Positions 1 to 64,000 of a DNA stretch of 64,000 nucleotides are shown here, one piece after another (position 1 is the first letter of the stretch; each line of letters opens with the position of its first letter). The notes beneath the pieces are model-generated. The model was given only the letters and a program-made list of their open reading frames with translations, made no database searches and had not been told where the DNA came from. Both the position numbers and the translations under genes were made by a program. The stretch comes from Peristeroidobacter agariperforans (GTDB taxonomy: Bacteria; Pseudomonadota; Gammaproteobacteria; Steroidobacterales; Steroidobacteraceae), in assembly GCF_004138335.1 (NCBI RefSeq), contig NZ_RYFW01000001.1, positions 2,170,001 to 2,234,000 on the forward strand, in the 5' to 3' direction.

Positions 1-6
1 TAGACA

Positions 7-513
7 ATGGCTCAGTCCAAGGCACAGCGGCGGGTAGCGCGCAATCACGCGCGCTATCGCGGCCGGCACGAGATCAACGTCGTGCCGATGGTCGACATGA
101 TGATCATCATGGTGTTCTTCCTGATCTTCACCGCGGTGTTCACCAAGACGAATATTCTGGAGCTCAACCTGCCGGGCGCCGACAGTGCGGTGCCGGACCT
201 GCCCGAGGGGTTGAACCTGGAAGTCATCATTCGCAAGGACAAGATCGAAATCGCCGATCGCGGCACCGGGCTGCTCAAGAGCGTCCCGACCAATGGCGGC
301 GCCTACGATCTGGTCGGGCTGCAGGACTACCTGAAGCTGGTGAAGACCAAATATCCCGATAAGACGGATGCGACCATCCTGCTCGAGCAGGAGATTGCCT
401 ATGACACGCTGGTGCAGGTGATGGACACGGTGCGTGTCTTCAGCGTGGCCGAGAACAGCTGGACTTACGGCGAGCTGTTCCCGGATGTGTCCGTGGGAGA
501 CGCGCCGACATGA
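7..513 (+). CDS. exbD: Biopolymer transporter ExbD (first copy)
   Basis: This 168-residue protein is an ExbD-type subunit of the inner-membrane proton-motive-force motor that energises TonB. After a short basic cytoplasmic tail comes one membrane segment at about residues 25-47 (starting VVPMVDMMIIMVFFLIF), with the aspartate (VDMM) that is characteristic of ExbD/TolR. The rest is a periplasmic domain. The start lies at the very edge of the window, three bases after a TAG that may end an upstream exbB-like gene, so the operon extends to the left. It overlaps the second exbD by 4 bases (ATGA). The family assignment is secure; whether it serves TonB-dependent receptors in general or a special substrate cannot be told. 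Confidence 0.9.
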   Translation: MAQSKAQRRVARNHARYRGRHEINVVPMVDMMIIMVFFLIFTAVFTKTNILELNLPGADSAVPDLPEGLNLEVIIRKDKIEIADRGTGLLKSVPTNGGAYDLVGLQDYLKLVKTKYPDKTDATILLEQEIAYDTLVQVMDTVRVFSVAENSWTYGELFPDVSVGDAPT

Positions 514-1079
514 TCAATCGAATCAAACGACATCGCAGTCGCAAGCATGGCGGCGCCGAAGCCGGCGGCCACATGACGCTGGTGCCGTTCATCGACATGC
601 TGATGATCCTCACGGTGTTCTTGCTGGTGCACAACTCCGACGTGGACATCCTGCCGAACACCAAGTCGATCGCGATTCCCCAGTCGCTTTCGGACAAGAA
701 GCCGCGGCCGAGCGTGGTGGTGATGATCACGAAGGAAGATCTGCTGGTGGATGGCAAGGCCATCGCCAAGGTCACCGATGTGATCAACTCGCAGGAGGCG
801 GTGATTCAGCCGCTGAAGCGGGCGCTGCAGGGTCAGGCCGACACCGTGCTGGTGGACGCGGCCAAGCAGGAGGTCAAGGATCGCGAAGTCACCATCATGG
901 GCGACAAGAACACGCCGTACAGCGTGCTTCGCAAGATCATGGCGACCTGCACCGATGCTGATTACGGCAAGGTATCGCTGGCGGTGGTCGAACGCGAAGG
1001 CGCGAATGCCGTCAGCCCGAGCGCAAGCGGGCGCACGGCGGCATTCAATGCCTCGGCGTCGAATGCCGTGGGTAGCTGA
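510..1079 (+). CDS. exbD: Biopolymer transporter ExbD (second copy)
   Basis: This is a second, divergent ExbD-family protein (189 residues). It has the same layout as its neighbour: basic N-terminus, one membrane helix at about residues 25-45 (TLVPFIDMLMILTVFLLV) with the conserved Asp in FIDM, then a longer periplasmic part ending in a Ser/Ala-rich tail. Its start overlaps the first exbD stop by 4 bases, so translation is probably coupled. Tandem ExbD paralogues followed by a TonB-like protein are common in Xanthomonadales-type bacteria with many TonB-dependent receptors. The two copies may form a hetero-oligomeric motor; that is inference. Confidence 0.88.
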   Translation: MINRIKRHRSRKHGGAEAGGHMTLVPFIDMLMILTVFLLVHNSDVDILPNTKSIAIPQSLSDKKPRPSVVVMITKEDLLVDGKAIAKVTDVINSQEAVIQPLKRALQGQADTVLVDAAKQEVKDREVTIMGDKNTPYSVLRKIMATCTDADYGKVSLAVVEREGANAVSPSASGRTAAFNASASNAVGS

Positions 1080-1093
1080 GGAGCCGGCCACTC

Positions 1094-2017
1094 ATGAGCA
1101 CACTCGCCCCTTACTATCGTTTATATGACTTGCCTTGGTCGCCGACCGAGGAGGTCGAAGCGCGCTTCCGCAAGGTGGTGCGCAACGCCTTCATCCTGTT
1201 CGCCATCCTCGCGATCTTGATTCCTTTGATTCCAGTGCCGGAAAAGACCTTGGTGAAGGCGCCGGACATTCCCGATCGCATCGTCAAGCTGGTGATCGAG
1301 AAGAAGGCCCCGCCACCGCCGCCTCCGCCGCCGCCGAAGCTCGAGGAGAAGAAGCCGGAGCCGATCAAGCCGGTGGAGACTCCCAAGCCCGAGCCCAAGC
1401 CGCAGCCGACCGCTCGTGAGCGTGCGCAGAAGCAGATGGCGAACGTGGCGGACCAGTTTGCCGAGCTGCGTGACATGTCGGTGGCCGACAAGGCCATGCA
1501 GACCAAGAACCTCAGCGGCAAGGTCGGTGAGTCGACACGCTCGGAACGTTCGCTGCTGACTTCGAAGGTTGGCGCGAGCAGCGGCGGCATCAACACGGCC
1601 GCACTGAGTCGCGGTTACGGTGGCGGCCAGGGTGCGCTCGAAGGGCACACTACGACACAAGTAACGTCGTCGGTGCTCACTCAGCAGGCGCAGGACAAAG
1701 TGCAGCGGGGCAGCGGTAGCGGCAAGGCTTCGCGCAGCGAAGAAGAGATCGCGCTGGTCTTTGTCCGCAACAAGGGCGCCATCGACTCGATGTATCAGCG
1801 CGCCCTGCGCGACAAGCCTGAGCTGCAAGGCAAGGTCGTGCTCGAGCTGACCATTGCGCCCGACGGCTCGGTGCAGCGCTGCGAAATCCTGTCCAGCGAG
1901 CTCAACGACCCCGAGCTGGAGCGCAAGCTGGTGGCCCGAGTGAAGTCGTTCCGCTTCGAAGCGAAGGACGTTGGCACGATGACGGTCAGCAAGCCGATCG
2001 ACTTCTTCCCCGGATAA
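1094..2017 (+). CDS. TonB-like energy transducer, AgmX/PglI-type C-terminus
   Basis: This 307-residue protein is the likely TonB-type partner of the two ExbD proteins. It has a cytoplasmic N-terminus of about 35 residues, one membrane helix (AFILFAILAILIPLIPV, about residues 32-48), a proline-rich stretch with an uninterrupted run of prolines around residues 73-81 followed by Glu/Lys/Pro repeats, and a glycine-rich linker. The C-terminal domain (about 215-307) carries the TonB-C-like core GKVVLELTIAPDGSV and resembles the AgmX/PglI C-terminal family. It begins 14 bases after the exbD stop and is followed by a terminator, so it closes the operon. The receptors it serves are unknown. Confidence 0.82.
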   Translation: MSTLAPYYRLYDLPWSPTEEVEARFRKVVRNAFILFAILAILIPLIPVPEKTLVKAPDIPDRIVKLVIEKKAPPPPPPPPPKLEEKKPEPIKPVETPKPEPKPQPTARERAQKQMANVADQFAELRDMSVADKAMQTKNLSGKVGESTRSERSLLTSKVGASSGGINTAALSRGYGGGQGALEGHTTTQVTSSVLTQQAQDKVQRGSGSGKASRSEEEIALVFVRNKGAIDSMYQRALRDKPELQGKVVLELTIAPDGSVQRCEILSSELNDPELERKLVARVKSFRFEAKDVGTMTVSKPIDFFPG

Positions 2018-2037
2018 GCGGGGACTGCGACGATCGA

Positions 2038-2068
2038 GGCCCCTGCCATTGCGGCAGGGGCCTTTTCT
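2038..2068 (+). terminator. Rho-independent terminator of the exbD-exbD-tonB operon
   Basis: A perfect 10-bp stem (GGCCCCTGCC at 2038-2047, GGCAGGGGCC at 2053-2062) with a 5-base loop is followed by TTTTCT. It lies 20 bases after the tonB-like stop. The T-run overlaps the stop codon of the convergent acetyltransferase gene. Confidence 0.9.
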
Positions 2069-2546
2069 ATTTCAGGGCTAGCGCAAAGAAGCGCGTGCCC
2101 GGCAGATATTTGTCGTTGTACGGCGGCGTTTCGATGAAGCCGAGCTGCCGGTACAGCGTTTGAGCCGAAGTCATGCTTGCCAGGGTGTCGAGGTGGAGGG
2201 TGTGACAGCCTGCGTGCCGGGCGGCATCGACGATGGCTTTTACCAAACAGCGGCCCACGCCCGCTTTCCGAAAGACGGGACGCACATACAGGCGCTTCAT
2301 TTCCCCCGCGCCGTCACCCAATGGTCGAAGCGCCGCGCAGCCGGCCACTTCCCCATCCACGTATGCAATGAACAACGCACCCCGCGGCGACACATATGGC
2401 GCCGGCAACGCCGCGAGCTCGCTGGCAAATCCTTGATATTCGAGATCGATGCCGAGAGCGAGCGCGTATTCTTGAAATAAATCGCGCGCCGTGGCGATCT
2501 GTTCCGACGTGTCTGCGCGGGTAAGTACGACGTTGCCGGGAAGCAT
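2067..2546 (-). CDS. GNAT family N-acetyltransferase
   Basis: This 159-residue protein has the GNAT fold. The acetyl-CoA-binding motif A is RPVFRKAGVGRCLVKAIVDAA (about residues 92-112, of the R/Q-x-x-G-x-G/A type), preceded by the motif-A strand GEMKRLYV. The later LHLDTLASMTSAQTLYRQLGF region is motif B with the typical LYxxLGF. The ATG at 2546 gives a normal family length. It is a single gene between a convergent operon and a divergent gene. The acceptor substrate cannot be deduced. Confidence 0.85.
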   Translation of the reverse strand: MLPGNVVLTRADTSEQIATARDLFQEYALALGIDLEYQGFASELAALPAPYVSPRGALFIAYVDGEVAGCAALRPLGDGAGEMKRLYVRPVFRKAGVGRCLVKAIVDAARHAGCHTLHLDTLASMTSAQTLYRQLGFIETPPYNDKYLPGTRFFALALK

Positions 2547-2733
2547 GCGTGCCGGAATGTATGTCCTGCCGATATGTCACAGGTTAAGTGAAACCTTCGG
2601 CGGCTCGGAAGACACACAATAGGATCGCGGCGACCGTGACAGCCGGATCGCCCCGGACGCCTGTAATGAATCGACGGATCTTATTCGCGCTTCTGACGTT
2701 CCTATTTTTGACAGCGTCCCCATATCCGCACGC

Positions 2734-3228
2734 ATGAGCAACGACCACCGCAACCCACCCCCGCCCGTAATCGACGCCGCGCGAGTGGTGTCGTATGCGT
2801 TCGTGGACGACATTCCCTATTGCCACGTCGGCTCCCTGTTCACCGAGGAGGCGATGATTGCTCAGGTGCCGCGGCTGGCGATCGCGGTGGGGCTGGGCTC
2901 GCAGCCCGCTCCGTTGGTGCTCCATTGCGACGAGGAATGGATTTCGCTCGGCATCTCGGACGCGGAAACCGTCGAGCAGGCGAAGCAGGCCTTCGAGCGC
3001 ATCTATCCGGGCGTCAGCGAACGCTGGATCGACACCCATATCACGCTCGAAGAAGCGCTGGCGTACTACGACTCCGAAACAGCCGGCTTGAAATGTTCCT
3101 TCTGCGGCAAGCGTCCGTTTGAAGTCGAGGGCCTGATCGAAGCGCCGGCGGCCACCATCTGCCGCAGCTGTGTCGAAGAGTTCTACGGCGACTTCCAGGT
3201 CGACGGCGAGGACGAAGTCGGCAACTAG
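2734..3228 (+). CDS. Uncharacterised protein with C-terminal ClpX-type zinc finger
   Basis: The function of this 164-residue protein is not known. Residues 121-151 (CSFCGK...VEGLIEAP...ICRSCVEEF) match the C4 zinc-binding domain found at the N-terminus of ClpX: Cys121, Cys124, Cys143 and Cys146 with the CGK, LI.xP and ICxxCV landmarks. The first 115 residues have no recognisable domain, and there is no AAA+ ATPase part. ClpX ZBDs bind substrates and adaptors and dimerise, so a role linked to ClpXP or another zinc-dependent binding function is conceivable, but that is inference. The start is the first ATG after a 187-base divergent intergenic gap, and no strong Shine-Dalgarno is visible. Confidence 0.75.
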   Translation: MSNDHRNPPPPVIDAARVVSYAFVDDIPYCHVGSLFTEEAMIAQVPRLAIAVGLGSQPAPLVLHCDEEWISLGISDAETVEQAKQAFERIYPGVSERWIDTHITLEEALAYYDSETAGLKCSFCGKRPFEVEGLIEAPAATICRSCVEEFYGDFQVDGEDEVGN

Positions 3229-3238
3229 GGCGGGGCAT

Positions 3239-5056
3239 TCAGGCCGTCGCCTGATTTTCATCCCGCTCGGTCGGGGCGGAGTCCGCGCCGCGCACGTCTT
3301 CTTCGAACAGCGCTTCCAGTTCCCGGGCGGCCTGTTGCGCCGTCTGAATCAATTTCTGCTCGTCGTCGCCGGCCAATCGTTGCTGTTCCAGCAGCTTGCG
3401 GTCGTGCGCATCGAAACGTCGGATGCTTTCCAGCGCTTCGGCGCGCGACAGCCCTAGTGCTTCCAGCGTGTTCTGCGCCATATCGAGGCTGGAGAAGTAC
3501 GTCTCGCGCATGAAATAACGCACGCCCATCTCCATCAGGCGGATCGCGTGCTGACGATTGCGGGCGCGCGCGAACACTTTCAGGTTCGGGAAGTGCTTCT
3601 GGATGAGCTCGGCGGTGCGCACCGACGCTTCGATGTCGTCCATGGCCAGCACGAAGATCTCGGCGCGCCCGGCGCCGGCCGCTTGCAACAATTCGAGCCG
3701 CGACGGATCGCCGTAGTAAACCTTGTTGCCGAAACGGCGCACGAAGTCGACTTGCGCGACGCTCGATTCGAGCGCGGTGAAAGAGATGCGTCGCATGCGG
3801 AGCACGCGAGCGACGACTTGGCCGACGCGACCGAAGCCTGCGATCAGCACGCGGCTGTTGTGATCGTCGATGGTGTCGAAATCCCGCGGCGGCTCGCCCT
3901 TGCTGAAGAGCGGCTCGATGAGGGCTGCGTGCAGCTTGATCAGCAGCGGCGTCATTGCCATCGAGATGGTCACGACGATCACCAGGATCTGCGCGAGGCT
4001 CCGTTCCATGACGCCGTAGCTGACCGCGAGCGCGAACAGCACGAAACCAAACTCGCCGCCTTGCGCCAACGAAACGGCCAACGGTGAAGCAGTTCGCGCC
4101 GAGATTCGCGCGACCCGCGCAACGATCCACAACACCAATCCCTTGATGGCGAGCAGACCGATGACCAGGCTCGCGATCAACACGGGGTGCTGCAGCAGCA
4201 GGCTGATGTTCGTGGTCATGCCCACGGAAATAAAGAACAGGCCGAGCAGCAAGCCTTTGAACGGCTCGATGTCGGCTTCGAGCTCGTGGCGATATTCGCT
4301 TTCGGCGAGCAGCAGACCCGCGACGAAAGCACCCAGGGCCATGGACATGCCGACCGCATCCACGAGCAGGGCGGTGCCGATCACCACCAGCAACGCCGCA
4401 GCCGTGAATACTTCGGAGACTTTTGTTTCGGCGATGAATCTGAGCACCGGTCGCAGCACATAGCGGCCGCCAAATACCAGCAGCGCGAGCACACCGAGAC
4501 CTTTGACGGCGCCGAGCACGGTTGCACCGAGCGACTGCGTGGCGCCGGTCATGCCCAGCAGGGGCAGGATGGCCAGCACGGGCATCACTGCGATGTCTTG
4601 AAACAGCAGGATGGCGAACGCAGGGCGGCCGTGCCGGGTATTCAGTTCGTGACGTTCGGCGAGCAACTGTAAGACCAGCGGCGTGGACGAGAGCGACAGT
4701 GCGAAGCCAGTGACGAACGCAGCATTCATCGGCAGCCCGAGCAGGTGCGCGAGCACTGTGAATGCGCACGTGGTGACGACGACCTGCGCGAGTCCGAGTC
4801 CGAAAATCGAGCGTCGTAGCGCGCGCAGACGCGATGGCTGCAATTCCAGGCCGATGACGAACAACAGCAGCACGATGCCGAACTCGGCGAGGTGCATGAC
4901 GCCTTCGATGTCGTCGATCACCGCCAGCCCGAACGGCCCGATCGCCACGCCCGCAGCAAGATACGCCAGGATGGAGCTCAGCTTCAGGCGCCGGAACATC
5001 GGCACCGCCAGCACCGTGGCGCCCAGAAAAACCGCTATTTGTCCTGTCAAAGTCAT
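3239..5056 (-). CDS. Kef-type monovalent cation:proton antiporter (CPA2) with TrkA-N domain
   Basis: This 605-residue inner-membrane protein is a CPA2 antiporter. Residues 1-~380 form about a dozen membrane segments with family motifs such as LAYLAAGVAIGPFGL and ALSLSSTPLVLQLL. A cytoplasmic Rossmann domain follows (VLIAGFGRVGQVVARVL, GxGxxG), of TrkA-N/RCK type, and a charged C-terminal helix rich in Glu. This is the layout of KefB/KefC, glutathione-gated K+/H+ antiporters in E. coli; gating here is unknown. I place the start at the ATG at 5056 (MTLTGQIAVF) because it fits the family N-terminus; an upstream TTG would add 12 polar residues. No kefF/kefG-like ancillary gene is adjacent. Confidence 0.88.
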   Translation of the reverse strand: MTLTGQIAVFLGATVLAVPMFRRLKLSSILAYLAAGVAIGPFGLAVIDDIEGVMHLAEFGIVLLLFVIGLELQPSRLRALRRSIFGLGLAQVVVTTCAFTVLAHLLGLPMNAAFVTGFALSLSSTPLVLQLLAERHELNTRHGRPAFAILLFQDIAVMPVLAILPLLGMTGATQSLGATVLGAVKGLGVLALLVFGGRYVLRPVLRFIAETKVSEVFTAAALLVVIGTALLVDAVGMSMALGAFVAGLLLAESEYRHELEADIEPFKGLLLGLFFISVGMTTNISLLLQHPVLIASLVIGLLAIKGLVLWIVARVARISARTASPLAVSLAQGGEFGFVLFALAVSYGVMERSLAQILVIVVTISMAMTPLLIKLHAALIEPLFSKGEPPRDFDTIDDHNSRVLIAGFGRVGQVVARVLRMRRISFTALESSVAQVDFVRRFGNKVYYGDPSRLELLQAAGAGRAEIFVLAMDDIEASVRTAELIQKHFPNLKVFARARNRQHAIRLMEMGVRYFMRETYFSSLDMAQNTLEALGLSRAEALESIRRFDAHDRKLLEQQRLAGDDEQKLIQTAQQAARELEALFEEDVRGADSAPTERDENQATA

Positions 5057-5277
5057 GTGCTTCTCGTCATATGCCGCGTCGGGGCGCAGCAAAAACTTAA
5101 GTTGGCTGCGTCACAAATCCGGTGCGAGGTGGCGATCGTATCAGCCGCATAGCGCGCTCGGGCGGGGGCGGCATTCAGGGCCAGCCTCATGGGCCGAGTC
5201 TGACACCGGGCCGATGATGTGATTTGTCACGACGGCGCTTTTCGTCACTGTTCAGCTACCCGCCGTCGTGAGGTTTT

Positions 5278-5850
5278 ATGGTCAACGATCTGGCGGATCC
5301 CCGCCCCGTCTATATCATCGATGCACGCGACCGCATCGTGTTCGTGAATCCCGCGTGGAGCCGTTTCATGGCGCCGGCGCGCGGCCTCGGACCGGGCTTG
5401 TCTGATGTGCTCGGCCGCCCCATCTGGAATCGCATTTCCGAGGGCGTCGTGCGGCAGCTGTGGGAATTGCTGTACGCCCGCGTGCGAGCGGTTGGCGGCA
5501 GTGTGTTCGTGCCGACGCGCGCCGATCGGGTCGACGAGCGCCGGCTCATCGACATCGAGCTGACGCCGCTGGCCGACGGCTCCATCCGTCATGTGTGCGA
5601 GCCGGTGTGGAGCGAGGCGCGACCGGCGGTGGCTTTGCTCGATCCGGCTTATCCGCGCGATGAGCGCAGCCTGCGTTGTTGTTCGTGGTGCCGGCGGATC
5701 CAGGTTCGCCTGGGGACCTGGGAGGAAATCGAGGACGCCCAGCAGACGCTGGGGATTCCCGCGGACCGCACCTTGCCGCGGCTCGAGCCTGGGGCCTGCA
5801 GCACTTGTAAACAGTCGCTGCTGAAGACTTTTCCAGCACGCGTTGCCTGA
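5278..5850 (+). CDS. PAS-domain protein with C-terminal four-cysteine motif
   Basis: This is a 190-residue soluble protein. The N-terminal ~110 residues have PAS-like signatures (PVYIIDARDRIVFVNPAWSRF, then GRPIWN). The C-terminus has two CxxC pairs (Cys135/Cys138 in CSWCRR and Cys174/Cys177 in CSTCKQ) flanking a GTWEEIE segment. This resembles the short CxxCxxI...W..IE...C..C tail seen on some PAS/GAF and response-regulator proteins, possibly a metal or redox site. No kinase, cyclase or DNA-binding output domain is attached, so it may act through a partner. GAGG lies 4 bases before the ATG. It is divergent from the antiporter gene. Confidence 0.7.
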   Translation: MVNDLADPRPVYIIDARDRIVFVNPAWSRFMAPARGLGPGLSDVLGRPIWNRISEGVVRQLWELLYARVRAVGGSVFVPTRADRVDERRLIDIELTPLADGSIRHVCEPVWSEARPAVALLDPAYPRDERSLRCCSWCRRIQVRLGTWEEIEDAQQTLGIPADRTLPRLEPGACSTCKQSLLKTFPARVA

Positions 5851-5907
5851 TGCCAACAGTGTTTTGAGCGCCGGGCGCGGGCATCCCTGCTAAACTCCGC
5901 GCCCCTT

Positions 5908-8625
5908 ATGCCTCGCTCCGACATCAGCTTTCCGCAAAAAGACGCCGAGCTGCGGGAAGACGTCCACATGCTCGGCGGTTTGGTCGGCCAGGTCATTCGC
6001 GAGCAGGGCGGCGACGTTCTGTTCGAAGCCGTGGAGAGCGACCGGCAATCGGCCATCGCGCGCCGTGAAGGCGACACCGCCAGCGGCCGTGAATTGACCG
6101 AGCGGACCCGCAACGTGCCGCCGGAGCAGGCACGCGACCTGGTGCGCGGCTTCTCGACCTGGTTCGAGATGGTCAACATGGCGGAGAAGGTCCATCGCAT
6201 CCGCCGCCGCCGCCAGTATTTAAACGAAGGCAAGATTCAACCCAGCGGCATCATCGAAGCCGTCAACAAGCTCAAGGCACAGGGCTTGTCGCTCGAGGAC
6301 GTTCGGCGCCTGATGCTGCAGATGTGGGTCGAGCCGGTGTTCACGGCGCATCCCACCGAATCCACCCGTCGCACCATCCTGCGCAAGCAACAGAAGATCG
6401 CAAAACTGTTGTTGCAACGGCTCGGGCTGCCACGCAGCGCCAATGAGACGCGCGTGCTGTGGGATCGCATCCGTAACGAGATCACTTCGGGCTGGCAGAC
6501 GGCGGAGAATTCACGCGAGCGGCTGACGGTCGCCGATGAGCGCGAGCACGTGCTGTTCTTCATCGCCGAAGTGCTCTACAAGATCGTGCCGACCTTCTAC
6601 GAAGAAATCGAAACGGCGCTCGAACAGGCATACGGGCCGGAAGCGCGGGAGCGCGAGGTGCCGGAGATCCTGCGCTTCGGCTCCTGGGTCGGCGGCGACA
6701 TGGACGGCAATCCCGACGTGCACGCCAAGACGCTGCGCGAGACCCTGGCGCGTCATCAGCAGGTCATCGTCAATAACTACTTCCTGGAGTGTAAAAGCCT
6801 CGCGGAAACGTTGTCGCAGAGCGCATCGCGCGTCGGCATCTCGCCGGAGCTGACAGCGCGCCTCGATCAATATTCGGTGCTGCTGCACGCGGGCGGAGGC
6901 AGTCTGTCCCCGGCCCGCCATGACCGCATGCCTTATCGGGTATTCCTGGGGCAGGTGATGGAGCGGTTGCGCGCGACTTACGAGGGGCGCGCCAATCACT
7001 ACGAGAGCGTCAACGAGTTCCTCGGCGACATCAGTCTGATCTCCGACAGCCTGCGCGCCAACAAGGGCGAGCACGCCGGGTTGTTTCAGGTGCGCCGGCT
7101 GATCCGCCGGATTCGAACGTTTGGCTTCCATCTGGCCACGTTGGATATTCGCCAGAACGCCGCTGCGCACCGCGCCGTCATCGGCCAGGGTTTCAACGAT
7201 GCCGGCTGGGCCAGCCGCACCAGTGCGGAGCGCACCGATCGTTTGCGAGATGCGCTCGAGCGGGACGAAGGCCCCAGCAATGTGCTCGATGCGAGCGGCA
7301 AGCGCAGCCTGTGGGTGCTCGAAGCGCTGGCGCATTGTCGTCACCGCTACGGCGACGAGGCGATCGGAGCCTATGTCGTCAGCTCGACCCAGGGCATCGA
7401 CGACGTGCTGTCCCTGCTGTTGCTGGCGCGTTGGGCCGATACCGCCGATCGCCGCACGGGCGATGTGCCAGCCGATGTCGCGCCGATGTTCGAATCGGCC
7501 GAGTCGCTGCAACGCTGCGGCGAGATGATGAAGCAGCTGTTCGAAGAGCCGGTTTACCAGCGTCACCTCAAAGGACGCGCCAACCATCAGTACGTGATGA
7601 TCGGCTATTCGGCCAGCAACAAGGAAAGCGGCATCGTGCGCGCACGCTGGCTGATCCGTCAGGCGCAGGAGTCGTTATTTGCGGCCGCCGACGCCGCCGG
7701 CATCGAATTGACACTTTTTCACGGTCAGGCCGACGGCATCGATCGGGGCGGCGGTCGTACCGAAGTGCTGGTCCGGAGCGCTCCGAACGGCGCGCGCCGT
7801 GGACGATTGCGCATCACGGAGCAGGGCGAGTTGATCAACGAGAAATACGGCCTGCGTCCGATCGCCTTGCGTGTGTTCGAGCAGGCGTTCAATGCACTGT
7901 CGTTGTCGCGCGCGGGCGTGATGCCGCCGGAGCGGGTCGAGCCGGCCTGGCGCGAGGCGCTGGAGCTGATGAGCGAGGAAAGCTCGCGCGTGTATCGTGG
8001 CCTGGTGTTCGACGATCCGGAGTTCCACGACTTCTTCTGTCAACTCACGCCCATCGACGTGATCGAGCGCATGCAGCTCGGCTCGCGTCCGGTGTCGCGC
8101 CTGGATCGGGTCGGCATCGGCGCCATCCGTTCCATTCCCTGGTGGCACGCGTGGTCGCAGTGTCGTTACATGATGCCCGGCTGGTTCGGCGCCGGCTCGG
8201 CGCTGGCGCTGGCGTCGCGCACGCTCGGCGACGCTGTCCTGCGAGACATGCACGACAGCTGGTTTTTCTTCACGAATCTTGTCGATGACATCGAATTGTC
8301 TCTGGCGCGCGCGGACGTGGACATCGCGCGCGCTTACGAGCAGCTGGTGGATGAAAAATATCGTCGCTTCATTCCCATCCTGCGCGCCGAATATGACTTG
8401 GCGCGCCAGCAGGTGCTGAATATCCGTGGTTGTCAGCAATTGCTGGAGGGCGCCTCGACGGTTCAGCGCTCCATCATGCTGCGTAACCCGTACATCGATC
8501 CGATGCACCTGACGCAGGTGGATCTGTTACGGCGCTGGCGCGCCGGCAAGCGGGAAGATCGGGAGCTGTTGTCGGCGTTGCTGGCGACGGTCAGCGGCAT
8601 CGGTCAGGCCCTGCAGGGCGCGTGA
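5908..8625 (+). CDS. ppc: Phosphoenolpyruvate carboxylase (divergent)
   Basis: This 905-residue protein matches PEP carboxylase, which carboxylates PEP to oxaloacetate. Family landmarks are FTAHPTEST with the catalytic His, SWVGGDMDGNP, QRHLKGRANHQYVMIGYSASNKESG in the core, and AIRSIPWWHAWSQCRYMMPGWFG. Two usually invariant features differ. The glycine loop, normally HGRGGxxxRGG, reads HGQADGIDRGGGR, losing the first Arg. The C-terminus ends QALQGA instead of the usual (Q/R)NTG. It stands alone between the PAS gene (57-base gap) and a convergent small gene. Most likely it is still a PEPC of an outlying subclass; catalytic capacity is not certain. Confidence 0.85.
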   Translation: MPRSDISFPQKDAELREDVHMLGGLVGQVIREQGGDVLFEAVESDRQSAIARREGDTASGRELTERTRNVPPEQARDLVRGFSTWFEMVNMAEKVHRIRRRRQYLNEGKIQPSGIIEAVNKLKAQGLSLEDVRRLMLQMWVEPVFTAHPTESTRRTILRKQQKIAKLLLQRLGLPRSANETRVLWDRIRNEITSGWQTAENSRERLTVADEREHVLFFIAEVLYKIVPTFYEEIETALEQAYGPEAREREVPEILRFGSWVGGDMDGNPDVHAKTLRETLARHQQVIVNNYFLECKSLAETLSQSASRVGISPELTARLDQYSVLLHAGGGSLSPARHDRMPYRVFLGQVMERLRATYEGRANHYESVNEFLGDISLISDSLRANKGEHAGLFQVRRLIRRIRTFGFHLATLDIRQNAAAHRAVIGQGFNDAGWASRTSAERTDRLRDALERDEGPSNVLDASGKRSLWVLEALAHCRHRYGDEAIGAYVVSSTQGIDDVLSLLLLARWADTADRRTGDVPADVAPMFESAESLQRCGEMMKQLFEEPVYQRHLKGRANHQYVMIGYSASNKESGIVRARWLIRQAQESLFAAADAAGIELTLFHGQADGIDRGGGRTEVLVRSAPNGARRGRLRITEQGELINEKYGLRPIALRVFEQAFNALSLSRAGVMPPERVEPAWREALELMSEESSRVYRGLVFDDPEFHDFFCQLTPIDVIERMQLGSRPVSRLDRVGIGAIRSIPWWHAWSQCRYMMPGWFGAGSALALASRTLGDAVLRDMHDSWFFFTNLVDDIELSLARADVDIARAYEQLVDEKYRRFIPILRAEYDLARQQVLNIRGCQQLLEGASTVQRSIMLRNPYIDPMHLTQVDLLRRWRAGKREDRELLSALLATVSGIGQALQGA

Positions 8626-8634
8626 CGCTGGCGA

Positions 8635-8847
8635 TCAGTTCGGCTGCCTGTTCAGATAAGGCAGCAGCCATTCCACGATGACGTCGTAATCGACCTGATC
8701 GCGCTCGCGGTGGCGCGCGAACATCTCCGGACGGTCCTGTAACAGCCTGAAGGCGAATGCGACTGCATCGGTCGCGTGCAACCGGCGCGATTCCGGCAAC
8801 CGGAACCACTCTTCGATGACGCGGGCTTGGGCTTCTGGTTGTTGCAT
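8635..8847 (-). CDS. Small uncharacterised protein, 70 residues
   Basis: This is a short acidic/basic mixed protein starting MQQPEAQARVIEEWFRLP with no recognised domain and no membrane segment. I place the start at the ATG at 8847 because AAGGAG precedes it by 6 bases; an ATG ten codons upstream lacks such a site. It runs convergent to ppc with only 9 bases between stops. The length, good Shine-Dalgarno and high-GC third positions support it being real; its role is unknown. Confidence 0.6.
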   Translation of the reverse strand: MQQPEAQARVIEEWFRLPESRRLHATDAVAFAFRLLQDRPEMFARHRERDQVDYDVIVEWLLPYLNRQPN

Positions 8848-9248
8848 GCACCGCTCCTTAGGAGCGCGCGGGAACATAGCAGCCCGTTTTTATCGCCGCA
8901 CCAGTTTTTTTCTTTCCACCCTCACATGCCTGCGTGGCCGCGAAACGTCACTTGCAATACGCGGCGTGCAAACAGGCAGATAGCGTGTGGCGCGTAACAA
9001 ATGGACAAAATTTGTCAGGTACGGCGCCGGTGAGCCGCGTTCTGCCGACCCAGAAAACACGGCAAATTCTCGCGCAGAAACATTCACGCGGCGTTCAGCG
9101 TTTGCTTTGGTGATTGCATAACGCACGGACGTGTCGAGGAACACATGTTTACAAGATTGTTAGGTGCGATGTTCTATTCAAAGGCGATTGCTTGCGGCAG
9201 AATCCGCGTCCTTCCTAATCACTTCGGCAAACCCGAATTGGCACGTCA
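8848..9248. other. Intergenic region upstream of the MarR gene
   Basis: About 400 bases without a gene I can support. It is locally AT-richer than its surroundings and contains a 13-base palindrome GACAAAATTTGTC at 9004-9016, plus A/T tracts near 8888 and 8905. It holds the promoter region of the divergent small gene and of the marR gene. I see no RNA gene in it. Confidence 0.5.
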
Positions 9249-9812
9249 GTGAAAGCTTCGCAGAAGAAGCCGCGTGAGCGGTCGACGAGCAAAACAACCT
9301 CGCCCTGGACGGCGGTGTCGCGCAGTGGCTCGCATCTGAACGTGGAGGACTTCCTCACGTTTCGATTGACGCGCCTGTCGAACGCCTTGCGCACCAATCT
9401 CACCAAGCCCTATCTCGAGCAGTTCGATTTGAGCTTGCCGGAGTGGCGCTTGCTGGCATTGGTGGCGCGCTTTGCCCCGATGCGCTTCTCGGAAGTGACG
9501 GCCCGCAGCGGCATGGACAAGGGCCAGGTGAGCCGGACATTGCGAGTCATGGCGACGCGCGGACTGACCAAAACCAAAACCATCAAGGAGCGCGGCTCGC
9601 GCTCGACCGAAGCGCTGGCAGCGCCAGTGATGGTTTCCATCACGCCCAGGGGCACGACCTTGTACAAGGCGGTGCTGCCCGTGGCGCGCAAACGTCAGGC
9701 AGATATGCTGCTGACCTTGAACGAAGCGGAGCGCTCGTCGCTTTATTCCATCATCGACAAGCTGTCGGCCACCATCGGCAACGGCGGCGACAGCGTCGAA
9801 GAGGCCGAATAA
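9249..9812 (+). CDS. MarR family transcriptional regulator
   Basis: This 187-residue protein is a winged-helix regulator of the MarR family. After a ~30-residue basic N-terminal extension comes the dimerisation helix (FLTFRLTRLSNALR), the helix-turn-helix (RFSEVTARSGMDKGQVSRTLRVMATRGL, about residues 83-110), the wing, and a C-terminal dimerisation helix. The start is a GTG at 9249; a start inside the basic extension is also possible. The region upstream has a short palindrome (9004-9016) that could be a binding site for it or for another regulator. The ligand and targets are unknown; no drug-efflux or catabolic operon is directly adjacent. Confidence 0.85.
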   Translation: MKASQKKPRERSTSKTTSPWTAVSRSGSHLNVEDFLTFRLTRLSNALRTNLTKPYLEQFDLSLPEWRLLALVARFAPMRFSEVTARSGMDKGQVSRTLRVMATRGLTKTKTIKERGSRSTEALAAPVMVSITPRGTTLYKAVLPVARKRQADMLLTLNEAERSSLYSIIDKLSATIGNGGDSVEEAE

Positions 9813-9875
9813 ATCTCTATAGAGTGAGCGCCGGGAAAGGCGCGGCTTCCCGCCGCGCACGACGTTAGCGCCCGA

Positions 9876-10769
9876 TTAATTCAGGCTGATGAGCGGGCCA
9901 AGCGCGCCGGCCCGCGAGCGGATCGCGGCGTTTACCGTATTCATCAGCAGACAGGCGATGGTCATCGGCCCGACGCCCCCAGGCACGGGCGTGATTGCAC
10001 CCGCATGTGACAGCGCCGCTTCGAAATCGACGTCGCCCACCAGTTTGTTCTTGCCATCGAGGCCGGCGACGCGATTGATGCCCACGTCGATGACGATCGC
10101 GCCCGGCCGGATCCAGTCGCCGGCGATCGCTTTCGGCCGCCCGATCGCCGCAACCAGAATCTCGGCTTCGCGGCACAGCTGTGGCAAATCGCGCGTGCGC
10201 GAGTGGGCAATCGTTACAGTGCAGTCGTTTTGTAACAGCAGTTGCGCCATGGGCTTGCCGACGATGTTGGAGCGGCCCACCACCACGGCGCGTTTGCCAG
10301 CGAGCTCTCGCGTCACTTCACGAATCAGGATCAAACAGCCGAGCGGCGTGCAGGGCACGGTTGCGTCCTGGCCGAGCGCCAGTCGGCCAGCATTCACTGC
10401 GTGAAAGCCGTCGACGTCCTTGGCCGGGGTGATGGCGGCGAGCACCGCCGCGCTGTCCACGCCGGCTGGCAGCGGTAGCTGCACCAGGATGCCGTGCACG
10501 TCGCTGCGCGCATTCAATTGCTCGACCAGCGCAATCAGCTCCGACGTGCTGGCGGTCGCCGGCAGGCGATGATCGAAATGCTTCAACCCCGCGGCGGCCG
10601 CTTGTTTGGTCTTGCTGCCGACATACACCTGGCTGGCCGGATCGTCGCCGACCAGCACGACGGCGAGGCCGGGAATCACGCCGTGCTTCGCAAGTTCGGC
10701 TGTACGGGCGGCAACGCGCTCACGCAGTCGTTCGGCGACGGCGCGGCCATCGATCAGAGTCGCGGTCAT
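9876..10769 (-). CDS. folD: Methylenetetrahydrofolate dehydrogenase/cyclohydrolase FolD (copy 1)
   Basis: This 297-residue bifunctional enzyme converts methylene-THF to methenyl-THF (NADP-dependent) and then to 10-formyl-THF. Visible hallmarks are [22 protein letters not shown] with the catalytic Tyr and Lys, LVQLPLP, the nucleotide-binding [15 protein letters not shown] and the C-terminal [17 protein letters not shown] second folD lies 8.4 kb away after purU; this copy is not linked to other folate genes. It lies 15 bases downstream of matB on the same strand, so the two may be co-transcribed. Confidence 0.95.
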
Positions 10770-10784
10770 GCGGAAGATTCCTGA

Positions 10785-12311
10785 TTAGTTATAAAGATCA
10801 CGATAGCGCTCGCGCAGCGCGCTCTTTTGCACTTTGCCCATGGTGTTACGAGGCAGTTCGGCGACCAACACGATGCGCTTGGGCAATTTGAATTTTGCGA
10901 GCCGCTGCTCGAGCGCGTTGCGGATTTCAGCCTCGTCCAACGTCTGGTGCTGGTTGGGCACCACGATGGCGGTGACGCCTTCGCCGAAATCCGGGTGCGG
11001 CACGCCGATGACGGCGCTTTCGTTGACGCCGGGCAGCGCATCGATTTCCAGCTCGACCTCGATGGGATAGACGTTGTAGCCGCCGGTGATGATCAAGTCC
11101 TTGCCGCGGCCGACGATGTAAACATAACCCTGCGCATCGCGCTTGCCGAGATCGCCGGTGATGAAGAAACGGTCCTGGCGAAACTCGGCCGCGGTTTTTT
11201 CCGGCATGCGCCAGTAACCAGAGAAGACATTCGGGCCGCGGACCTCGATCATGCCGATGGCGTCGGGTTCGACCAGGGGCGCGCCGCTGTCTGGATCCGC
11301 GATGCGTACTTCGACGCCCGGCAGCGCCGGCCCGACCGATCCGGGAATGCGACGGCCGTCGTAGGGATTGGACGTGTTCATCAGCGTCTCGCTCATACCG
11401 TAGCGTTCCAGGATGGCGTGGCCGGTGCGCGCCTGGAACTCACGGTGCGTTTCGGCCAGCAGCGGCGCCGAACCCGAAACAAACAAGCGCACATTGCTGA
11501 CTGCGTCCCGGTGCAAGCCGGGATGTTGTAACAAGCGTGTGTAAAACGTCGGCACACCCATCATGACGGTGGCTCGGGGCAGCAACCGTACGATCTGGTC
11601 CGCATCGAACTTCGACAGGAACAGCATCGAGCTGCCCGACGCCAGGACGGTGTTGATGGCCACGAACAAGCCGTGTACGTGAAAGATGGGCAGGGCATGT
11701 AACAACACATCGCTGGCGGTAAAGCGCCACGCCTGTGCCAATGTCAGCGCATTGGACGACAGGTTCGCTCGCGTGAGCATCGCGCCCTTGGAACGGCCGG
11801 TGGTTCCAGAGGTGTAGAGCAATGCCGCCAGCGTGGCCGGAGCGTGCGCCGAGCTTTCAGGCGCCGGGCCGGCGATATCGTGCAGCGAGCCGCCGCCGCG
11901 ATCGTCCAATGTTTCTACGTGCTTGACGCCGCAGGCGGTCGCGATCGCCTGCACTTGCTGGCGATCGGCCGGCCGCACGACCGCGACGGTTGGCGCAGCG
12001 TCGCCCAGAAAATATTCGAGCTCGGCGAAGGTGTAAGCGGTGTTGAGAGGAACGAACGTCGCGCCAAGCTGCAGGCAGGCGAGATAGAGCGCGATCGCTT
12101 CGGGAGATTTTTCGACCTGGGCGACGACGCGGTCCCCCGGCTTCACCTCGAGCGTCGCGAGCGATCCTGCGAGCCGCCGGGTCAGCGCGGCCATTTGACC
12201 ATAATTCAGTCGGCGTCCCTCGCCAGTCTCCAGCAGGAGGCGCTCGGGATCGTTGGCGGCAATGGTATCCAGCCACCGTGAAGGAGCATCGGTGGCAGCT
12301 GCATTCGACAT
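10785..12311 (-). CDS. matB: Malonyl-CoA synthetase (acyl-CoA ligase, MatB type)
   Basis: This 508-residue member of the ANL superfamily activates a carboxylic acid through an acyl-adenylate. It has the P-loop-like LLYTSGTTGRSKGAMLT, the A8-type GDLGKRDAQGYVYIVGR and the catalytic Lys motif near the end (PRNTMGKVQKSALR). The segments VEKSPEAIALYLACLQLGATFVPLNTAYT and ELEYFLGDAAP closely resemble MatB malonate-CoA ligases, which make malonyl-CoA from free malonate. No malonate decarboxylase or transporter gene is adjacent. The specificity call rests on recognised similarity; another short dicarboxylate or acyl substrate is possible. Confidence 0.8.
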   Translation of the reverse strand: MSNAAATDAPSRWLDTIAANDPERLLLETGEGRRLNYGQMAALTRRLAGSLATLEVKPGDRVVAQVEKSPEAIALYLACLQLGATFVPLNTAYTFAELEYFLGDAAPTVAVVRPADRQQVQAIATACGVKHVETLDDRGGGSLHDIAGPAPESSAHAPATLAALLYTSGTTGRSKGAMLTRANLSSNALTLAQAWRFTASDVLLHALPIFHVHGLFVAINTVLASGSSMLFLSKFDADQIVRLLPRATVMMGVPTFYTRLLQHPGLHRDAVSNVRLFVSGSAPLLAETHREFQARTGHAILERYGMSETLMNTSNPYDGRRIPGSVGPALPGVEVRIADPDSGAPLVEPDAIGMIEVRGPNVFSGYWRMPEKTAAEFRQDRFFITGDLGKRDAQGYVYIVGRGKDLIITGGYNVYPIEVELEIDALPGVNESAVIGVPHPDFGEGVTAIVVPNQHQTLDEAEIRNALEQRLAKFKLPKRIVLVAELPRNTMGKVQKSALRERYRDLYN

Positions 12312-12373
12312 CGGCGGGTCTCATGAGGCGCGGATCGAGGCGCTCATGATAGCCCGGTCCTCCCTGCGGAGGC

Positions 12374-13390
12374 TCAAGCCCGGCTGGAGACGGCGCGCTT
12401 CTCTTCGTACATGGCGGCGTCGGCGCGCGCCAGCAGCGACTCGAGGTCTTCTTCGGTGGGGATGTCGACCAACGTCATGCCCACGCTGATGTTCAGCGGA
12501 TACGGACGGCGGTGGGCCTGATTGAAGATCTGCAGATGATCGCGCAGGCGGTTCGCCAGCGCGTGCAGGTCCTGGGTGGAGTGCACGTGAGCCATGGCGA
12601 CGAACTCGTCGCCGCCGATGCGTGCCAGGATGTCCGAGCTGCGAAATGTATCGCGCAACACTTCGGCGGTGTCGCGCAACGCCTGATCGCCCGCCTGGTG
12701 GCCGAGCGTGTCGTTGATGCGCTTCAGGCCGTTCAGGTCCATGAAGAACAGGCCCATTGCGTAATGCTCGCGCTGGGCGACTTTCAACGCCTGCTGGGCC
12801 AGCTCGAAAAAGCCGCGGCGATTGCGCAGCTGGGTGAGCTCATCGATCAGCGACAGGTTCTGCAGCAGCTCGGCGCTTCGGCGCAGCTCTTCTTCACGCT
12901 CGCGCACTTGCTGCTCGGAACGGTGCTTGTGAATCGCGACCTCGATTGCACAGCGCAGCTCGTCTTCCTGGAACGGCTTGATCAGATAACCGAGTGGGCC
13001 GGTCAACACCGCGCGCTGTAGTGTCTCGCTGTCCCGATGGCCGGTCAGAAAGATGATGGGCACGTGCGCTTGCTCGTGCATCAGGCGCGCCGCTTGAATG
13101 CCGTCGATCTCGCCTCGCAGGCTCACGTCCATGACGACCAGCTCGGGCTTCAATTGCGTAGCCATGGCCACGGCCTGAGCGCCTTCGCTCGCTACGCCGC
13201 TGATGCGGTAGCCGAGGCGAGTGAGGGCTTCCATGAGGTCCTGCGCGACGATGCCCTCGTCCTCGACGATGAGGATCGACGCCGGATGCGCCTCGGGTCC
13301 GGCGCCAGCGCCAGCCGAGCCGTCGCCATCCGACGACGAGCCGTGCCTGTTCGAGCGGTCGAAGCGGCTGCGAGGCTCCACGTTGATCAA
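12374..13390 (-). CDS. Response regulator with GGDEF (diguanylate cyclase) domain
   Basis: This 338-residue signalling protein has a CheY-like receiver (about residues 38-155; ILIVEDEG acidic pocket, phospho-acceptor Asp in VVMDVSL, TGH and the Lys in LIKPF), a short coiled coil (REREEELRRSAELL) and a GGDEF domain (about 175-330). The active-site motif is IGGDEF, and an RxxD (RSSD) sits five residues before it, the usual inhibitory I-site, so it should make c-di-GMP with product inhibition. No cognate histidine kinase is next to it. Its start follows a Ser/Gly-rich N-terminal tail whose exact beginning is uncertain. Confidence 0.88.
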   Translation of the reverse strand: MINVEPRSRFDRSNRHGSSSDGDGSAGAGAGPEAHPASILIVEDEGIVAQDLMEALTRLGYRISGVASEGAQAVAMATQLKPELVVMDVSLRGEIDGIQAARLMHEQAHVPIIFLTGHRDSETLQRAVLTGPLGYLIKPFQEDELRCAIEVAIHKHRSEQQVREREEELRRSAELLQNLSLIDELTQLRNRRGFFELAQQALKVAQREHYAMGLFFMDLNGLKRINDTLGHQAGDQALRDTAEVLRDTFRSSDILARIGGDEFVAMAHVHSTQDLHALANRLRDHLQIFNQAHRRPYPLNISVGMTLVDIPTEEDLESLLARADAAMYEEKRAVSSRA

Positions 13391-13637
13391 TCCGTCACTC
13401 CCCTGGGGGCGGGGGACCCCGCCTTGGATCTCCGATAACGCTTGAACCGACCTACGGGTTCACCGCCGAATCCATTCATTACGCCGTTCGTCGGCGCATC
13501 GGTCGAGTCCGGCCCGATGGAATTGTCAGGTAGTAGGACGGGCAGCGGACGCCTACAATCGCGGCGGCTCGCCAGTGCGCAAGTCGCCACTTGCCGACGT
13601 GAGCCAATACATCAAGGCATTCCCAGGAGAACAGCGT

Positions 13638-14609
13638 TTGACACAGCGTGCACAGGCCGGTGGACGGGCCCTGATCTGCGGCTCGGTGGCGTTCGACACC
13701 ATCATGGTGTTCGAGGACCGGTTCCGGAATCACATCCTGCCCGACAAAATCCACATGCTGAATGTGTCGTTCCTGGTGCCGCAGATGCGCCGCGAATACG
13801 GCGGCTGTGGCGGCAACATCGCCTATAACCTCAAGCTGCTGGGCGACACGGGATACCTCATGGCGACGGTCGGCCGCGATGCCGGCCTATACCTGGATTG
13901 GATGCAGCAGAACGGCATCCCGACGGACTACGTGCGAGTGCTCGAGAGCGAGCACACGGCGCAGGGCTTCGTGACGACTGACCTCGATGACAATCAGATC
14001 TGGGCCTTTCATCCCGGCGCCATGCAGCACTCGCATGTCAATGAAGTGTCGCAGGTCGCGCGGCAGGCCGATCAGCCGATCAAAGTCGGCATCGTCGCGC
14101 CCGATGGCCGTGACGGCATGATCCAGCACGCCGCACAGTTCGCTGCCGCCGGCATTCCATTTATTTTCGATCTCGGCCAGGCCATGCCGCTATTCGATGG
14201 CGAGCACTTGAAGACCTTCATTTCGCAGGCCACTTATCTGGCGCTGAACGACTACGAGTGGCAGGTGGTGCAGCAGCGCACCGGCTGGAGCGAAGCCCAA
14301 ATACTCAACCACGTCCAGGCGTTGATCGTCACGCGGGGCGCGGAGGGCTCGGAGATCCATACGCGAGACGGCAAAATCCTCATCCCGGCGGCCAAACCGA
14401 AGGCCGTGGTCGATCCCACCGGGTGTGGCGACGCCTATCGCGCGGGTCTGCTTCACGGCCTCATTCACGGACTGGATTGGCAAACGACCGGTCGGATTGC
14501 CTCGCTGCTGGGCGCGATCAAGATCGAGTCCCGCGGCACGCAGAACCATCGGTTCACTCGCGACGAATTTGCTACCCGCTATCGGGAGAATTTTGGTACC
14601 CCGCTGTAA
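13638..14609 (+). CDS. PfkB-family carbohydrate/adenosine kinase
   Basis: This 323-residue ribokinase-fold kinase contains the substrate-binding GGCGGNIAYNLKLLG motif and the C-terminal ATP/anion-hole motif DPTGCGDAYRAGLLHGL with the catalytic Asp. I choose the TTG at 13638, since AGGAGA lies 7 bases before it and the fold begins soon after (ALICGSVAFDT); a GTG at 13575 would add 21 unrelated residues. It lies 45 bases before metK, and AhcY is encoded just beyond. Adenosine released from SAH is therefore a likely substrate, and similar proteins are often annotated adenosine kinase. The substrate is inferred from context. Confidence 0.82.
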   Translation: MTQRAQAGGRALICGSVAFDTIMVFEDRFRNHILPDKIHMLNVSFLVPQMRREYGGCGGNIAYNLKLLGDTGYLMATVGRDAGLYLDWMQQNGIPTDYVRVLESEHTAQGFVTTDLDDNQIWAFHPGAMQHSHVNEVSQVARQADQPIKVGIVAPDGRDGMIQHAAQFAAAGIPFIFDLGQAMPLFDGEHLKTFISQATYLALNDYEWQVVQQRTGWSEAQILNHVQALIVTRGAEGSEIHTRDGKILIPAAKPKAVVDPTGCGDAYRAGLLHGLIHGLDWQTTGRIASLLGAIKIESRGTQNHRFTRDEFATRYRENFGTPL

Positions 14610-14654
14610 CCGTGGGCGGGTTAGCATCCGGTTTCAAGTCAAAGGACCTTCTTA

Positions 14655-15842
14655 ATGAGCAGCAGCAGCTTCCTCTTCACCTCCGAATCCGTTTCGGAAG
14701 GCCATCCGGACAAGGTTGCGGACCAGATTTCCGACGCCGTGCTGGACGCCATCCTGGCGCAGGACAAGTACTCGCGCGTCGCCGCGGAGACGCTGTGCAC
14801 CACCGGCCTGGTAGTGCTGGCAGGTGAGATTACGACGGGCGCCGTCGTCGATTTCCAGGCCGTCGCACGCGACACCATTCAGCGCATCGGCTACGACAAC
14901 ACCGATTACGGCATCGACTACAAAGGCTGCTCGGTGCTGGTTGCGTACGGCAAGCAGTCGCAAGACATCGCGCAGGGCGTGGATGAAGGCCGCGGCATCG
15001 ACCTGGATCAGGGCGCCGGCGACCAGGGCCTGATGTTCGGTTACGCCTGCGACGAAACGGCCGGCCTGATGCCGCTGCCGATCTATCTCTCGCACCGCCT
15101 GGTCGAGCGTCAGGCTCAGCTGCGCAAGAACGGCAAGCTGCCCTGGCTGCGCCCGGATGCGAAGTCGCAGGTCACGATCCGCTACGTCGACGGCAAGCCG
15201 AAAGAAATCGACACGGTCGTGCTGTCTACCCAGCACCACCCGGACATCGAGCACAAGCAGCTGGCCGAGGCGGTGATCGAGGAGATCGTGAAGCCGGTGC
15301 TGCCGAAGGAAATGATCGGCAAGAAAGTGAACTATCTGATCAATCCCACCGGCCGCTTCGTGGTCGGCGGTCCGCAGGGCGATGCCGGTCTCACCGGCCG
15401 CAAGATCATCGTCGACACCTACGGCGGCGCGGCTCCGCACGGCGGTGGCGCGTTCTCCGGCAAGGATCCGTCGAAGGTGGATCGATCGGCTGCTTACGCC
15501 GCCCGCTACGTGGCCAAGAACATCGTCGCTTCGGGGCTGGCCACCAAGGCTCAGGTGCAGGTGTCGTACGCCATCGGCGTCGCCAAGCCGACCAGCATCA
15601 TGGTCACCACCTTCGGCACCGGCAAAGTGTCCGATGAGCGCCTGGAAGAGCTGGTCGCGAAACATTTCGACCTGCGCCCCAAAGGCATCATCCAGATGCT
15701 CGACCTGCTCCGGCCGATCTACCAGAAGACCGCCGCCTACGGCCATTTCGGCCGCAGCGAGCCGGAATTCACCTGGGAAAAGACCGACAAGGCCGAGCTG
15801 CTGGCGGCGGAAGCGGGCGTAAAGCGCGCGGCCAACGCCTAA
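14655..15842 (+). CDS. metK: S-adenosylmethionine synthetase
   Basis: This 395-residue methionine adenosyltransferase makes SAM from ATP and methionine. Its signatures are [34 protein letters not shown] and [23 protein letters not shown]. Length and motifs are typical for the bacterial enzyme. It follows the PfkB-family kinase gene by 45 bases and is closed by a terminator, so ahcY is transcribed or controlled separately. No SAM riboswitch is visible in the short upstream gap. Confidence 0.98.
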
Positions 15843-15863
15843 CCAGTCCACTCGACTGCCTCG

Positions 15864-15901
15864 AACGCCGGGCGTGACTCATCGTCGCGCCCGGCGTTTT
15901 A
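15864..15901 (+). terminator. Rho-independent terminator after metK
   Basis: A perfect 11-bp stem (AACGCCGGGCG at 15864-15874 and CGCCCGGCGTT at 15888-15898) with a 13-base loop continues into TTTTA. It separates metK from the SAH riboswitch of ahcY. Confidence 0.85.
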
Positions 15902-15921
15902 CGTTAGAATCCCGGCTCCGC

Positions 15922-16006
15922 GATCCGAGGGGCGCTGCAGCAGTCCGGAGTTCTTCCGAGACCTGCCAGGCTCGGCTCGCACAGCCTTTAGGCAACGGCG
16001 CCCTCC
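15922..16006 (+). promoter_or_regulatory. SAH riboswitch upstream of ahcY
   Basis: The leader matches the S-adenosylhomocysteine riboswitch: CCGAGGGGCGCTGCAGC at 15925-15941, the central CCAGGCTCGG at 15966-15975, and GGCAACGGCGCCC at 15991-16003. GGGCGC (15930-15935) pairs with GCGCCC (15998-16003) as the closing helix, CGGA/TCCG form the small hairpin, and CCGAG (15925-15929) can pair with CTCGG (15971-15975) as the pseudoknot. In known examples SAH binding turns ahcY expression on. The 3' end lies 20 bases before the ahcY start. Confidence 0.92.
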
Positions 16007-16026
16007 AACCATTGACGGAGATTCAT

Positions 16027-17445
<1,419 letters not shown>

Positions 17446-17451
17446 TAACCG

Positions 17452-18318
17452 ATGGCGAAGCCGCCAAGCATGGTTCTGACCACGGCCTGCCCCGACACCA
17501 CCGGTGTCGTGGCAGCCGTGGCCAGTTTCCTCGCGGCGAACAATTGCCTCATCACCGAGGCCCAGCACTACGACGATCCGATTTCGGACACGTCGTTCAT
17601 GCGCACCGTGTTTCATGACAATGGCCACGGTGCGCCGTCGCTGCGCGAGCTGGACGCGCTGTTCTCGAATTCAGTTGCCCAGCGCTTCGGCATGCGCTGG
17701 AAGTTTCACGAAGCCCAGCGCAAGTGTCGGACCGTGCTGGCCGTGTCGAAGCACGGTCACTGTCTCAACAGCACGCTGCACCGCTGGAGCACCGGCACGC
17801 TGCCCATTGAAGTCGTCGCGGTGGTCTCCAATCATCAGGAGATGCGCAGCCTGAGCGAGTGGCACGGCGTGCCGTATCACTATTTGCCGGTGATCGACGG
17901 ACGCAAGGCCGAACAGGAAGAGCGCATCATCGAGCTGTTCGAAAAGGTCGACGGCGAGCTACTGGTGCTGGCGCGCTACATGCAGATCCTGAGCCCGCGC
18001 GCTTGCGACTATTTTGCCGGCCGGGCGATCAACATCCATCATTCGTTCCTGCCTGGATTCAAAGGCGCGAAGGCTTATCACCAGGCGCACGCGCGCGGCG
18101 TGAAGCTCATCGGAGCGACGGCGCACTATGTGACGACGGATCTGGACGAAGGCCCGATCATCGAGCAGGAAACGGCGCGCGTGGATCACACCATGGCGCC
18201 GGAAGAGCTGGTCAGCATCGGCTCGGATCTGGAGAGCGTGGTATTGAATCGCGCCGTGAAGTGGCACGCCGAGCGCCGCGTGTTCACCAACGGCAGCAAG
18301 ACGGTGGTACTGAAGTGA
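17452..18318 (+). CDS. purU: Formyltetrahydrofolate deformylase
   Basis: This 288-residue protein hydrolyses 10-formyl-THF to THF and formate. It has an N-terminal ACT domain (about residues 8-85; TTACPDTTGVVAAVASFLA) and a GAR-transformylase-like catalytic domain with the triad context NIHHSFLPGF (Asn, His) and the Asp in VTTDLDEGPI. It begins 6 bases after ahcY and overlaps folD by 4 bases, so it belongs to the same riboswitch-controlled unit. In E. coli PurU is regulated by methionine and glycine, consistent with an ACT domain. Confidence 0.95.
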   Translation: MAKPPSMVLTTACPDTTGVVAAVASFLAANNCLITEAQHYDDPISDTSFMRTVFHDNGHGAPSLRELDALFSNSVAQRFGMRWKFHEAQRKCRTVLAVSKHGHCLNSTLHRWSTGTLPIEVVAVVSNHQEMRSLSEWHGVPYHYLPVIDGRKAEQEERIIELFEKVDGELLVLARYMQILSPRACDYFAGRAINIHHSFLPGFKGAKAYHQAHARGVKLIGATAHYVTTDLDEGPIIEQETARVDHTMAPEELVSIGSDLESVVLNRAVKWHAERRVFTNGSKTVVLK

Positions 18319-19199
18319 CTGCGAAGATCATCGACGGCAAGGCGATTGCGAAGAAACTGCGGGCGGAATATCACGCGCGCGTCGATGTGCTGCGCTCACG
18401 TCACAACGTGACGCCGGCGCTGGTCGTCATTCTGGTCGGCGACAACCCGGCCTCGCAGTCCTACGTCCGCGGCAAGATCGCGGGCTGCAAGGAAGTCGGC
18501 ATCCGCTCCGAGCTGGTCGAGCTGCCTGCCAGCACGACGGAAGAGCAGTTGCTCGATCACATCGACCGACTCAACAACGACGTGACCGTGCACGGCATCC
18601 TGGTGCAGTTGCCGCTGCCCGCGCACATCCGGGTGTCGAGCGTGCTGGAGAAGATTTCTGTCGAGAAGGACGTCGACGGCTTCCATCTGTACAACATGGG
18701 CGGCCTGGTCACCGGCAACACCGTGTTCTCGCCGTGCACGCCGTACGGTGTGCAGAAGATTCTGGAGCACGAAAACATTCGCGTCGAAGGACAGAACGTG
18801 GTCGTGGTCGGCGCCAGCAACATCGTCGGCAAGCCCACCGCCCTGATGTTGATGCAGCAGGACGCGACGGTCGTCATCTGTCACAAGAAGACGCGCGACC
18901 TCGGGCATTTCACGTTGCTGGCGGACATCCTGGTGGTCGCGGCGGGCGTGCCGAACCTGATCGTGCCGCAGATCGTGAAGACCGGCGCCGTCGTGATCGA
19001 CGTGGGATTCAACCGGCTGCCCGATGGCCGCATCGTCGGCGACGTCGATTTCGAGGGCGTGAAAGAGAAGGCGTCGTACATCACTCCGGTGCCGGGCGGC
19101 GTGGGGCAGATGACGGTCACCATGCTCCTGCACAACACGATTCTTTCCGCCGAACGCGCCGCGACCGCGACAACTTCGCCGTTCCGTCGCCGCGCCTGA
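18315..19199 (+). CDS. folD: Methylenetetrahydrofolate dehydrogenase/cyclohydrolase FolD (copy 2)
   Basis: This is a second, clearly different FolD of 294 residues. Hallmarks are VGDNPASQSYVRGKIAGCKEVG with the catalytic Tyr and Lys, LVQLPLP, GASNIVGKPTALMLM and [16 protein letters not shown]. The start is the GTG at 18315 whose last bases overlap the purU TGA (GTGA); a much longer frame open back to 17859 reads the wrong frame of purU and is rejected. With PurU it can run methylene-THF to formate. It is presumably co-regulated with ahcY by the SAH riboswitch. Confidence 0.95.
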   Translation: MTAKIIDGKAIAKKLRAEYHARVDVLRSRHNVTPALVVILVGDNPASQSYVRGKIAGCKEVGIRSELVELPASTTEEQLLDHIDRLNNDVTVHGILVQLPLPAHIRVSSVLEKISVEKDVDGFHLYNMGGLVTGNTVFSPCTPYGVQKILEHENIRVEGQNVVVVGASNIVGKPTALMLMQQDATVVICHKKTRDLGHFTLLADILVVAAGVPNLIVPQIVKTGAVVIDVGFNRLPDGRIVGDVDFEGVKEKASYITPVPGGVGQMTVTMLLHNTILSAERAATATTSPFRRRA

Positions 19200-19202
19200 G
19201 TC

Positions 19203-20117
19203 TCAGGCAATTTGAGCGACGCGGCGAAAAAGTAGCGCCGCGAGCTGCGAGCCCATGCCGCTTGCGACGTACACCATTCGTTGGTTGTCAGTGAGCTTGC
19301 GCAGCCAGTCGAACGCGCCGCCGTCGATCAATGGGATTGCGTTGCCGTCCGGCGTGCCTGCATCGAGCATGAACCTCAGGCCGTCGTAGTACTTGTGCTC
19401 CAGCGGCGCCACGGTCGCGGCGATTTCGGGCATCGACTCGGCAATGCGCTTCGCCAGGTGCGCACGCTCGGGCGTGCAGAGCAAGCGTAGTGTGCGGTCG
19501 GGGAAGCGATAACCGTGCTGCTCCAGGCGGTCGAGTGCCGCGATGTGTGTGCGGATGTGCTCGATCAGCGCTTCGGTTGTGAAGCCGTGATCTTTGCGCT
19601 CGTGCGCGGCCGACGCCAGACAAAACATTCGAAAGTGCGCCGCGAATCCAGGGCGTTTCGGTATCGCTTGCGCGCGCACGCAACGATGGCTGGTCGTGAG
19701 TTTGATCGTCGCACCCGGCGCTTCTCTTAGTCGCCTGGCGCATTCGAGAGCGAGCACATTGGTCGGATCGGAAACCACCTCGGTGCCGCGCGCGGTGGAA
19801 ACAATTCTGTTCTGGCTGGTGAGCGCGACGCTCGAGCACGAAGCAAGCGGCGCGAGCGGGGACAGCTCGAGCGCTTCGAAATCGACGGCGGCTGCGAGCA
19901 GGTGCGAGTCCAGTTCGTTCGAGATGCGCTGATTCACTGCGCACGGCTGCACGAATCGATCGCTCTCCCATTGCTGACGAACCATCGCAGGTGTGCGCTG
20001 CGCGGCTCGCTGCTCCAACACCGATAGCAACAATGACCACAACTCGGTCGCAGCCAGGCCCTGCGCCAATGCCTGGCGCAGCGTTGCATCGACAGTTACA
20101 CGGTCCGTGCGGCTCAT
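19203..20117 (-). CDS. Uncharacterised conserved protein (304 residues)
   Basis: I do not recognise a function. The middle carries a strongly ordered segment (PLASCSSVALTSQNRIVSTA, then RGTEVVSDPTNVLALECA, and later TSHRCVRAQ and HFRMFCLASA). This looks like a conserved bacterial family whose core may be distantly class II aminoacyl-tRNA-synthetase-like; that resemblance is only an impression. No signal peptide or membrane helix is visible. It ends 3 bases from the convergent folD stop and is followed by another uncharacterised gene 22 bases away on the same strand. Confidence 0.6.
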   Translation of the reverse strand: MSRTDRVTVDATLRQALAQGLAATELWSLLLSVLEQRAAQRTPAMVRQQWESDRFVQPCAVNQRISNELDSHLLAAAVDFEALELSPLAPLASCSSVALTSQNRIVSTARGTEVVSDPTNVLALECARRLREAPGATIKLTTSHRCVRAQAIPKRPGFAAHFRMFCLASAAHERKDHGFTTEALIEHIRTHIAALDRLEQHGYRFPDRTLRLLCTPERAHLAKRIAESMPEIAATVAPLEHKYYDGLRFMLDAGTPDGNAIPLIDGGAFDWLRKLTDNQRMVYVASGMGSQLAALLFRRVAQIA

Positions 20118-20139
20118 GATCGGGCTGAGAGTACACGAA

Positions 20140-20901
20140 CTACGGCACGGGCGGCGTCTTGCGCAGATGCTCGAAGAGGTCGCCTCTCGGCGCTTTCTTG
20201 CCGAACGGAAAGCTGCAGAATGTCATCGGAACGGTCGCGAACGGATCGTCCGGCTGTGCCGCGAAATTCCTCGGACGGAGCCAGCAGTTTTCGCTGAGCC
20301 ACAGGATGGGGTTTCTCAGTTCGTCCACGTCGGACTCGCCATACTTGTGACGCGGCGGTGGGCGAAATGGCGGCGCGGGCAGCTTTACCTGCGGCTCTTC
20401 GGGGCGAGGGCCGAGAGCTCGATAATTGTCTCGTGCGGCGTCCGCCGCGGCCTCTGCGCCAGATTGTTTCCAGTCGGGCAGGGCCAGGGCCGATCCGGTC
20501 GGCGTCTCGGGCGGCAAATACATCGGAGCGAGACCAGGCGCAGACGGAGAGTCGACATTCACCGCCGAAAGCTTCACTGAGGGCGCCCGAGACTCGTCGG
20601 GGAGGATGTAGTTGCGCTCTGGAATCAGCAGCAAAGTGCCGCGGGCGGTGGTGTCGGTGGCTCGGACGCGTTCCTCCCACGGAATGAGCAGTACCGCCAG
20701 ATGCGCAGCCATGACCAGCGTGAAGATCGCCGGCCGAGCGGTGCGGTCATCCTGCACAAAGTCCCTCGCCGCCACGGAATCCCCAATTGATCCAATCGAA
20801 TAGTGGCCAGTCCCCAGCCAATAGAGGCGCTCCGGGCGCGAAGGTTCAGTCAGGGACTCGCCGCTGGCGCCGCCGCTACGCATCGCGGACAATCTGAGCA
20901 T
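20140..20901 (-). CDS. Uncharacterised single-pass membrane protein, proline-rich
   Basis: This open frame of up to 253 residues has one hydrophobic helix (IFTLVMAAHLAVLLIPW, around residues 60-76) followed by a long Pro-rich, extended region with no recognised domain. The layout (short inside tail, one helix, Pro-rich outside) recalls TonB-N-like or envelope-spanning proteins, but the TonB C-terminal domain is absent. The N-terminal ~50 residues have low-complexity character, so a later start is likely; I cannot fix it. Its upstream neighbour on the other strand encodes a secreted TonB-C-like protein, and the two may be functionally related. Confidence 0.5.
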   Translation of the reverse strand: MLRLSAMRSGGASGESLTEPSRPERLYWLGTGHYSIGSIGDSVAARDFVQDDRTARPAIFTLVMAAHLAVLLIPWEERVRATDTTARGTLLLIPERNYILPDESRAPSVKLSAVNVDSPSAPGLAPMYLPPETPTGSALALPDWKQSGAEAAADAARDNYRALGPRPEEPQVKLPAPPFRPPPRHKYGESDVDELRNPILWLSENCWLRPRNFAAQPDDPFATVPMTFCSFPFGKKAPRGDLFEHLRKTPPVP

Positions 20902-20924
20902 CGAAAGCTTCGAGATGTGGGGAT

Positions 20925-22013
20925 ATGCGATTCGCAGTGATTGCTTCGAAGATGGCGGCGCTCTCGGCGATCGGGCTGGTCGCAGCTCTGCCGCTCGGCT
21001 CGGCCTACGCGGCCTGCACGCGGCCGAATTTCAAGATCACCGTGCCGGACGGCGCAACGGCGACCGAAGCGGAGATGAAGGCGGCGGCCCAGACGCTGGT
21101 GAAGCTCGATCAGGAGATGGGCGAGTACCTGCGCTGTATCAAGGGCGACGCCAGCCAGGCGACGGTGGGCAAGGACGAGGCCACTCGTCAGAAGCTGGTC
21201 AAGGAATATGTCGACTCGCACAACGCGACCACCGATGAGCTGGCGGGCCTGGCGGGCTGCTACAACGCTCAGGTGGAGGCGTTTCAGAAAACCAAGGGCG
21301 GCGCCGGGGGCAAGACCGCGGATTGCAGCTCGCACATGGCTGCGGCGAAAAGTCGAACCCCCTCACCGGCTCCGGGCGGCACGCCCATGCCGAGCAACAT
21401 CGTGAAAGAAGCCGATGGCTATTCGTTCGAGCTGCAGGGTGGTGCGTGGAGTTACACGCTGATTCGCGACGACACGCCGCGCTACTGCGGGGAAGGCGAC
21501 AAGCATTGCGTGAGGCGCACGGTGTTCGTCACCAATGGCTCCGAGCAGGAGCTGGAGTGCAAGGCCTATATCAAATACGAAGGTGCCGATGCGAAAGGCA
21601 ATGCGCAGCCCGAGGCGCAGGCCGTGGTGCTCAAGAAATCCGTTCGTGCGGTCATTGCCAGCATGGCGCCGCAGGGCGTGAACGCGGCAACCTTCGAAGC
21701 GTCCTGCAAGCCGCGTCCGCCGCTGCCGCCGCTCGACACGCAAGCGGGCTGCAAATATGAAGTAGTGAAGCCGGTGAATATTTCCGACTTCTATCCCCAG
21801 GAGGCGCGCGAGGCGGATGAGCAGGGCCCGGTGGTCGTGGAGTTCACCGTGCCGGGCAAGGCCGCCAGCCCCACCGAAATCAAGGTGATCGCGAGCAGCC
21901 TGTCGCCTCGCCTGGATCAAGGCGCGGTGCAGGCGGTTGGCGCGATGATCATGAGCAGCCAGTGCAAGAACCAGCGCTATCGGCTGCGTTTGAATTTCCA
22001 GCTCGAGGAATAG
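20925..22013 (+). CDS. Secreted protein with TonB-C-like C-terminal domain
   Basis: This 362-residue protein begins with a clear signal peptide (ALSAIGLVAALPLGSAYA, cleavage about residue 29). A helical region of about 100 residues with several cysteines follows, then a Pro-rich linker, a middle domain with Cys-rich strands, and a C-terminal ~90 residues (DFYPQEAREADEQGPVVVEF, later RLRLNFQLEE) resembling the TonB C-terminal fold. It has no membrane anchor, so it cannot transduce energy like TonB itself; such secreted TonB-C proteins are of unknown role. It is divergent from the previous gene and convergent with the rhomboid gene (3-base gap). Confidence 0.65.
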   Translation: MRFAVIASKMAALSAIGLVAALPLGSAYAACTRPNFKITVPDGATATEAEMKAAAQTLVKLDQEMGEYLRCIKGDASQATVGKDEATRQKLVKEYVDSHNATTDELAGLAGCYNAQVEAFQKTKGGAGGKTADCSSHMAAAKSRTPSPAPGGTPMPSNIVKEADGYSFELQGGAWSYTLIRDDTPRYCGEGDKHCVRRTVFVTNGSEQELECKAYIKYEGADAKGNAQPEAQAVVLKKSVRAVIASMAPQGVNAATFEASCKPRPPLPPLDTQAGCKYEVVKPVNISDFYPQEAREADEQGPVVVEFTVPGKAASPTEIKVIASSLSPRLDQGAVQAVGAMIMSSQCKNQRYRLRLNFQLEE

Positions 22014-22016
22014 TCC

Positions 22017-22910
22017 TCAGCGCATTGCGCACAACCACGCGGCGGCAATGGCCGCGATGGTGAATGCGCCGGCGGCAAGCTGCAGGGCGGGAGAATCGAA
22101 GCGGCGCTCGGGAATTTTCCCGAGCGCGACGCCGAGCACACAGCCGCTGAAGAATCCAGTCACGTGCGCAATGACGTCGGTGCGCTCGCCGCCGGCGCCC
22201 AGAAAGCCGAGCAGGATCACGCCGGCGATCAAGGGGCCGAGCCGTTTCGCCCAGCGCAGATTGCTCTCCGTCTCCAGCGACCATGCGTACGCGCTCAATA
22301 TGCCGAGCGCCGCGAACACTGCGGTCGATGCGCCCAGCGAGCGTTGCTCGGTCGGCATCACGATGGCGTCCAACCCGTTGCCCATCATCGCGCCGATCAG
22401 AATGCTGGCCCATGCGACGCCACCACCCAATGCGCGTGACGCGAGAAAACCGAACACCGTGCCGAACGCGAGATTGCTGAGCAAATGGCCCACATCTGCG
22501 TGCAGCGTGAGCGCAGTGATCACCCGCCACCACTCGTGCGTCGTTGGAATCCCGCCGTGCAATGCGCCTGCCTCGAGCCAATCGAAACCGAGCGCATCGA
22601 TGCCCGCCGCATAGGCGACTGCCATCATCACGAGCACGTAGAGAATCGATCCGGTCCAGGCGCGGGGTTGCAGCTTGGGCAGCTTGGGGATGTGAACGGG
22701 AGCCCTGGATTCCTGCGCGACTTCGGTGAGGTGGCGAATGGCCAGGGCGGCCGATTCTTCCGGCACCACGACCACGAACACACCGCCTCGCACGACGGTC
22801 CACGAATGAATGCCGACCGCCGACAGGATCAAGGTCTGCTGGTCGCAATCGGGCATTCGCAGCGAGCGAAAAACCTCGACCAGATTGGAAGGCGCGTCTT
22901 CGGGCGTCAT
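22017..22910 (-). CDS. Rhomboid-family intramembrane serine protease
   Basis: This 297-residue membrane protein has a ~100-residue cytoplasmic N-terminal domain followed by six or seven hydrophobic helices. Rhomboid signatures are HADVGHLLSNLAFG, the catalytic serine in LGASTAVFAALG (GxS) and the catalytic histidine in IAHVTGFFSG. Rhomboids cleave membrane proteins within the bilayer; the substrate here is unknown. I place the start at ATG 22910 (MTPEDAPSN). A frame open to 23102 would cover the hipBA operator and is rejected. Confidence 0.88.
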   Translation of the reverse strand: MTPEDAPSNLVEVFRSLRMPDCDQQTLILSAVGIHSWTVVRGGVFVVVVPEESAALAIRHLTEVAQESRAPVHIPKLPKLQPRAWTGSILYVLVMMAVAYAAGIDALGFDWLEAGALHGGIPTTHEWWRVITALTLHADVGHLLSNLAFGTVFGFLASRALGGGVAWASILIGAMMGNGLDAIVMPTEQRSLGASTAVFAALGILSAYAWSLETESNLRWAKRLGPLIAGVILLGFLGAGGERTDVIAHVTGFFSGCVLGVALGKIPERRFDSPALQLAAGAFTIAAIAAAWLCAMR

Positions 22911-23000
22911 GTGTCGTCGGGCTTTTTCGGGCTGGTCCGCAGGGGTGGGGGCGGCCTGCGGGGATTCCAAGGCAAGCCCTGTCGAAGAACCCAGGACTAA

Positions 23001-23040
23001 CATAGAGTTGACCAAAACGGTCAAATTGGTAAACTCTATG
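23001..23040. promoter_or_regulatory. Palindromic operator upstream of hipBA
   Basis: A 40-base inverted repeat: arms 23001-23015 and 23026-23040 (CATAGAGTT at the outer ends, ACCAA/TTGGT inside) pair at 14 of 15 positions around a 10-base spacer. It ends 2 bases before the hipB ATG. Position and form fit autoregulation by the HipB-type repressor; it may also affect the divergent rhomboid gene. Confidence 0.75.
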
Positions 23041-23042
23041 TT

Positions 23043-23426
23043 ATGCCAAGCACCCCCCAAGCACTGCAGTCCCTGCCCCCGGCCGCCACCCAGGCGCTGC
23101 ACATTCTGGGCGAAAACCTGGCGATCGCCCGGGTCCGGCGCCGGGAATCCCAGCGCGCCTGGGCCAAGCGATTGGGTATTTCGGTGCCGACCTTGATCCG
23201 GATGGAGCGCGGCGATCCAGGTGTGAGCGTGGGAATCTACGCGACGGCGCTGTGGCTGATGGGGCGCGTGAGTGCCCTGCCTGCAATCGCAGCGCCAGCC
23301 GAGGACAAGGGCGCACTGGAGAGCGACGTGCGTGGCGCCCTGAAACGACGGGCCGTCCGGTCCGCGGCTTCGGTCGAAGCCCGCCTGGCTCGTGGCACAC
23401 GGCCGAAGAAGCAGGAGCGCTCATGA
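23043..23426 (+). CDS. HipB-like XRE-family antitoxin/repressor
   Basis: This is a 127-residue DNA-binding protein. An XRE helix-turn-helix occupies about residues 20-75 (GENLAIARVRRRESQRAWAK, then RLGISVPTLIRMERGDPGVS). A basic C-terminal tail follows. Its gene overlaps hipA by 4 bases (ATGA), the standard hipBA arrangement in which HipB neutralises HipA and represses the operon. The start codon lies immediately after the palindromic operator, leaving essentially no room for a Shine-Dalgarno, so translation may be leaderless. Confidence 0.85.
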   Translation: MPSTPQALQSLPPAATQALHILGENLAIARVRRRESQRAWAKRLGISVPTLIRMERGDPGVSVGIYATALWLMGRVSALPAIAAPAEDKGALESDVRGALKRRAVRSAASVEARLARGTRPKKQERS

Positions 23427-24673
23427 GTCTCGCGCGCAAGCCGGCAGCTTACCAACCGACCGACCAGCTCTATCTGTGGCTGGTCACTCAGCCGGCACAG
23501 CCAGTGCTGATAGGCGAGTTGCACCTGGTGAGAACCACGCGCGGCGTGTCGTTGCGGTACGCGCCGGAATGGTTGGAGCGAGGCTTTCCTCTCAGTGAGG
23601 ACGTGCCGCTGATTGACGAGGAACTGCTGCCCACCGAGTCCGGGATCGCGATTGGCGCGGTGGACGATGCCCGGCCGGATCGCTGGGGCGAGCGCGTCAT
23701 TCGCTTTCTCGACAAGCCGCCGCGCCTGTCGCTGCTCGAGTATTTGTATTTTGCCGGCGACGATCGCTTCGGCGCGCTCGGTGTCTCTACGTCCGCGGAG
23801 GAGTATCGGCCCAGGCACCTCGGGCCGCTGCCGGCGCTGGCCGATACCGACACCATTTACGAGCTGATCCGCAAAGTGCAGGACAACGAGCCGGTGCCGG
23901 AATCGCAAAAACGTTTGATCTCTCCCGGCGTGACGCTCGGCGGTGCGCGCCCCAAGGCTTTGCTGGATATCGCCGGCGAGCAATGGGTGATCAAGTTCTC
24001 GGATGGCGAGCCGGCGGACACGCCATTGATCGAGCACGCGACCATGCTGCTCGCACAGAAAGCAAACATTCGAGTTGCGCAGACGCAGGCGGTGCGCCTC
24101 ACGCACGGCCATGCTGTCGCGATCAAACGATTCGACCGGGAGCGAGGCGCGAGGCTGCACTGTCTCTCCGCGAGCGTCGCGTTGCGAGCCGCGGCCGAGC
24201 GATTTGGCTATCCCGAGCTCGCGCAGCTGCTACGCCGGCGCGGTGTCGTCGAACAAGATCAAAACGAGCGCGACATGCACGAGCTGTTTCGCCGCATGGT
24301 GTTCAACATCCTCATCGATAACACCGACGATCATGAGAAGAATCACGCCCTGATCGCGACCGACGCCCAGCAGTACCGACTGTCGCCGGCGTACGATGTG
24401 CTGCCTTCCGGGCAGGCGCTGGGCTTTCAGCAGATGCGAGTCGGCGAGGACGAGGCCGATTCGACGCTCGCCAATGCACTATCGATGGCGCCGCTCTTCT
24501 CGCTGAAGAAAGATGCAGCGATCCGGCAGGTGCGCGAGGTCGTCGCCGTCGTGAATGACTGGCAGAAACATTACACGGAGTGCGGTGTGACGCGTGGCGA
24601 TGTCGCCCTGTACGCCGAACAGATCGACCGGCCATTCCTGCTGGAGCAACGCCAGGAATTCACGAGTCGATGA
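23423..24673 (+). CDS. HipA-like serine/threonine kinase toxin
   Basis: This 416-residue HipA-family kinase is slightly shorter than E. coli HipA (440). The N-terminal subdomain includes DARPDRWGERVI. The ATP-loop region reads SPGVTLGGARPKALL (about 167-181), with the lysine in WVIKF. The catalytic loop is NILIDNTDDHEKN (295-307; Asp303 and Asn307), and the metal-binding Asp is in SPAYDVLP (Asp325). All key kinase residues appear intact. E. coli HipA phosphorylates glutamyl-tRNA synthetase and induces dormancy; other HipA homologues have other targets. The ATG at 23423 overlaps the hipB stop and replaces a longer spurious frame. Confidence 0.9.
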   Translation: MSLARKPAAYQPTDQLYLWLVTQPAQPVLIGELHLVRTTRGVSLRYAPEWLERGFPLSEDVPLIDEELLPTESGIAIGAVDDARPDRWGERVIRFLDKPPRLSLLEYLYFAGDDRFGALGVSTSAEEYRPRHLGPLPALADTDTIYELIRKVQDNEPVPESQKRLISPGVTLGGARPKALLDIAGEQWVIKFSDGEPADTPLIEHATMLLAQKANIRVAQTQAVRLTHGHAVAIKRFDRERGARLHCLSASVALRAAAERFGYPELAQLLRRRGVVEQDQNERDMHELFRRMVFNILIDNTDDHEKNHALIATDAQQYRLSPAYDVLPSGQALGFQQMRVGEDEADSTLANALSMAPLFSLKKDAAIRQVREVVAVVNDWQKHYTECGVTRGDVALYAEQIDRPFLLEQRQEFTSR

Positions 24674-24798
24674 GGCTCGTAGCCCGATCATGAACGACTT
24701 TTCATGACGGCGCGGCGCCCGGCTCGGGAACATGCCGATGCGCCATTCGTCCAAGCAATACAGGCCCGATAACGGATAGGGTGTTTCGGAGAGCTCCC

Positions 24799-25440
24799 AT
24801 GCGAGACGCAGCCCACACATCGAAAATCACGTTGCTCGCGGCGTGCTGCGGCGGTCTGCTGTTGCCGCTCGCGAGTCACGCCGAAGATTCAGCGCCGGTT
24901 CAGGCCGGCTGGAAGACTCAGGAGATTCGTTACAGCTATACCGGCTTCACGACCGCGTATGACTGCGACGCGGCCGAGGATCGGATCAAAGCAATCCTGC
25001 GGGCGCTTGGCGCACACGAACAAACGCGCGTGTCTGCGCAGGGCTGTACGTTCAGTCGCCCGTCGCGGAATTTCTTCATCACCATCACGACCGCGACGCC
25101 TGTGCCGGTGGCCGATCTGTCCAAGACGCCCGCTCAAGCCAGTCGTGACGAGTTGCTCGAGCGGCTTGGGGTTGCGGCCGCGAAACTCGATGAAACATTC
25201 CTCGCCGAATGGAAAACCGTCGAGCTGTCTCGCGACCGCAAGCTCGATCTCGAGCCGGGCGACTGCGAGCTGATGGAAGGGTTGCGCGACCACGTCCTGC
25301 CGAAGCTCTCGGTGAAGATCCAGGCCGATCGCGTGCAGTGCATCCCGCGCCAGGTGTCCTTTGCAACACCCGAACTGACAGTCACGGCACTGGTGCCGAT
25401 GGCGCAGCCTGACGCGGCAACCGATAAGACGAAGAGCTGA
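24799..25440 (+). CDS. Secreted uncharacterised protein
   Basis: This 213-residue protein has a signal peptide (MRDAAHTSKITLLAACCGGLLLPLASHA). I recognise no domain in the mature part. It contains several cysteines (for example TAYDCDAAEDRI, SAQGCTF, GDCELM, VQCIP) that could form disulfides in the periplasm. The start at ATG 24799 follows GGAGAGC at a suitable distance; an ATG six codons earlier is weaker. It stands alone and is followed by a strong hairpin shared with the convergent reductase gene. Confidence 0.6.
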   Translation: MRDAAHTSKITLLAACCGGLLLPLASHAEDSAPVQAGWKTQEIRYSYTGFTTAYDCDAAEDRIKAILRALGAHEQTRVSAQGCTFSRPSRNFFITITTATPVPVADLSKTPAQASRDELLERLGVAAAKLDETFLAEWKTVELSRDRKLDLEPGDCELMEGLRDHVLPKLSVKIQADRVQCIPRQVSFATPELTVTALVPMAQPDAATDKTKS

Positions 25441-25445
25441 GACGA

Positions 25446-25477
25446 GGCTGCTGCGGGATTCATCGCCCGCAGCAGCC
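25446..25477. terminator. Hairpin between convergent genes (probable bidirectional transcript end)
   Basis: A perfect 12-bp stem (GGCTGCTGCGGG at 25446-25457 and CCCGCAGCAGCC at 25466-25477) with an 8-base loop lies between two convergent stops. No U-run follows on either strand, so it may protect 3' ends or assist termination rather than act as a classical intrinsic terminator. Confidence 0.55.
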
Positions 25478-25488
25478 GGATTGCGATA

Positions 25489-26421
25489 TCAGCCGACCAG
25501 CTGAATCAGTTCTTTCTTCTGCGCGGCCGACAACAGCGGGCCGTAGCCGGCTTTGAGATTGTCGGACTGGCGGTCGGGCTTGCCGGTGGCCGGGATGACG
25601 GCAGTGACGGCTTCGTGGCTCAGGCAGAACTTGAGGAACATTTGCGCCCAGGAAGTCACGCCGACTTCGCCGGCCCAGCCGGGCAGCTGCTTGTCCCTCA
25701 CCTGATTGAACAGCTTGCCGTCGTTGAAGTTGCGATTGGCGAGCACCGCGACGCCCAGGTCCTTGGCCATGGGGAACAAACGTTGTTCGGCGCCACGGTT
25801 GGTCACGGAATAGTTGATCTGCAGGAAGTCCGGCTTGGTTTCCTGAACGACATCGGCGAGCTGATCGTGAGCGGAGTCCAGGTAATGAGTGATGCCGGTG
25901 TACTTCACCTTGCCTTGTTCCTTCAGCTCGCGCGCCAGCGCCAGCTGAGTCTTCCAGTCGCCGAGGTTGTGGACCTGAAGCAGCTCGACCTTGTCCGTGC
26001 GCAATGACTTGAGCGTCTTCTGGAATTGCGCGAGGCCTTTGTCGCGGCCGACGACGCCGGACAGCTTTGTGGCGATGAATGCTTTCGGTCGCAGCTTGGC
26101 ATCGGCGAGCAGTGGGCCAAGGATGTCCTCGGCGTTGCTGTAGGTCGGTGCGGTGTCGATCAAAGTCGCGCCGGCATCGAAGAAGCGCTTCAGCACTTCT
26201 TTGAGCGCAGTGTATTCCGGGCTGCCCGGGGTGATTTCAAAACTGCCCGAGGTGCCCATGCCGATCGCCGGCACGGTCTCGCCGCTGGAAGGAATGGTTC
26301 GTTTCAACATAGTGCGCTCACTTGCCGCAGCCGCCAGCGCGGACCAGGAGCTCGCACCCAGGAGGGTCGATCCAGCAAGAGCAGCGGTGGACTGACTCAG
26401 AAACTGGCGGCGTGTAGACAT
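25489..26421 (-). CDS. Aldo/keto reductase, exported (Tat-like signal)
   Basis: This 310-residue protein starts with a twin-arginine-like signal (MSTRRQFLSQSTAALAGSTLLGASSWSALAA). An aldo/keto reductase barrel follows, with strands such as IGMGTSG and DTAPTYSNAEDILGPLL; the catalytic Asp and Tyr are near residues 90-95, and Lys and His lie in the usual places (FIATKLSG, LLQVHNL). AKRs reduce carbonyls with NAD(P)H; being exported with the cofactor would require Tat folding. AGGAGA lies 7 bases before the ATG. The physiological substrate is unknown. It precedes no operon partner closer than the S9 peptidase 117 bases upstream. Confidence 0.85.
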   Translation of the reverse strand: MSTRRQFLSQSTAALAGSTLLGASSWSALAAAASERTMLKRTIPSSGETVPAIGMGTSGSFEITPGSPEYTALKEVLKRFFDAGATLIDTAPTYSNAEDILGPLLADAKLRPKAFIATKLSGVVGRDKGLAQFQKTLKSLRTDKVELLQVHNLGDWKTQLALARELKEQGKVKYTGITHYLDSAHDQLADVVQETKPDFLQINYSVTNRGAEQRLFPMAKDLGVAVLANRNFNDGKLFNQVRDKQLPGWAGEVGVTSWAQMFLKFCLSHEAVTAVIPATGKPDRQSDNLKAGYGPLLSAAQKKELIQLVG

Positions 26422-26538
26422 TGCAAATTCTCCTGTTGTGGAGTCGCTAACGTTACTGAGCTTCCCGCACCCGAGGCAACAGCGCTGCGGTGGGATGTCG
26501 CCGTCACGCGCCGGCGCGTGACGGCGTTCAAGTGCCGT

Positions 26539-28653
26539 TCAGTTCTTCAGCCAGCGCGCCAGCCAACGGTGGACTTCGTTGAAGAACTGCCGGCTGTTCT
26601 CGCCTTGCAGGATCCAGTGATTCTCGTCCGGGAAGATCAACAGGCGGCTCTCGACCTGCTGACGCTGCAGCACGCTCCAGTACTCGAGCGTGTTGTTCAT
26701 CGGCACCCGGAAATCGCGCTCGCCCACCGTCACCAGCACCGGCGTCTTCCATTCGGTCGCATAGCGGATGGGATTTTGTTTGTTCCAGTCCACGCCTTCC
26801 TGCCACGGCGGGCCGCCCATGTTCTGCTCGCGCGGATAGGCGATGTCGCTGGTCGCCCACTGGCTTTCCAGGTTGATCAGGCCGGCGTGGCTGATCAGGC
26901 AGCGATAGCGAGTGGTGCTCGCCTGCATCCAGTTCGCCAGATGGCCGCCGTAGCTCGCGCCGCCGGCGCATTGCCGCGTGCCATCGATGAATGAATAGCG
27001 TGCGATCGCTTCGTCCGCGGCTTGATTGATCTCCAGCGCCGGGCCTTGCAGGGGATCGCCTTGAATGGCCTGCGAGAACGCGGCGCCGAAACCGGTGGAG
27101 CCGGAGTAGTTGGTGAGCAGCACGACGTACCCGGGCGCGGCGAGCAGGTGAAAGTTCCAGCGCAGGAAGAACGTATCGCGCCACATGGTGTGCGGGCCGC
27201 CGTGCATCAGGACCAGCAACGGATATTTCTTCGCGGGATCGAAACCGGGCGGGCGGACGATCATGTTGTGGATGCGCGCGCCGCGCTTGCTGTCGAACCA
27301 GAAATGTTCGACCGGCGCCAGATCGAGCTGCGCCATCTTGTCTGCAGTGAAGCGGGTCAGTGCCTGATGATTGCCACGTTGCAGGTCGATGCGCACGACT
27401 TCCGACGGACTGACGGCGCTGTCGAAGTTCGCAATCAACACCGGCGCGCCGGAACGATCGGCGCCCACGAGATTGCCGTATCCGCCAGCCTTCATATCGA
27501 ACGCAAGCGTCGCTTCGCCGCCGCTGCTCTTGCCGCTATAGATTTTCGAATGTCCGGCGTCTTCGGCGAGCAGATAAACGTCGCGGTTGTTGGGCGCGAC
27601 CACGAAGTTCAGGGCGTCCCGCTCGGCGGGCAATGTGATATCGGCGCGGCGCTTCATTGCAGGCCAATCGAAGGACGACAGATGCGTCGGGCCAAATACC
27701 GTCTTGCCGCGCACTTCGCGAAGTACATAAAGAGTGCGGCCGTCAGGACTGAACTCCGGTTCGCTCCAGCCATCGCCGCCTTTCAGATCGTCGCTGCCGG
27801 TCAGACGCTTCGGCTCGCCGCCGCTGACGGCGACCTGCCACAGCTCCGTGTTGGTGAAATCGAAGGCGCCGCGGTTGGCGTTGCGAGAGGCGGCGAAGAT
27901 CAAGCCTTCTCCATCGGGGGTCCACAGCAAATCCAGCTCGCTCGCGCCTTGGGTGCTGCGGCCACCGAAGCCGGGCTGTTTGATCATCTCGGCGCCGGCG
28001 AACAGATCGCGCGCGTCGTTCACACCGATCGTCTGCACAATGGCGTGCGGCTCGCGATTCTCCGGCAGCCACGTGTCCCAATTGCGAATCGGGAAGCCAT
28101 CGTAGGCGCGTACTTTATATTTGCGCGCCTTCTCTTCCGCGACGATGCGCTTGCTGTCCTCGTCGTTGCGGCTTTCCGGCGGCACGTCGCTGGTGAATGC
28201 GATCCTGCGGCCGTCCGGCGAGAACTTCGGCAGCCGCGCGCCGGTGCTGATCGTTGTCGCTCGCAGCGCTTCCCCGCCGCCTTCGATGTCCAGGATATAA
28301 ATTTGATTGACGTCGTCGCCATCGCGCTTCGTGGCGAAGGCAATGCGCTTGCTATCCGCGCTCCAGGCCATGCCTGATTCCGACGCGCGGGTTTGAGTCA
28401 GCCGGCGCGGCGAGCTCTTGCCGTCGGTGGCCACCAGCCATAGGTCGCTCACCTGTTGATCGTTGACGTACGCCGGCTCGGTCACGCTGAACACTGCCAG
28501 CTTGCCGTCGGGACTGACGGCAGGGGCGCCGACTCGTGGCGACAGCCACACATCTTCGTGTGTGATCGCCCGGCGCTCGGCGGCGTACAGCGAGGTGCTC
28601 GCCAGGCCAATCACTGTCAAGGCAATCGCTCGTGCTACGAAGCAGGTACTCAC
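26539..28653 (-). CDS. S9-family prolyl oligopeptidase-like peptidase, secreted
   Basis: This 704-residue peptidase has a signal peptide (AIALTVIGLASTSLYA), a WD/beta-propeller-like middle (repeated SPDG-type motifs such as AVSPDGKLAVF, FSPDGRRIAFTSD, FSPDGRTLYV) and a C-terminal alpha/beta hydrolase. The catalytic Ser is in GGASYGGHLANWM, the Asp in VGERDFRVP and the His in PDENHWIL. It resembles DPP-type/acylaminoacyl peptidases of the S9 family. The start is a GTG with AAGGAG 9 bases upstream. It is divergent from the sigma factor of the lasso uptake genes; it may be unrelated or may help degrade peptides released by the isopeptidase. Confidence 0.88.
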   Translation of the reverse strand: MSTCFVARAIALTVIGLASTSLYAAERRAITHEDVWLSPRVGAPAVSPDGKLAVFSVTEPAYVNDQQVSDLWLVATDGKSSPRRLTQTRASESGMAWSADSKRIAFATKRDGDDVNQIYILDIEGGGEALRATTISTGARLPKFSPDGRRIAFTSDVPPESRNDEDSKRIVAEEKARKYKVRAYDGFPIRNWDTWLPENREPHAIVQTIGVNDARDLFAGAEMIKQPGFGGRSTQGASELDLLWTPDGEGLIFAASRNANRGAFDFTNTELWQVAVSGGEPKRLTGSDDLKGGDGWSEPEFSPDGRTLYVLREVRGKTVFGPTHLSSFDWPAMKRRADITLPAERDALNFVVAPNNRDVYLLAEDAGHSKIYSGKSSGGEATLAFDMKAGGYGNLVGADRSGAPVLIANFDSAVSPSEVVRIDLQRGNHQALTRFTADKMAQLDLAPVEHFWFDSKRGARIHNMIVRPPGFDPAKKYPLLVLMHGGPHTMWRDTFFLRWNFHLLAAPGYVVLLTNYSGSTGFGAAFSQAIQGDPLQGPALEINQAADEAIARYSFIDGTRQCAGGASYGGHLANWMQASTTRYRCLISHAGLINLESQWATSDIAYPREQNMGGPPWQEGVDWNKQNPIRYATEWKTPVLVTVGERDFRVPMNNTLEYWSVLQRQQVESRLLIFPDENHWILQGENSRQFFNEVHRWLARWLKN

Positions 28654-28890
28654 TAGCAGTAGCTCCTTATTGGTTCGGGCACATACCGTGCGGTAGGTTC
28701 AGCTGCCGATTATTACCGAATCGATGCTGCAGGTGCGCGCGCATTTGTTTATTCCGGCATTAACTGGGCTCGGAAAGACTCCGTTGTCACGCGTGGGTCG
28801 AATCGAGCAATATGCCGCGCGATTCAGGGTTCAGCGGGAACCAACAGGGATGCCGGTGGCGACATTGGTTGCTCACAGTCGAGGCTTCAT

Positions 28891-29373
28891 ATGGATGTGC
28901 TCTTGAGGCAGCTGCGTGGCCTGAAGAAATTATTGCGCCGGCGCGGCGCTACGCCGGAACAGGCGGAAGACCTGGTGCAGGAAGCGGTGCTACGGCTGCA
29001 CGCTTATACCCGTCAGGGCGGCCAGGTCCAGAATCAGGAAGCGTTCCTGACCCGTACGGCAATCAATCTGTCCGTCGATCAACATCGGCACGCGCGGCTC
29101 GACTGTTACGAGGCCGACCCGATCGAAGATCTCGAGCTGCCCGATCTCGAGCCCACCCCGGATGAGGTTTTTGCCGCTGAGCAACGTCTGATGAGGATGC
29201 GGGATGCGCTCGATCGCGCCAATCCCAGGACACGGGAAGTTTTCTTCATGCACCGTCTCTACGGCTTCAGTCACGCCGAAATCGCGCGCCGCTTGCGAAT
29301 CAGCGTCAGCGCGGTGGAGAAGCATGTTGCGAGCGCCGTTACGATTCTCGCCATCGAACGACAACGAGAATGA
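28891..29373 (+). CDS. ECF RNA polymerase sigma factor, FecI type
   Basis: This 160-residue sigma-70-family protein has region 2 (about 20-85; DLVQEAVLRLHAYTR and AFLTRTAINLSVDQHRHAR) and region 4 (about 105-155; ALDRANPRTREVFFMHRLYG and FSHAEIARRLRISVSAVEKHV). This is a typical FecI-like sigma activated from the cell surface. GAGG is 6 bases before the ATG. Its stop overlaps the FecR-like gene (ATGA). It probably drives the TonB-receptor and isopeptidase genes downstream, and possibly the lasso biosynthesis genes; no promoter could be assigned with certainty. Confidence 0.93.
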   Translation: MDVLLRQLRGLKKLLRRRGATPEQAEDLVQEAVLRLHAYTRQGGQVQNQEAFLTRTAINLSVDQHRHARLDCYEADPIEDLELPDLEPTPDEVFAAEQRLMRMRDALDRANPRTREVFFMHRLYGFSHAEIARRLRISVSAVEKHVASAVTILAIERQRE

Positions 29374-30416
29374 GCCCTACGGAAGCATCAACCAGCCAGA
29401 CCGTGCCGCCGGAGCGACTCGCCGAAGCCAGCGTATGGATCGCGAAGCTGCACGGTGACGCGCGGGGCCGTGCCGTCGAGGATGGTTTGCGCCGTTGGCT
29501 GCACGCGCATCCGGACAATGCACGCGCGTTCGAGCTGGCCACCGAAGTGTGGGAAGAATCCGAGAAGCTGCGCAGTGTCGTGCCGTTTCGCCCGCTCACT
29601 CACGTCGAGCATCGGCCGCGCCGGGGCGGAGCGTTACTGGTCGCGTTCGCCTGCGTGCTGGCGCTGGCCGTCGTCGGAATTGTTTGGTTTCAATACGTGG
29701 GTGTCGTCGCCACTGCGGTCGGGGAGCAGCGCCAGTTGGTACTCGAGGACGGCACTCGCGTATTTTTAAATACGGACACGCACATCGTCGTGAAATATGA
29801 CGAGCGCGCGCGCCGCGTCGAGCTGCGTCGGGGCGAAGCGTTGTTCAACGTCGCCAAGCGCAGCGACTGGCCGTTCATCGTCGTAGCGGGCGATCGCCAG
29901 GTGAAGGCGCTCGGCACTTCATTCGTAGTGCGCAGAGAAGCCGAGCGGCTCGCGGTGACGTTGGTGGAAGGCAGCGTGCTGGTCTCGCCGGTGCTGCCAG
30001 TACAGCCCGAGCAGCCTCACTCGACGATCGATGCGCCGGGCGCGATTGAGCAAACACCCGCGACGACTTCGGAAGCTGGCGGCGGCCAGTTCAAGCTTGC
30101 AGCCGGCCAACGACTCACCTTCAGCAGCGGTGCGGCGACTAAACTCGATACACCCTCCATCGACAAGACGACTGCATGGCGCCGGGGCCAGGTCATATTA
30201 GATGACACGCCGTTGCAAACCGCGGTCGCCGAGATGAACAGATATAACGAAACCAAATTGATCGTTACCGATCCGGCGGCGGCCGCGATTCCCATCAATG
30301 GTTTATTCCAAGCGGGCGACTCCACGCACTTCGCCAACGCTGTCGCACAAGCTTATGGTCTGACAGTCACCACGCGCGGCGATGAGATAGTTCTGTCTGG
30401 CAAACCCGTTCAGTGA
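29370..30416 (+). CDS. FecR-family anti-sigma/sigma regulator
   Basis: This 348-residue inner-membrane regulator has an N-terminal cytoplasmic DUF4880-like region (ASVWIAKLHGDARGRAVEDG and LRRWLHAHPDNARAFELAT), one membrane helix (LLVAFACVLALAVVGIVWF, about 88-106), the FecR periplasmic domain (VLEDGTRVFLNTDTHIVV through VEGSVLV), and a C-terminal STN-like domain (QTAVAEMNRYNETKLIV). FecR proteins receive a signal from the STN domain of a TonB receptor and control FecI. The gene overlaps the sigma gene and precedes the receptor by 99 bases, exactly the expected order. Confidence 0.92.
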   Translation: MSPTEASTSQTVPPERLAEASVWIAKLHGDARGRAVEDGLRRWLHAHPDNARAFELATEVWEESEKLRSVVPFRPLTHVEHRPRRGGALLVAFACVLALAVVGIVWFQYVGVVATAVGEQRQLVLEDGTRVFLNTDTHIVVKYDERARRVELRRGEALFNVAKRSDWPFIVVAGDRQVKALGTSFVVRREAERLAVTLVEGSVLVSPVLPVQPEQPHSTIDAPGAIEQTPATTSEAGGGQFKLAAGQRLTFSSGAATKLDTPSIDKTTAWRRGQVILDDTPLQTAVAEMNRYNETKLIVTDPAAAAIPINGLFQAGDSTHFANAVAQAYGLTVTTRGDEIVLSGKPVQ

Positions 30417-30515
30417 GGATTTCCATCGGCTGCAACGTCGAACTAACGATGTGTCAAAAATCCTGACATTTGTTCAGGACCTGGGGATTGGGGATTCATC
30501 GGTTAGGAGATCACT

Positions 30516-33236
30516 TTGAGCACGAACAATCGGATGTTTCATAGCAGCGCCCGCTGCGCGCCACGCGCAGCAGCACTGACAGGGAGTGTGCTGGCTATTC
30601 TTGCGACTGCAGGCAACGCGCAAGCAATGACTGAATGGGATCTGCCCGAGCAGCCGCTGGCGAAATCGCTGCGGGAGATCGCTGCTCAGACCGACAGCAA
30701 CATCATTTTCGATAAGAAGCTGGTCAACGAACAGTCGGCGCCGCCGCTGAAGATGAAGGCCACGACCGAGCAGGCGTTGAAACAAGTGCTGGAAGGCACC
30801 GGCCTGACTTATCGTCATCTCGACGACAAAACGGTCACGATTCAGCTGGCGAGCACGGATCCTTCGATAACCACCAGTGCCAGCTATGGCGCCGATGGAC
30901 GCATTCGCCTGGCTCAGGCAGAGACCGGCGACACTGGTCGGCGGACCCGCATGGTCGAGGGCAAGCCGCTGCTCGATATCGAAGAGATCATCGTCACGGG
31001 CACGAACATCCGCGGCGTCGAGAACAAAACCGCGCCTGTTCTAGTGCTGTCCAGGGAGTACATCAATTCCACTGGCTTCAGCACCACGACGAAGCTGATC
31101 GAATCGCTGCCGCAGAACTTTGCGCTCGCGAACCAGAGCGGACTGCAATCGAACGGTACGGGCCAAGTCAGCAGTGCCTTTGAACAGGGTTCGTCCATCA
31201 ATCTTCGCGGCATCGGCGAAGGCACCACGCTGGTGTTGTTGAATGGCCGTCGACTGGCGCCCGGCTTTAAATCTGCCGCCGCCGATATCTCCGCGCTGCC
31301 GTTGACCGCGATCGAGCGGGTCGAGATTCTGACCGACGGTGCTTCGGCGATCTACGGTTCCGACGCGGTGGGCGGCGTCGTGAACTTCATTCTCAGAGAC
31401 GACTTTGAAGGGGCTGAAACCCGGCTGCGCGCAGGTTTCGCCGACGGCACCGATGAGTACCGGGTGAGTCAGGCGCTGGGCAACTCCTGGGATTCGGGCA
31501 ACGTCCTGCTGTCCCTGGAGTATTACCAGCGGGACGAGTTGCTCACGAGCGATCGTGACTACATTCCCGCCAATGTCGCGGCCCCCGGGCTGTTGCCGGA
31601 AGAGGAGAATTACTCGGCGGTCTTCACCGGTGAGCAGCAGCTCTCCGGATCGATTACCGCGTTTGCCGACGTGCTCTTCTCGCAGCGCGATAGTTTCAAT
31701 CGGGCAGGGCGCGTTACGCCTCTGTTCAACGAAACGCCTAACAACGTGGACAATCCCCAGCTCAATGCGACGCTGGGGCTGAACTTCGCGCTGGGTGGGG
31801 ACTGGCAGCTCGAGCTGTCCGGCTCGTTTGGCAGCAACGATCTCGAAGTGGTACGGGGAGGGGGCACCCTCGGACAGGCTTCGTTCGATTCGAAGTTCGA
31901 GAGCGAGGCGGGCAGAGTCAAGGCGGACGGTACGGTGCTCGGTTTGCCAGGCGGCAACATGCGCATGGCCATTGGCGCCGATTATCGTTCCGAGACCTAT
32001 GAGGATATGAACGCACTCGGCGGCATGCTCATCAGCAGCACCGACACGGATCAGGACGTTAGTTCGGCGTTCGCCGAGCTGTACATTCCGCTGGTCGGCG
32101 ATCCCAATGCGGTGGCCGGAGTGCAAAGGCTCGAGGTGTCGCTGGCCGGACGCTACGACGACTATTCGAGCTTCGGTTCTTCCTTCGACCCGCAGTACGG
32201 CTTGATGTGGGAGCCGGTCGGCGGGCTGCGTCTGCGCGCCAGGTACGGCACCTCATACAAGGCGCCGAACCTGATCGAATACAGCTTCGGCACCAATTCC
32301 GGCGCGGCAGTTCTGGCGCAGGACCCGCTGGCGCCGGGCGGCTTCAACTACCAGCTGCAGGTCAGCGGCATCGACGTGAATGGCTTGCAACCCCAGGAGT
32401 CGACCAGTTCCTCGTTCGGCCTGGAGTTCACTCCGGAAGCGGTCAAGGGCCTGGCCGTGAACCTCAACTACTACCAGATCAGGTATCGCAACCGGATCAC
32501 CAATCCACCGTTGCCTTCGGTGACGCTCGGCGATGCGGCCTCCTTCGGCAGCCTGTTCATTCGCAATCCGACGGTCGATCAGGTCAATCAGTTCATCGCG
32601 ATCGCCCAGCTCGGCCCGGTGGGCTTCATCCCGCTCAGCCCGATCGACTTCACTTTCGATCCGAATTTCGACCCGGCGTCGATCGATGTCATCGTGGACG
32701 GCAGGCGGCGCAACCTGAGCCTGGTGGACACCAACGGCGTGGATTTCTCCACGCGCTACGATTTCGGCGTTGGCTCGTCCAATGTCGCCCTCGGCATCGA
32801 CGCGACCTACGTGCTGCAGATCGAGCAGCAGATCACCACGACGAGCGCGCCGTTTGAAACGGACGATACATTCGGCAATGCGCCGAACTTGCGCATGCGA
32901 GCGATGGCCAGCTGGCAGCGCGGTGGATGGAGCACGAATGCGTTCGTGAACTACACCGATTCGTATACGGACAATCGATTGATGATCCCGGTGTCGGTCG
33001 ACGCCTATACGACGGTGGATGCACGCGTGGCCTATTCCTTCTCGAATCGATTCAGCAGCGGGTTCCTGTCTGGAGTGACGGTGGGCGCCAGCGTGCTGAA
33101 CCTGTTGGATGAGGATCCGCCGAGCACGCAAGTGATCTCTCCTCCGGGCTCGCCTGGTTTCGACCTGGGCTTCGATCCTACCAACGCCAGTCCGCTGGGC
33201 CGTTTCATCGCATTGGAGTTTACCAAGACGTGGTAA
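30516..33236 (+). CDS. TonB-dependent receptor with STN signalling domain (lasso-peptide locus)
   Basis: This 906-residue outer-membrane receptor has a signal peptide (ALTGSVLAILATAGNAQA), an STN domain (about 45-110; QPLAKSLREIAAQTDSNIIF), a TonB box-like region with IEEIIVTGTNI, a plug (about 165-290; STTTKLIESLPQNF, NGRRLAPGF, SIYGSDAVGGVVNFI-type) and a 22-strand barrel ending in FIALEFTKTW, an aromatic terminus. The start is a TTG with GGAG 6 bases upstream. Its STN domain should contact the FecR protein. Position next to an Atxe2-type isopeptidase indicates the lasso peptide as ligand; a siderophore-like ligand is the alternative. Confidence 0.92.
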   Translation: MSTNNRMFHSSARCAPRAAALTGSVLAILATAGNAQAMTEWDLPEQPLAKSLREIAAQTDSNIIFDKKLVNEQSAPPLKMKATTEQALKQVLEGTGLTYRHLDDKTVTIQLASTDPSITTSASYGADGRIRLAQAETGDTGRRTRMVEGKPLLDIEEIIVTGTNIRGVENKTAPVLVLSREYINSTGFSTTTKLIESLPQNFALANQSGLQSNGTGQVSSAFEQGSSINLRGIGEGTTLVLLNGRRLAPGFKSAAADISALPLTAIERVEILTDGASAIYGSDAVGGVVNFILRDDFEGAETRLRAGFADGTDEYRVSQALGNSWDSGNVLLSLEYYQRDELLTSDRDYIPANVAAPGLLPEEENYSAVFTGEQQLSGSITAFADVLFSQRDSFNRAGRVTPLFNETPNNVDNPQLNATLGLNFALGGDWQLELSGSFGSNDLEVVRGGGTLGQASFDSKFESEAGRVKADGTVLGLPGGNMRMAIGADYRSETYEDMNALGGMLISSTDTDQDVSSAFAELYIPLVGDPNAVAGVQRLEVSLAGRYDDYSSFGSSFDPQYGLMWEPVGGLRLRARYGTSYKAPNLIEYSFGTNSGAAVLAQDPLAPGGFNYQLQVSGIDVNGLQPQESTSSSFGLEFTPEAVKGLAVNLNYYQIRYRNRITNPPLPSVTLGDAASFGSLFIRNPTVDQVNQFIAIAQLGPVGFIPLSPIDFTFDPNFDPASIDVIVDGRRRNLSLVDTNGVDFSTRYDFGVGSSNVALGIDATYVLQIEQQITTTSAPFETDDTFGNAPNLRMRAMASWQRGGWSTNAFVNYTDSYTDNRLMIPVSVDAYTTVDARVAYSFSNRFSSGFLSGVTVGASVLNLLDEDPPSTQVISPPGSPGFDLGFDPTNASPLGRFIALEFTKTW

Positions 33237-35476
33237 CCCGCTCTTGTGTCGGCCGTGACGCTCGCGTCACGGCCGGTTGGCTTCTTGCCATGTCGCTGTC
33301 CCTCCAGGCCGTCGCAATGACGGCCTGGAGCCAGTCCTCCAATCACCAAACCGCATCGCTGACCATCCCGCAGGTGGCGGACGGCCCGAAGCGGCTCATC
33401 ACGACGGATGATCTCATCGCGTTGCGCGATATCGATTCCTTCAGCCTCTCGCCCGACGGAAAAAAATTCGCGGTGTTGATACGCCAGGCGGATCCGGTCG
33501 CGAACGACTATCGCACCGGATGGTTCATCGGTTCGACCGACGATGGCGCGCTGACCGCCGCGGGTGATGGCGGCGAAGCGCGGTTGACCATAGGCGTGAC
33601 TGGCAGACGCGGAGGGGAAATCGCCGGTTCGCCAAGTCGCTGGTCAGCCGACGGTCAGTGGATCGCCTATACCGTGCAGCGGGATGGCGAAGTACAGCTT
33701 TGGCGCAGCAGCGTCGACGGCAAGGTTCAGCAGCAGCTCACTCGCAACGATGCAGATGTGCGCGATTTCGTCTGGAGCGAAGACGGGCGCACTTTGCTCT
33801 TTACTGTCGGCAGCACTCGCGCATCACAGCGCGCTCGCGACGAACAAGGTCGCCGCGATGGATTCCGGCTGGATGAGTTTCAGTTTTACACCGAGGTCAT
33901 CCACCGAGCGGCCCCCGAACGGCCCGTCGAGACCGATCTGACCGTCTGGGCCGTCGCCAGCAACGGCCATGACGAACGCGTGGCGGATGCCGCCGGGAAG
34001 AAACAATTCGAGGAAGGGGTGCGGCGCGGTTGGTCTTGGGGCCGCGACCGTTCGCAACCGCCGAAGATCGAGGAGTTGGGAGGCTCGGCTGCGCCGCCGG
34101 TCGTCGGCAAGAATGGCGTTCTAGCCTGGCTCGCCCGCGTCGACCCCTCGGAGCGCGGCATTTTGCCGAGGCTACGTTTGACGGCCTCGTTACGCCCTGA
34201 TGGTTCGCAGCCAATCGCGTGTACCGCTGACGAATGTACCGCGCAGTTCTTTTCCAAAGTCTGGTGGAGCGAGGACGGCAGGCAGGTCATCTTCTGGCGG
34301 GAAGAGGGCATCAATCTCACCGACCAGGGGTTCTATTCATGGACTCCAGCGAGCGGTGTCGTGAAGCCGCTATGGCGTGTCTTGGGTGACCGTTTCAAGG
34401 AGTGCGAACTGCTGGGGCGGCGGCTGATCTGCGTGCGCGAAACGCGAACTCAGCCCGCGCACATCGCCAGCATCGACACCCGCGCCGGGCGCGTTTCGGT
34501 TCTGGCAGATTTCAATCCCGAATTCAAAAATCTGCGCTTGCCCAGGATCGAACGTTTCGAGTGGGATGCGCCGCCGGACACCGTGGGTTTGGGCTATCCC
34601 AAGCGAGCTTTCGGCTACATCGTCTATCCGCCGGACTTCGATCCGAAGAAGAAGTATCCGGTGATCATTTCCCCGTATATGGCGCACGGTTTCATTCGAG
34701 GGGATGTGGGCGACGAGCAGCCGCTGCTGGCTTATGCAGCTAACGGCTTCGTTGTTCTTGACACGGGCTTTCCCTACCCGATGGGCGATATCGGGGCCGC
34801 GGACTCAGACACCCTGTTCGAGAAGATGCATTCCGCCGAGCTTGGGTTTCCCAACATGACCATGCTCCTGGAATCGACGATGCGTGCCTTGGACGCAGCC
34901 GTGGCGCGCGGGTGGGTCGATAGCAGCCGCGTGGGCATGGGTGGATTGAGTCAGGGAACGTTCGCGTCTCTGTACGCGCTGCAGAAGTACGATCGTTTGT
35001 CCGCGGTTTCAGTGAGCGGGCCAGGTTGGTCGCAGATCGAGTACTACCTCATAACGAGCCACGGACTCGCCACGATGGAGCGGGCGGGAATAAGCTGGAA
35101 ATTTCCCGAGTCCGTCGAGTACTGGAGGCAGGTCGATCTCGCCGACCACCTCGATTCGATCGAAGCGCCGATCCTGATGCACATCGCAGATCGAGAGTCA
35201 GCCGGCATCATGCGCCTGCAACGCCGGCTGAGCGATGCGAAGAAAGCTTTCGAGGCATTCATCTTCCCGGACGAATACCACGAGAAGTGGCAGCCGGCGC
35301 ATCGCTACGCCATCTACAATCGCAATCTCGATTGGTATCGGTTCTGGCTGCAGGACTACGAAGATCCGAGCGGGGCCAAGGCCGACCAGTATCGACGCTG
35401 GCGAGCGCTGCGCGATCTGCAGTGCCTCAATCCGCGTTCGCTCCGCGCCTATTGCGCTGACAACGACAAGGAGTGA
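33230..35476 (+). CDS. Atxe2-family lasso-peptide isopeptidase (S9-like)
   Basis: This 748-residue protein has a signal peptide (core GWLLAMSLSLQAVAMTAW), a beta-propeller region and a C-terminal alpha/beta-hydrolase domain. Catalytic Ser574 is in GGLSQG, Asp654 in HIADRESAG, and His684 in FPDEYHEKWQPAHR, the pattern of Atxe2-type enzymes. These cut the lactam of a lasso peptide and release the linear chain. The GTG start at 33230 overlaps the receptor stop, implying coupled translation after receptor synthesis. Its 3' end overlaps the convergent cyclase gene by 28 bases. It should act on imported peptide in the periplasm. Confidence 0.9.
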   Translation: MVTRSCVGRDARVTAGWLLAMSLSLQAVAMTAWSQSSNHQTASLTIPQVADGPKRLITTDDLIALRDIDSFSLSPDGKKFAVLIRQADPVANDYRTGWFIGSTDDGALTAAGDGGEARLTIGVTGRRGGEIAGSPSRWSADGQWIAYTVQRDGEVQLWRSSVDGKVQQQLTRNDADVRDFVWSEDGRTLLFTVGSTRASQRARDEQGRRDGFRLDEFQFYTEVIHRAAPERPVETDLTVWAVASNGHDERVADAAGKKQFEEGVRRGWSWGRDRSQPPKIEELGGSAAPPVVGKNGVLAWLARVDPSERGILPRLRLTASLRPDGSQPIACTADECTAQFFSKVWWSEDGRQVIFWREEGINLTDQGFYSWTPASGVVKPLWRVLGDRFKECELLGRRLICVRETRTQPAHIASIDTRAGRVSVLADFNPEFKNLRLPRIERFEWDAPPDTVGLGYPKRAFGYIVYPPDFDPKKKYPVIISPYMAHGFIRGDVGDEQPLLAYAANGFVVLDTGFPYPMGDIGAADSDTLFEKMHSAELGFPNMTMLLESTMRALDAAVARGWVDSSRVGMGGLSQGTFASLYALQKYDRLSAVSVSGPGWSQIEYYLITSHGLATMERAGISWKFPESVEYWRQVDLADHLDSIEAPILMHIADRESAGIMRLQRRLSDAKKAFEAFIFPDEYHEKWQPAHRYAIYNRNLDWYRFWLQDYEDPSGAKADQYRRWRALRDLQCLNPRSLRAYCADNDKE

Positions 35477-37380
35477 GGCGTGGCGGCGGTCCGGGCGATC
35501 CTGGTCCACTTCTGTAACCAGGCTTCCGCCGCCAGATAACTCAACAGGATTGGGGCAGGGACCGTGAGCGAAGGCTCCGGCGCGCCGAGGCACGCATCGA
35601 GCCGGCCACGGTCCAGGTAGCCCTCTTTCACCAGCAAGCCCTCGAGCAACTGCTCCCGAAGCAACGCTCGATTGCGCTTGACGATTTGCTGATAGAACGA
35701 ACTGCCCGTGCCCTTGACCTGGCGTTTGCGGATCTCGGCGGGCAGCAGATCGGCGAAAGCGCGCCGTGCCAGCCCGCGACTTATGCCGCCGGTGAGCATC
35801 GTGCTGGTCGGAATCCGCAACGCCGTCTCCCATACTGGCTGAGCGTTCAGCGGATCGATGTGGTCAGTGTATCTGCCGCTGTCGAAAACGAAATCGTACC
35901 AAGCCGACCAGGTCAGGCCTTTGGCGTGATCCTTCTTGCCGGGAGGCAGCGATGAGCGCGAAATTCGTTTCGACTGCTCGCTTTCGAAATCCTGATTGCT
36001 CAGGCCTGCGGTAAGTTCGGCGCTCACCAGCGTCGGCAGATTCGAAATCGCGAAAGGACTGACATAGGGACGACGTAGCAGGCCGTGGTGAACGGTCTTG
36101 CCGAACACGGACCATACCGAGTCCTTGCTGAGCCGGGAGGTCGCGAGGATCTGTTCCCAGAGGCCGGGCCTCAAGCCGTGGAGGTACGCCTGGTCCATGG
36201 CTGGCAGGGGCTGGACGGTGGCTTGGAATACCGAGTCGCCCGCTTGCCCCGAAAAGAACGCCTGAGTCCCGCGGCTCTTGATCAGGTCGAGCAGGATGTC
36301 TTCCATCTCCATCACAGTGAAATACAGGTTGGGGCTGACCGTCGGTGCGGTGTCCCAAATCCTTGTCAAATCCAGGGCGAGCTCTCGCTGCCGTTCGATC
36401 AGCTCGGTTCGCCATCGTTCGGCCACCAAGCGAGCGAAGTGCCTTTCGTCTCCAGTTCCAATGATCGCGCGAACTTTCTCCGTGGTCCGCCGGTCTATGC
36501 CCGGCATCGCCACCTTCTCCTGGCTCGAACCGAGATCAATGCAGACGTTCAGATAGCTGATCCGCGCTGGCGACGCTGCGTGCGCCAGACATCCTGCGAC
36601 GATGGAAGAGTCGAGTCCGCCGGAAAGCCGCAGTGTGATGCTCTCGTAGCAGGAGGCCCATGCATTGACGGTGTCCTGTACGGCTGCGCGCAGCGCAGTT
36701 GCGGCTGCATCCAACTGCTCGAGGTCCCTCGTGCTCGCGATCGCGATCGGATCCCACAATACGGAGCGCGTCATGCGTCCCTGGGAGAATGTGAGGCGAT
36801 CTCCGGCCGGCACGGGCGCCACGCCCTCGAGGCCAGTCGCTTCGAGCGTCAGGTTGCCGAACATCAGCCAGCGAGCGAGAAACTGACGATTGACGCTGTA
36901 GCGGATCGGCAGCAGGCGAACGCAATCGTCGATGTGAGAAAAGAAGATGTCGACGCCTTTAAAGTGCGTGTGATAGCCGGGCATGTTGCCGAGCGGATCG
37001 CGGAACACGTGATACTTGGCCGCGGTCGCCTCATGAACGATGGCGAAGTATGTGCCCCAGTAGCGATCGACCAGATGCTGGCCGCCGCTATCGATGATCC
37101 CGGCAGCCGCCGCGCCATCCAGAACGATCTGCGAAGCGCTCGTGTAGTCGCCATGACGACGGTCGAAGATTCTTCCCAGTACGACGCCGCCGCCGTGGGG
37201 CAATGGATACGCTTCGGCCGCACCCCGCCGCATTCCAGTGTGCATCACGAACATTCCCGATGCGTCGCAGGCGGTGACCCACCCGGCGGGTTTGGTGCTG
37301 CTACTCAGGCCGAAAGATTGAAATGTTCGCACGCTCTCGAGATTGAGCGGATCCCAGAGCAGGGCGAGATAGCGCTGCAT
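35449..37380 (-). CDS. Lasso peptide cyclase (asparagine-synthetase-like C protein)
   Basis: This 643-residue homologue of asparagine synthetase B adenylates the ring Glu/Asp carboxylate so that the N-terminal amine of the core can form the macrolactam. The ATP pyrophosphatase loop is SGGLDSS (about 253-259), with a later conserved Asp in GQAGDSVF. The N-terminal glutaminase-like part lacks Cys2 (it starts MQRYLALLW), as in other lasso C proteins. AAGGA lies 7 bases before the ATG and the B gene ends 33 bases upstream. The assignment is supported by the precursor and B genes next to it. Confidence 0.92.
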   Translation of the reverse strand: MQRYLALLWDPLNLESVRTFQSFGLSSSTKPAGWVTACDASGMFVMHTGMRRGAAEAYPLPHGGGVVLGRIFDRRHGDYTSASQIVLDGAAAAGIIDSGGQHLVDRYWGTYFAIVHEATAAKYHVFRDPLGNMPGYHTHFKGVDIFFSHIDDCVRLLPIRYSVNRQFLARWLMFGNLTLEATGLEGVAPVPAGDRLTFSQGRMTRSVLWDPIAIASTRDLEQLDAAATALRAAVQDTVNAWASCYESITLRLSGGLDSSIVAGCLAHAASPARISYLNVCIDLGSSQEKVAMPGIDRRTTEKVRAIIGTGDERHFARLVAERWRTELIERQRELALDLTRIWDTAPTVSPNLYFTVMEMEDILLDLIKSRGTQAFFSGQAGDSVFQATVQPLPAMDQAYLHGLRPGLWEQILATSRLSKDSVWSVFGKTVHHGLLRRPYVSPFAISNLPTLVSAELTAGLSNQDFESEQSKRISRSSLPPGKKDHAKGLTWSAWYDFVFDSGRYTDHIDPLNAQPVWETALRIPTSTMLTGGISRGLARRAFADLLPAEIRKRQVKGTGSSFYQQIVKRNRALLREQLLEGLLVKEGYLDRGRLDACLGAPEPSLTVPAPILLSYLAAEAWLQKWTRIARTAATPHSLSLSAQ

Positions 37381-37413
37381 GGCCGTGTCCTTGGCGGTTG
37401 CGCGTGCCTGGCT

Positions 37414-38103
37414 TCAGACTGTCATGATGGGAGTGAAGCCGGCTGCCGTTTCCACGTCTTCGTTGAAAATGAACTGTCCCTGCTGCACCCAGCAGTGCGC
37501 GTTCCACGGTTCGAGCCGGACCGCGAACATCCAGGTGGGAAAAATCCGGTAGCGGGCGAGAAATTCGAGCAGGGCGAGCGAGTCGAACAGGCAGAGATAG
37601 TCGCGCGGGAACAAAGATCTGAGAGTTTGAAACGCCGCTGTCAGCTCGCGAGCCGCGTTGACGTCGAACGTGCCGTTCGAGTTGTAACGTGCTTTGCGCA
37701 GCTCCACGGCTTTGACGGTCTTGTCGATGCGTTGCCAGCGAAGTCGCGCTGCTGCGGTAGTGCATGCGGCAATGAACTTGTAGAAGTGCGAGATGCGCAG
37801 GCGTACTCGCGGCACGGCTTCGGGATCGATCAAGGGTTCCATCGCCACTTCCGCCTGTGTCGGGCGGATGCTCTTGCCCTGGCTCGGATCGGTGACCAGC
37901 AGTCCGCCCGCCAGCAGTTCCTGCAAAGCATCGGCGGCTTCCGGCTTCGACTCGTCCAGTCGTCCGCTCGGAGCGAGTGCCTGCAAGGCCGCCGCAGTCG
38001 CTCCGTTGATCAGCATGTAGTCGTCCTGCTTCAGGTCGAGAAACACAAGGTCATCGCCACGCTGGCAAAAGTGGACGTGCGGCGGAAGAAAATATTCGGC
38101 CAT
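37414..38103 (-). CDS. Lasso peptide B protein (RRE fused to leader peptidase)
   Basis: This 229-residue protein is a fused B1-B2. Residues ~1-80 form a PqqD-like RiPP recognition element (FCQRGDDLVFLDLKQDDYML) that binds the leader. Residues ~95-229 are a transglutaminase-like cysteine protease with Cys171 (DYLCLFDSL), His203 (WNAHCWVQ) and Asp216 (FNEDVE), the triad expected for leader removal. I use the ATG at 38103 (AGG 6 bases upstream); a TTG two codons earlier is the alternative. It lies between the precursor gene (97-base gap with a strong hairpin) and the cyclase. Confidence 0.93.
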   Translation of the reverse strand: MAEYFLPPHVHFCQRGDDLVFLDLKQDDYMLINGATAAALQALAPSGRLDESKPEAADALQELLAGGLLVTDPSQGKSIRPTQAEVAMEPLIDPEAVPRVRLRISHFYKFIAACTTAAARLRWQRIDKTVKAVELRKARYNSNGTFDVNAARELTAAFQTLRSLFPRDYLCLFDSLALLEFLARYRIFPTWMFAVRLEPWNAHCWVQQGQFIFNEDVETAAGFTPIMTV

Positions 38104-38135
38104 GAGCAACCTGCGCGAGAGTGCCGTCCTGGCGA

Positions 38136-38169
38136 GCGGGGCGCGCTGCTGTAGAGCAGTGCGCCCCGC
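38136..38169 (-). promoter_or_regulatory. Strong hairpin between lasso precursor and B genes
   Basis: Bases 38136-38150 and 38155-38169 form a 15-bp stem (one G-T wobble position) around a 4-base loop. A second small stem GTTGGC/GCCAAC lies at 38181-38195. There is no U-run. Such hairpins downstream of lasso A genes are thought to stabilise or partly terminate the short precursor mRNA, giving more A than B and C. Confidence 0.75.
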
Positions 38170-38200
38170 CCGATCTCGTTGTTGGCAATGCCAACCGGGA

Positions 38201-38293
38201 TTACATCGGATACTGGAACTGGGAGACGCTCTCTCCCACGATCACGACCTTCACGCCCTTGGTTTCCTTAGACACTTTTCCCAGCTTGACCAT
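38201..38293 (-). CDS. Lasso peptide precursor (A protein), 30 residues
   Basis: The reading frame encodes a 12-residue leader MVKLGKVSKETK and an 18-residue core GVKVVIVGESVSQFQYPM. The leader has the LGK...T-K pattern with Thr at position -2 that lasso peptidases require. The core begins with Gly and has Glu at position 9, giving a predicted nine-residue Gly1-Glu9 lactam. Phe14 and Tyr16 are plausible steric plugs. AAGGAG lies 7 bases before the ATG. The gene is directly upstream of B and C. It was found inside a longer open frame that I reject. The leader is shorter than in most described precursors; the identity as a lasso precursor is strong, the fold and ring size are predictions. Confidence 0.9.
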   Translation of the reverse strand: MVKLGKVSKETKGVKVVIVGESVSQFQYPM

Positions 38294-38733
38294 GTTGCTA
38301 CTCCTTTGCTTGCTGCCACCCGTCATGGATGGCGCGCAGAGGATGTTTGCAAAAGTCATCCGGCTACAAGCCCCGGCACCGCTGCAGAGGTCCTTTCGGC
38401 GGGATATTACGAACCATTGGGCGAACCCCTGGACACCCATCGCCCCCGAATGCATGAGCGTATTACCGCCGGATGTATGCTCGTGTGCATCGCTGCGCTA
38501 CAAGGTCAAATGTCTGACAGCACGTCCGCTTACGACATTAACCGAGATGAATTTCACGTTGCGCCCGATGACTGTCGCGTCCCGCCCGGATTGGCTTCGT
38601 GCAGTGGGGGTGCTTCACGCTCCACTGACGATGGTGACAGTCTTTGATTATTTGCATTCACTTGCTCGCGTTTACTGCCGCCCGGGTCTGTGCTACCTGT
38701 CATTGGCTCTGATGCATCGACAAGGAGCGATCG
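38294..38733. other. Divergent intergenic region between lasso precursor and NIS-like gene
   Basis: About 440 bases between two divergent start codons. It must hold the promoters for the minus-strand lasso genes and the plus-strand ligase gene. Base composition is less GC-rich than the flanks near 38505-38680. I could not assign -35/-10 boxes with confidence. It contains one short plus-strand frame (38510-38647) listed separately at low confidence. Confidence 0.6.
38510..38647 (+). CDS. Possible 45-residue small protein (doubtful)
   Basis: A short frame starting MSDSTSAYDINRDEFHVAPD and containing two cysteines, rich in Asp and Ser, lies 86 bases before the NIS-synthetase-like gene. AAGG precedes the ATG by 4 bases. 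Its third codon positions are much less GC-rich than those of neighbouring genes, which argues against it; this could also reflect foreign or non-coding DNA. I list it because small substrates are easily missed next to an orphan ligase. No similarity is recognised. Confidence 0.22.
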   Translation: MSDSTSAYDINRDEFHVAPDDCRVPPGLASCSGGASRSTDDGDSL

Positions 38734-40050
38734 ATGTCAGCCCTGCCCATCCACGATCAGGACGTCATCGGTCAATTGCCGCCCGGTTTGCAGCAATGGC
38801 TGGCGCTGGAGCGCTTTCATCTGCACAAGGTGGATCTGTTCCAGAACAGGTCCCGCGATCCCGCCTTCGATCCGCGGTACTTGCCCCAGAATTGCGGCGC
38901 TTTCAGGTTGTCCTGCTTCTGGATACGGCGCAGATATCTTCAGGTTTATGGCGGGCAAGCTGCGGGCGGCGGCGAATTGCAACTGTTCTCCGGCCAGGGT
39001 TTGGACGAGCGTGTGCTGTTCCCGATTCATCCATCGTCCCTGGATCACTACAGAAAGTTCCTGTCAGATGTGGATGCCGTGGAGGCGTCGAAGCAGGGCG
39101 CGTGCATCTGGGCCGTACCGACGTCGAGTACCAGGACTCTGTTGGCATGGCACGATCAGGCGCCGGCTACAGCGGTTTTCGTCAAGACATCGCTGCGGTC
39201 TCCGATGTTCGGGGACCGACGCCTGTACCTGAAAACAGTCGGCCGCAGCGTGGGCTTCTCCGGGCTCATGCAAAGTGCGCGAGCGGATCTTCCGGCCACA
39301 TTGGACTATCTGCCGGAGTCGGTAGGCTTTGTGCCGCGATCGTTGCCGGATAGCGGCGCCATCGTTCGCTCGATACCCGAAGAGATCAAGCAAGGCCGGA
39401 TCCTGGTCGCTCCGGTGTTTTCATTGCTAGGCGGCAGTGGCTCTCGCGTGCCACTGTTGCTGACTCTGCTCGAACGCAGCGGCATGCCGCCGCGGCAACT
39501 GGTGGAGGAGGTGCTCTGCGCCCCATTCGCCAGGTTATGGTTGGGGATGAGTCTGCGCCTTGGCTTGATACTGGAGGCTCATGCCCAAGATCTCATGCTG
39601 ATGCTGGCCCCGGACCTGACTCCGCTGGGCCGCTTTCTTTACAGAGATTTTGAAGGCCTGCAGGTGGATTGGGAGTTGCGCCGGCGGTGCGGGCTGCAGT
39701 CGCCGGCTGATATGCCGCACGCCTGGTCCTGGCGCGAGACCTACGACGCCTGGGGTTATCCCTACAGCGAATTCGTCTGGTACAAGTGGCGGATCAGCCT
39801 GTTCAACTATCTTCATTTCATCCTCGCCGACGTAGAAGCGTCATTGCGCGGGTGGCACGAACGAGGGCTGATCGGCGACTGGCAGTGTGAGCCAGATGAG
39901 GTGACCCTGATCTTCTCCCATCACCTGTTCAAGGCGCTCGAGCAGATGTTAGGCATTCGAGTAAAAGCGAAATACAACGTCTATCGCCACCTCCATCGAT
40001 TCTTGTTGCTGCTGCTGGATGTGCGGAAAGAATTGCTCGGCGGGAAATAA
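38734..40050 (+). CDS. Shortened IucA/IucC-family (NIS synthetase-like) ligase
   Basis: This 438-residue protein resembles the C-terminal two-thirds of NRPS-independent siderophore synthetases. These adenylate a carboxylate and transfer it to an amine or alcohol. Visible landmarks in order are FPIHP (96-100, cf. PVHPWQ), TSSTRTL (130-136, cf. the ATP-binding S-x-RT), EAHAQ (281-285, cf. EAHxQN), RDFEG (304-308) and KAKYN (411-415). The N-terminal region with the HPxHPxxK citrate/dicarboxylate motif of ~600-residue enzymes is missing. AAGGAG sits 6 bases before the ATG. No other siderophore gene is near; it is divergent from the lasso precursor. A lasso-tailoring or siderophore-related role is possible; function unknown. 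Confidence 0.75.
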   Translation: MSALPIHDQDVIGQLPPGLQQWLALERFHLHKVDLFQNRSRDPAFDPRYLPQNCGAFRLSCFWIRRRYLQVYGGQAAGGGELQLFSGQGLDERVLFPIHPSSLDHYRKFLSDVDAVEASKQGACIWAVPTSSTRTLLAWHDQAPATAVFVKTSLRSPMFGDRRLYLKTVGRSVGFSGLMQSARADLPATLDYLPESVGFVPRSLPDSGAIVRSIPEEIKQGRILVAPVFSLLGGSGSRVPLLLTLLERSGMPPRQLVEEVLCAPFARLWLGMSLRLGLILEAHAQDLMLMLAPDLTPLGRFLYRDFEGLQVDWELRRRCGLQSPADMPHAWSWRETYDAWGYPYSEFVWYKWRISLFNYLHFILADVEASLRGWHERGLIGDWQCEPDEVTLIFSHHLFKALEQMLGIRVKAKYNVYRHLHRFLLLLLDVRKELLGGK

Positions 40051-40195
40051 CGGCTGCTGTGCTAGCACGAAAGATGTGACATTTGCTTGAGGTTTTTGCT
40101 GAGCTGCCACGTCTGAATAAGAGATTGCCCGGCGCGAGCGCACGACTCGGAGCCTCGATTCAGTCCATATAGTGGTAAGTAGCAAGGTCCGGCCA

Positions 40196-40672
40196 ATGAG
40201 CACGGCAGACGCCATTCCTTCCACGCCTGTTTCCATGCCCGGCCTGGCCGCCCGGGTCTTGGCAAGCCTGTCCACGTCCACTCGGGAGGAGCTTTGCGAG
40301 CACGCCGCGGACTGCTCATCCAGGCTGCGCGTTACGCTGGAAACGCTGTTCGTGAATCGTTTCGGCGGTCACCACGAGGGGTTCGAGCGGCTGCGGTTTC
40401 TGTTCTTCGTGGCGCCGCTGGTGCGTCGGCTGGTGATCGGCTCGGCCAATCTGAACCAGCGGGTGCGCGGCACCGAGGTGACCTTCGCCGACGTGAAAGC
40501 CTGGATCGCCTGGCTGGACGCCATGGACCCGCTGTGTGCCCGCATGATCGACCTGCGCTACTTCGCCGGCGTCAGCGTCAAGGAAACGGCCCGCCTGCTG
40601 GATCTGCGCCCTGACGCGGTGGTCCGCGAGCTGCGCTTCGCCCGGGCCTGGCTGAACATCAAGGTGTCCTGA
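40196..40672 (+). CDS. ECF-type sigma factor-like regulator
   Basis: This 158-residue protein resembles the ECF sigma subgroup. The C-terminal part shows a region-4 helix-turn-helix (LDAMDPLCARMIDLRYFAG and VSVKETARLLDLRPDAVVRE). The N-terminal part is region-2-like but weak. The start is the ATG at 40196 (AAGG 8 bases upstream). There is no adjacent anti-sigma; the next gene is a metallophosphoesterase 75 bases on. Whether it binds core polymerase is unknown. Confidence 0.68.
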   Translation: MSTADAIPSTPVSMPGLAARVLASLSTSTREELCEHAADCSSRLRVTLETLFVNRFGGHHEGFERLRFLFFVAPLVRRLVIGSANLNQRVRGTEVTFADVKAWIAWLDAMDPLCARMIDLRYFAGVSVKETARLLDLRPDAVVRELRFARAWLNIKVS

Positions 40673-40747
40673 TCGGCCCCGGCCTTGTAATCCCTCCGCC
40701 CAGAGGCCATTAAAGCCAGCTCTATATAGTGACCGCTGTACTCTCGG

Positions 40748-41923
40748 GTGCACGCGGCTGGAGCGGACTCCTTGCGACGCGGTTTCCTGATGATGCTGGG
40801 CCTGCTCGGCCTGTTGCATGTATACATTGGCGTGCGGCTGTTGCCGGCCCTGTCCATCGGCGGGGTCGGCCAGGTCATCGGTGCGCTGCTGCTCCTCGCG
40901 TCCTGGATCGTGATCCCGATGGGGCTCACGGCGCGCTCGAGGCAAACGAATACCGACGGCGCCGATGCTTTGCTATGGACCGCGCTCATCGCGATGGGGC
41001 TGTTCTCGTCTTTGTTTGTATTCACCCTGTTGCGCGATCTGGCTTTGCTGATCGCGGCGTTGTTCACGCCCGCGGCGGCTGCCGCACGATTGCAAAACGC
41101 ATCTGCATGGATTGTCGTTAGCGCCGCGGTGCTCGCGACGCTGATTGGATTCAGCAACGCGCGTCGCGTGGCGCGCGTCGTTCACGTCGATGTGCCCATC
41201 GCCAATTTGCCGCCGGCGCTGCACGGTTTCTCGATCGCACAGATCAGTGATGTTCACGTCGGCCCGACGATCCGTCGCCACTACGTCGAAGGCATCGTTG
41301 CCGCAGTCAACCGATTGGACGCCGACGCGATCGCCATCACCGGCGACCTGGTCGACGGCAGCGTGCGAGAGCTGGCAGCGCACGTCGAACCATTGGCGCA
41401 GCTGCGCGCCAGATACGGAACATTCTTCGTCACGGGCAATCACGAGTATTACTCCGGCGAGCGCGCATGGACGAGAGAGCTGCGTCGTCTCGGCATGCGC
41501 GTACTCATGAACGAACATGTGGTCGTCGATCACAACGCGGCCAGGCTGGTGATCGCGGGCGTGACGGATTTCAGTGCGCATCACTTCGATCCTGCCAATC
41601 GCAGCAATCCGGCCGCGGCGCTCACCGATGCGCCGTCGGATGCGGGAGCGAAGATATTGCTTGCGCATCAGCCGCGCTCGGCGCCTCAAGCGGCGGCGGC
41701 AGGATTCGATCTACAACTGTCCGGGCACACGCACGGCGGTCAATTCTGGCCGTGGAATTTCTTTGTTCGCTTACAGCAGCCATTTACCGCGGGATTGGAT
41801 CGGCTCGACTCGCTATGGGTCTACACCAGCCGGGGCACAGGCTATTGGGGACCGCCAAAGCGCTTCGGTGCGCCGTCGGAGATTACGCGGATCAGGTTGA
41901 TCGCGTCGATTGGCGAATCATGA
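40748..41923 (+). CDS. Membrane-anchored metallophosphoesterase
   Basis: This protein of up to 391 residues has four N-terminal hydrophobic helices (about residues 14-130) and a calcineurin-like phosphoesterase domain. The metal-binding motifs are QISDVHVG, ITGDLVD, VTGNHEYY and SGHTHGGQFWP. This is the YkuE-like layout, some members of which act on lipid A precursors or other phosphoesters; the substrate here is unknown. The GTG at 40748 gives the longest frame, and an ATG at about residue 15 is also possible. The 3' end overlaps the convergent lacI-type gene by 32 bases. Confidence 0.87.
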   Translation: MHAAGADSLRRGFLMMLGLLGLLHVYIGVRLLPALSIGGVGQVIGALLLLASWIVIPMGLTARSRQTNTDGADALLWTALIAMGLFSSLFVFTLLRDLALLIAALFTPAAAAARLQNASAWIVVSAAVLATLIGFSNARRVARVVHVDVPIANLPPALHGFSIAQISDVHVGPTIRRHYVEGIVAAVNRLDADAIAITGDLVDGSVRELAAHVEPLAQLRARYGTFFVTGNHEYYSGERAWTRELRRLGMRVLMNEHVVVDHNAARLVIAGVTDFSAHHFDPANRSNPAAALTDAPSDAGAKILLAHQPRSAPQAAAAGFDLQLSGHTHGGQFWPWNFFVRLQQPFTAGLDRLDSLWVYTSRGTGYWGPPKRFGAPSEITRIRLIASIGES

Positions 41924-42923
41924 GTTTCGCCGGGATGGTGTGACTCTGCACCGGCTCGTCCTGAATCAACGCAAGCAGGCTCTCGACCAGAAACGTCGCT
42001 GCTGCCTTCGTATCCTGTTGCACGGTCGTGAGGCTGGGGTTGGTGAAGCTCGCGATGGGAATATCATCGAAGCCTGCTACAGCGACGTCCTGCGGCACTC
42101 GCACGCCGCGGTCCACCAACGCGCGCATTGCGCCGATCGCAATCAAGTCGCTCGCGCAGAACAACGCATCGAATGAAATACCGCGCTCGATGAGCGCGTT
42201 TACCGCGTCGTAGCCGGCGCGCTCGGTCGTGAACGCATCGATCTGCAGTCCGGGTTGCACTGGCACGCCGGCGTTTCGCAGCGATTCCGAATAGCCTTTG
42301 TATCTTTCCAGGAACTCCGGATAGTGCTCGGACGCGTGCCCGATGAACGCGATGTTGCCTCGGCCTTGTTCGAGCAAATGACGCGTCATGTCGCGGCCGC
42401 CCTGGAAGTTGTCGCAGCCGATCGTCACGCCGGGCTGGCCGGGCAGCACGACACCCCAGCGCACGAAGTGCGTGCCTTGCTCGACGAGCAGCTCCAGGCG
42501 CGAGACGTATTCGAGATAGTCGCCGTAGCCCAGCAGGATCAGACCGTCGGCCTTCTTGCTGTCCTCGTATTCGACGTGCCAGTTGCTGGACAGCTGCTGG
42601 AACGAGATCAGTAGGTCATAGCCCTGCACGGCGCAGGCGCGAGTCAACGAGCCGAGCATGGACAGGAAGAACGGATTGATCAGCGAGTCGTCCTGCGTCG
42701 GGTCTTCGAAGAACAGCAGCGCCAGCGTGCCGGACTGCTGATTGCGCAGGTTGGAGGCGTTCTTGTCGACCTTGTAGTTGAGCTCGTGGGCGATTTGCAG
42801 GATGCGCTGGCGCGTCTGCTCATTGACTGTCGGGCTGCCACGCAAGGCGCGCGACACGGTGGGCTGCGACACACCCGCCCGATAGGCAATGTCGAAGGAC
42901 GTGGCTTTACCTTTTCCGCGCAT
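41892..42923 (-). CDS. LacI-family transcriptional regulator
   Basis: This 343-residue repressor has an N-terminal LacI HTH ([20 protein letters not shown], about 7-26) with hinge, and a periplasmic-binding-protein-like ligand domain ([43 protein letters not shown]). It lies 63 bases downstream of nagA on the same strand, so it probably belongs to the GlcNAc operon. That operon also encodes a GntR-type regulator. The ligand is likely GlcNAc-derived; that is inference. Confidence 0.88.
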
Positions 42924-42986
42924 CAGGCCCCCTGCAGCTCAGGGGCAGCATCGTACCGCTTCAGCAGCGGTCCTGCAGATAGTGGC

Positions 42987-44129
42987 TCAGTGCGCGGCTT
43001 GCCCGGCGATCCACGTTTCGAGCACGTTGAGACCCGCATCCACCAGCACCAGATCGGCGCGATAGCCGGGCTCGAGCCGGCCCAACTCACGCTCCAGGCC
43101 GAGGAAGGTGGCGGGATACAAGCTGGCCATGCGCGCGGCGTGCGGTAAATCCACGTCGAGCATTTCCAGGGAGTTGCGAACCGCAGTCGCCATGTCGATG
43201 TCGGAGCCGGCCAGGCGGCCGTTTTCGTCCACCAGCATGTTGTCATAAGCGACCGAGATCGGTCGGCCCTGCAGGCTGAAGCTCTTGTTGGGCGCGCCGA
43301 CCGTCGGCATGGCGTCGGTCACCAGCATGAAACGATCCTGGCGCTTGCTGCGCATCGCGATCTTGAGCACGACTGGATCGACGTGATGACCGTCGACGAT
43401 GATTCCGCACCAGCTGCCTTCATCGTCCAGCGCTGCGCCCACCGCACCCGGCTCGCGCCCGGAGAGTTGTGACATCGCGTTGAACAGGTGAGTGAAGCCG
43501 GTCAACCCATGATCGAGCGCGGTACGGATCTCGTCGTACGTGCCATTGGTGTGACCGGCGGAGACGATCACGCCCGCGTCGGCGAGCTTGCGAATGATCT
43601 GCGGAGTGGTGCGCTCGGGGGCGAGCGTCACCAGCGTCCTGCCGCCTTTGAGTGACGTCAACAGGCCCAGCGCATCTTCGTTCAGCCAGCGCAGCTTAGT
43701 CTCGTCGTGCACGCCCTTGCGCGCTTCATTCAAAAACGGGCCTTCGATGTGGATGCCCAGCACGCCCGGCACGCCAGCCTCGATTGCGTCTTGTGCCGCT
43801 TTCACGGCGCGCGAGACCACGTCGAGATCGTCGCTGATCAGCGTGGGTAGAAATCCGGTCGTGCCGAAGCGTCGATGCGCGCGACCGATCTCTCGAATCG
43901 ACGCGACGCTCGGATCGTCGTTGAACAGCACGCCGCCGCCGCCATTGACCTGTACGTCGATGAAGCCGGGCAGGAGTGTCTGTCCACGCAGGTCGTAAGT
44001 GATATCGGCGCGCCACTGGGCATCGCTCGGCACGATCTGCTTGATGCGCGCACCCTCGATGAGCACCACTTGATCCTCGACCCATCCCGAGTCGCGCAGC
44101 AGGCGGCCATTGACCAGCGCGAGCGTCAT
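42987..44129 (-). CDS. nagA: N-acetylglucosamine-6-phosphate deacetylase
   Basis: This 380-residue amidohydrolase removes the acetyl group of GlcNAc-6-P. Motifs include LPGFIDVQVNGGGGVLF, the metal-binding Glu in GIHIEGPFLN, the His in SAGHTNGTYDE and the THLFNAMSQLSGREPG segment, the GIIVDGHHVDP segment, and the catalytic Asp in LVTDAMPTVG. The usual DxHxNG motif reads DVQVNG, typical of the subfamily. It overlaps the upstream SIS-domain gene by one base. It provides the first dedicated step after PTS import. Confidence 0.95.
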   Translation of the reverse strand: MTLALVNGRLLRDSGWVEDQVVLIEGARIKQIVPSDAQWRADITYDLRGQTLLPGFIDVQVNGGGGVLFNDDPSVASIREIGRAHRRFGTTGFLPTLISDDLDVVSRAVKAAQDAIEAGVPGVLGIHIEGPFLNEARKGVHDETKLRWLNEDALGLLTSLKGGRTLVTLAPERTTPQIIRKLADAGVIVSAGHTNGTYDEIRTALDHGLTGFTHLFNAMSQLSGREPGAVGAALDDEGSWCGIIVDGHHVDPVVLKIAMRSKRQDRFMLVTDAMPTVGAPNKSFSLQGRPISVAYDNMLVDENGRLAGSDIDMATAVRNSLEMLDVDLPHAARMASLYPATFLGLERELGRLEPGYRADLVLVDAGLNVLETWIAGQAAH

Positions 44130-45160
44130 CAGAGCGTCTCGGTCACTTTGTTCAGATGCGGCGGACGATCGGGATCGAAGCCGCGGGCGGGTGCGAGCGA
44201 TGCGATCATCCGATAGAAACTCTGCACGATGAGCAGCGGCTCGATCACTGCGTGCGCAGAGACAGTCGGCAGTGAGATCGAACCCGTCACTTGCGGGCCA
44301 GCGAGCAGCACGTCCGCGCCTCTTGCGACGAAGTCAGCTGCTAGCTTTTCGACGCCGCTGCGGCTCTCGTCGTTCTGAGACAGCATCAACACGGGGAAGC
44401 CGCGCCCGACCAGGGCCATCGGTCCATGTTTCACTTCAGCGGCGCTGAACGCCTCGGCGTGCAGGCCGCAGGTTTCCTTGAATTTCAACGCCGCTTCCTG
44501 CGCAATGCCGAGGCCGTAGCCACGGCCGACCACGAACAGATTGTTTGCCCGCTGCAGTATCGGCACGGCCGCGGTCCAGTCGAGCTGCCAGGCTTGCTCG
44601 AGTTGCTCCGGTGCGTGCATGAGCGAGTCGATCAACGACTGATCCGACGTCCAGCACGCCACGAGATGCACGATGGCGCTGAGCGACGCGATGTAAGACT
44701 TCGTTGCGGCGACGCTCGTTTCCGGCCCGGCGCTCAGCGGAATCGTGTGATGAGCGAGCTGCGCGAGTGGCGAAGCCGGCGAGTTGCACAAGGCAATCAC
44801 GCACGCGCCGTTGCGCTTGGCGTTCTCCGCGGAGGCGAGCAGGTCGGGGCTCTTGCCCGATTGTGAGATCACGAGGAACACGACGCCGCGCAGATCCGGC
44901 TGCGCGTCGTACAACGAGCTCATGGAAGGCGCGGCTGACGTCGTCAACAGTTTGGTGTGCGACTCGATCAAATACTTCGCAAACGTCGCCGCGTGATCCG
45001 AGCTGCCGCGCGCGCAAGTCACAACTGCGCGCGGGCTCATTTCTCTCAACAGGGCGCCGATGCGGCGCACGTTGACCGCATTGTTCTCCAGCTGGCCGCG
45101 CACCACGCTGGGCGCCTGCGCGGCTTCGCTGAACATGCGGCTGTCCGTTCCCATGGTCAT
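44129..45160 (-). CDS. SIS-domain glucosamine-6-phosphate deaminase (NagB-II type)
   Basis: This 343-residue protein has two SIS sugar-isomerase domains like the C-terminal half of GlmS, without a glutaminase domain. Signatures are VTCARGSSDHAATFAKYLIE, VISQSGKSPDLLASAENAK and SVAATKSYIA. Proteins of this type next to nagA are alternative glucosamine-6-P deaminases (NagB-II), releasing ammonia and fructose-6-P. It overlaps the gntR gene by 4 bases and nagA by one, so it is co-translated. The role is inferred from family and neighbours. Confidence 0.88.
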   Translation of the reverse strand: MTMGTDSRMFSEAAQAPSVVRGQLENNAVNVRRIGALLREMSPRAVVTCARGSSDHAATFAKYLIESHTKLLTTSAAPSMSSLYDAQPDLRGVVFLVISQSGKSPDLLASAENAKRNGACVIALCNSPASPLAQLAHHTIPLSAGPETSVAATKSYIASLSAIVHLVACWTSDQSLIDSLMHAPEQLEQAWQLDWTAAVPILQRANNLFVVGRGYGLGIAQEAALKFKETCGLHAEAFSAAEVKHGPMALVGRGFPVLMLSQNDESRSGVEKLAADFVARGADVLLAGPQVTGSISLPTVSAHAVIEPLLIVQSFYRMIASLAPARGFDPDRPPHLNKVTETL

Positions 45161-45963
45161 GAGGATGCGCTGAGCTCGGCGACGAAATCATAAATATCGC
45201 CGCGGTAGAACGACTGTGAGAATTCGACGGCGCGGCCGTCCTTGAGAAAGCCGACACGCTCGACCAGCAAGCCCGCATCCTTCTCTTGTGCTTTCAACAA
45301 CTGCGCCTGCTCGGCCGTCAGCAGAACAGCACGCAATCGTTGCAAGGCGCGCACGGGGCGGTTGCCGGTGCGCTCCAGGGCTTCATACAACGATGTTTCC
45401 ACCGCCTCGACCGACGCCAGGCAGTCGGCCAGCACCGTCGCGTACTCGATCGCCATCGGCGCATCGTCGGCGTAACGAATTCGACTGAATCGATACACGG
45501 GCGTGCCCGGGCTGGAGCGCAGCGTGAGCGATTCGCCGGGGGTGACCGTGCCGGCCGCGCGATCGAGCCAAACACTACGGGGCTTGCGCCCGCGGGCGCG
45601 CATGTCTTCGGAGAACGAGGTCAACTTGGCGAAATTCTTTTCGACTCGATTGGTAACGAACGTGCCCGAGCCTTGCTTGCGAATCAGCAGGCCCTCCTCG
45701 ACCAGTCCGTCGATGGCCTTGCGCACGGTGATGCGCGAAACGTTCAGCTCTTCGGCGAGATCGCGCTCGGGCGGCAGCGCATCGTCGGCGCCGAGAACGC
45801 GGTTTTCGATCGCGAGTCGCAACTTGCGCTGCAGCTGCTGATACAGCGGCAGGGTGCTCGCTTCATCGAGTGGCTGCAGGTGCTCGGAGAGTGGCGTCAA
45901 ACCGAAGGTCCTCGCGGTTGGAGCTTGCTGTTGTGGTGCACTTCTGGGGTAGGAAGATGCCAT
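45157..45963 (-). CDS. GntR-family (HutC/NagR-like) regulator
   Basis: This 268-residue repressor has a winged helix (YQQLQRKLRLAIENRVLGAD; LAEELNVSRITVRKAIDGLV; KQGSGTFV; about 40-105) and a UTRA ligand domain (about 125-262). UTRA regulators next to nag genes respond to GlcN-6-P or GlcNAc-6-P. Its ATG lies inside a TTGG...CCAA inverted repeat (45963-45977), which suggests autoregulation. It is the first gene of the minus-strand nag operon, divergent from the TonB-receptor gene. Confidence 0.9.
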   Translation of the reverse strand: MASSYPRSAPQQQAPTARTFGLTPLSEHLQPLDEASTLPLYQQLQRKLRLAIENRVLGADDALPPERDLAEELNVSRITVRKAIDGLVEEGLLIRKQGSGTFVTNRVEKNFAKLTSFSEDMRARGRKPRSVWLDRAAGTVTPGESLTLRSSPGTPVYRFSRIRYADDAPMAIEYATVLADCLASVEAVETSLYEALERTGNRPVRALQRLRAVLLTAEQAQLLKAQEKDAGLLVERVGFLKDGRAVEFSQSFYRGDIYDFVAELSASS

Positions 45964-46121
45964 TGGAATATTACCAATGCAATACCAATAGCCCAGTGGT
46001 TATGCCGGTCTGAACACTCAACCCTTTGTATTTTCGCTACAAAACCCGATCAAAAACTAATGGTACTAGCGGGGCTTGGCTTTTTGCTCAGACTGGTACT
46101 ATATTGGACCCATATTGGTCC
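45963..46121. promoter_or_regulatory. Divergent nag promoter region with repeated operator-like motifs
   Basis: The gap between the GntR gene and the TonB-receptor gene holds TTGGAATATTACCAA at 45963-45977 and two copies of TGGTACTA at 46061-46068 and 46094-46101, 33 bases apart. An inverted repeat GGACC-N6-GGTCC lies at 46106-46121. A possible plus-strand promoter is TTGGCT (46076-46081) and TATATT (46100-46105). Two regulators in the locus (GntR, LacI) are the likely binders. Confidence 0.5.
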
Positions 46122-46152
46122 GATTCAAAACACAACCAAGGGGTAGGGAGCG

Positions 46153-48747
46153 ATGAGCAAGAGAAGCACGACTTTGATCGGTGCCGCCGTCACGCTGGCG
46201 CTGTTCCAGCAGGCCGCGGTCGCGCAGACGCAGACGACCGATCGCAACGAGGTCGAGGAGGTTGTTGTTACCGGTATTCGCGGCAGCTTGCGCGAATCGG
46301 TGGAGACCAAGCGCGAGGCGAGCGCCATCGTGGATGTGATCTCCTCCGAAGACATGGGCAAGTTCCCCGACAAGAACGCGGCCGAGTCGCTGTCGCACGT
46401 GCCTGGCGTCAACATCGATCGCCAGTTCGGTCAGGGCGAACGGGTCAGCATCCGTGGCACGGATCCGGCGTTGAACCGCACGCTGCTCAACGGGCAGACG
46501 GTCGCTTCCGCCGACTGGTTCATCCTCGATTCGCCGGGCCGCACCTTCAACTACACGCTGCTCGCACCCGAGATCGTTTCGAGCCTCGAGGTTTACAAGA
46601 GCCCCGAAGCGCGCATCGACGAGGGCAGCATCGGCGGCACCGTGATTCTCAACACGCATCGGCCGCTCGATCTGCCGGAAAGCACGCTGCGCACCTCGCT
46701 CGACTATGCGTACAACGACCGGGCCAAAGAGGGCAAGCCGAACTACTCCGCGCTCTACAGCTGGAAGAACGATGCCGACACCTTCGGCGTAATCGTCACG
46801 GCGCTGCGCTCCGAAGAGGAACTGGAGCGTCATGGCATCGAGACTTTCAGCTATCCGACGGCGGGCGGCGCCAATATGCCGGCCAGTGTCGTGGCGGATC
46901 GCTCCGCTGTGTTCCCCAACGCGATCAACGCGGCGCTCTTCAAACAGGACCGCATTCGCACCAGCGGCACGATCGGCCTGCAAGTGAAGCCGAGCGACAG
47001 CTTCGAGCTGAATCTCACTGGCCTGTACGTCAAAGCGGAATACGACAATTACAACCAGAGCCGCTATGCCTTCTTCGGCCACGGCTTGTCGGCGCCGAAC
47101 CTCACTCGCGCCACCGTCAACGATGGCTTGATCACCAGCGCCGATTTCTCCAACGGCCTGACGCTGCTCGACGCGATCTCGCGACGCTCGGAAGTGGAAA
47201 CGTACGCAGTCGATCTCAAGGCTGACTGGCGTGGCGATGGCTGGAGCGCGAGCGGCACCATCGGCACGACTGAAGCCGACGGCGGTACTCAGCAGCAGTA
47301 TTTCCTCGAGTACGAGGGCCTGGGCGGCTTCTCCTACGACATCGGCAAGGAGCGCGCGGCAGTCACTTTCGACAACGATCCTGCCAATCCGGCGTCCCTG
47401 CCCAGCATCGGTTTCGGCCAGTCGCGTCAGCAGCCGACGCATGACGAAGAACAGTATGTGCAGGCCGATTTCACGCGCGACCTGAGCTGGGGTCCGATCA
47501 ACCAGTGGCTGGTGGGTGCGAAATATCGCGAGCACAAGACCGATCAGGACTCGCGTCTTGGCAACATTGCCGCCAGCGCGCTGGCCGGACAGGGCCTCGA
47601 TGACTTCGCCGGCGGGCTGACGCCTGGCAACATGCTGGACGGTGCGGACGCGAACTCCGGCCTGGACCGCTGGATGACGGTGGATCGTGGCGCCTTGGAG
47701 AGCTTTGTGGCGGGTGCGCCGCTGGTCAATCCGTTCACGACCCCGGTCACGCCGCTGGGCGTCGGCGTATTTACGCCGTTCCCCAATGCCATGTTCAACG
47801 TGGAAGAAGAGATCACCAGCGCGTACACGCAATTCAACTTCACCGGCGCGGGTTTCCGCGGCAACCTCGGCTTGCGCTATGTGATGACCGATCAGTCCAG
47901 CTCGGGCTTTACCGGCGTAGGTGGGGGCGTCTTCGTGCCCAATTCCTTCTCCAGGGATTACAACGACTGGCTGCCGAGCTTCAACTTCGCGATGGACGTG
48001 GCGGATGACGTGGTGGTGCGCTTGTCGGCGTCACGCTCCATGGCTCGCGCCAACTTCGCCGATCTGGCTTCGTTCCTGGAATTGGACAACACCACGAATT
48101 CCGGCCGTGGCGGCAACCCCAATCTGGATCCGTACCGCGCCAGCAATTTCGACTTGTCGGCCGAATGGTACCTGGGCAATGAGGGCCTGTTCGCGGTGAC
48201 GCTCTTCTACAAGGATGTGCGCTCCTTCATCGTCGGCCAGTCCTCGCCCGAGCTGCAGTTCGACACCAACTCCGGACAGACCGAGACCTTCGACGTCACT
48301 CGTCCGCGCAATGGTGCGGGCGGCGAAATCCAGGGTTCGGAGCTGACGTATCAGACCAACCTGTGGGGCGACTTCGGTCTGCAGGCCAACTACACCTATG
48401 CCGATGGCAGCACGGATGAAGGCTTGCAGCTTCCGTTCAGCTCGAAACACACCATCAATCTCACGCCGTACTACGACAACGGCACCATCAACGCCCGCCT
48501 GACCTACGGCTGGCGTTCGAAGTACTTCCGGGAGATTGGCCGCAATGGCGTGGCGGTGACCACCGACGAGTATGCACAGCTCGACGCCGCTTTCGGCTGG
48601 CGCTTGACCGAGAATATCGAGCTGACGGCTCAGATTCTCAACATGCTGGACGAGACGCACTACGAGTACGCGGGCGAGGAGAGCCGGTTGCTGAACCTGT
48701 ACAAGAACGGCCGCCGCTACTTCGCCGGAGTGCGCTTCTCTCTGTAA
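46153..48747 (+). CDS. TonB-dependent receptor (GlcNAc/chito-oligosaccharide locus)
   Basis: This 864-residue outer-membrane receptor has a signal peptide (TLIGAAVTLALFQQAAVA), a TonB-box region (VEEVVVTGIRGSLRESVETK), a plug domain (KNAAESLSHVPGVNIDRQF, GTDPALNRTLLNGQ) and a long barrel ending in RRYFAGVRFSL. It has no STN domain. This subgroup is typical of carbohydrate-uptake TonB receptors of Xanthomonas and Caulobacter. Its position between nag regulators and a hexosaminidase points to GlcNAc or chitin oligomers as ligand. Confidence 0.92.
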   Translation: MSKRSTTLIGAAVTLALFQQAAVAQTQTTDRNEVEEVVVTGIRGSLRESVETKREASAIVDVISSEDMGKFPDKNAAESLSHVPGVNIDRQFGQGERVSIRGTDPALNRTLLNGQTVASADWFILDSPGRTFNYTLLAPEIVSSLEVYKSPEARIDEGSIGGTVILNTHRPLDLPESTLRTSLDYAYNDRAKEGKPNYSALYSWKNDADTFGVIVTALRSEEELERHGIETFSYPTAGGANMPASVVADRSAVFPNAINAALFKQDRIRTSGTIGLQVKPSDSFELNLTGLYVKAEYDNYNQSRYAFFGHGLSAPNLTRATVNDGLITSADFSNGLTLLDAISRRSEVETYAVDLKADWRGDGWSASGTIGTTEADGGTQQQYFLEYEGLGGFSYDIGKERAAVTFDNDPANPASLPSIGFGQSRQQPTHDEEQYVQADFTRDLSWGPINQWLVGAKYREHKTDQDSRLGNIAASALAGQGLDDFAGGLTPGNMLDGADANSGLDRWMTVDRGALESFVAGAPLVNPFTTPVTPLGVGVFTPFPNAMFNVEEEITSAYTQFNFTGAGFRGNLGLRYVMTDQSSSGFTGVGGGVFVPNSFSRDYNDWLPSFNFAMDVADDVVVRLSASRSMARANFADLASFLELDNTTNSGRGGNPNLDPYRASNFDLSAEWYLGNEGLFAVTLFYKDVRSFIVGQSSPELQFDTNSGQTETFDVTRPRNGAGGEIQGSELTYQTNLWGDFGLQANYTYADGSTDEGLQLPFSSKHTINLTPYYDNGTINARLTYGWRSKYFREIGRNGVAVTTDEYAQLDAAFGWRLTENIELTAQILNMLDETHYEYAGEESRLLNLYKNGRRYFAGVRFSL

Positions 48748-48762
48748 TCGAGCCCTCCGCAT

Positions 48763-48801
48763 GGATCAGGCCGCGGATTGAAACATCCGCGGCCCTGATC
48801 C
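48763..48801 (+). other. Long intercistronic hairpin between TonB receptor and hexosaminidase genes
   Basis: Bases 48763-48778 and 48785-48801 pair over 16 positions with a single bulged G and a 6-base loop. No U-run follows, so it is likely an mRNA-stabilising or partially attenuating element between a highly expressed receptor and downstream enzyme/PTS genes. Confidence 0.65.
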
Positions 48802-48853
48802 AAGCTCGTGTCCAACGGCAGACCTGTCGTCTGAAGCCGGCGAGTACTCACGC

Positions 48854-50986
48854 ATGAAGCAAAGACGGATGACTGTTGCGAGCCGCACCGTCCTGGGGGC
48901 GTTGGCCGCTCTCGTGCTGGCGGCCTGCGACGACCGGGCGCCGCAGCCTTCAACGCCGGCGGTGTCGGAGAAGATCTCCATCATTCCCGCGCCTCGCAAA
49001 GTCGAGGCTGGCAGCGGCGTCTTCGAGCTCTCGCAGAACACTCGACTCGAGTTCGGCGACGGCGTCGACGGCCAGCGGCTCGGTGGTTATCTCACCGACT
49101 TGTTGCAAAGGACCTACGGCATCGGCTTGGGCGCCGGCGGGAGTTCACCAGGCGCCAATGTCATTCGTTTCGAGCTGACGGCCGGCGAGAGCTCGGCCGA
49201 CGCAGAAGGCTATTCGCTGTTGTCTTCCCCCTCACGAATCGTCATCTCCGCCGGCGACTCTCGCGGCCTTTTCTACGGCGCAGTGACGCTGTGGCAGCTG
49301 TTGTCGAAGCAGCAGAACGGTTTCACCGTTCCTGCCGTCACTATCGAAGATTCGCCGCGTTTTGGCTGGCGTGGCCTGATGCTCGACTCGGCGCGTCACT
49401 ATCAACCGCCCGAGTTCATCCGCAAGTTCATCGATGTGATGGCGCTGCATAAACTGAATGTGCTGCACTGGCATCTCACCGACGACCAGGCGTGGCGTCT
49501 GGAGATCAAGAAATATCCGCGGCTCACGGCAGTGGGGGCATGGCGTGTGCCGGCGGGGCCTGCGGCTGCTGCCGATATCGATCCAGCCACCGGCAAGCCG
49601 CGCTTGTATGGCGGTTTCTATTCGCAGGAGGAAGTGCAGGAGATCGTGGCCTATGCGACCGCCCGCAACATCACCATCGTTCCCGAGATCGACATGCCCG
49701 GTCACGCCAGCGCCGCCATCGCCGCGTATCCGAAACTGGCAGTGATCGATCGGCCGTCGGCCGATGTGCCAGCCGATTGGGGTGTCTATCCCAATCTATT
49801 CAATGTCGAGGAATCGACCTTTCAGTTTCTCGAAGACGTGCTCGCAGAAGTCGTCACGCTGTTTCCGGGACAATATATCCACGTCGGCGGCGACGAGGCA
49901 GTCAAGGATCAGTGGCATGCGTCGCGTCGTGTGCAGGCGCGCATGCGCGAGTTGGGCGCGAAGGACGAGCATGAGATGCAGAGCCATTTCATCCGGCGCA
50001 TGGAAAAGTTCTTGACTGCCAAAGGCCGGCGCATGATCGGCTGGGACGAAATTCTCGAAGGCGGATTGGCGCCGAACGCCACCGTCATGTCATGGCGTGG
50101 CATCGATGGAGCCGTTGCAGCCGCAGCCGCGGGGCACAACACGGTATTGTCGCCGCAGCCGACGCTGTACTTCGATCGACGGCCTTTCGATACGCCGAGA
50201 TCACCCGGTCGCGTCGAGATTTCGACGGTCGAGGATGTCTACTCGTTCGATCCCGCGCCGACGGCGATCAGCGAAGCGCAGCGTAAACATATCCTCGGTG
50301 TCCAGGCGAATATCTGGACGGAACATATTCGTACACCGGATCGGGTCGAGTTCATGGCCTTCCCGCGTGCGGCCGCCATTGCCGAGGTCGGTTGGTCGCC
50401 GACCCAGGATTGGGCCGGGTTCTCCGCAAGGCTGCCGGCGCAGCTCGAGCGTTACAGGCTGCTCGATGTTCGTTTCGCTGAAGCGCCGTTGCCGAGACCT
50501 GTGGATCCGCTCCGGCGCATCAGTCACGAGATGGCGCTGTGTACGGACAAGATCCCGCTGTCGTTGGAGGACGATGCACCGATCGCGGGCGAGCGCGCAG
50601 TCTTCAAGGTCGACATCATGGATCCTTGCTGGTTGTTCAAAGGCGCGGACCTTTCCAAGGTCAATACGTTGGTGGCTGCCGTCGGCCAGGTGCCCTTCAA
50701 TTTTCAGATCGGCGCGGCGGTAAAGGAGATTCCTTTGCACAAGCCGGCGACGCCTGCGGGCGAGCTGGAAGTGCGCCTCGACGATTGCCAGGGCGAGCGC
50801 ATCGCCGTGCTACCGCTGGCGCCGGCGATTGGTAATTTCGCAGTGACGACTTTGCCGGCGGCCGATATCACTCCGCGCGAGGGCAGGCACGACCTGTGTC
50901 TCACGTTCACCCGGAAGAGCATCGACCCGATCTGGGTCATCGATGCCATCGAATTGAAGACCACTGCGGTGGCGGGGACGGAATGA
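48854..50986 (+). CDS. Beta-N-acetylhexosaminidase (GH20), lipoprotein
   Basis: This 710-residue enzyme removes terminal GlcNAc from chito-oligosaccharides or glycans. It begins with a lipoprotein signal (GALAALVLAAC; Cys25). A GH20b domain follows (about 30-150), then the TIM barrel with LMLDSARHYQPPEFIRKFID, WHLTDDQAWRLEI, PEIDMPGHA and the catalytic Asp-Glu pair in HVGGDEAV. The C-terminal ~170 residues are an extra beta domain. It overlaps the PTS gene by 4 bases (ATGA). It probably acts in the periplasm or at the outer membrane, feeding GlcNAc to the PTS. Confidence 0.94.
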   Translation: MKQRRMTVASRTVLGALAALVLAACDDRAPQPSTPAVSEKISIIPAPRKVEAGSGVFELSQNTRLEFGDGVDGQRLGGYLTDLLQRTYGIGLGAGGSSPGANVIRFELTAGESSADAEGYSLLSSPSRIVISAGDSRGLFYGAVTLWQLLSKQQNGFTVPAVTIEDSPRFGWRGLMLDSARHYQPPEFIRKFIDVMALHKLNVLHWHLTDDQAWRLEIKKYPRLTAVGAWRVPAGPAAAADIDPATGKPRLYGGFYSQEEVQEIVAYATARNITIVPEIDMPGHASAAIAAYPKLAVIDRPSADVPADWGVYPNLFNVEESTFQFLEDVLAEVVTLFPGQYIHVGGDEAVKDQWHASRRVQARMRELGAKDEHEMQSHFIRRMEKFLTAKGRRMIGWDEILEGGLAPNATVMSWRGIDGAVAAAAAGHNTVLSPQPTLYFDRRPFDTPRSPGRVEISTVEDVYSFDPAPTAISEAQRKHILGVQANIWTEHIRTPDRVEFMAFPRAAAIAEVGWSPTQDWAGFSARLPAQLERYRLLDVRFAEAPLPRPVDPLRRISHEMALCTDKIPLSLEDDAPIAGERAVFKVDIMDPCWLFKGADLSKVNTLVAAVGQVPFNFQIGAAVKEIPLHKPATPAGELEVRLDDCQGERIAVLPLAPAIGNFAVTTLPAADITPREGRHDLCLTFTRKSIDPIWVIDAIELKTTAVAGTE

Positions 50987-53559
50987 GCAGTTCTGCAAAT
51001 CTGCTGAAGCTGCACTCGCCGCTGCGCGGCTGGTGCGCGTCGCTCGGCGAAACGCCCGATGAGGTATTCGCGCAGCGCTTCCTGGGTGATGGCGTCGCCA
51101 TTGATCCTACGGGCGATACGCTGTACGCACCTTGCGATGGTGAGGTTGTGTCGGTCGCTGCGTCCAAACATGCGGTGGCGTTGAGAGCGGATAACGGTGC
51201 GGAGATCCTCCTGCACGTCGGCATCGATACGGTTGCGCTCGGTGGCAATGGATTCGATGCTTTGGTTCAACCTGGTGCGCGAGTCAGTCGCGGCCAGCCG
51301 CTATTGAAGTTCGACCTCGATGTGCTGGCTCGGGGCGCGAAGAGTTTGATCACGCCGCTGCTGATTACCAATGGCGATCGGTTTGCGGTGGCCAATGCGT
51401 GCGTTGGGGTGGCGGTTGAAGTCGGCGATGCGTTGTTCGATGTGGTCGCGACGGGCGCAAACGTTGCTTTGGTGTCGAGCGGCACGGAGCAGGAACAGAC
51501 GTTGAGCTTCACCGTGCCGTTGGCGCACGGAATTCACGCGCGGCCGGCGGCGTTGATTGCGAACTTCGCCAAGACGCAGGCACTGGAGATCGCAGTGTCA
51601 GCGCACGGTCGCAGTGCCAATGCGAGAAGCGCGGTGTCGCTGATGTCGTTGGGCGTGAAGCATGGCGACGAGATGACGCTGACCGCTCGCGGCGCTGATG
51701 CAGTCGCTGTGCTCGAGCGGCTGAAGCAACTGGTCCTGGGGATCAAGGAAGCACCGCATGCGAGCGACGCCAAGGTTTCGCATGCAGCGTCGACTAATAA
51801 CGCAGCGGTCGGGCAGGGCGCTATCTCAACCGTAGCGTCGCCGGCTGCCGGCTCCAACCGGCTGCGTGGCGTCATCGCCAGTCGCGGTCTCGCGGTCGGC
51901 CGTGCGGTCACTCTCAAAGCCGCCGAGATCGTCGTCGTCGAAGCCGGTCGAGGCATCGCACACGAGAGCGCCGAATTCGAGCGCGCGCGCGAGGAAGTGC
52001 GTACTCGGCTCAACCAACTCGCACAGCATTCGAAAGGCGCGGCAAAAGAAGTCATCACCGCTCATCTCGAATTCATCGACGACTGGGAACTCGTCGCATC
52101 GGCTCGACGCGCCATCTCTCGTGGCAAGAGCGCGGCGTTCGCTTGGCGTCGCGCCGTACGGGACAGCGCAGACACACTGCGCGCGCTCGGCGACCCTCGC
52201 ATGTCCGAGCGAGTCGACGACCTGATCGATCTGGAATCTCAGGTCCTGCTCGCCCTCAGCGGCGAGGCGCCGGCTACAATTCCGCAACTCCCGGATCGCG
52301 CCATCCTCGTCGCCGAGGATCTGAAACCTTCCCAACTCGTTTCTCTCGACGCCACCAAACTCGCCGGCATCTGTCTGGCGGCAGGTGGTCCAACCTCACA
52401 CGTTGCGATCCTGGCGGCCGCGATGGGCGTGCCGGCACTCGTTGCACTCGGCCAATCCGTGCTGAGTGTGGAGGACGGCGCCTGGCTCGTGCTCGACGCC
52501 GAGCAGGGCGCGCTCACGATCTCTCCAGATCAAGTGGCTCTAGCCGCAGCAGAACAAACACTGACGCAGCGAAAGCAGCGCCAGCAAACCGAGCGGGCGG
52601 CGGCGCACGTCGACTGTCGCACCGCCGATGGCGAGCGCATCGAAGTATTCGCCAATCTCGGCTCAATCGCCGAAGCACAAGTTGCCGTTGCCCACGGCGC
52701 AGAAGGCTGCGGGCTCCTCCGCACCGAATTCCTGTTCCTCGAACGCGATGCGCCCCCGAGCGAAGAGGAACAGCTCCAGCAGTACCAAGGCATCGCCAAA
52801 GCACTGGAGAATCGGCCGCTCGTCATTCGCACATTGGACATCGGCGGCGACAAGCCAATTGCCTACCTGCCATTGCCGGCAGAAGAAAATCCGGCGCTGG
52901 GTCTGCGCGGCGTGCGTACTAGTTTGTGGCGCCCGGATCTGCTGAGAGTCCAGCTGCGGGCCATCCTCAGAGTGCAGCCTGTCGAGCAGTGCCGTGTACT
53001 GTTGCCGATGATCACGGATCCGGCCGAGATTCGCGCGGTTCGCCGGATGCTCGACGAAGTGCGTCGTGAGTTGGGAATCGCCTCGGCGGTGGAAGTTGGC
53101 GCGATGATCGAGACGCCCGCGTCCGCGGTGATCGCCGGTCGAATCGCCCGCGAAGTGGATTTCCTGAGCATCGGCACGAACGATCTCACGCAATACACGC
53201 TGGCGATGGATCGAGGTCACGCCGAGCTCGCTCACCGCATCGACGGCTTGCACCCGGCGGTGTTGAACTTGATCGCGATGACCGTCGACGCCGCCAGCGA
53301 GCATGACAAGCTGGTTGCGGTGTGCGGCGGCCTGGCGTCCGAACCGGCCGCCGTGCCCATTCTCATCGGTCTCGGTGTGCGAGAGCTCTCGGTCGTGCCC
53401 ACACTGGTGCCGCAACTGAAGAGTTTGATTCGCACGGTGACCGTCGACGCCTGTCGCGCGCTTGCAGAACGTGCGCTCGCGATGGATACGGCAGAAGCAG
53501 TGCGTGCATTAGCTAATGAAGCTATGACGCCGGCGCGAGGATTGCTGGCCGCGGAATAG
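50983..53559 (+). CDS. PTS fusion protein EIIA-HPr-EI
   Basis: This 858-residue protein carries the soluble part of a phosphotransferase system. Domains in order are EIIA of the glucose class (about 1-145; His78 in LLHVGIDTV), HPr (about 175-260; His184 in HGIHARPAA) and enzyme I (about 300-858; phospho-His473 in GGPTSHVAIL, the GCGLLRTEFLFLERDAPP and SIGTNDLTQY motifs). Phosphate would flow from PEP through EI, HPr and EIIA to the NagE protein encoded next. The start is ATG 50983 overlapping the hexosaminidase stop. Such fusions occur in nag loci of Xanthomonadales-like bacteria. Confidence 0.95.
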   Translation: MSSSANLLKLHSPLRGWCASLGETPDEVFAQRFLGDGVAIDPTGDTLYAPCDGEVVSVAASKHAVALRADNGAEILLHVGIDTVALGGNGFDALVQPGARVSRGQPLLKFDLDVLARGAKSLITPLLITNGDRFAVANACVGVAVEVGDALFDVVATGANVALVSSGTEQEQTLSFTVPLAHGIHARPAALIANFAKTQALEIAVSAHGRSANARSAVSLMSLGVKHGDEMTLTARGADAVAVLERLKQLVLGIKEAPHASDAKVSHAASTNNAAVGQGAISTVASPAAGSNRLRGVIASRGLAVGRAVTLKAAEIVVVEAGRGIAHESAEFERAREEVRTRLNQLAQHSKGAAKEVITAHLEFIDDWELVASARRAISRGKSAAFAWRRAVRDSADTLRALGDPRMSERVDDLIDLESQVLLALSGEAPATIPQLPDRAILVAEDLKPSQLVSLDATKLAGICLAAGGPTSHVAILAAAMGVPALVALGQSVLSVEDGAWLVLDAEQGALTISPDQVALAAAEQTLTQRKQRQQTERAAAHVDCRTADGERIEVFANLGSIAEAQVAVAHGAEGCGLLRTEFLFLERDAPPSEEEQLQQYQGIAKALENRPLVIRTLDIGGDKPIAYLPLPAEENPALGLRGVRTSLWRPDLLRVQLRAILRVQPVEQCRVLLPMITDPAEIRAVRRMLDEVRRELGIASAVEVGAMIETPASAVIAGRIAREVDFLSIGTNDLTQYTLAMDRGHAELAHRIDGLHPAVLNLIAMTVDAASEHDKLVAVCGGLASEPAAVPILIGLGVRELSVVPTLVPQLKSLIRTVTVDACRALAERALAMDTAEAVRALANEAMTPARGLLAAE

Positions 53560-53583
53560 CTGAGCTTGCGCAGGGGTGGTGTG

Positions 53584-55323
53584 ATGAAAAATATAATTGC
53601 CGGCTTGCAGTCCATCGGCCGCGCGCTGATGTTGCCGATCGCCGTGCTCCCGGTGGCGGCGCTGCTCCTTCGCCTGGGACAGCAGGACCTGCTCGATATT
53701 CCCGCGATTGCCGCCGCCGGTGACGCCATCTTCTCCAATCTCGGCTTGCTGTTCGCGATGGGCGTCGCCGTCGGTCTCGCGCGTGAGAATCACGGCGCGG
53801 CGGGGCTGGCTAGCGTGGTTGGGTATTTAGTGACAACGAAAGGCGCTGAGGTCCTGATCTCCGTGCCGCCGGAGGTAACGGCGCAGCTGGCTGGGCAAGC
53901 ACGCGACTTCGCAATCGCGGCGTTTCGCGAACGTGAGCTTGCGAAGCTCAGTGTGCCCGCCGGACTGCTCAATGGTCTGGTCGCAGGCTATCTGTACAAC
54001 CGTTACAGCGACATTCGTCTGCCGGCCTATCTGGCGTTCTTCGGCGGCCGGCGCTTCGTGCCGATTGCCAGCGGCACGGCCGGCATCGTCCTTGCGCTGG
54101 CGTTCGGCTTCGGCTGGCCCGTCCTCGAGCGCGGCATGGATGCGACGAGCGAAGCGGTCCTGGCGTCCGATTCCATCGGCGTGTTCGCCTACGGTGTATT
54201 GAACCGCGTGCTCATCGTCACCGGGCTGCACCACATCCTGAATAACGTTGCCTGGTTCCTGCTCGGCGATTACCACGGGGTGACCGGCGACCTGAAACGT
54301 TTCTTCGCTGGCGATCCGACCGCGGGCGCCTTCATGTCTGGCCACTTCCCTGTGATGATGTTTGGTTTGCCGGCGGCGTGCCTGGCGATGTATCGAGCGG
54401 CTCTTCCGCAGCGGCGTGCTGCTGTGGGCGGCATGTTCTTCTCGATGGCCCTGACGTCGTTTCTCACAGGCGTGACCGAGCCCATCGAGTTTTCCTTCAT
54501 GTTCCTGGCACCGGTGTTGTACGGCATTCACGCGGTGTTGACCGGTGTCGCGATGGCCGCCATGGATCTGCTGAACGTCCGGCTGGGGTTCGGTTTCTCC
54601 GCCGGCTTGTTCGACTACGTTTTGAACTTCGGCAAGGCGACGCAGCCGCTGCTGCTGCTGCCGATCGGTCTGGTGTACTTCGCGCTTTACTACGGCCTGT
54701 TCCGATTCTTCATCGCACGTTTCAATCTCGCGACGCCGGGTCGTGAGATGGAGGATACGGCCACCGCAAGCAGCGACGCCGGCACGCAGGACGACGCCGT
54801 TCAAGGTTGGATTCGGGCGCTCGGCGGCGCCGGCAATCTGGTTGCTGTCGATGCGTGCACGACGCGACTGCGATTGTCGATCGCCGATCAAAAGGCGGTG
54901 AATGAAGCAGCGCTGAAGTCGCTCGGCGCCCGCGGCCTGGTGCGGCCGTCACAGCAAACATTGCAAGTCGTCGTGGGTCCCGTCGCGGATCAGCTGGCTT
55001 CGTCTATTCGTGCTGGGTTGAGACTCCCAGCAAGCGTTGCAGCCCCATCGTCGGCATCTAATGTCGGTGCCCCGATTGCCGCGAGCAGTCTCTCCGCCAA
55101 ACAATTGCTGCAATCGCTGGGTGGTGTCGAGAACATTCGCGACATGCGAGCGGCTGCTAGCCGCATTTGCTTCACGGTTCGCGATGACGCGGCCGTTTCA
55201 GCTGATGTTGCCAAGCTTGCAGGCGTACGAGGCATTGCACGGCCGATGACTCATAGCGTTCATATCCTCATTGGCCCGGCCGCGCCCGGCGTGCTTGCAG
55301 AATTAGCGCGTCTACGAGTTTGA
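53584..55323 (+). CDS. nagE: PTS N-acetylglucosamine-specific EIICB (NagE-like) with second IIB-like domain
   Basis: This 579-residue permease phosphorylates GlcNAc during import. The IIC domain (about 1-380) has ten or so membrane helices and family motifs such as FGLPAACLAMYRAALP and GVTEPIEFSFMFLAP. A first IIB domain (about 400-475) has phospho-Cys425 in DACTTRLR. A second IIB-like domain (about 500-579) has RAAASRICF at the same position, with Ala524 in place of Cys. The start is ATG 53584 with AGGGG 7 bases upstream. EIIA is supplied by the fusion protein encoded just upstream. Confidence 0.92.
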   Translation: MKNIIAGLQSIGRALMLPIAVLPVAALLLRLGQQDLLDIPAIAAAGDAIFSNLGLLFAMGVAVGLARENHGAAGLASVVGYLVTTKGAEVLISVPPEVTAQLAGQARDFAIAAFRERELAKLSVPAGLLNGLVAGYLYNRYSDIRLPAYLAFFGGRRFVPIASGTAGIVLALAFGFGWPVLERGMDATSEAVLASDSIGVFAYGVLNRVLIVTGLHHILNNVAWFLLGDYHGVTGDLKRFFAGDPTAGAFMSGHFPVMMFGLPAACLAMYRAALPQRRAAVGGMFFSMALTSFLTGVTEPIEFSFMFLAPVLYGIHAVLTGVAMAAMDLLNVRLGFGFSAGLFDYVLNFGKATQPLLLLPIGLVYFALYYGLFRFFIARFNLATPGREMEDTATASSDAGTQDDAVQGWIRALGGAGNLVAVDACTTRLRLSIADQKAVNEAALKSLGARGLVRPSQQTLQVVVGPVADQLASSIRAGLRLPASVAAPSSASNVGAPIAASSLSAKQLLQSLGGVENIRDMRAAASRICFTVRDDAAVSADVAKLAGVRGIARPMTHSVHILIGPAAPGVLAELARLRV

Positions 55324-55614
55324 TCGCACCCGACATGCCTGTGGGGATTTGACGGTCAAATTCCAGTAGACGCCGTTCCCTGGCGCCGCCTTTGTAATCT
55401 CTTCAGCAATCTTTGCAAGAAGGTGACATGACGTGAGCGGCTGGCCTGCGCCAGGGCCGGCGTCGGCAGCCCTTTGCACGGATTTCCACTATGGTACGGG
55501 AGTTGCAATGCTTACCGCATGAACGTGATCGCCCTTCGCGCGCTCCGGCAGGAGTCGCCGGCGGCCGTTTCAGATGTATTGCGCACGGTTGCACCCTAGC
55601 GTGGGACAACGACC
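55324..55614. other. Intergenic region before the epimerase gene
   Basis: About 290 bases without a supported gene. It includes a 26-codon frame at 55519-55599 (MNVIALRALRQESPAAVSDV...) ending 15 bases before the epimerase ATG, whose start overlaps the end of a 4-codon frame with a GGGAG site. These could be leader frames or chance. No terminator with a U-run is seen after nagE. Confidence 0.45.
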
Positions 55615-56802
55615 ATGAAACTACTCGTAACCGGCGGCACGGGATTCATCGGCTCGCAACTCGCGAGAGAGGCGCGAGCTCGTGGACATGATGTCGTCGT
55701 CACCGGCCTTTTGAATAACGCAGCAGAGCAACAGCGGGCCGACCGCCTCGAGGCGGCGGGCATCCGCGTGACGGATGGCTCATTGCGCGTCCCCTCGTTC
55801 GCACGGCTGCTGGTCCACGACCGGGATGCCGTCATCCATCTCGCGGCGGCACAGCACGACGTCGGCGTAAGCGACGATTATTTCTACTCAGTCAATGTCG
55901 AGGCCACGCAGATTCTCCTCGAAGCCTGCGTACGGGCCGGAGTGTCTCGCCTTCTCTATGGCAGCACCATCGGCGTGTACGGGGCAGCTCATGGAGCTGC
56001 GATCACGGAAGAAACGCCGCTCGCGCCCGACAATGTTTATGGAAGGTCCAAAGCGGCAGCGGAGGCAGTGGTGCGCTCCTTCAGCGACCGCATTGAAACG
56101 ACCATCGTGAGGATCAGCGAAACCTATGGCCCTGAAGATCTTCGCTTGCTGAAGCTATTCCAGGCTGCGCGTCGCGGCGTCTCGATTCTGGTGGGCGACG
56201 GTCGCAATCTGCACCAGCCCATTCACGTGCACGACCTGGTGCGTGGACTGCTGCTTGCAGTCCAGCACCCGGCAGCGAGCAAAGAAACCTTCGTCTTTGC
56301 CGGGCCGGCGCCGGTCACTACGCGCGAGATGACGGACGCGGTGAGTGCGGCTGTAGGAACATCGGCGCGACGCATTCGCATCCCGATGCTGCCGCTCGCA
56401 GTTGCTGCTCGGATCACCGAGGGCGTTTGCAGGCCGCTTGCAATTCGACCGCCGCTTCATATGCGTCGGCTCGACTTCTTCCGCAAATCGTTCTGGTTTC
56501 AGACCACGAAAGCGCAACGGTTGTTGGGCTTCGACGCCAGCATTTCGTTTGAGGCGGGCGTCAGGGACGCCTTCAAGTGGTATGCCGACACCGGCTACCT
56601 GAAGAACACGCAACAAGCGGCGGACGTCTTCGCCCGCAACGAACGAGAGCCGCTGGAGCCGCGCGCCGACGTTCCCTTGGCGACGCTGGAGAATGGACAG
56701 CTCGCCACGAATGCGGAGCCGCAAGACCTTGCAACGACGCTTGATGTGCACCTCGTGCACATCAACGCCTCACGTCCAGCGCCTACGCACTCGAGCGGGT
56801 AA
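55615..56802 (+). CDS. NAD-dependent epimerase/dehydratase (extended SDR)
   Basis: This 395-residue protein of the extended SDR family has an N-terminal Rossmann motif (VTGGTGFIGSQLAREARARG), an active-site YxxxK in NVYGRSKAAAE and substrate-region motifs like RISETYGPEDLRLLKLF. Such enzymes act on nucleotide sugars or sterol/isoprenoid-like substrates. A C-terminal ~60-residue tail beyond the fold is unusual. It is followed 16 bases later by an asparagine-synthetase-like gene, so the two form a small operon. The substrate is not known. Confidence 0.82.
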   Translation: MKLLVTGGTGFIGSQLAREARARGHDVVVTGLLNNAAEQQRADRLEAAGIRVTDGSLRVPSFARLLVHDRDAVIHLAAAQHDVGVSDDYFYSVNVEATQILLEACVRAGVSRLLYGSTIGVYGAAHGAAITEETPLAPDNVYGRSKAAAEAVVRSFSDRIETTIVRISETYGPEDLRLLKLFQAARRGVSILVGDGRNLHQPIHVHDLVRGLLLAVQHPAASKETFVFAGPAPVTTREMTDAVSAAVGTSARRIRIPMLPLAVAARITEGVCRPLAIRPPLHMRRLDFFRKSFWFQTTKAQRLLGFDASISFEAGVRDAFKWYADTGYLKNTQQAADVFARNEREPLEPRADVPLATLENGQLATNAEPQDLATTLDVHLVHINASRPAPTHSSG

Positions 56803-56818
56803 ATCGGCGAGGGTAGTT

Positions 56819-58621
56819 ATGCCTGCAGTATTTGGCGCCGTTGGCGCCGTGACAGCTGGTGAGCTCGATGAGATGGGCCGGCGCCTGACGCATCGCGGCG
56901 GTCACGCGAGCTGGAATGAAGTCGCTCGAGGCGTCTACCTGGGGCAAGTGGCGAAGAGTCCACAACGACCTCACATCGCTGGCGCGCTCGCGATGGTAGT
57001 CGACGCACCCGAGGGACTCTCGCCGGGCTCTACTTCGCGCGTGCTCGAGACGCTCATGCGTTCAAGATCCGCGGAGGAACTTGACCACCGGCTTACATTC
57101 CCCTTCACCTTTGCCGTCTGGGACGACGCCGAACAGCAACTGCTGTTGGGACGAGACTTCCTCGGCCTGAAGCCGCTGCATTGGTGTCGGCTGCCCAGCG
57201 GCGGGCTCGCTTTCTCAACGGAATACAAAGCCCTGCTGGCGATCAACGAGGTTCCGGCAAGGGCGGATCTGGACGCAGTGCGCTGCTTGCAGATGTACAA
57301 GGCGATGCCGGCGGGCAAAACCTTGCTCAAAGATGTCTTTGCAGCGTCGCCAGGAAGCGTGATCCATTTTCGCCGGGATGGAACGACGGCGGCGGACGAT
57401 CGCATGCCCGATGTGCGGTTGGCGGTCGATCCGATGACGCAGGAGCAGGCCTGTTCGCAGCTCAGGCGCAAGCTCGAACAGGCGACGATGCCGCTGGTGA
57501 GCGGTCGATCCCGCATCGGGCTCGCACTGAGCGGCGGCATCGACTCGATGAGCACGGCGTTTCTCGCACGCCGGTGCGCACCAAACGCCGAACTCGTCGC
57601 GTTCACGGCCGGTGAGGGGCCCGATGATCCAGAGGTCCGGCGAGCAGCAAGCGTCATGGAGCGCCTGGACGGCGTGCATCACGCAATCGTCGTGCCGAGC
57701 GCAGAGCTGATCGCCAAGCTTCCAGCGGCGGTGTGGTACCTGGAGAATCCCATCGGCCGCAGCGAGACCTTTCAGTATCTCGTCCTGGCCAAGCTGGCAC
57801 GCGACCGCGGCTTCGATTTTCTGCTCACGGGGATGGGCGCTGATCTCCTGTTCGGCGGAATGCCGCGACACAAGGTGTTGTGGATGGCCGAGGTGCTGCC
57901 GTTCCTTCGCAAGGATCTGCTTGCATTTTTCGAGGCGACCCAGACCGGCGAGGCGGCCTCACGTCCGCTCGCGCGCTTGATGACGGCTCTTTACTATCGC
58001 GGCGGCTTGTCGCCTCCACCCGCTGTCCTCAACTGCGAGCGCGCCTATGAGCCAGAGTTGCTCGCTGAGCCCGGGCCGGAGTTCATCAATCGCTGTCTCA
58101 TGCTCGACGGGCAAGAGCCGACGAGCCGGACGCTCGCGCGCATCGAGCGTCCCTTCCAGGCCTACGGACTGGATTACGGCTCACCGTTCCTGGACAAGGC
58201 CGTGATTCAATTTGCATTCACGATGCCAGGTCACCTCAAGATCCGTCATGGTCAGCAGAAGTACATCCTGCGACAGGCGATGCGCCCATGGATGGCCGAT
58301 TCCTTGCGCAAAGCGCCCAAGGAGCTCATGCGAATGCAGCAAGGCGGTGAATTCGCAAGCACGCTCCAGTTGCTGGCCGATCAGTTCCTCAGTGTCGAGC
58401 GCATCAAGCGCCGCGGCTTCTTTCACTGCGCGGACATCGACCGCATCCGGCGTGCGTGCACGCGCGGTTTCCATCCGGAAACGGCGATGCGGCTATGGAC
58501 CGCCATCGTCACGGAGATCTGGGCAGAGATCTATCTCGATGGCCGCGGGCGGCATCCTCACACAGCGGCTATGCCGAGCGGGGCAGGTTGGTTCGAGCAG
58601 GCGAGTCCAGCACTGCGATAG
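56819..58621 (+). CDS. Asparagine-synthetase-like ligase without glutaminase cysteine
   Basis: This 600-residue AsnB-fold protein has an N-terminal class II amidotransferase-like domain (about 1-205; GRDFLGLKPLHW) that begins MPAVFGAVG, so the catalytic Cys2 is missing. The synthetase domain carries the PPi loop ALSGGIDSMSTA (about 240) and a conserved LTGMGADLLFGG. It should adenylate a carboxylate using ATP and pass it to ammonia or an amine not derived from glutamine. I choose ATG 56819; a frame open to 56693 overlaps the epimerase. Members are found in surface-sugar and peptide-modifying clusters; no lasso B protein is nearby, so it is not called a lasso cyclase. Confidence 0.8.
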   Translation: MPAVFGAVGAVTAGELDEMGRRLTHRGGHASWNEVARGVYLGQVAKSPQRPHIAGALAMVVDAPEGLSPGSTSRVLETLMRSRSAEELDHRLTFPFTFAVWDDAEQQLLLGRDFLGLKPLHWCRLPSGGLAFSTEYKALLAINEVPARADLDAVRCLQMYKAMPAGKTLLKDVFAASPGSVIHFRRDGTTAADDRMPDVRLAVDPMTQEQACSQLRRKLEQATMPLVSGRSRIGLALSGGIDSMSTAFLARRCAPNAELVAFTAGEGPDDPEVRRAASVMERLDGVHHAIVVPSAELIAKLPAAVWYLENPIGRSETFQYLVLAKLARDRGFDFLLTGMGADLLFGGMPRHKVLWMAEVLPFLRKDLLAFFEATQTGEAASRPLARLMTALYYRGGLSPPPAVLNCERAYEPELLAEPGPEFINRCLMLDGQEPTSRTLARIERPFQAYGLDYGSPFLDKAVIQFAFTMPGHLKIRHGQQKYILRQAMRPWMADSLRKAPKELMRMQQGGEFASTLQLLADQFLSVERIKRRGFFHCADIDRIRRACTRGFHPETAMRLWTAIVTEIWAEIYLDGRGRHPHTAAMPSGAGWFEQASPALR

Positions 58622-58742
58622 ACGTCTTCGCGGCTGCTACACGCGCGAGCCCATGCCGGCCGCCGAGACTTGAACTCGGCTGCACACGCTCTTGTCATAG
58701 TATCTTGAGCTGACGGCCACTATCGCCTCGGAGGGCATCGGC

Positions 58743-59168
58743 ATGTCCAAGTACGGAACAAAAGTTGCCACCGCCGCAGTCGCAATGACTTTGGCCTGTA
58801 TGGCATGGGGGCAGGAGCCCTCGCCAACGAATCGCTTCATCGCCCCAGATGGCACGGCTCCTCCTGCGCGCAGGCCATCGAAGGTCGCTCCCGATTTCAG
58901 GGATGTGGACTTTTCCTCGATGGCTCAGGTCGTTGCCCAGCTGAGCGGTCGCACCTTGGTTGTCGGTCAAGGGGTGTGCGCGCTAGTCACTGCGTCTTGG
59001 CAGACCGAGCTTACCGGGGAGCAGTTTTACCAAGAGTTTGTGTCGATCGCGCACGCTCTCGGCTTCATCGTTGTCGAGCAAGGCGCCGTCACGACGATTG
59101 CGCTGGATGCTCGCAAAAAATCGTCGTCCTGTGAGAAGTATGTCAATCGGCAAGGCGGCGATGACTGA
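58743..59168 (+). CDS. Secreted orphan secretin-N0/STN-like domain protein
   Basis: This 141-residue protein has a signal peptide (TAAVAMTLACMAWGQ) and a single domain at about 50-125 (DFRDVDFSSMAQVVAQLSGRTLVV and TGEQFYQEFVSIAHALGF). This resembles the N0 domain of GspD-type secretins, related to STN domains. There is no secretin barrel or TonB receptor attached. Two cysteines (VCALV and SSCEK) could form a disulfide. The role is unknown; N0/STN domains normally bind partner proteins at the membrane. Confidence 0.6.
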   Translation: MSKYGTKVATAAVAMTLACMAWGQEPSPTNRFIAPDGTAPPARRPSKVAPDFRDVDFSSMAQVVAQLSGRTLVVGQGVCALVTASWQTELTGEQFYQEFVSIAHALGFIVVEQGAVTTIALDARKKSSSCEKYVNRQGGDD

Positions 59169-59203
59169 GATTCCCGAAGAGCCGGTCTGACCGGCTCTTC
59201 CTG

Positions 59204-60565
59204 TTACAGCACCGAGTAGAAGATGACGAGTATCGCCACCGGCACCAGATATCTCGTCGCAGCGTACCAAAGCTTGAACCCAGTCCCATCTCCCAGCCCA
59301 AGCTCATCCCTCACGGCCGCACGCGATAAGGCCCACCCGGCGATCAGCGCCACCATCAACCCACCCAGCGGCATCATCAAATTCGACGTCAGATAATCGA
59401 GCAGCTCGAACGGCGTGCGCGTCGATTCAACTCCCAGCCAGCGAAGCGGATGCACGTCGCTCCAATGATTGAACGACAGCACCGTGACGAATCCCATCAG
59501 CCAGATGACGAGCCCGGTGGAGTATGCCAGCGCCGGGCGCGACCAGGTCGTGTATTCCTCGAGCGCCGCGACGATCGGCTCCTGGATCACAATCGTCGCA
59601 GTCAGGGCCGCAAACGAGAGCAGCAGGAACAGCAGTGTTCCGAAGATCTGCCCGTAGGGCATCTGCCCGAATGCCACCGGCAGGGTAACGAAGATCAGCC
59701 CCGGCCCCTGCGTCGGTTCCAACCCGTACGTGAACACCAGCGGAAAGATCGACATGCCCGCGATCAGCGCCACCAATCCCTGTGCCACGGCCACGGTGAA
59801 CACCGCGCGAGTGATGGAATATTCGCGCTTCATGTACGCGCCCATCATCATCATGACGCCCACACCGATGCCCAGAGAAAAGAACGCCTGACCGAACGCC
59901 GTCACGACCACGCCAGCGCTGAACTTGCTCCAGTCGACGCTGAACAAAAAGCTCGCCGCCCGTCCGAAGTCGGCAAAGATCGCGGAGTAGATCAGCAGCA
60001 CGAACAAAATCACAAACCGTAACGGCGTCAGCACGCCCGATACGCGCTCGATACCTTTGTTGATCCCACGCGCGATCACCACAGCCGTCGTCGCAATGAT
60101 GATCCCCGAGAACAGCAGCATGCGCGCTGGGCTCGACAGCATCTGCTGAAATGCCGACGCAGCTCCCGAAGAATCGATCTCTTTGAAGCCGCCGCGCAGT
60201 CCGAAGAAGAAGTAGTCGAGCATCCAGCCGCAAATCACGAAGTAGTAGCTGAGGATCAGAATCACGCTCGCGGTCGCCAGCGCGCCGAACGATTTCCAGA
60301 ACGGTGCAATGGCATCCCGCGTCACCAGCACATTCATTGTGCCGACGACGCTCTTGCCGCCGTGACGACCGATCAACATCTCCGCCATCAGCGCCGGGAT
60401 CGCGATCAGGAACAACGCCAGAAAATACAGCGCCACGAACAACCCGCCGCCATTCGCCCCCGCCAGATAGCTGAACTTCCAGACGTTGGCGATGCCCGCC
60501 TCGGTGCCGATGGCGATGATCAGGAACAGCAGATTCGAGGACCAGTGTCGCGCGCCCATGCTCAC
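59204..60565 (-). CDS. Sodium-dependent transporter, NSS (SLC6) family
   Basis: This 453-residue inner-membrane transporter of the neurotransmitter:sodium symporter family has about 11-12 membrane segments. The first helix region (SSNLLFLIIAIGTEAGIANV, then WKFSYLAGANGGGLF) matches the G-x-GN-WRFPY-x-NGGG signature with changes: the usual GLGN reads GIAN. Bacterial members carry amino acids or related amines with Na+. It is convergent with the N0-like gene and divergent from the amidohydrolase; a shared role in uptake of an amino-acid-like compound is plausible. Confidence 0.87.
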   Translation of the reverse strand: MSMGARHWSSNLLFLIIAIGTEAGIANVWKFSYLAGANGGGLFVALYFLALFLIAIPALMAEMLIGRHGGKSVVGTMNVLVTRDAIAPFWKSFGALATASVILILSYYFVICGWMLDYFFFGLRGGFKEIDSSGAASAFQQMLSSPARMLLFSGIIIATTAVVIARGINKGIERVSGVLTPLRFVILFVLLIYSAIFADFGRAASFLFSVDWSKFSAGVVVTAFGQAFFSLGIGVGVMMMMGAYMKREYSITRAVFTVAVAQGLVALIAGMSIFPLVFTYGLEPTQGPGLIFVTLPVAFGQMPYGQIFGTLLFLLLSFAALTATIVIQEPIVAALEEYTTWSRPALAYSTGLVIWLMGFVTVLSFNHWSDVHPLRWLGVESTRTPFELLDYLTSNLMMPLGGLMVALIAGWALSRAAVRDELGLGDGTGFKLWYAATRYLVPVAILVIFYSVL

Positions 60566-60738
60566 CCGCGGGTTTGGTTCGCGATTTCGAGCTTGCAGCC
60601 GGCGTCGGGTGGGTTCAATGCAGGCGGCGCCGTCGCGTCGTTGCGCTCAGTGCAACAAACTTCGGCCGGTGCGCAGATTGACCTGCGGTGGCGGCGGCTT
60701 CGATGATACGGCTACGACGACCAATGGAGAAAAGGACT

Positions 60739-62061
60739 ATGTGGCGATGGTGTAAGCGTTCGACGCTGTTGGCTGTGCTGTTGTTGAAGGCGTCGCTCGT
60801 GCCCACCGTGTCACTGGCCGTGCCTACTGCGGTTTTCACTCAGGCGACGCCGCCGGCGGGGGCGATCGCCATCGTGGGCGCGTCGGTCGTGAATGTCGAA
60901 GACGGCTCGGTCATTCCCAATGCGGTCGTGCTCATCGAAGGCGATCGCATCAAGGCCGTTGGCCCCGCGTCCACTGTGAATCTGCCCGCCGATGTGCAAA
61001 AGATCCGCATGGACGGCAAGTGGCTCGCGCCCGGCTTGATGAACATGCACACCCACTTCGGCTTGAAGTTGCCGGGCCCCGCGGGTGCGGCGCTCGAGAA
61101 CGAGACGGAGATGCAGCTCGTGCTGCGCATGGCGGACAACGCGCGGCAGTCGCTGTACGCAGGCGTCACGACAGTCCGTCTGGTCGGCGAAGAGCATGGC
61201 AGTGACTTTGCGCTCAAGGCTGCGATCGATGGCGGCACGGCGCTCGGTCCTCGTATTCAAACTGCTGGTGCGATCATCGCGACAACGGGCGGACATGGCT
61301 TCGTCGAAGCGGACGGTGTCGCCGAACTGTCCAAGGCGGTGCGCACGCAGATCAAGAACGGTGCGACGTGGATCAAGGTCGCGATCTCCGGCGGCATCTC
61401 CGATTCTCACGGCAGCATCGCCGCGTCGACCATGACGCACGATGAGATGAAAGCTGTCATCGAAGTCGCTCATCGCAACGGCGCGAAAGTCACAGCTCAC
61501 AACGGCTCGCCGGTGGCGGCGGACGAGGCGCTCGAGCTCGGCATCGATTGTTTCGAGCACGCCTATCACCTGACCGAGAAGCAATTGCGCACGATGAAGG
61601 CGAAGGGCGCGTGGCTCGTGCCTACCGCGGTCGTCACGGACGAAGGTGCGATGGAGTTCTTCCGCAAGATCGGCTCGCCGCCGTGGTATCTGGAGCGAGT
61701 GAAGAGCACGCGTGTCGATCATCTCAAGATGTTGCAGACCGCGGTGAAGCTCGGCGTGAACATTGCGCTCGGGACGGATCAATTTCCCTTCGAGCCCAAC
61801 GCCGGCACGACCGCGACGGTGCGCGAGGCGGAGCTTTATGTGACCGCGGGCATGACGCCGCTGCAGGCGCTGCAGGCCGCGACACTCAAACCCGCGACCA
61901 TGCTCGAGATGGACAAGGAAGTGGGCTCGCTGAAGCCCGGTCACTACGCCGATATCATCGCTGTGAATGCGAACCCAGCGCAGGATATCGCCGCATTGCG
62001 CACCATCAACTTCGTCATGAAGGGCGGTCAGGTGGTGCGTCACGACCAGCCGTTGCCGTGA
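60739..62061 (+). CDS. Secreted amidohydrolase (imidazolonepropionase/prolidase-related)
   Basis: This 440-residue protein has a signal peptide (STLLAVLLLKASLVPTVSLA) and an amidohydrolase barrel. Metal ligands are visible as HTHFG (HxH), the WIKVAISGG lysine, AHNGS, FEHAYHL and LGTDQFPF (Asp). This subgroup includes Xaa-Pro dipeptidases and carboxypeptidases acting on N-acyl or proline peptides. I place the start at ATG 60739 with GGAGA about 8 bases upstream; two earlier ATGs lack a fitting site. It lies near an NSS transporter and a DapA-family aldolase, suggesting a catabolic set. Confidence 0.85.
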   Translation: MWRWCKRSTLLAVLLLKASLVPTVSLAVPTAVFTQATPPAGAIAIVGASVVNVEDGSVIPNAVVLIEGDRIKAVGPASTVNLPADVQKIRMDGKWLAPGLMNMHTHFGLKLPGPAGAALENETEMQLVLRMADNARQSLYAGVTTVRLVGEEHGSDFALKAAIDGGTALGPRIQTAGAIIATTGGHGFVEADGVAELSKAVRTQIKNGATWIKVAISGGISDSHGSIAASTMTHDEMKAVIEVAHRNGAKVTAHNGSPVAADEALELGIDCFEHAYHLTEKQLRTMKAKGAWLVPTAVVTDEGAMEFFRKIGSPPWYLERVKSTRVDHLKMLQTAVKLGVNIALGTDQFPFEPNAGTTATVREAELYVTAGMTPLQALQAATLKPATMLEMDKEVGSLKPGHYADIIAVNANPAQDIAALRTINFVMKGGQVVRHDQPLP

Positions 62062-62149
62062 ACGCAACGTAATGGCGCGCATGGGACTATTGAATCGGCC
62101 TGGCATTCTTCTTAGCGTGTCAGCCGTCGAAGCTTAGAAGGTTTTCAGT

Positions 62150-63070
62150 ATGGACAGGCATTCGGTCCAGTGGCGTGGATACATTCCGGCGATCACAACG
62201 CCGTTCACCGGCGACGGAGCGCTCGATCTCGACGCCCTGGATCGGCTGTTGGGCTGGCTGCACCAGGAAGGCATGCACGGCATCATCGTCGGCGGCACGC
62301 AGGGCGAGTGGTTCACGATCAATCAGGCCGAGCGCAAGCAGCTGATGCAGGCCGTCGGACGCAAGCTGAGCGGCAAAATTCCTCTCATCGCTGGCTGCAG
62401 CGGCTACACCTCGCAAGAAGTGGCGGCCCACGCGAAGCTCGCCGCGGATCATGGTTTCAGCGGCATTCTGGTCACGCCGCCGCCATACATGGTGCCGACC
62501 GATCGCGAGATTCTCGCGTTCTATCGTGAAGTCAACGATCAGGTGTCGTTACCGATCTGCGTATACAACTGGCCGCCCGGCACCAACGTCGACATGTCGC
62601 TGAAGCTGTTGCAACAGATTGCCGAGTTGTCGAACGTGGTCGCGATCAAGAACTCGACCGCCGATCTGCGCCACTTCGTCGATGTGTTCTTCGCGCTCAA
62701 AGACAAGGTCCGCGTGTTTGGCGTGCCGATGAATGACCTGGGCATCTTGCTCGTGCAACAGGGCGCCGACGGCACGATGGGTGCGGGCGCGGTGCTCGGT
62801 CGCGAGCTGCCTGATTACTTCAATGCGATTTGGGATAACGACATCCCGCGCGCACGCCGGCTCGGCGAAAGAAACGAAGTATTGATGCGCGCGTGGTTCA
62901 ACACCGATTACACAGGGCGCTTCGGCTCGGCGCAGGCAATCTTCAAGGCTGCGTTGAACGAGCTGGGCTTGCCCGGCGGTTATCCGCGACGCCCGTTGTT
63001 GCCGCTCGAGACCGAAGGCGTGCGCGCCGTGCGGCAGATTTTGATTCAGCTCGGAAAGCTCAGTGCATAA
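62150..63070 (+). CDS. Dihydrodipicolinate synthase/N-acetylneuraminate lyase family protein
   Basis: This 306-residue Schiff-base aldolase of the DapA family has AITTPFTGDGALD and the GGTQGEW phosphate/carboxylate loop (GTTGE in DapA, here GTQGE). The catalytic Tyr is in CVYNWPPG and the Schiff-base Lys in VAIKNSTAD. The loop change and context argue against lysine synthesis and for a catabolic aldolase or hydratase acting on a 2-keto acid. It is followed by remnants of a cyclase and a RidA gene, two functions often seen in amino-acid/amide degradation clusters. Confidence 0.85.
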   Translation: MDRHSVQWRGYIPAITTPFTGDGALDLDALDRLLGWLHQEGMHGIIVGGTQGEWFTINQAERKQLMQAVGRKLSGKIPLIAGCSGYTSQEVAAHAKLAADHGFSGILVTPPPYMVPTDREILAFYREVNDQVSLPICVYNWPPGTNVDMSLKLLQQIAELSNVVAIKNSTADLRHFVDVFFALKDKVRVFGVPMNDLGILLVQQGADGTMGAGAVLGRELPDYFNAIWDNDIPRARRLGERNEVLMRAWFNTDYTGRFGSAQAIFKAALNELGLPGGYPRRPLLPLETEGVRAVRQILIQLGKLSA

Positions 63071-63080
63071 GGAAACATAG

Positions 63081-63479
63081 GGGGCAAGTCATTGCCGCCG
63101 CAGTTCGCCTTCCAAGCCGTTCTCGCTGGAAGAAATCTCCCGTTACGACGAACGGGACCCGGCCTGGTTCTGGAACAACATCGCCTGCGGTGAGCACACC
63201 GGCACGCATTTCGACGCGCCCATTGCTGCGCAAACGCGACAGGCGCTGGCCAATCTGAAGGCCGTCTCGAAGGCGGCGGGCTGCACCCCTGCAGACATCG
63301 TTCGAATTCGCACCTACGTCGTGAATCACACGCCGGACAAGCTCGGCCCGGTGCTCGGCGAAGTCGGCGAATTTTTCGGTGGCGCCACGCCGCCGCCCAA
63401 TACGTTCATCGGTGTGGCCGCGCTCGCGCTACCTGATTTCCTGGTCGAGATCGAAGCGACTGCCGCGGTCCCGGAATGA
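63081..63479 (+). pseudogene. In-frame remnant fusing a cyclase-family fragment to a RidA C-terminus
   Basis: One open frame (no stop from 63081 to the TGA at 63477) reads first as a piece of a cyclase/kynurenine-formamidase-like hydrolase (FSLEEISRYDERDPAWFWNN, then CGEHTGTHFDAPI with the metal motif HxGTHxD). From about 63231 it continues directly as the C-terminal ~80 residues of a RidA/YjgF protein (QTRQALANLKAVSKAAGCTP; IRTYVVNHTP; PPPNTFIGVAALALPDFLVE). No ATG opens the frame, the cyclase lacks both ends and RidA lacks its N-terminus. The simplest reading is a deletion that joined two neighbouring genes. Confidence 0.8.
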
Positions 63480-63519
63480 AATCAGCGGACTCTGGTCGCC
63501 GCGCCAGTGCGAGTCATTC

Positions 63520-64000
63520 TCAAAGTCCTGCGTTGTCGCGAAGCCTCACCGACTCAATCGGATTCGCGGCACTTGCTTTCGGTCTCTCTAGGAGAGTAAA
63601 AAGCACGGCGAAGGCCAACAGGGGAATAGCACCAGCCGCAAGAAAGACTGGTGCGTAACCATAATGATCGAGTGTCCAGCCGGTGGCCATGGTAACCACC
63701 ATGCCACCGGCTCCGGCGCCCATCCCGCCCAAGCCCACCACTGAGCCGACCGAATCGCGCGGAAAAGCATCGGCGCACAACGACATCATATTCGGCGCCC
63801 ATAGCCCGAAGCCCAACATCGCGGTGCTGATGCCGGCGAAAATTAGCGTGATGCTCAGTTCGAACGCCGCAGCGATGCCGGCCGTCATCAGCAACATTCC
63901 GATCAGCATCACTGTCAGGCGCGCAGAAATCACGCTCAGGCCGCGCCGACACAACAAATCAGAGAATGCCCCGCCCAGCACGATGCCTACGCCCTGCGCG
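63520..64000 (-). CDS. MFS transporter, partial (C-terminal part only)
   Basis: The frame is open to the right edge of the window, so the 5' end lies outside. The visible ~160 residues contain about five membrane segments. The family loop GGAFSDLLCRRG (GxLaDrxGRR-like, after helix 6 or at helix 8), an NMMSLCADAFPRDSVGSVVG segment and a glycine-rich helix (LGGMGAGAGGMVVTMATG) are visible. This is the C-terminal half of a major facilitator, possibly of the sugar-acid/anion:cation symporter type. The substrate is unknown. Confidence 0.85.
   Translation of the reverse strand, partial: AQGVGIVLGGAFSDLLCRRGLSVISARLTVMLIGMLLMTAGIAAAFELSITLIFAGISTAMLGFGLWAPNMMSLCADAFPRDSVGSVVGLGGMGAGAGGMVVTMATGWTLDHYGYAPVFLAAGAIPLLAFAVLFTLLERPKASAANPIESVRLRDNAGL

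Follow-up and report, generated by a model that had tools for sequence, protein, structure and literature searches.

The window, by which we mean the whole 64,000-nucleotide stretch of Peristeroidobacter agariperforans DNA that was analysed, contains at positions 28891-38293 what is, judging from its genes, almost certainly a lasso-peptide cluster of the isopeptidase type. The host, a soil bacterium, is a near relative of Steroidobacter agaridevorans. The minus strand carries the precursor gene A (38201-38293), which encodes 30 aa with a 12-aa leader, MVKLGKVSKETK, and an 18-aa core, GVKVVIVGESVSQFQYPM, and has homologues with the same leader length in seven related loci; the gene for the putatively fused leader protease B (37414-38103, 229 aa); and the gene for the lasso macrolactam synthetase C (35449-37380, 643 aa). 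On the plus strand, the Atxe2-family isopeptidase gene E (33230-35476, 748 aa) faces C, the 3' ends of the two overlapping by 28 bases, and is preceded by genes for a TonB-dependent outer-membrane receptor with an STN domain (30516-33236), a FecR-type anti-sigma regulator (29370-30416) and a FecI-type ECF sigma factor (28891-29373). Isopeptidase, TonB receptor and sigma/anti-sigma pair, the features of isopeptidase-type clusters, are thus all present. The first-pass annotation had described a lasso cluster with A, B and C in this order on the minus strand and an isopeptidase facing them, and this reading holds. It was incomplete, however: on one side the cluster continues with the genes for FecI, FecR and the receptor (28891-33236), and on the other an open reading frame of 438 aa on the plus strand (38734-40050) that is divergent from A had been overlooked. 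The latter resembles the NIS siderophore synthetases IucA and IucC and is proposed here as a tailoring ligase. We refer to it as the NIS-like gene, and to lasso clusters, precursors and cores adjoining such a gene as linked.

The stretch that separates A from the divergent NIS-like gene (38294-38733) shows 80.9% identity to S. agaridevorans, and both promoters are presumed to lie within it. The intergenic region between A and B (38104-38200, minus strand) carries a strong predicted hairpin (RNA z -4.45, folded over 38104-38203), and two relatives have one too. When ten neighbouring proteins were scanned with Pfam, neither an ABC exporter or transporter nor a match to the GntR-fold family was found among them, the place before A being that of the NIS-like gene; the nearest regulator among the ten is of the LacI type (41892-42923). 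The arrangement is more than chance, since it is syntenic in three other genomes of the genus; in another genus, four genomes have the same A and divergent gene, and for three of these the retrieved sequence also includes B and C. A second lasso B gene is located elsewhere in the host's 7.65 Mb genome.

Lasso precursors carry a threonine at leader position -2, a residue 1 whose amine closes the ring, and an Asp or Glu at positions 7-9. Precursor A has Thr(-2), Gly1 and Glu9, and these residues and the core boundaries, re-read from the sequence, are as the first-pass annotation had given them. The masses it had calculated were likewise reproduced: 1966.023 Da for the linear core and 1948.013 Da for the cyclic one, with [M+H]+ at 1949.020 and [M+2H]2+ at 975.014. 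The aliphatic run in the ring is partly shared, among the eight linked cores, only by those of S. agaridevorans (GVKVVVASE) and genome G196 (GVKLVGSPE). Between the window and S. agaridevorans, DNA identity is 51.9% in the core, 94.4% in the leader and 91.4% in B. Part of the precursor rule is also found in the accessible portion of PMC12670498.

The leader is short. It measures 12 residues in all eight linked precursors and 12-13 residues in 21 of 50 unlinked ones, against a length of 20-40 residues in the accessible part of a 2026 review (PMC13352647); no description of 12-residue lasso leaders was found in the literature searched, as far as its texts were accessible. A longer leader, starting at one of the in-frame ATGs at -11, -22, -49 and -54, was considered and rejected, because the Shine-Dalgarno sequence, an AAGGAG upstream of A's ATG, and the homology both begin at the 12-residue start. 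A further reason is that three of the eight related A genes (L050, L066, L067) lack any in-frame start farther upstream, so that the short leader is forced in them.

Protein B matches the lasso B2 model NF033537 (60.5 bits, cut-off 33) as well as the transglutaminase-like core Transglut_core3. Of the catalytic triad proposed for it, Cys171 and His203 are invariant in an alignment of seven B proteins; Asp216 is not conserved, and its assignment as the third catalytic residue is not supported by this alignment. The N-terminal part of B is present and aligned in the seven proteins, is without a match to any Pfam or NCBIfam model, and is taken as a fused leader-binding (PqqD-like) element. Protein C, of the Asn synthase family (PF00733, 82 bits), falls short of the thresholds that NCBIfam sets for its lasso cyclase models; the SGGLDSS motif is present and residue 2 is Gln, which bears out the earlier statement that Cys2 is missing. 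The Atxe2-type identity of E was confirmed by NF033523 (521 bits, cut-off 400), and its best relative of solved structure in the PDB is AtxE2 itself (E 1.6e-75).

By profile and motif comparison, the product of the NIS-like gene is a shortened homologue of the NIS siderophore synthetases. Its score against the Pfam IucA/IucC family is 19.6 bits, under the 25-bit cut-off, and neither NCBIfam nor a single-sequence search of the PDB gave a match. A five-member profile retrieved as best PDB entries the aerobactin synthases IucC (E 0.007) and IucA (E 0.02), both weak matches. An hhalign comparison with three aligned NIS synthetases (L125 and L126, which are 96% identical to each other, and L127) gave a probability of 98.6% and an E of 7e-16; L125 (E 5e-25) and L127 (E 2e-86) match solved NIS synthetases. 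Residues common to six family members and to L125 and L127 include H99-P100, P129-T130, S132, R134-T135, K151, R212, E281, H283, Q285 and R304-D305, and the family keeps the motifs around PTSSTRT, FVK, EAHAQ and YRDFEG, which we take to line the ATP site. The N-terminal part with GHPxHPxxK, present in L125 and L127, is absent from all six aligned members, and the enzyme may therefore be inactive or unable to bind citrate. A structure predicted from three sequences (those of the window, L004 and L005), with a mean pLDDT of 38.6, was discarded. A role for the gene in an independent NIS siderophore pathway was also considered, a reading rejected on a PF04183 search of the host's own genome, which found no ordinary IucA/IucC gene and is also blind to the window's own NIS-like gene.

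The NIS-like gene is present in 10 of 217 Steroidobacteraceae genomes, and its divergent neighbour is a lasso A gene in all eight genomes with readable flanks: the host, S. agaridevorans (L004, genome G396), S. gossypii (L005, G235), G397 (L066), G196 (L050), G307 (L059), G319 (L067) and G309 (L068). In G307 the contig ends after A, and in the two further genomes, G176 and G318, the NIS-like gene itself is cut by the contig end. A single-sequence search of same-order genomes outside the family did not find the gene. A wider search returned 1 of 369 genomes of the class and 5 of 398 of the phylum, the own genome being counted in each; the other four phylum matches, weak ones (E 7e-8 to 5.5e-5), are L128 and the above L125, L126 and L127, of which L125 and L127 are NIS synthetases by their PDB matches. 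Four Steroidobacter loci are syntenic, and the genes around the G196 copy differ from the window's flanks, so that the linkage is seen in two genomic contexts. The NIS-like gene thus very probably belongs to the lasso cluster.

In a tree of 88 B proteins the linked clusters form one clade (99/97), and the association between NIS-like and lasso genes therefore has one origin. The B proteins of the closest named loci are about 95% (S. agaridevorans) and 56% (S. gossypii) identical to that of the window. When the genes were compared with S. gossypii, identity was 51% for the NIS-like protein, 56% for B, 47% for C, 44% for E and 60% for the receptor, and 88-92% for LacI, NagA and FecI. This difference in divergence is not a clean argument, because several flanking products are intermediate in the same comparison (FecR 68%, a 166-aa ORF 70%, an S9 peptidase 77%, a phosphoesterase 83%) and because the gap to S. 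agaridevorans is small (NIS-like protein 89%, B about 94%, some flanks 91-100%).

The linked cores begin with GVKVVIVGE, GVKVVVASE, TGKDSIFTE, DTKFLTDPE, GVKLVGSPE, STKSGTIPE, SGKIGPLAE and NAKISFTPE. Lys3 and Glu9 are invariant in all eight, whereas the 15 remaining columns of the 17 tabulated for the core show three to eight residue types each, residue 1 being G, G, T, D, G, S, S and N. With columns 3 and 9 left out, the mean pairwise identity among the eight is 17% in the core versus 71% in the leader. Among the 50 unlinked precursors of the order only two have Lys3 (L007 and L020, both from sister clusters without a NIS-like gene), and the contrast of 8/8 with 2/50 gives a P of 2e-8 by Fisher's exact test, a value that overstates independence, as the linked clusters are one clade and not eight independent events. 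The precursors are putative and were picked by motif: 95 loci with a B gene were scanned, of which 6 were repeats, and 59 distinct candidates were obtained. The Lys3 count covers neither about 30 B loci without a candidate precursor nor two dropped entries, L099, judged to be no precursor, and L118, with two leader-like segments and an ambiguous register, neither of which has Lys3; L059 was added by hand to the linked set, and the scan excluded L123, L124 and some B matches (mostly partial ones, and G167:C82). The constancy of Glu9 is expected, as it is the ring acceptor. We know of no role for Lys3 in lasso closure, and a residue constrained like Glu9 without such a role requires a reason, for which the linked ligase is a natural candidate.

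In established lasso biology the leader is removed, the ring is closed at Glu9, the product is taken up by a receptor, and an isopeptidase opens it. The reading that we find most likely, although about evenly poised between belief and doubt, is that a dedicated NIS-type ligase acylates Lys3 in the ring of the cluster's lasso peptide, which is re-imported by the receptor and opened by the isopeptidase. B would cut the 12-residue leader off after Thr(-2)-Lys(-1), and C, by homology with known lasso enzymes, would close the ring between the residue 1 alpha-amine and the Glu9 side chain. The NIS-like enzyme would use ATP to activate a carboxylic acid, which it would attach to Lys3 at the side-chain amine. 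The decorated lasso may leave the cell, bind iron or other cargo, and come back by way of the TonB receptor of the cluster, a step controlled by FecI/FecR, whereupon the isopeptidase would open it. That the NIS-like enzyme acts on Lys3 is a possibility that we place a little short of even. The coupled acid is rather unlikely to be a polycarboxylate, and a citrate-like acid, by analogy with IucA/IucC, would be a guess. The fullest version, a lasso siderophore in which the ligase puts a metal-binding polycarboxylate on Lys3, the receptor retrieves the peptide and isopeptidase opening frees the cargo, also seems on the unlikely side.

The main rival to Lys3 acylation is that the product is the unmodified lasso of 1948.013 Da, the NIS-like gene being a linked passenger or making an unrelated product, and Lys3 being kept for recognition by the cyclase, the receptor or the isopeptidase. 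The core genes are all standard, the linked clusters are of single origin, so that joint inheritance alone may account for Lys3 and the NIS-like gene occurring together, and L007 and L020 carry Lys3 although they lack the gene. The missing N-terminal part of NIS synthetases points the same way, and the NIS-like frame of G309 contains stops, yet its precursor keeps Lys3, which counts against acylation. A passenger would not be expected to adjoin A in all eight genomes whose flanks can be read, in two genomic contexts, to retain the core motifs, or to have diverged in S. gossypii to about the same degree as the lasso genes, and we regard the unmodified product as somewhat unlikely.

Two further readings keep a role for Lys3 itself. 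Its acylation by the NIS-like protein might serve self-protection or folding, making the peptide harmless to its producer much as lysine acetylation is self-resistance in triculamin and lariocidin in the accessible part of PMC13352647, and the absence of an ABC exporter from the ten scanned neighbours fits this. The known case of albusnodin, however, uses an acetyltransferase and not a NIS-type ligase (PMC8498205, accessible part), and antibacterial activity is not known for the window's peptide; such a function is quite improbable. The side-chain amine of Lys3 might instead be joined to Glu9, with either C or the NIS-like ligase as the catalyst and residues 1-2 left as a free N-terminus, which would explain a variable residue 1 beside fixed Lys3 and Glu9. 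But residue 1 also differs a great deal among unlinked relatives that have no Lys3, and the ring of metanodin, a peptide of the same order, is closed at Asn1 (PMC12670498, accessible part); we consider closure through Lys3 very improbable. Products closed through Lys3 and through the alpha-amine have the same mass.

Should the NIS-like gene encode a tailoring enzyme, as we propose, the actual product would have a mass other than 1948.0 Da, and the absence of a peptide of this mass, which had been offered as grounds for refutation, would wrongly refute the cluster. Lysine acylation by such an enzyme would give RiPP tailoring a new kind of enzyme and join two metabolite worlds. As far as seen, the cluster is new, and novel in it are the linkage of a NIS-like gene to a lasso cluster and the matching lysine; within the accessible parts of the open-access literature, no instance was found of a NIS synthetase being described together with a lasso peptide, and co-mentions look like genome surveys.

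The cluster is like those of astexin-2/-3, sphingopyxin and benenodin in its A-B-C genes facing E, its TonB receptor, its sigma/anti-sigma pair and the lack of an ABC exporter among the scanned neighbours, and differs from them in the NIS-like gene next to A, the 12-residue leader and the invariant Lys3. In the isopeptidase clusters covered by the accessible part of PMC9266682, a GntR-like regulator precedes the precursor gene; here a siderophore-synthetase homologue occupies that place. The same source notes that isopeptidase clusters resemble siderophore systems and that their function is enigmatic, a siderophore-like role having been suggested, which the siderophore-synthetase homologue and the invariant lysine would make experimentally addressable. 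Metanodin, as described in the accessible part of PMC12670498, is also the product of a Steroidobacterales lasso cluster with an isopeptidase, in which a residue 1 other than Gly is allowed (Asn1, versus Gly1 in the window) and whose precursor was missed by automatic tools. Before metanodin, Gly, Cys, Ser and Ala had been observed at residue 1 according to that text; residue 1 of the linked cores is, by the putative precursors, freer than this. The host's second cluster (L003, Gln1) may be nearer to metanodin, as the second-best match given in the accessible part of that paper has Gln there. Acylation of a lasso lysine amine has precedents in albusnodin, whose enzyme is an acetyltransferase (PMC8498205, accessible part), and in triculamin, a Lys-acetylated lasso peptide (PMC13352647, accessible part), whereas here acylation is only proposed, and by a NIS-type ligase. 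Compared with the NIS siderophore synthetases (IucA/IucC, AcsD, DesD, DfoC), the window's protein is alike in its profile match and core motifs; it differs in its length (438 aa versus 576-787 aa in the solved enzymes), in the lack of their N-terminal part and in being tied to a ribosomal peptide.

A second lasso-peptide cluster was observed in the P. agariperforans genome (locus L003; contig C9, near 2576102-2576824). Its precursor has a leader ending in ...ETK followed by the core QYGAYPQTFDSIFVLGERVP, in which position 1 is Gln and the earliest Asp or Glu is at position 10. Gln1 or Glu1 together with Asp10 is found in six related precursors of the genus (loci L003, L072, L073, L075, L085 and L086). 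If the register is set by Thr(-2), the leader residue two before the core, these six sequences would form a ten-residue ring. Five of the unlinked precursors, i.e., those without an adjoining NIS-like (IucA/IucC-like) gene, are predicted to start their core with Lys, Arg, His or Asp (L111, L115, L122, L109 and L113); many first core residues seem to be tolerated in Steroidobacterales precursors. A further possible precursor, L118, is a single 61-residue ORF carrying two leader-like motifs.

RNA folding predicted a strong hairpin between precursor gene A and protease gene B (window 38104-38203; z = -4.45), and strong hairpins were also predicted in the same region of Steroidobacter agaridevorans (z = -4.70) and S. 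gossypii (z = -3.89). Perhaps the hairpin tunes A relative to B and C, the macrolactam synthetase gene.

Adjoining FecI is a second S9-type peptidase-like ORF (26539-28653, minus strand; 704 aa), which is syntenic in S. agaridevorans, S. gossypii and genome G397. Downstream of the NIS-like gene, a small ORF (40172-40672, plus strand; 166 aa) weakly resembles ECF sigma factors, with a score under the cut-off.

Two isopeptidase-like genes (828 and 835 aa) lie in tandem in the G196 cluster (L050, 13521-18579), and L067 and L068 each carry one of the same kind. In the G196 pair, the best-matching stretch aligns with the Atxe2 model over its C-terminal half only, at ~146 bits against a cut-off of 400.
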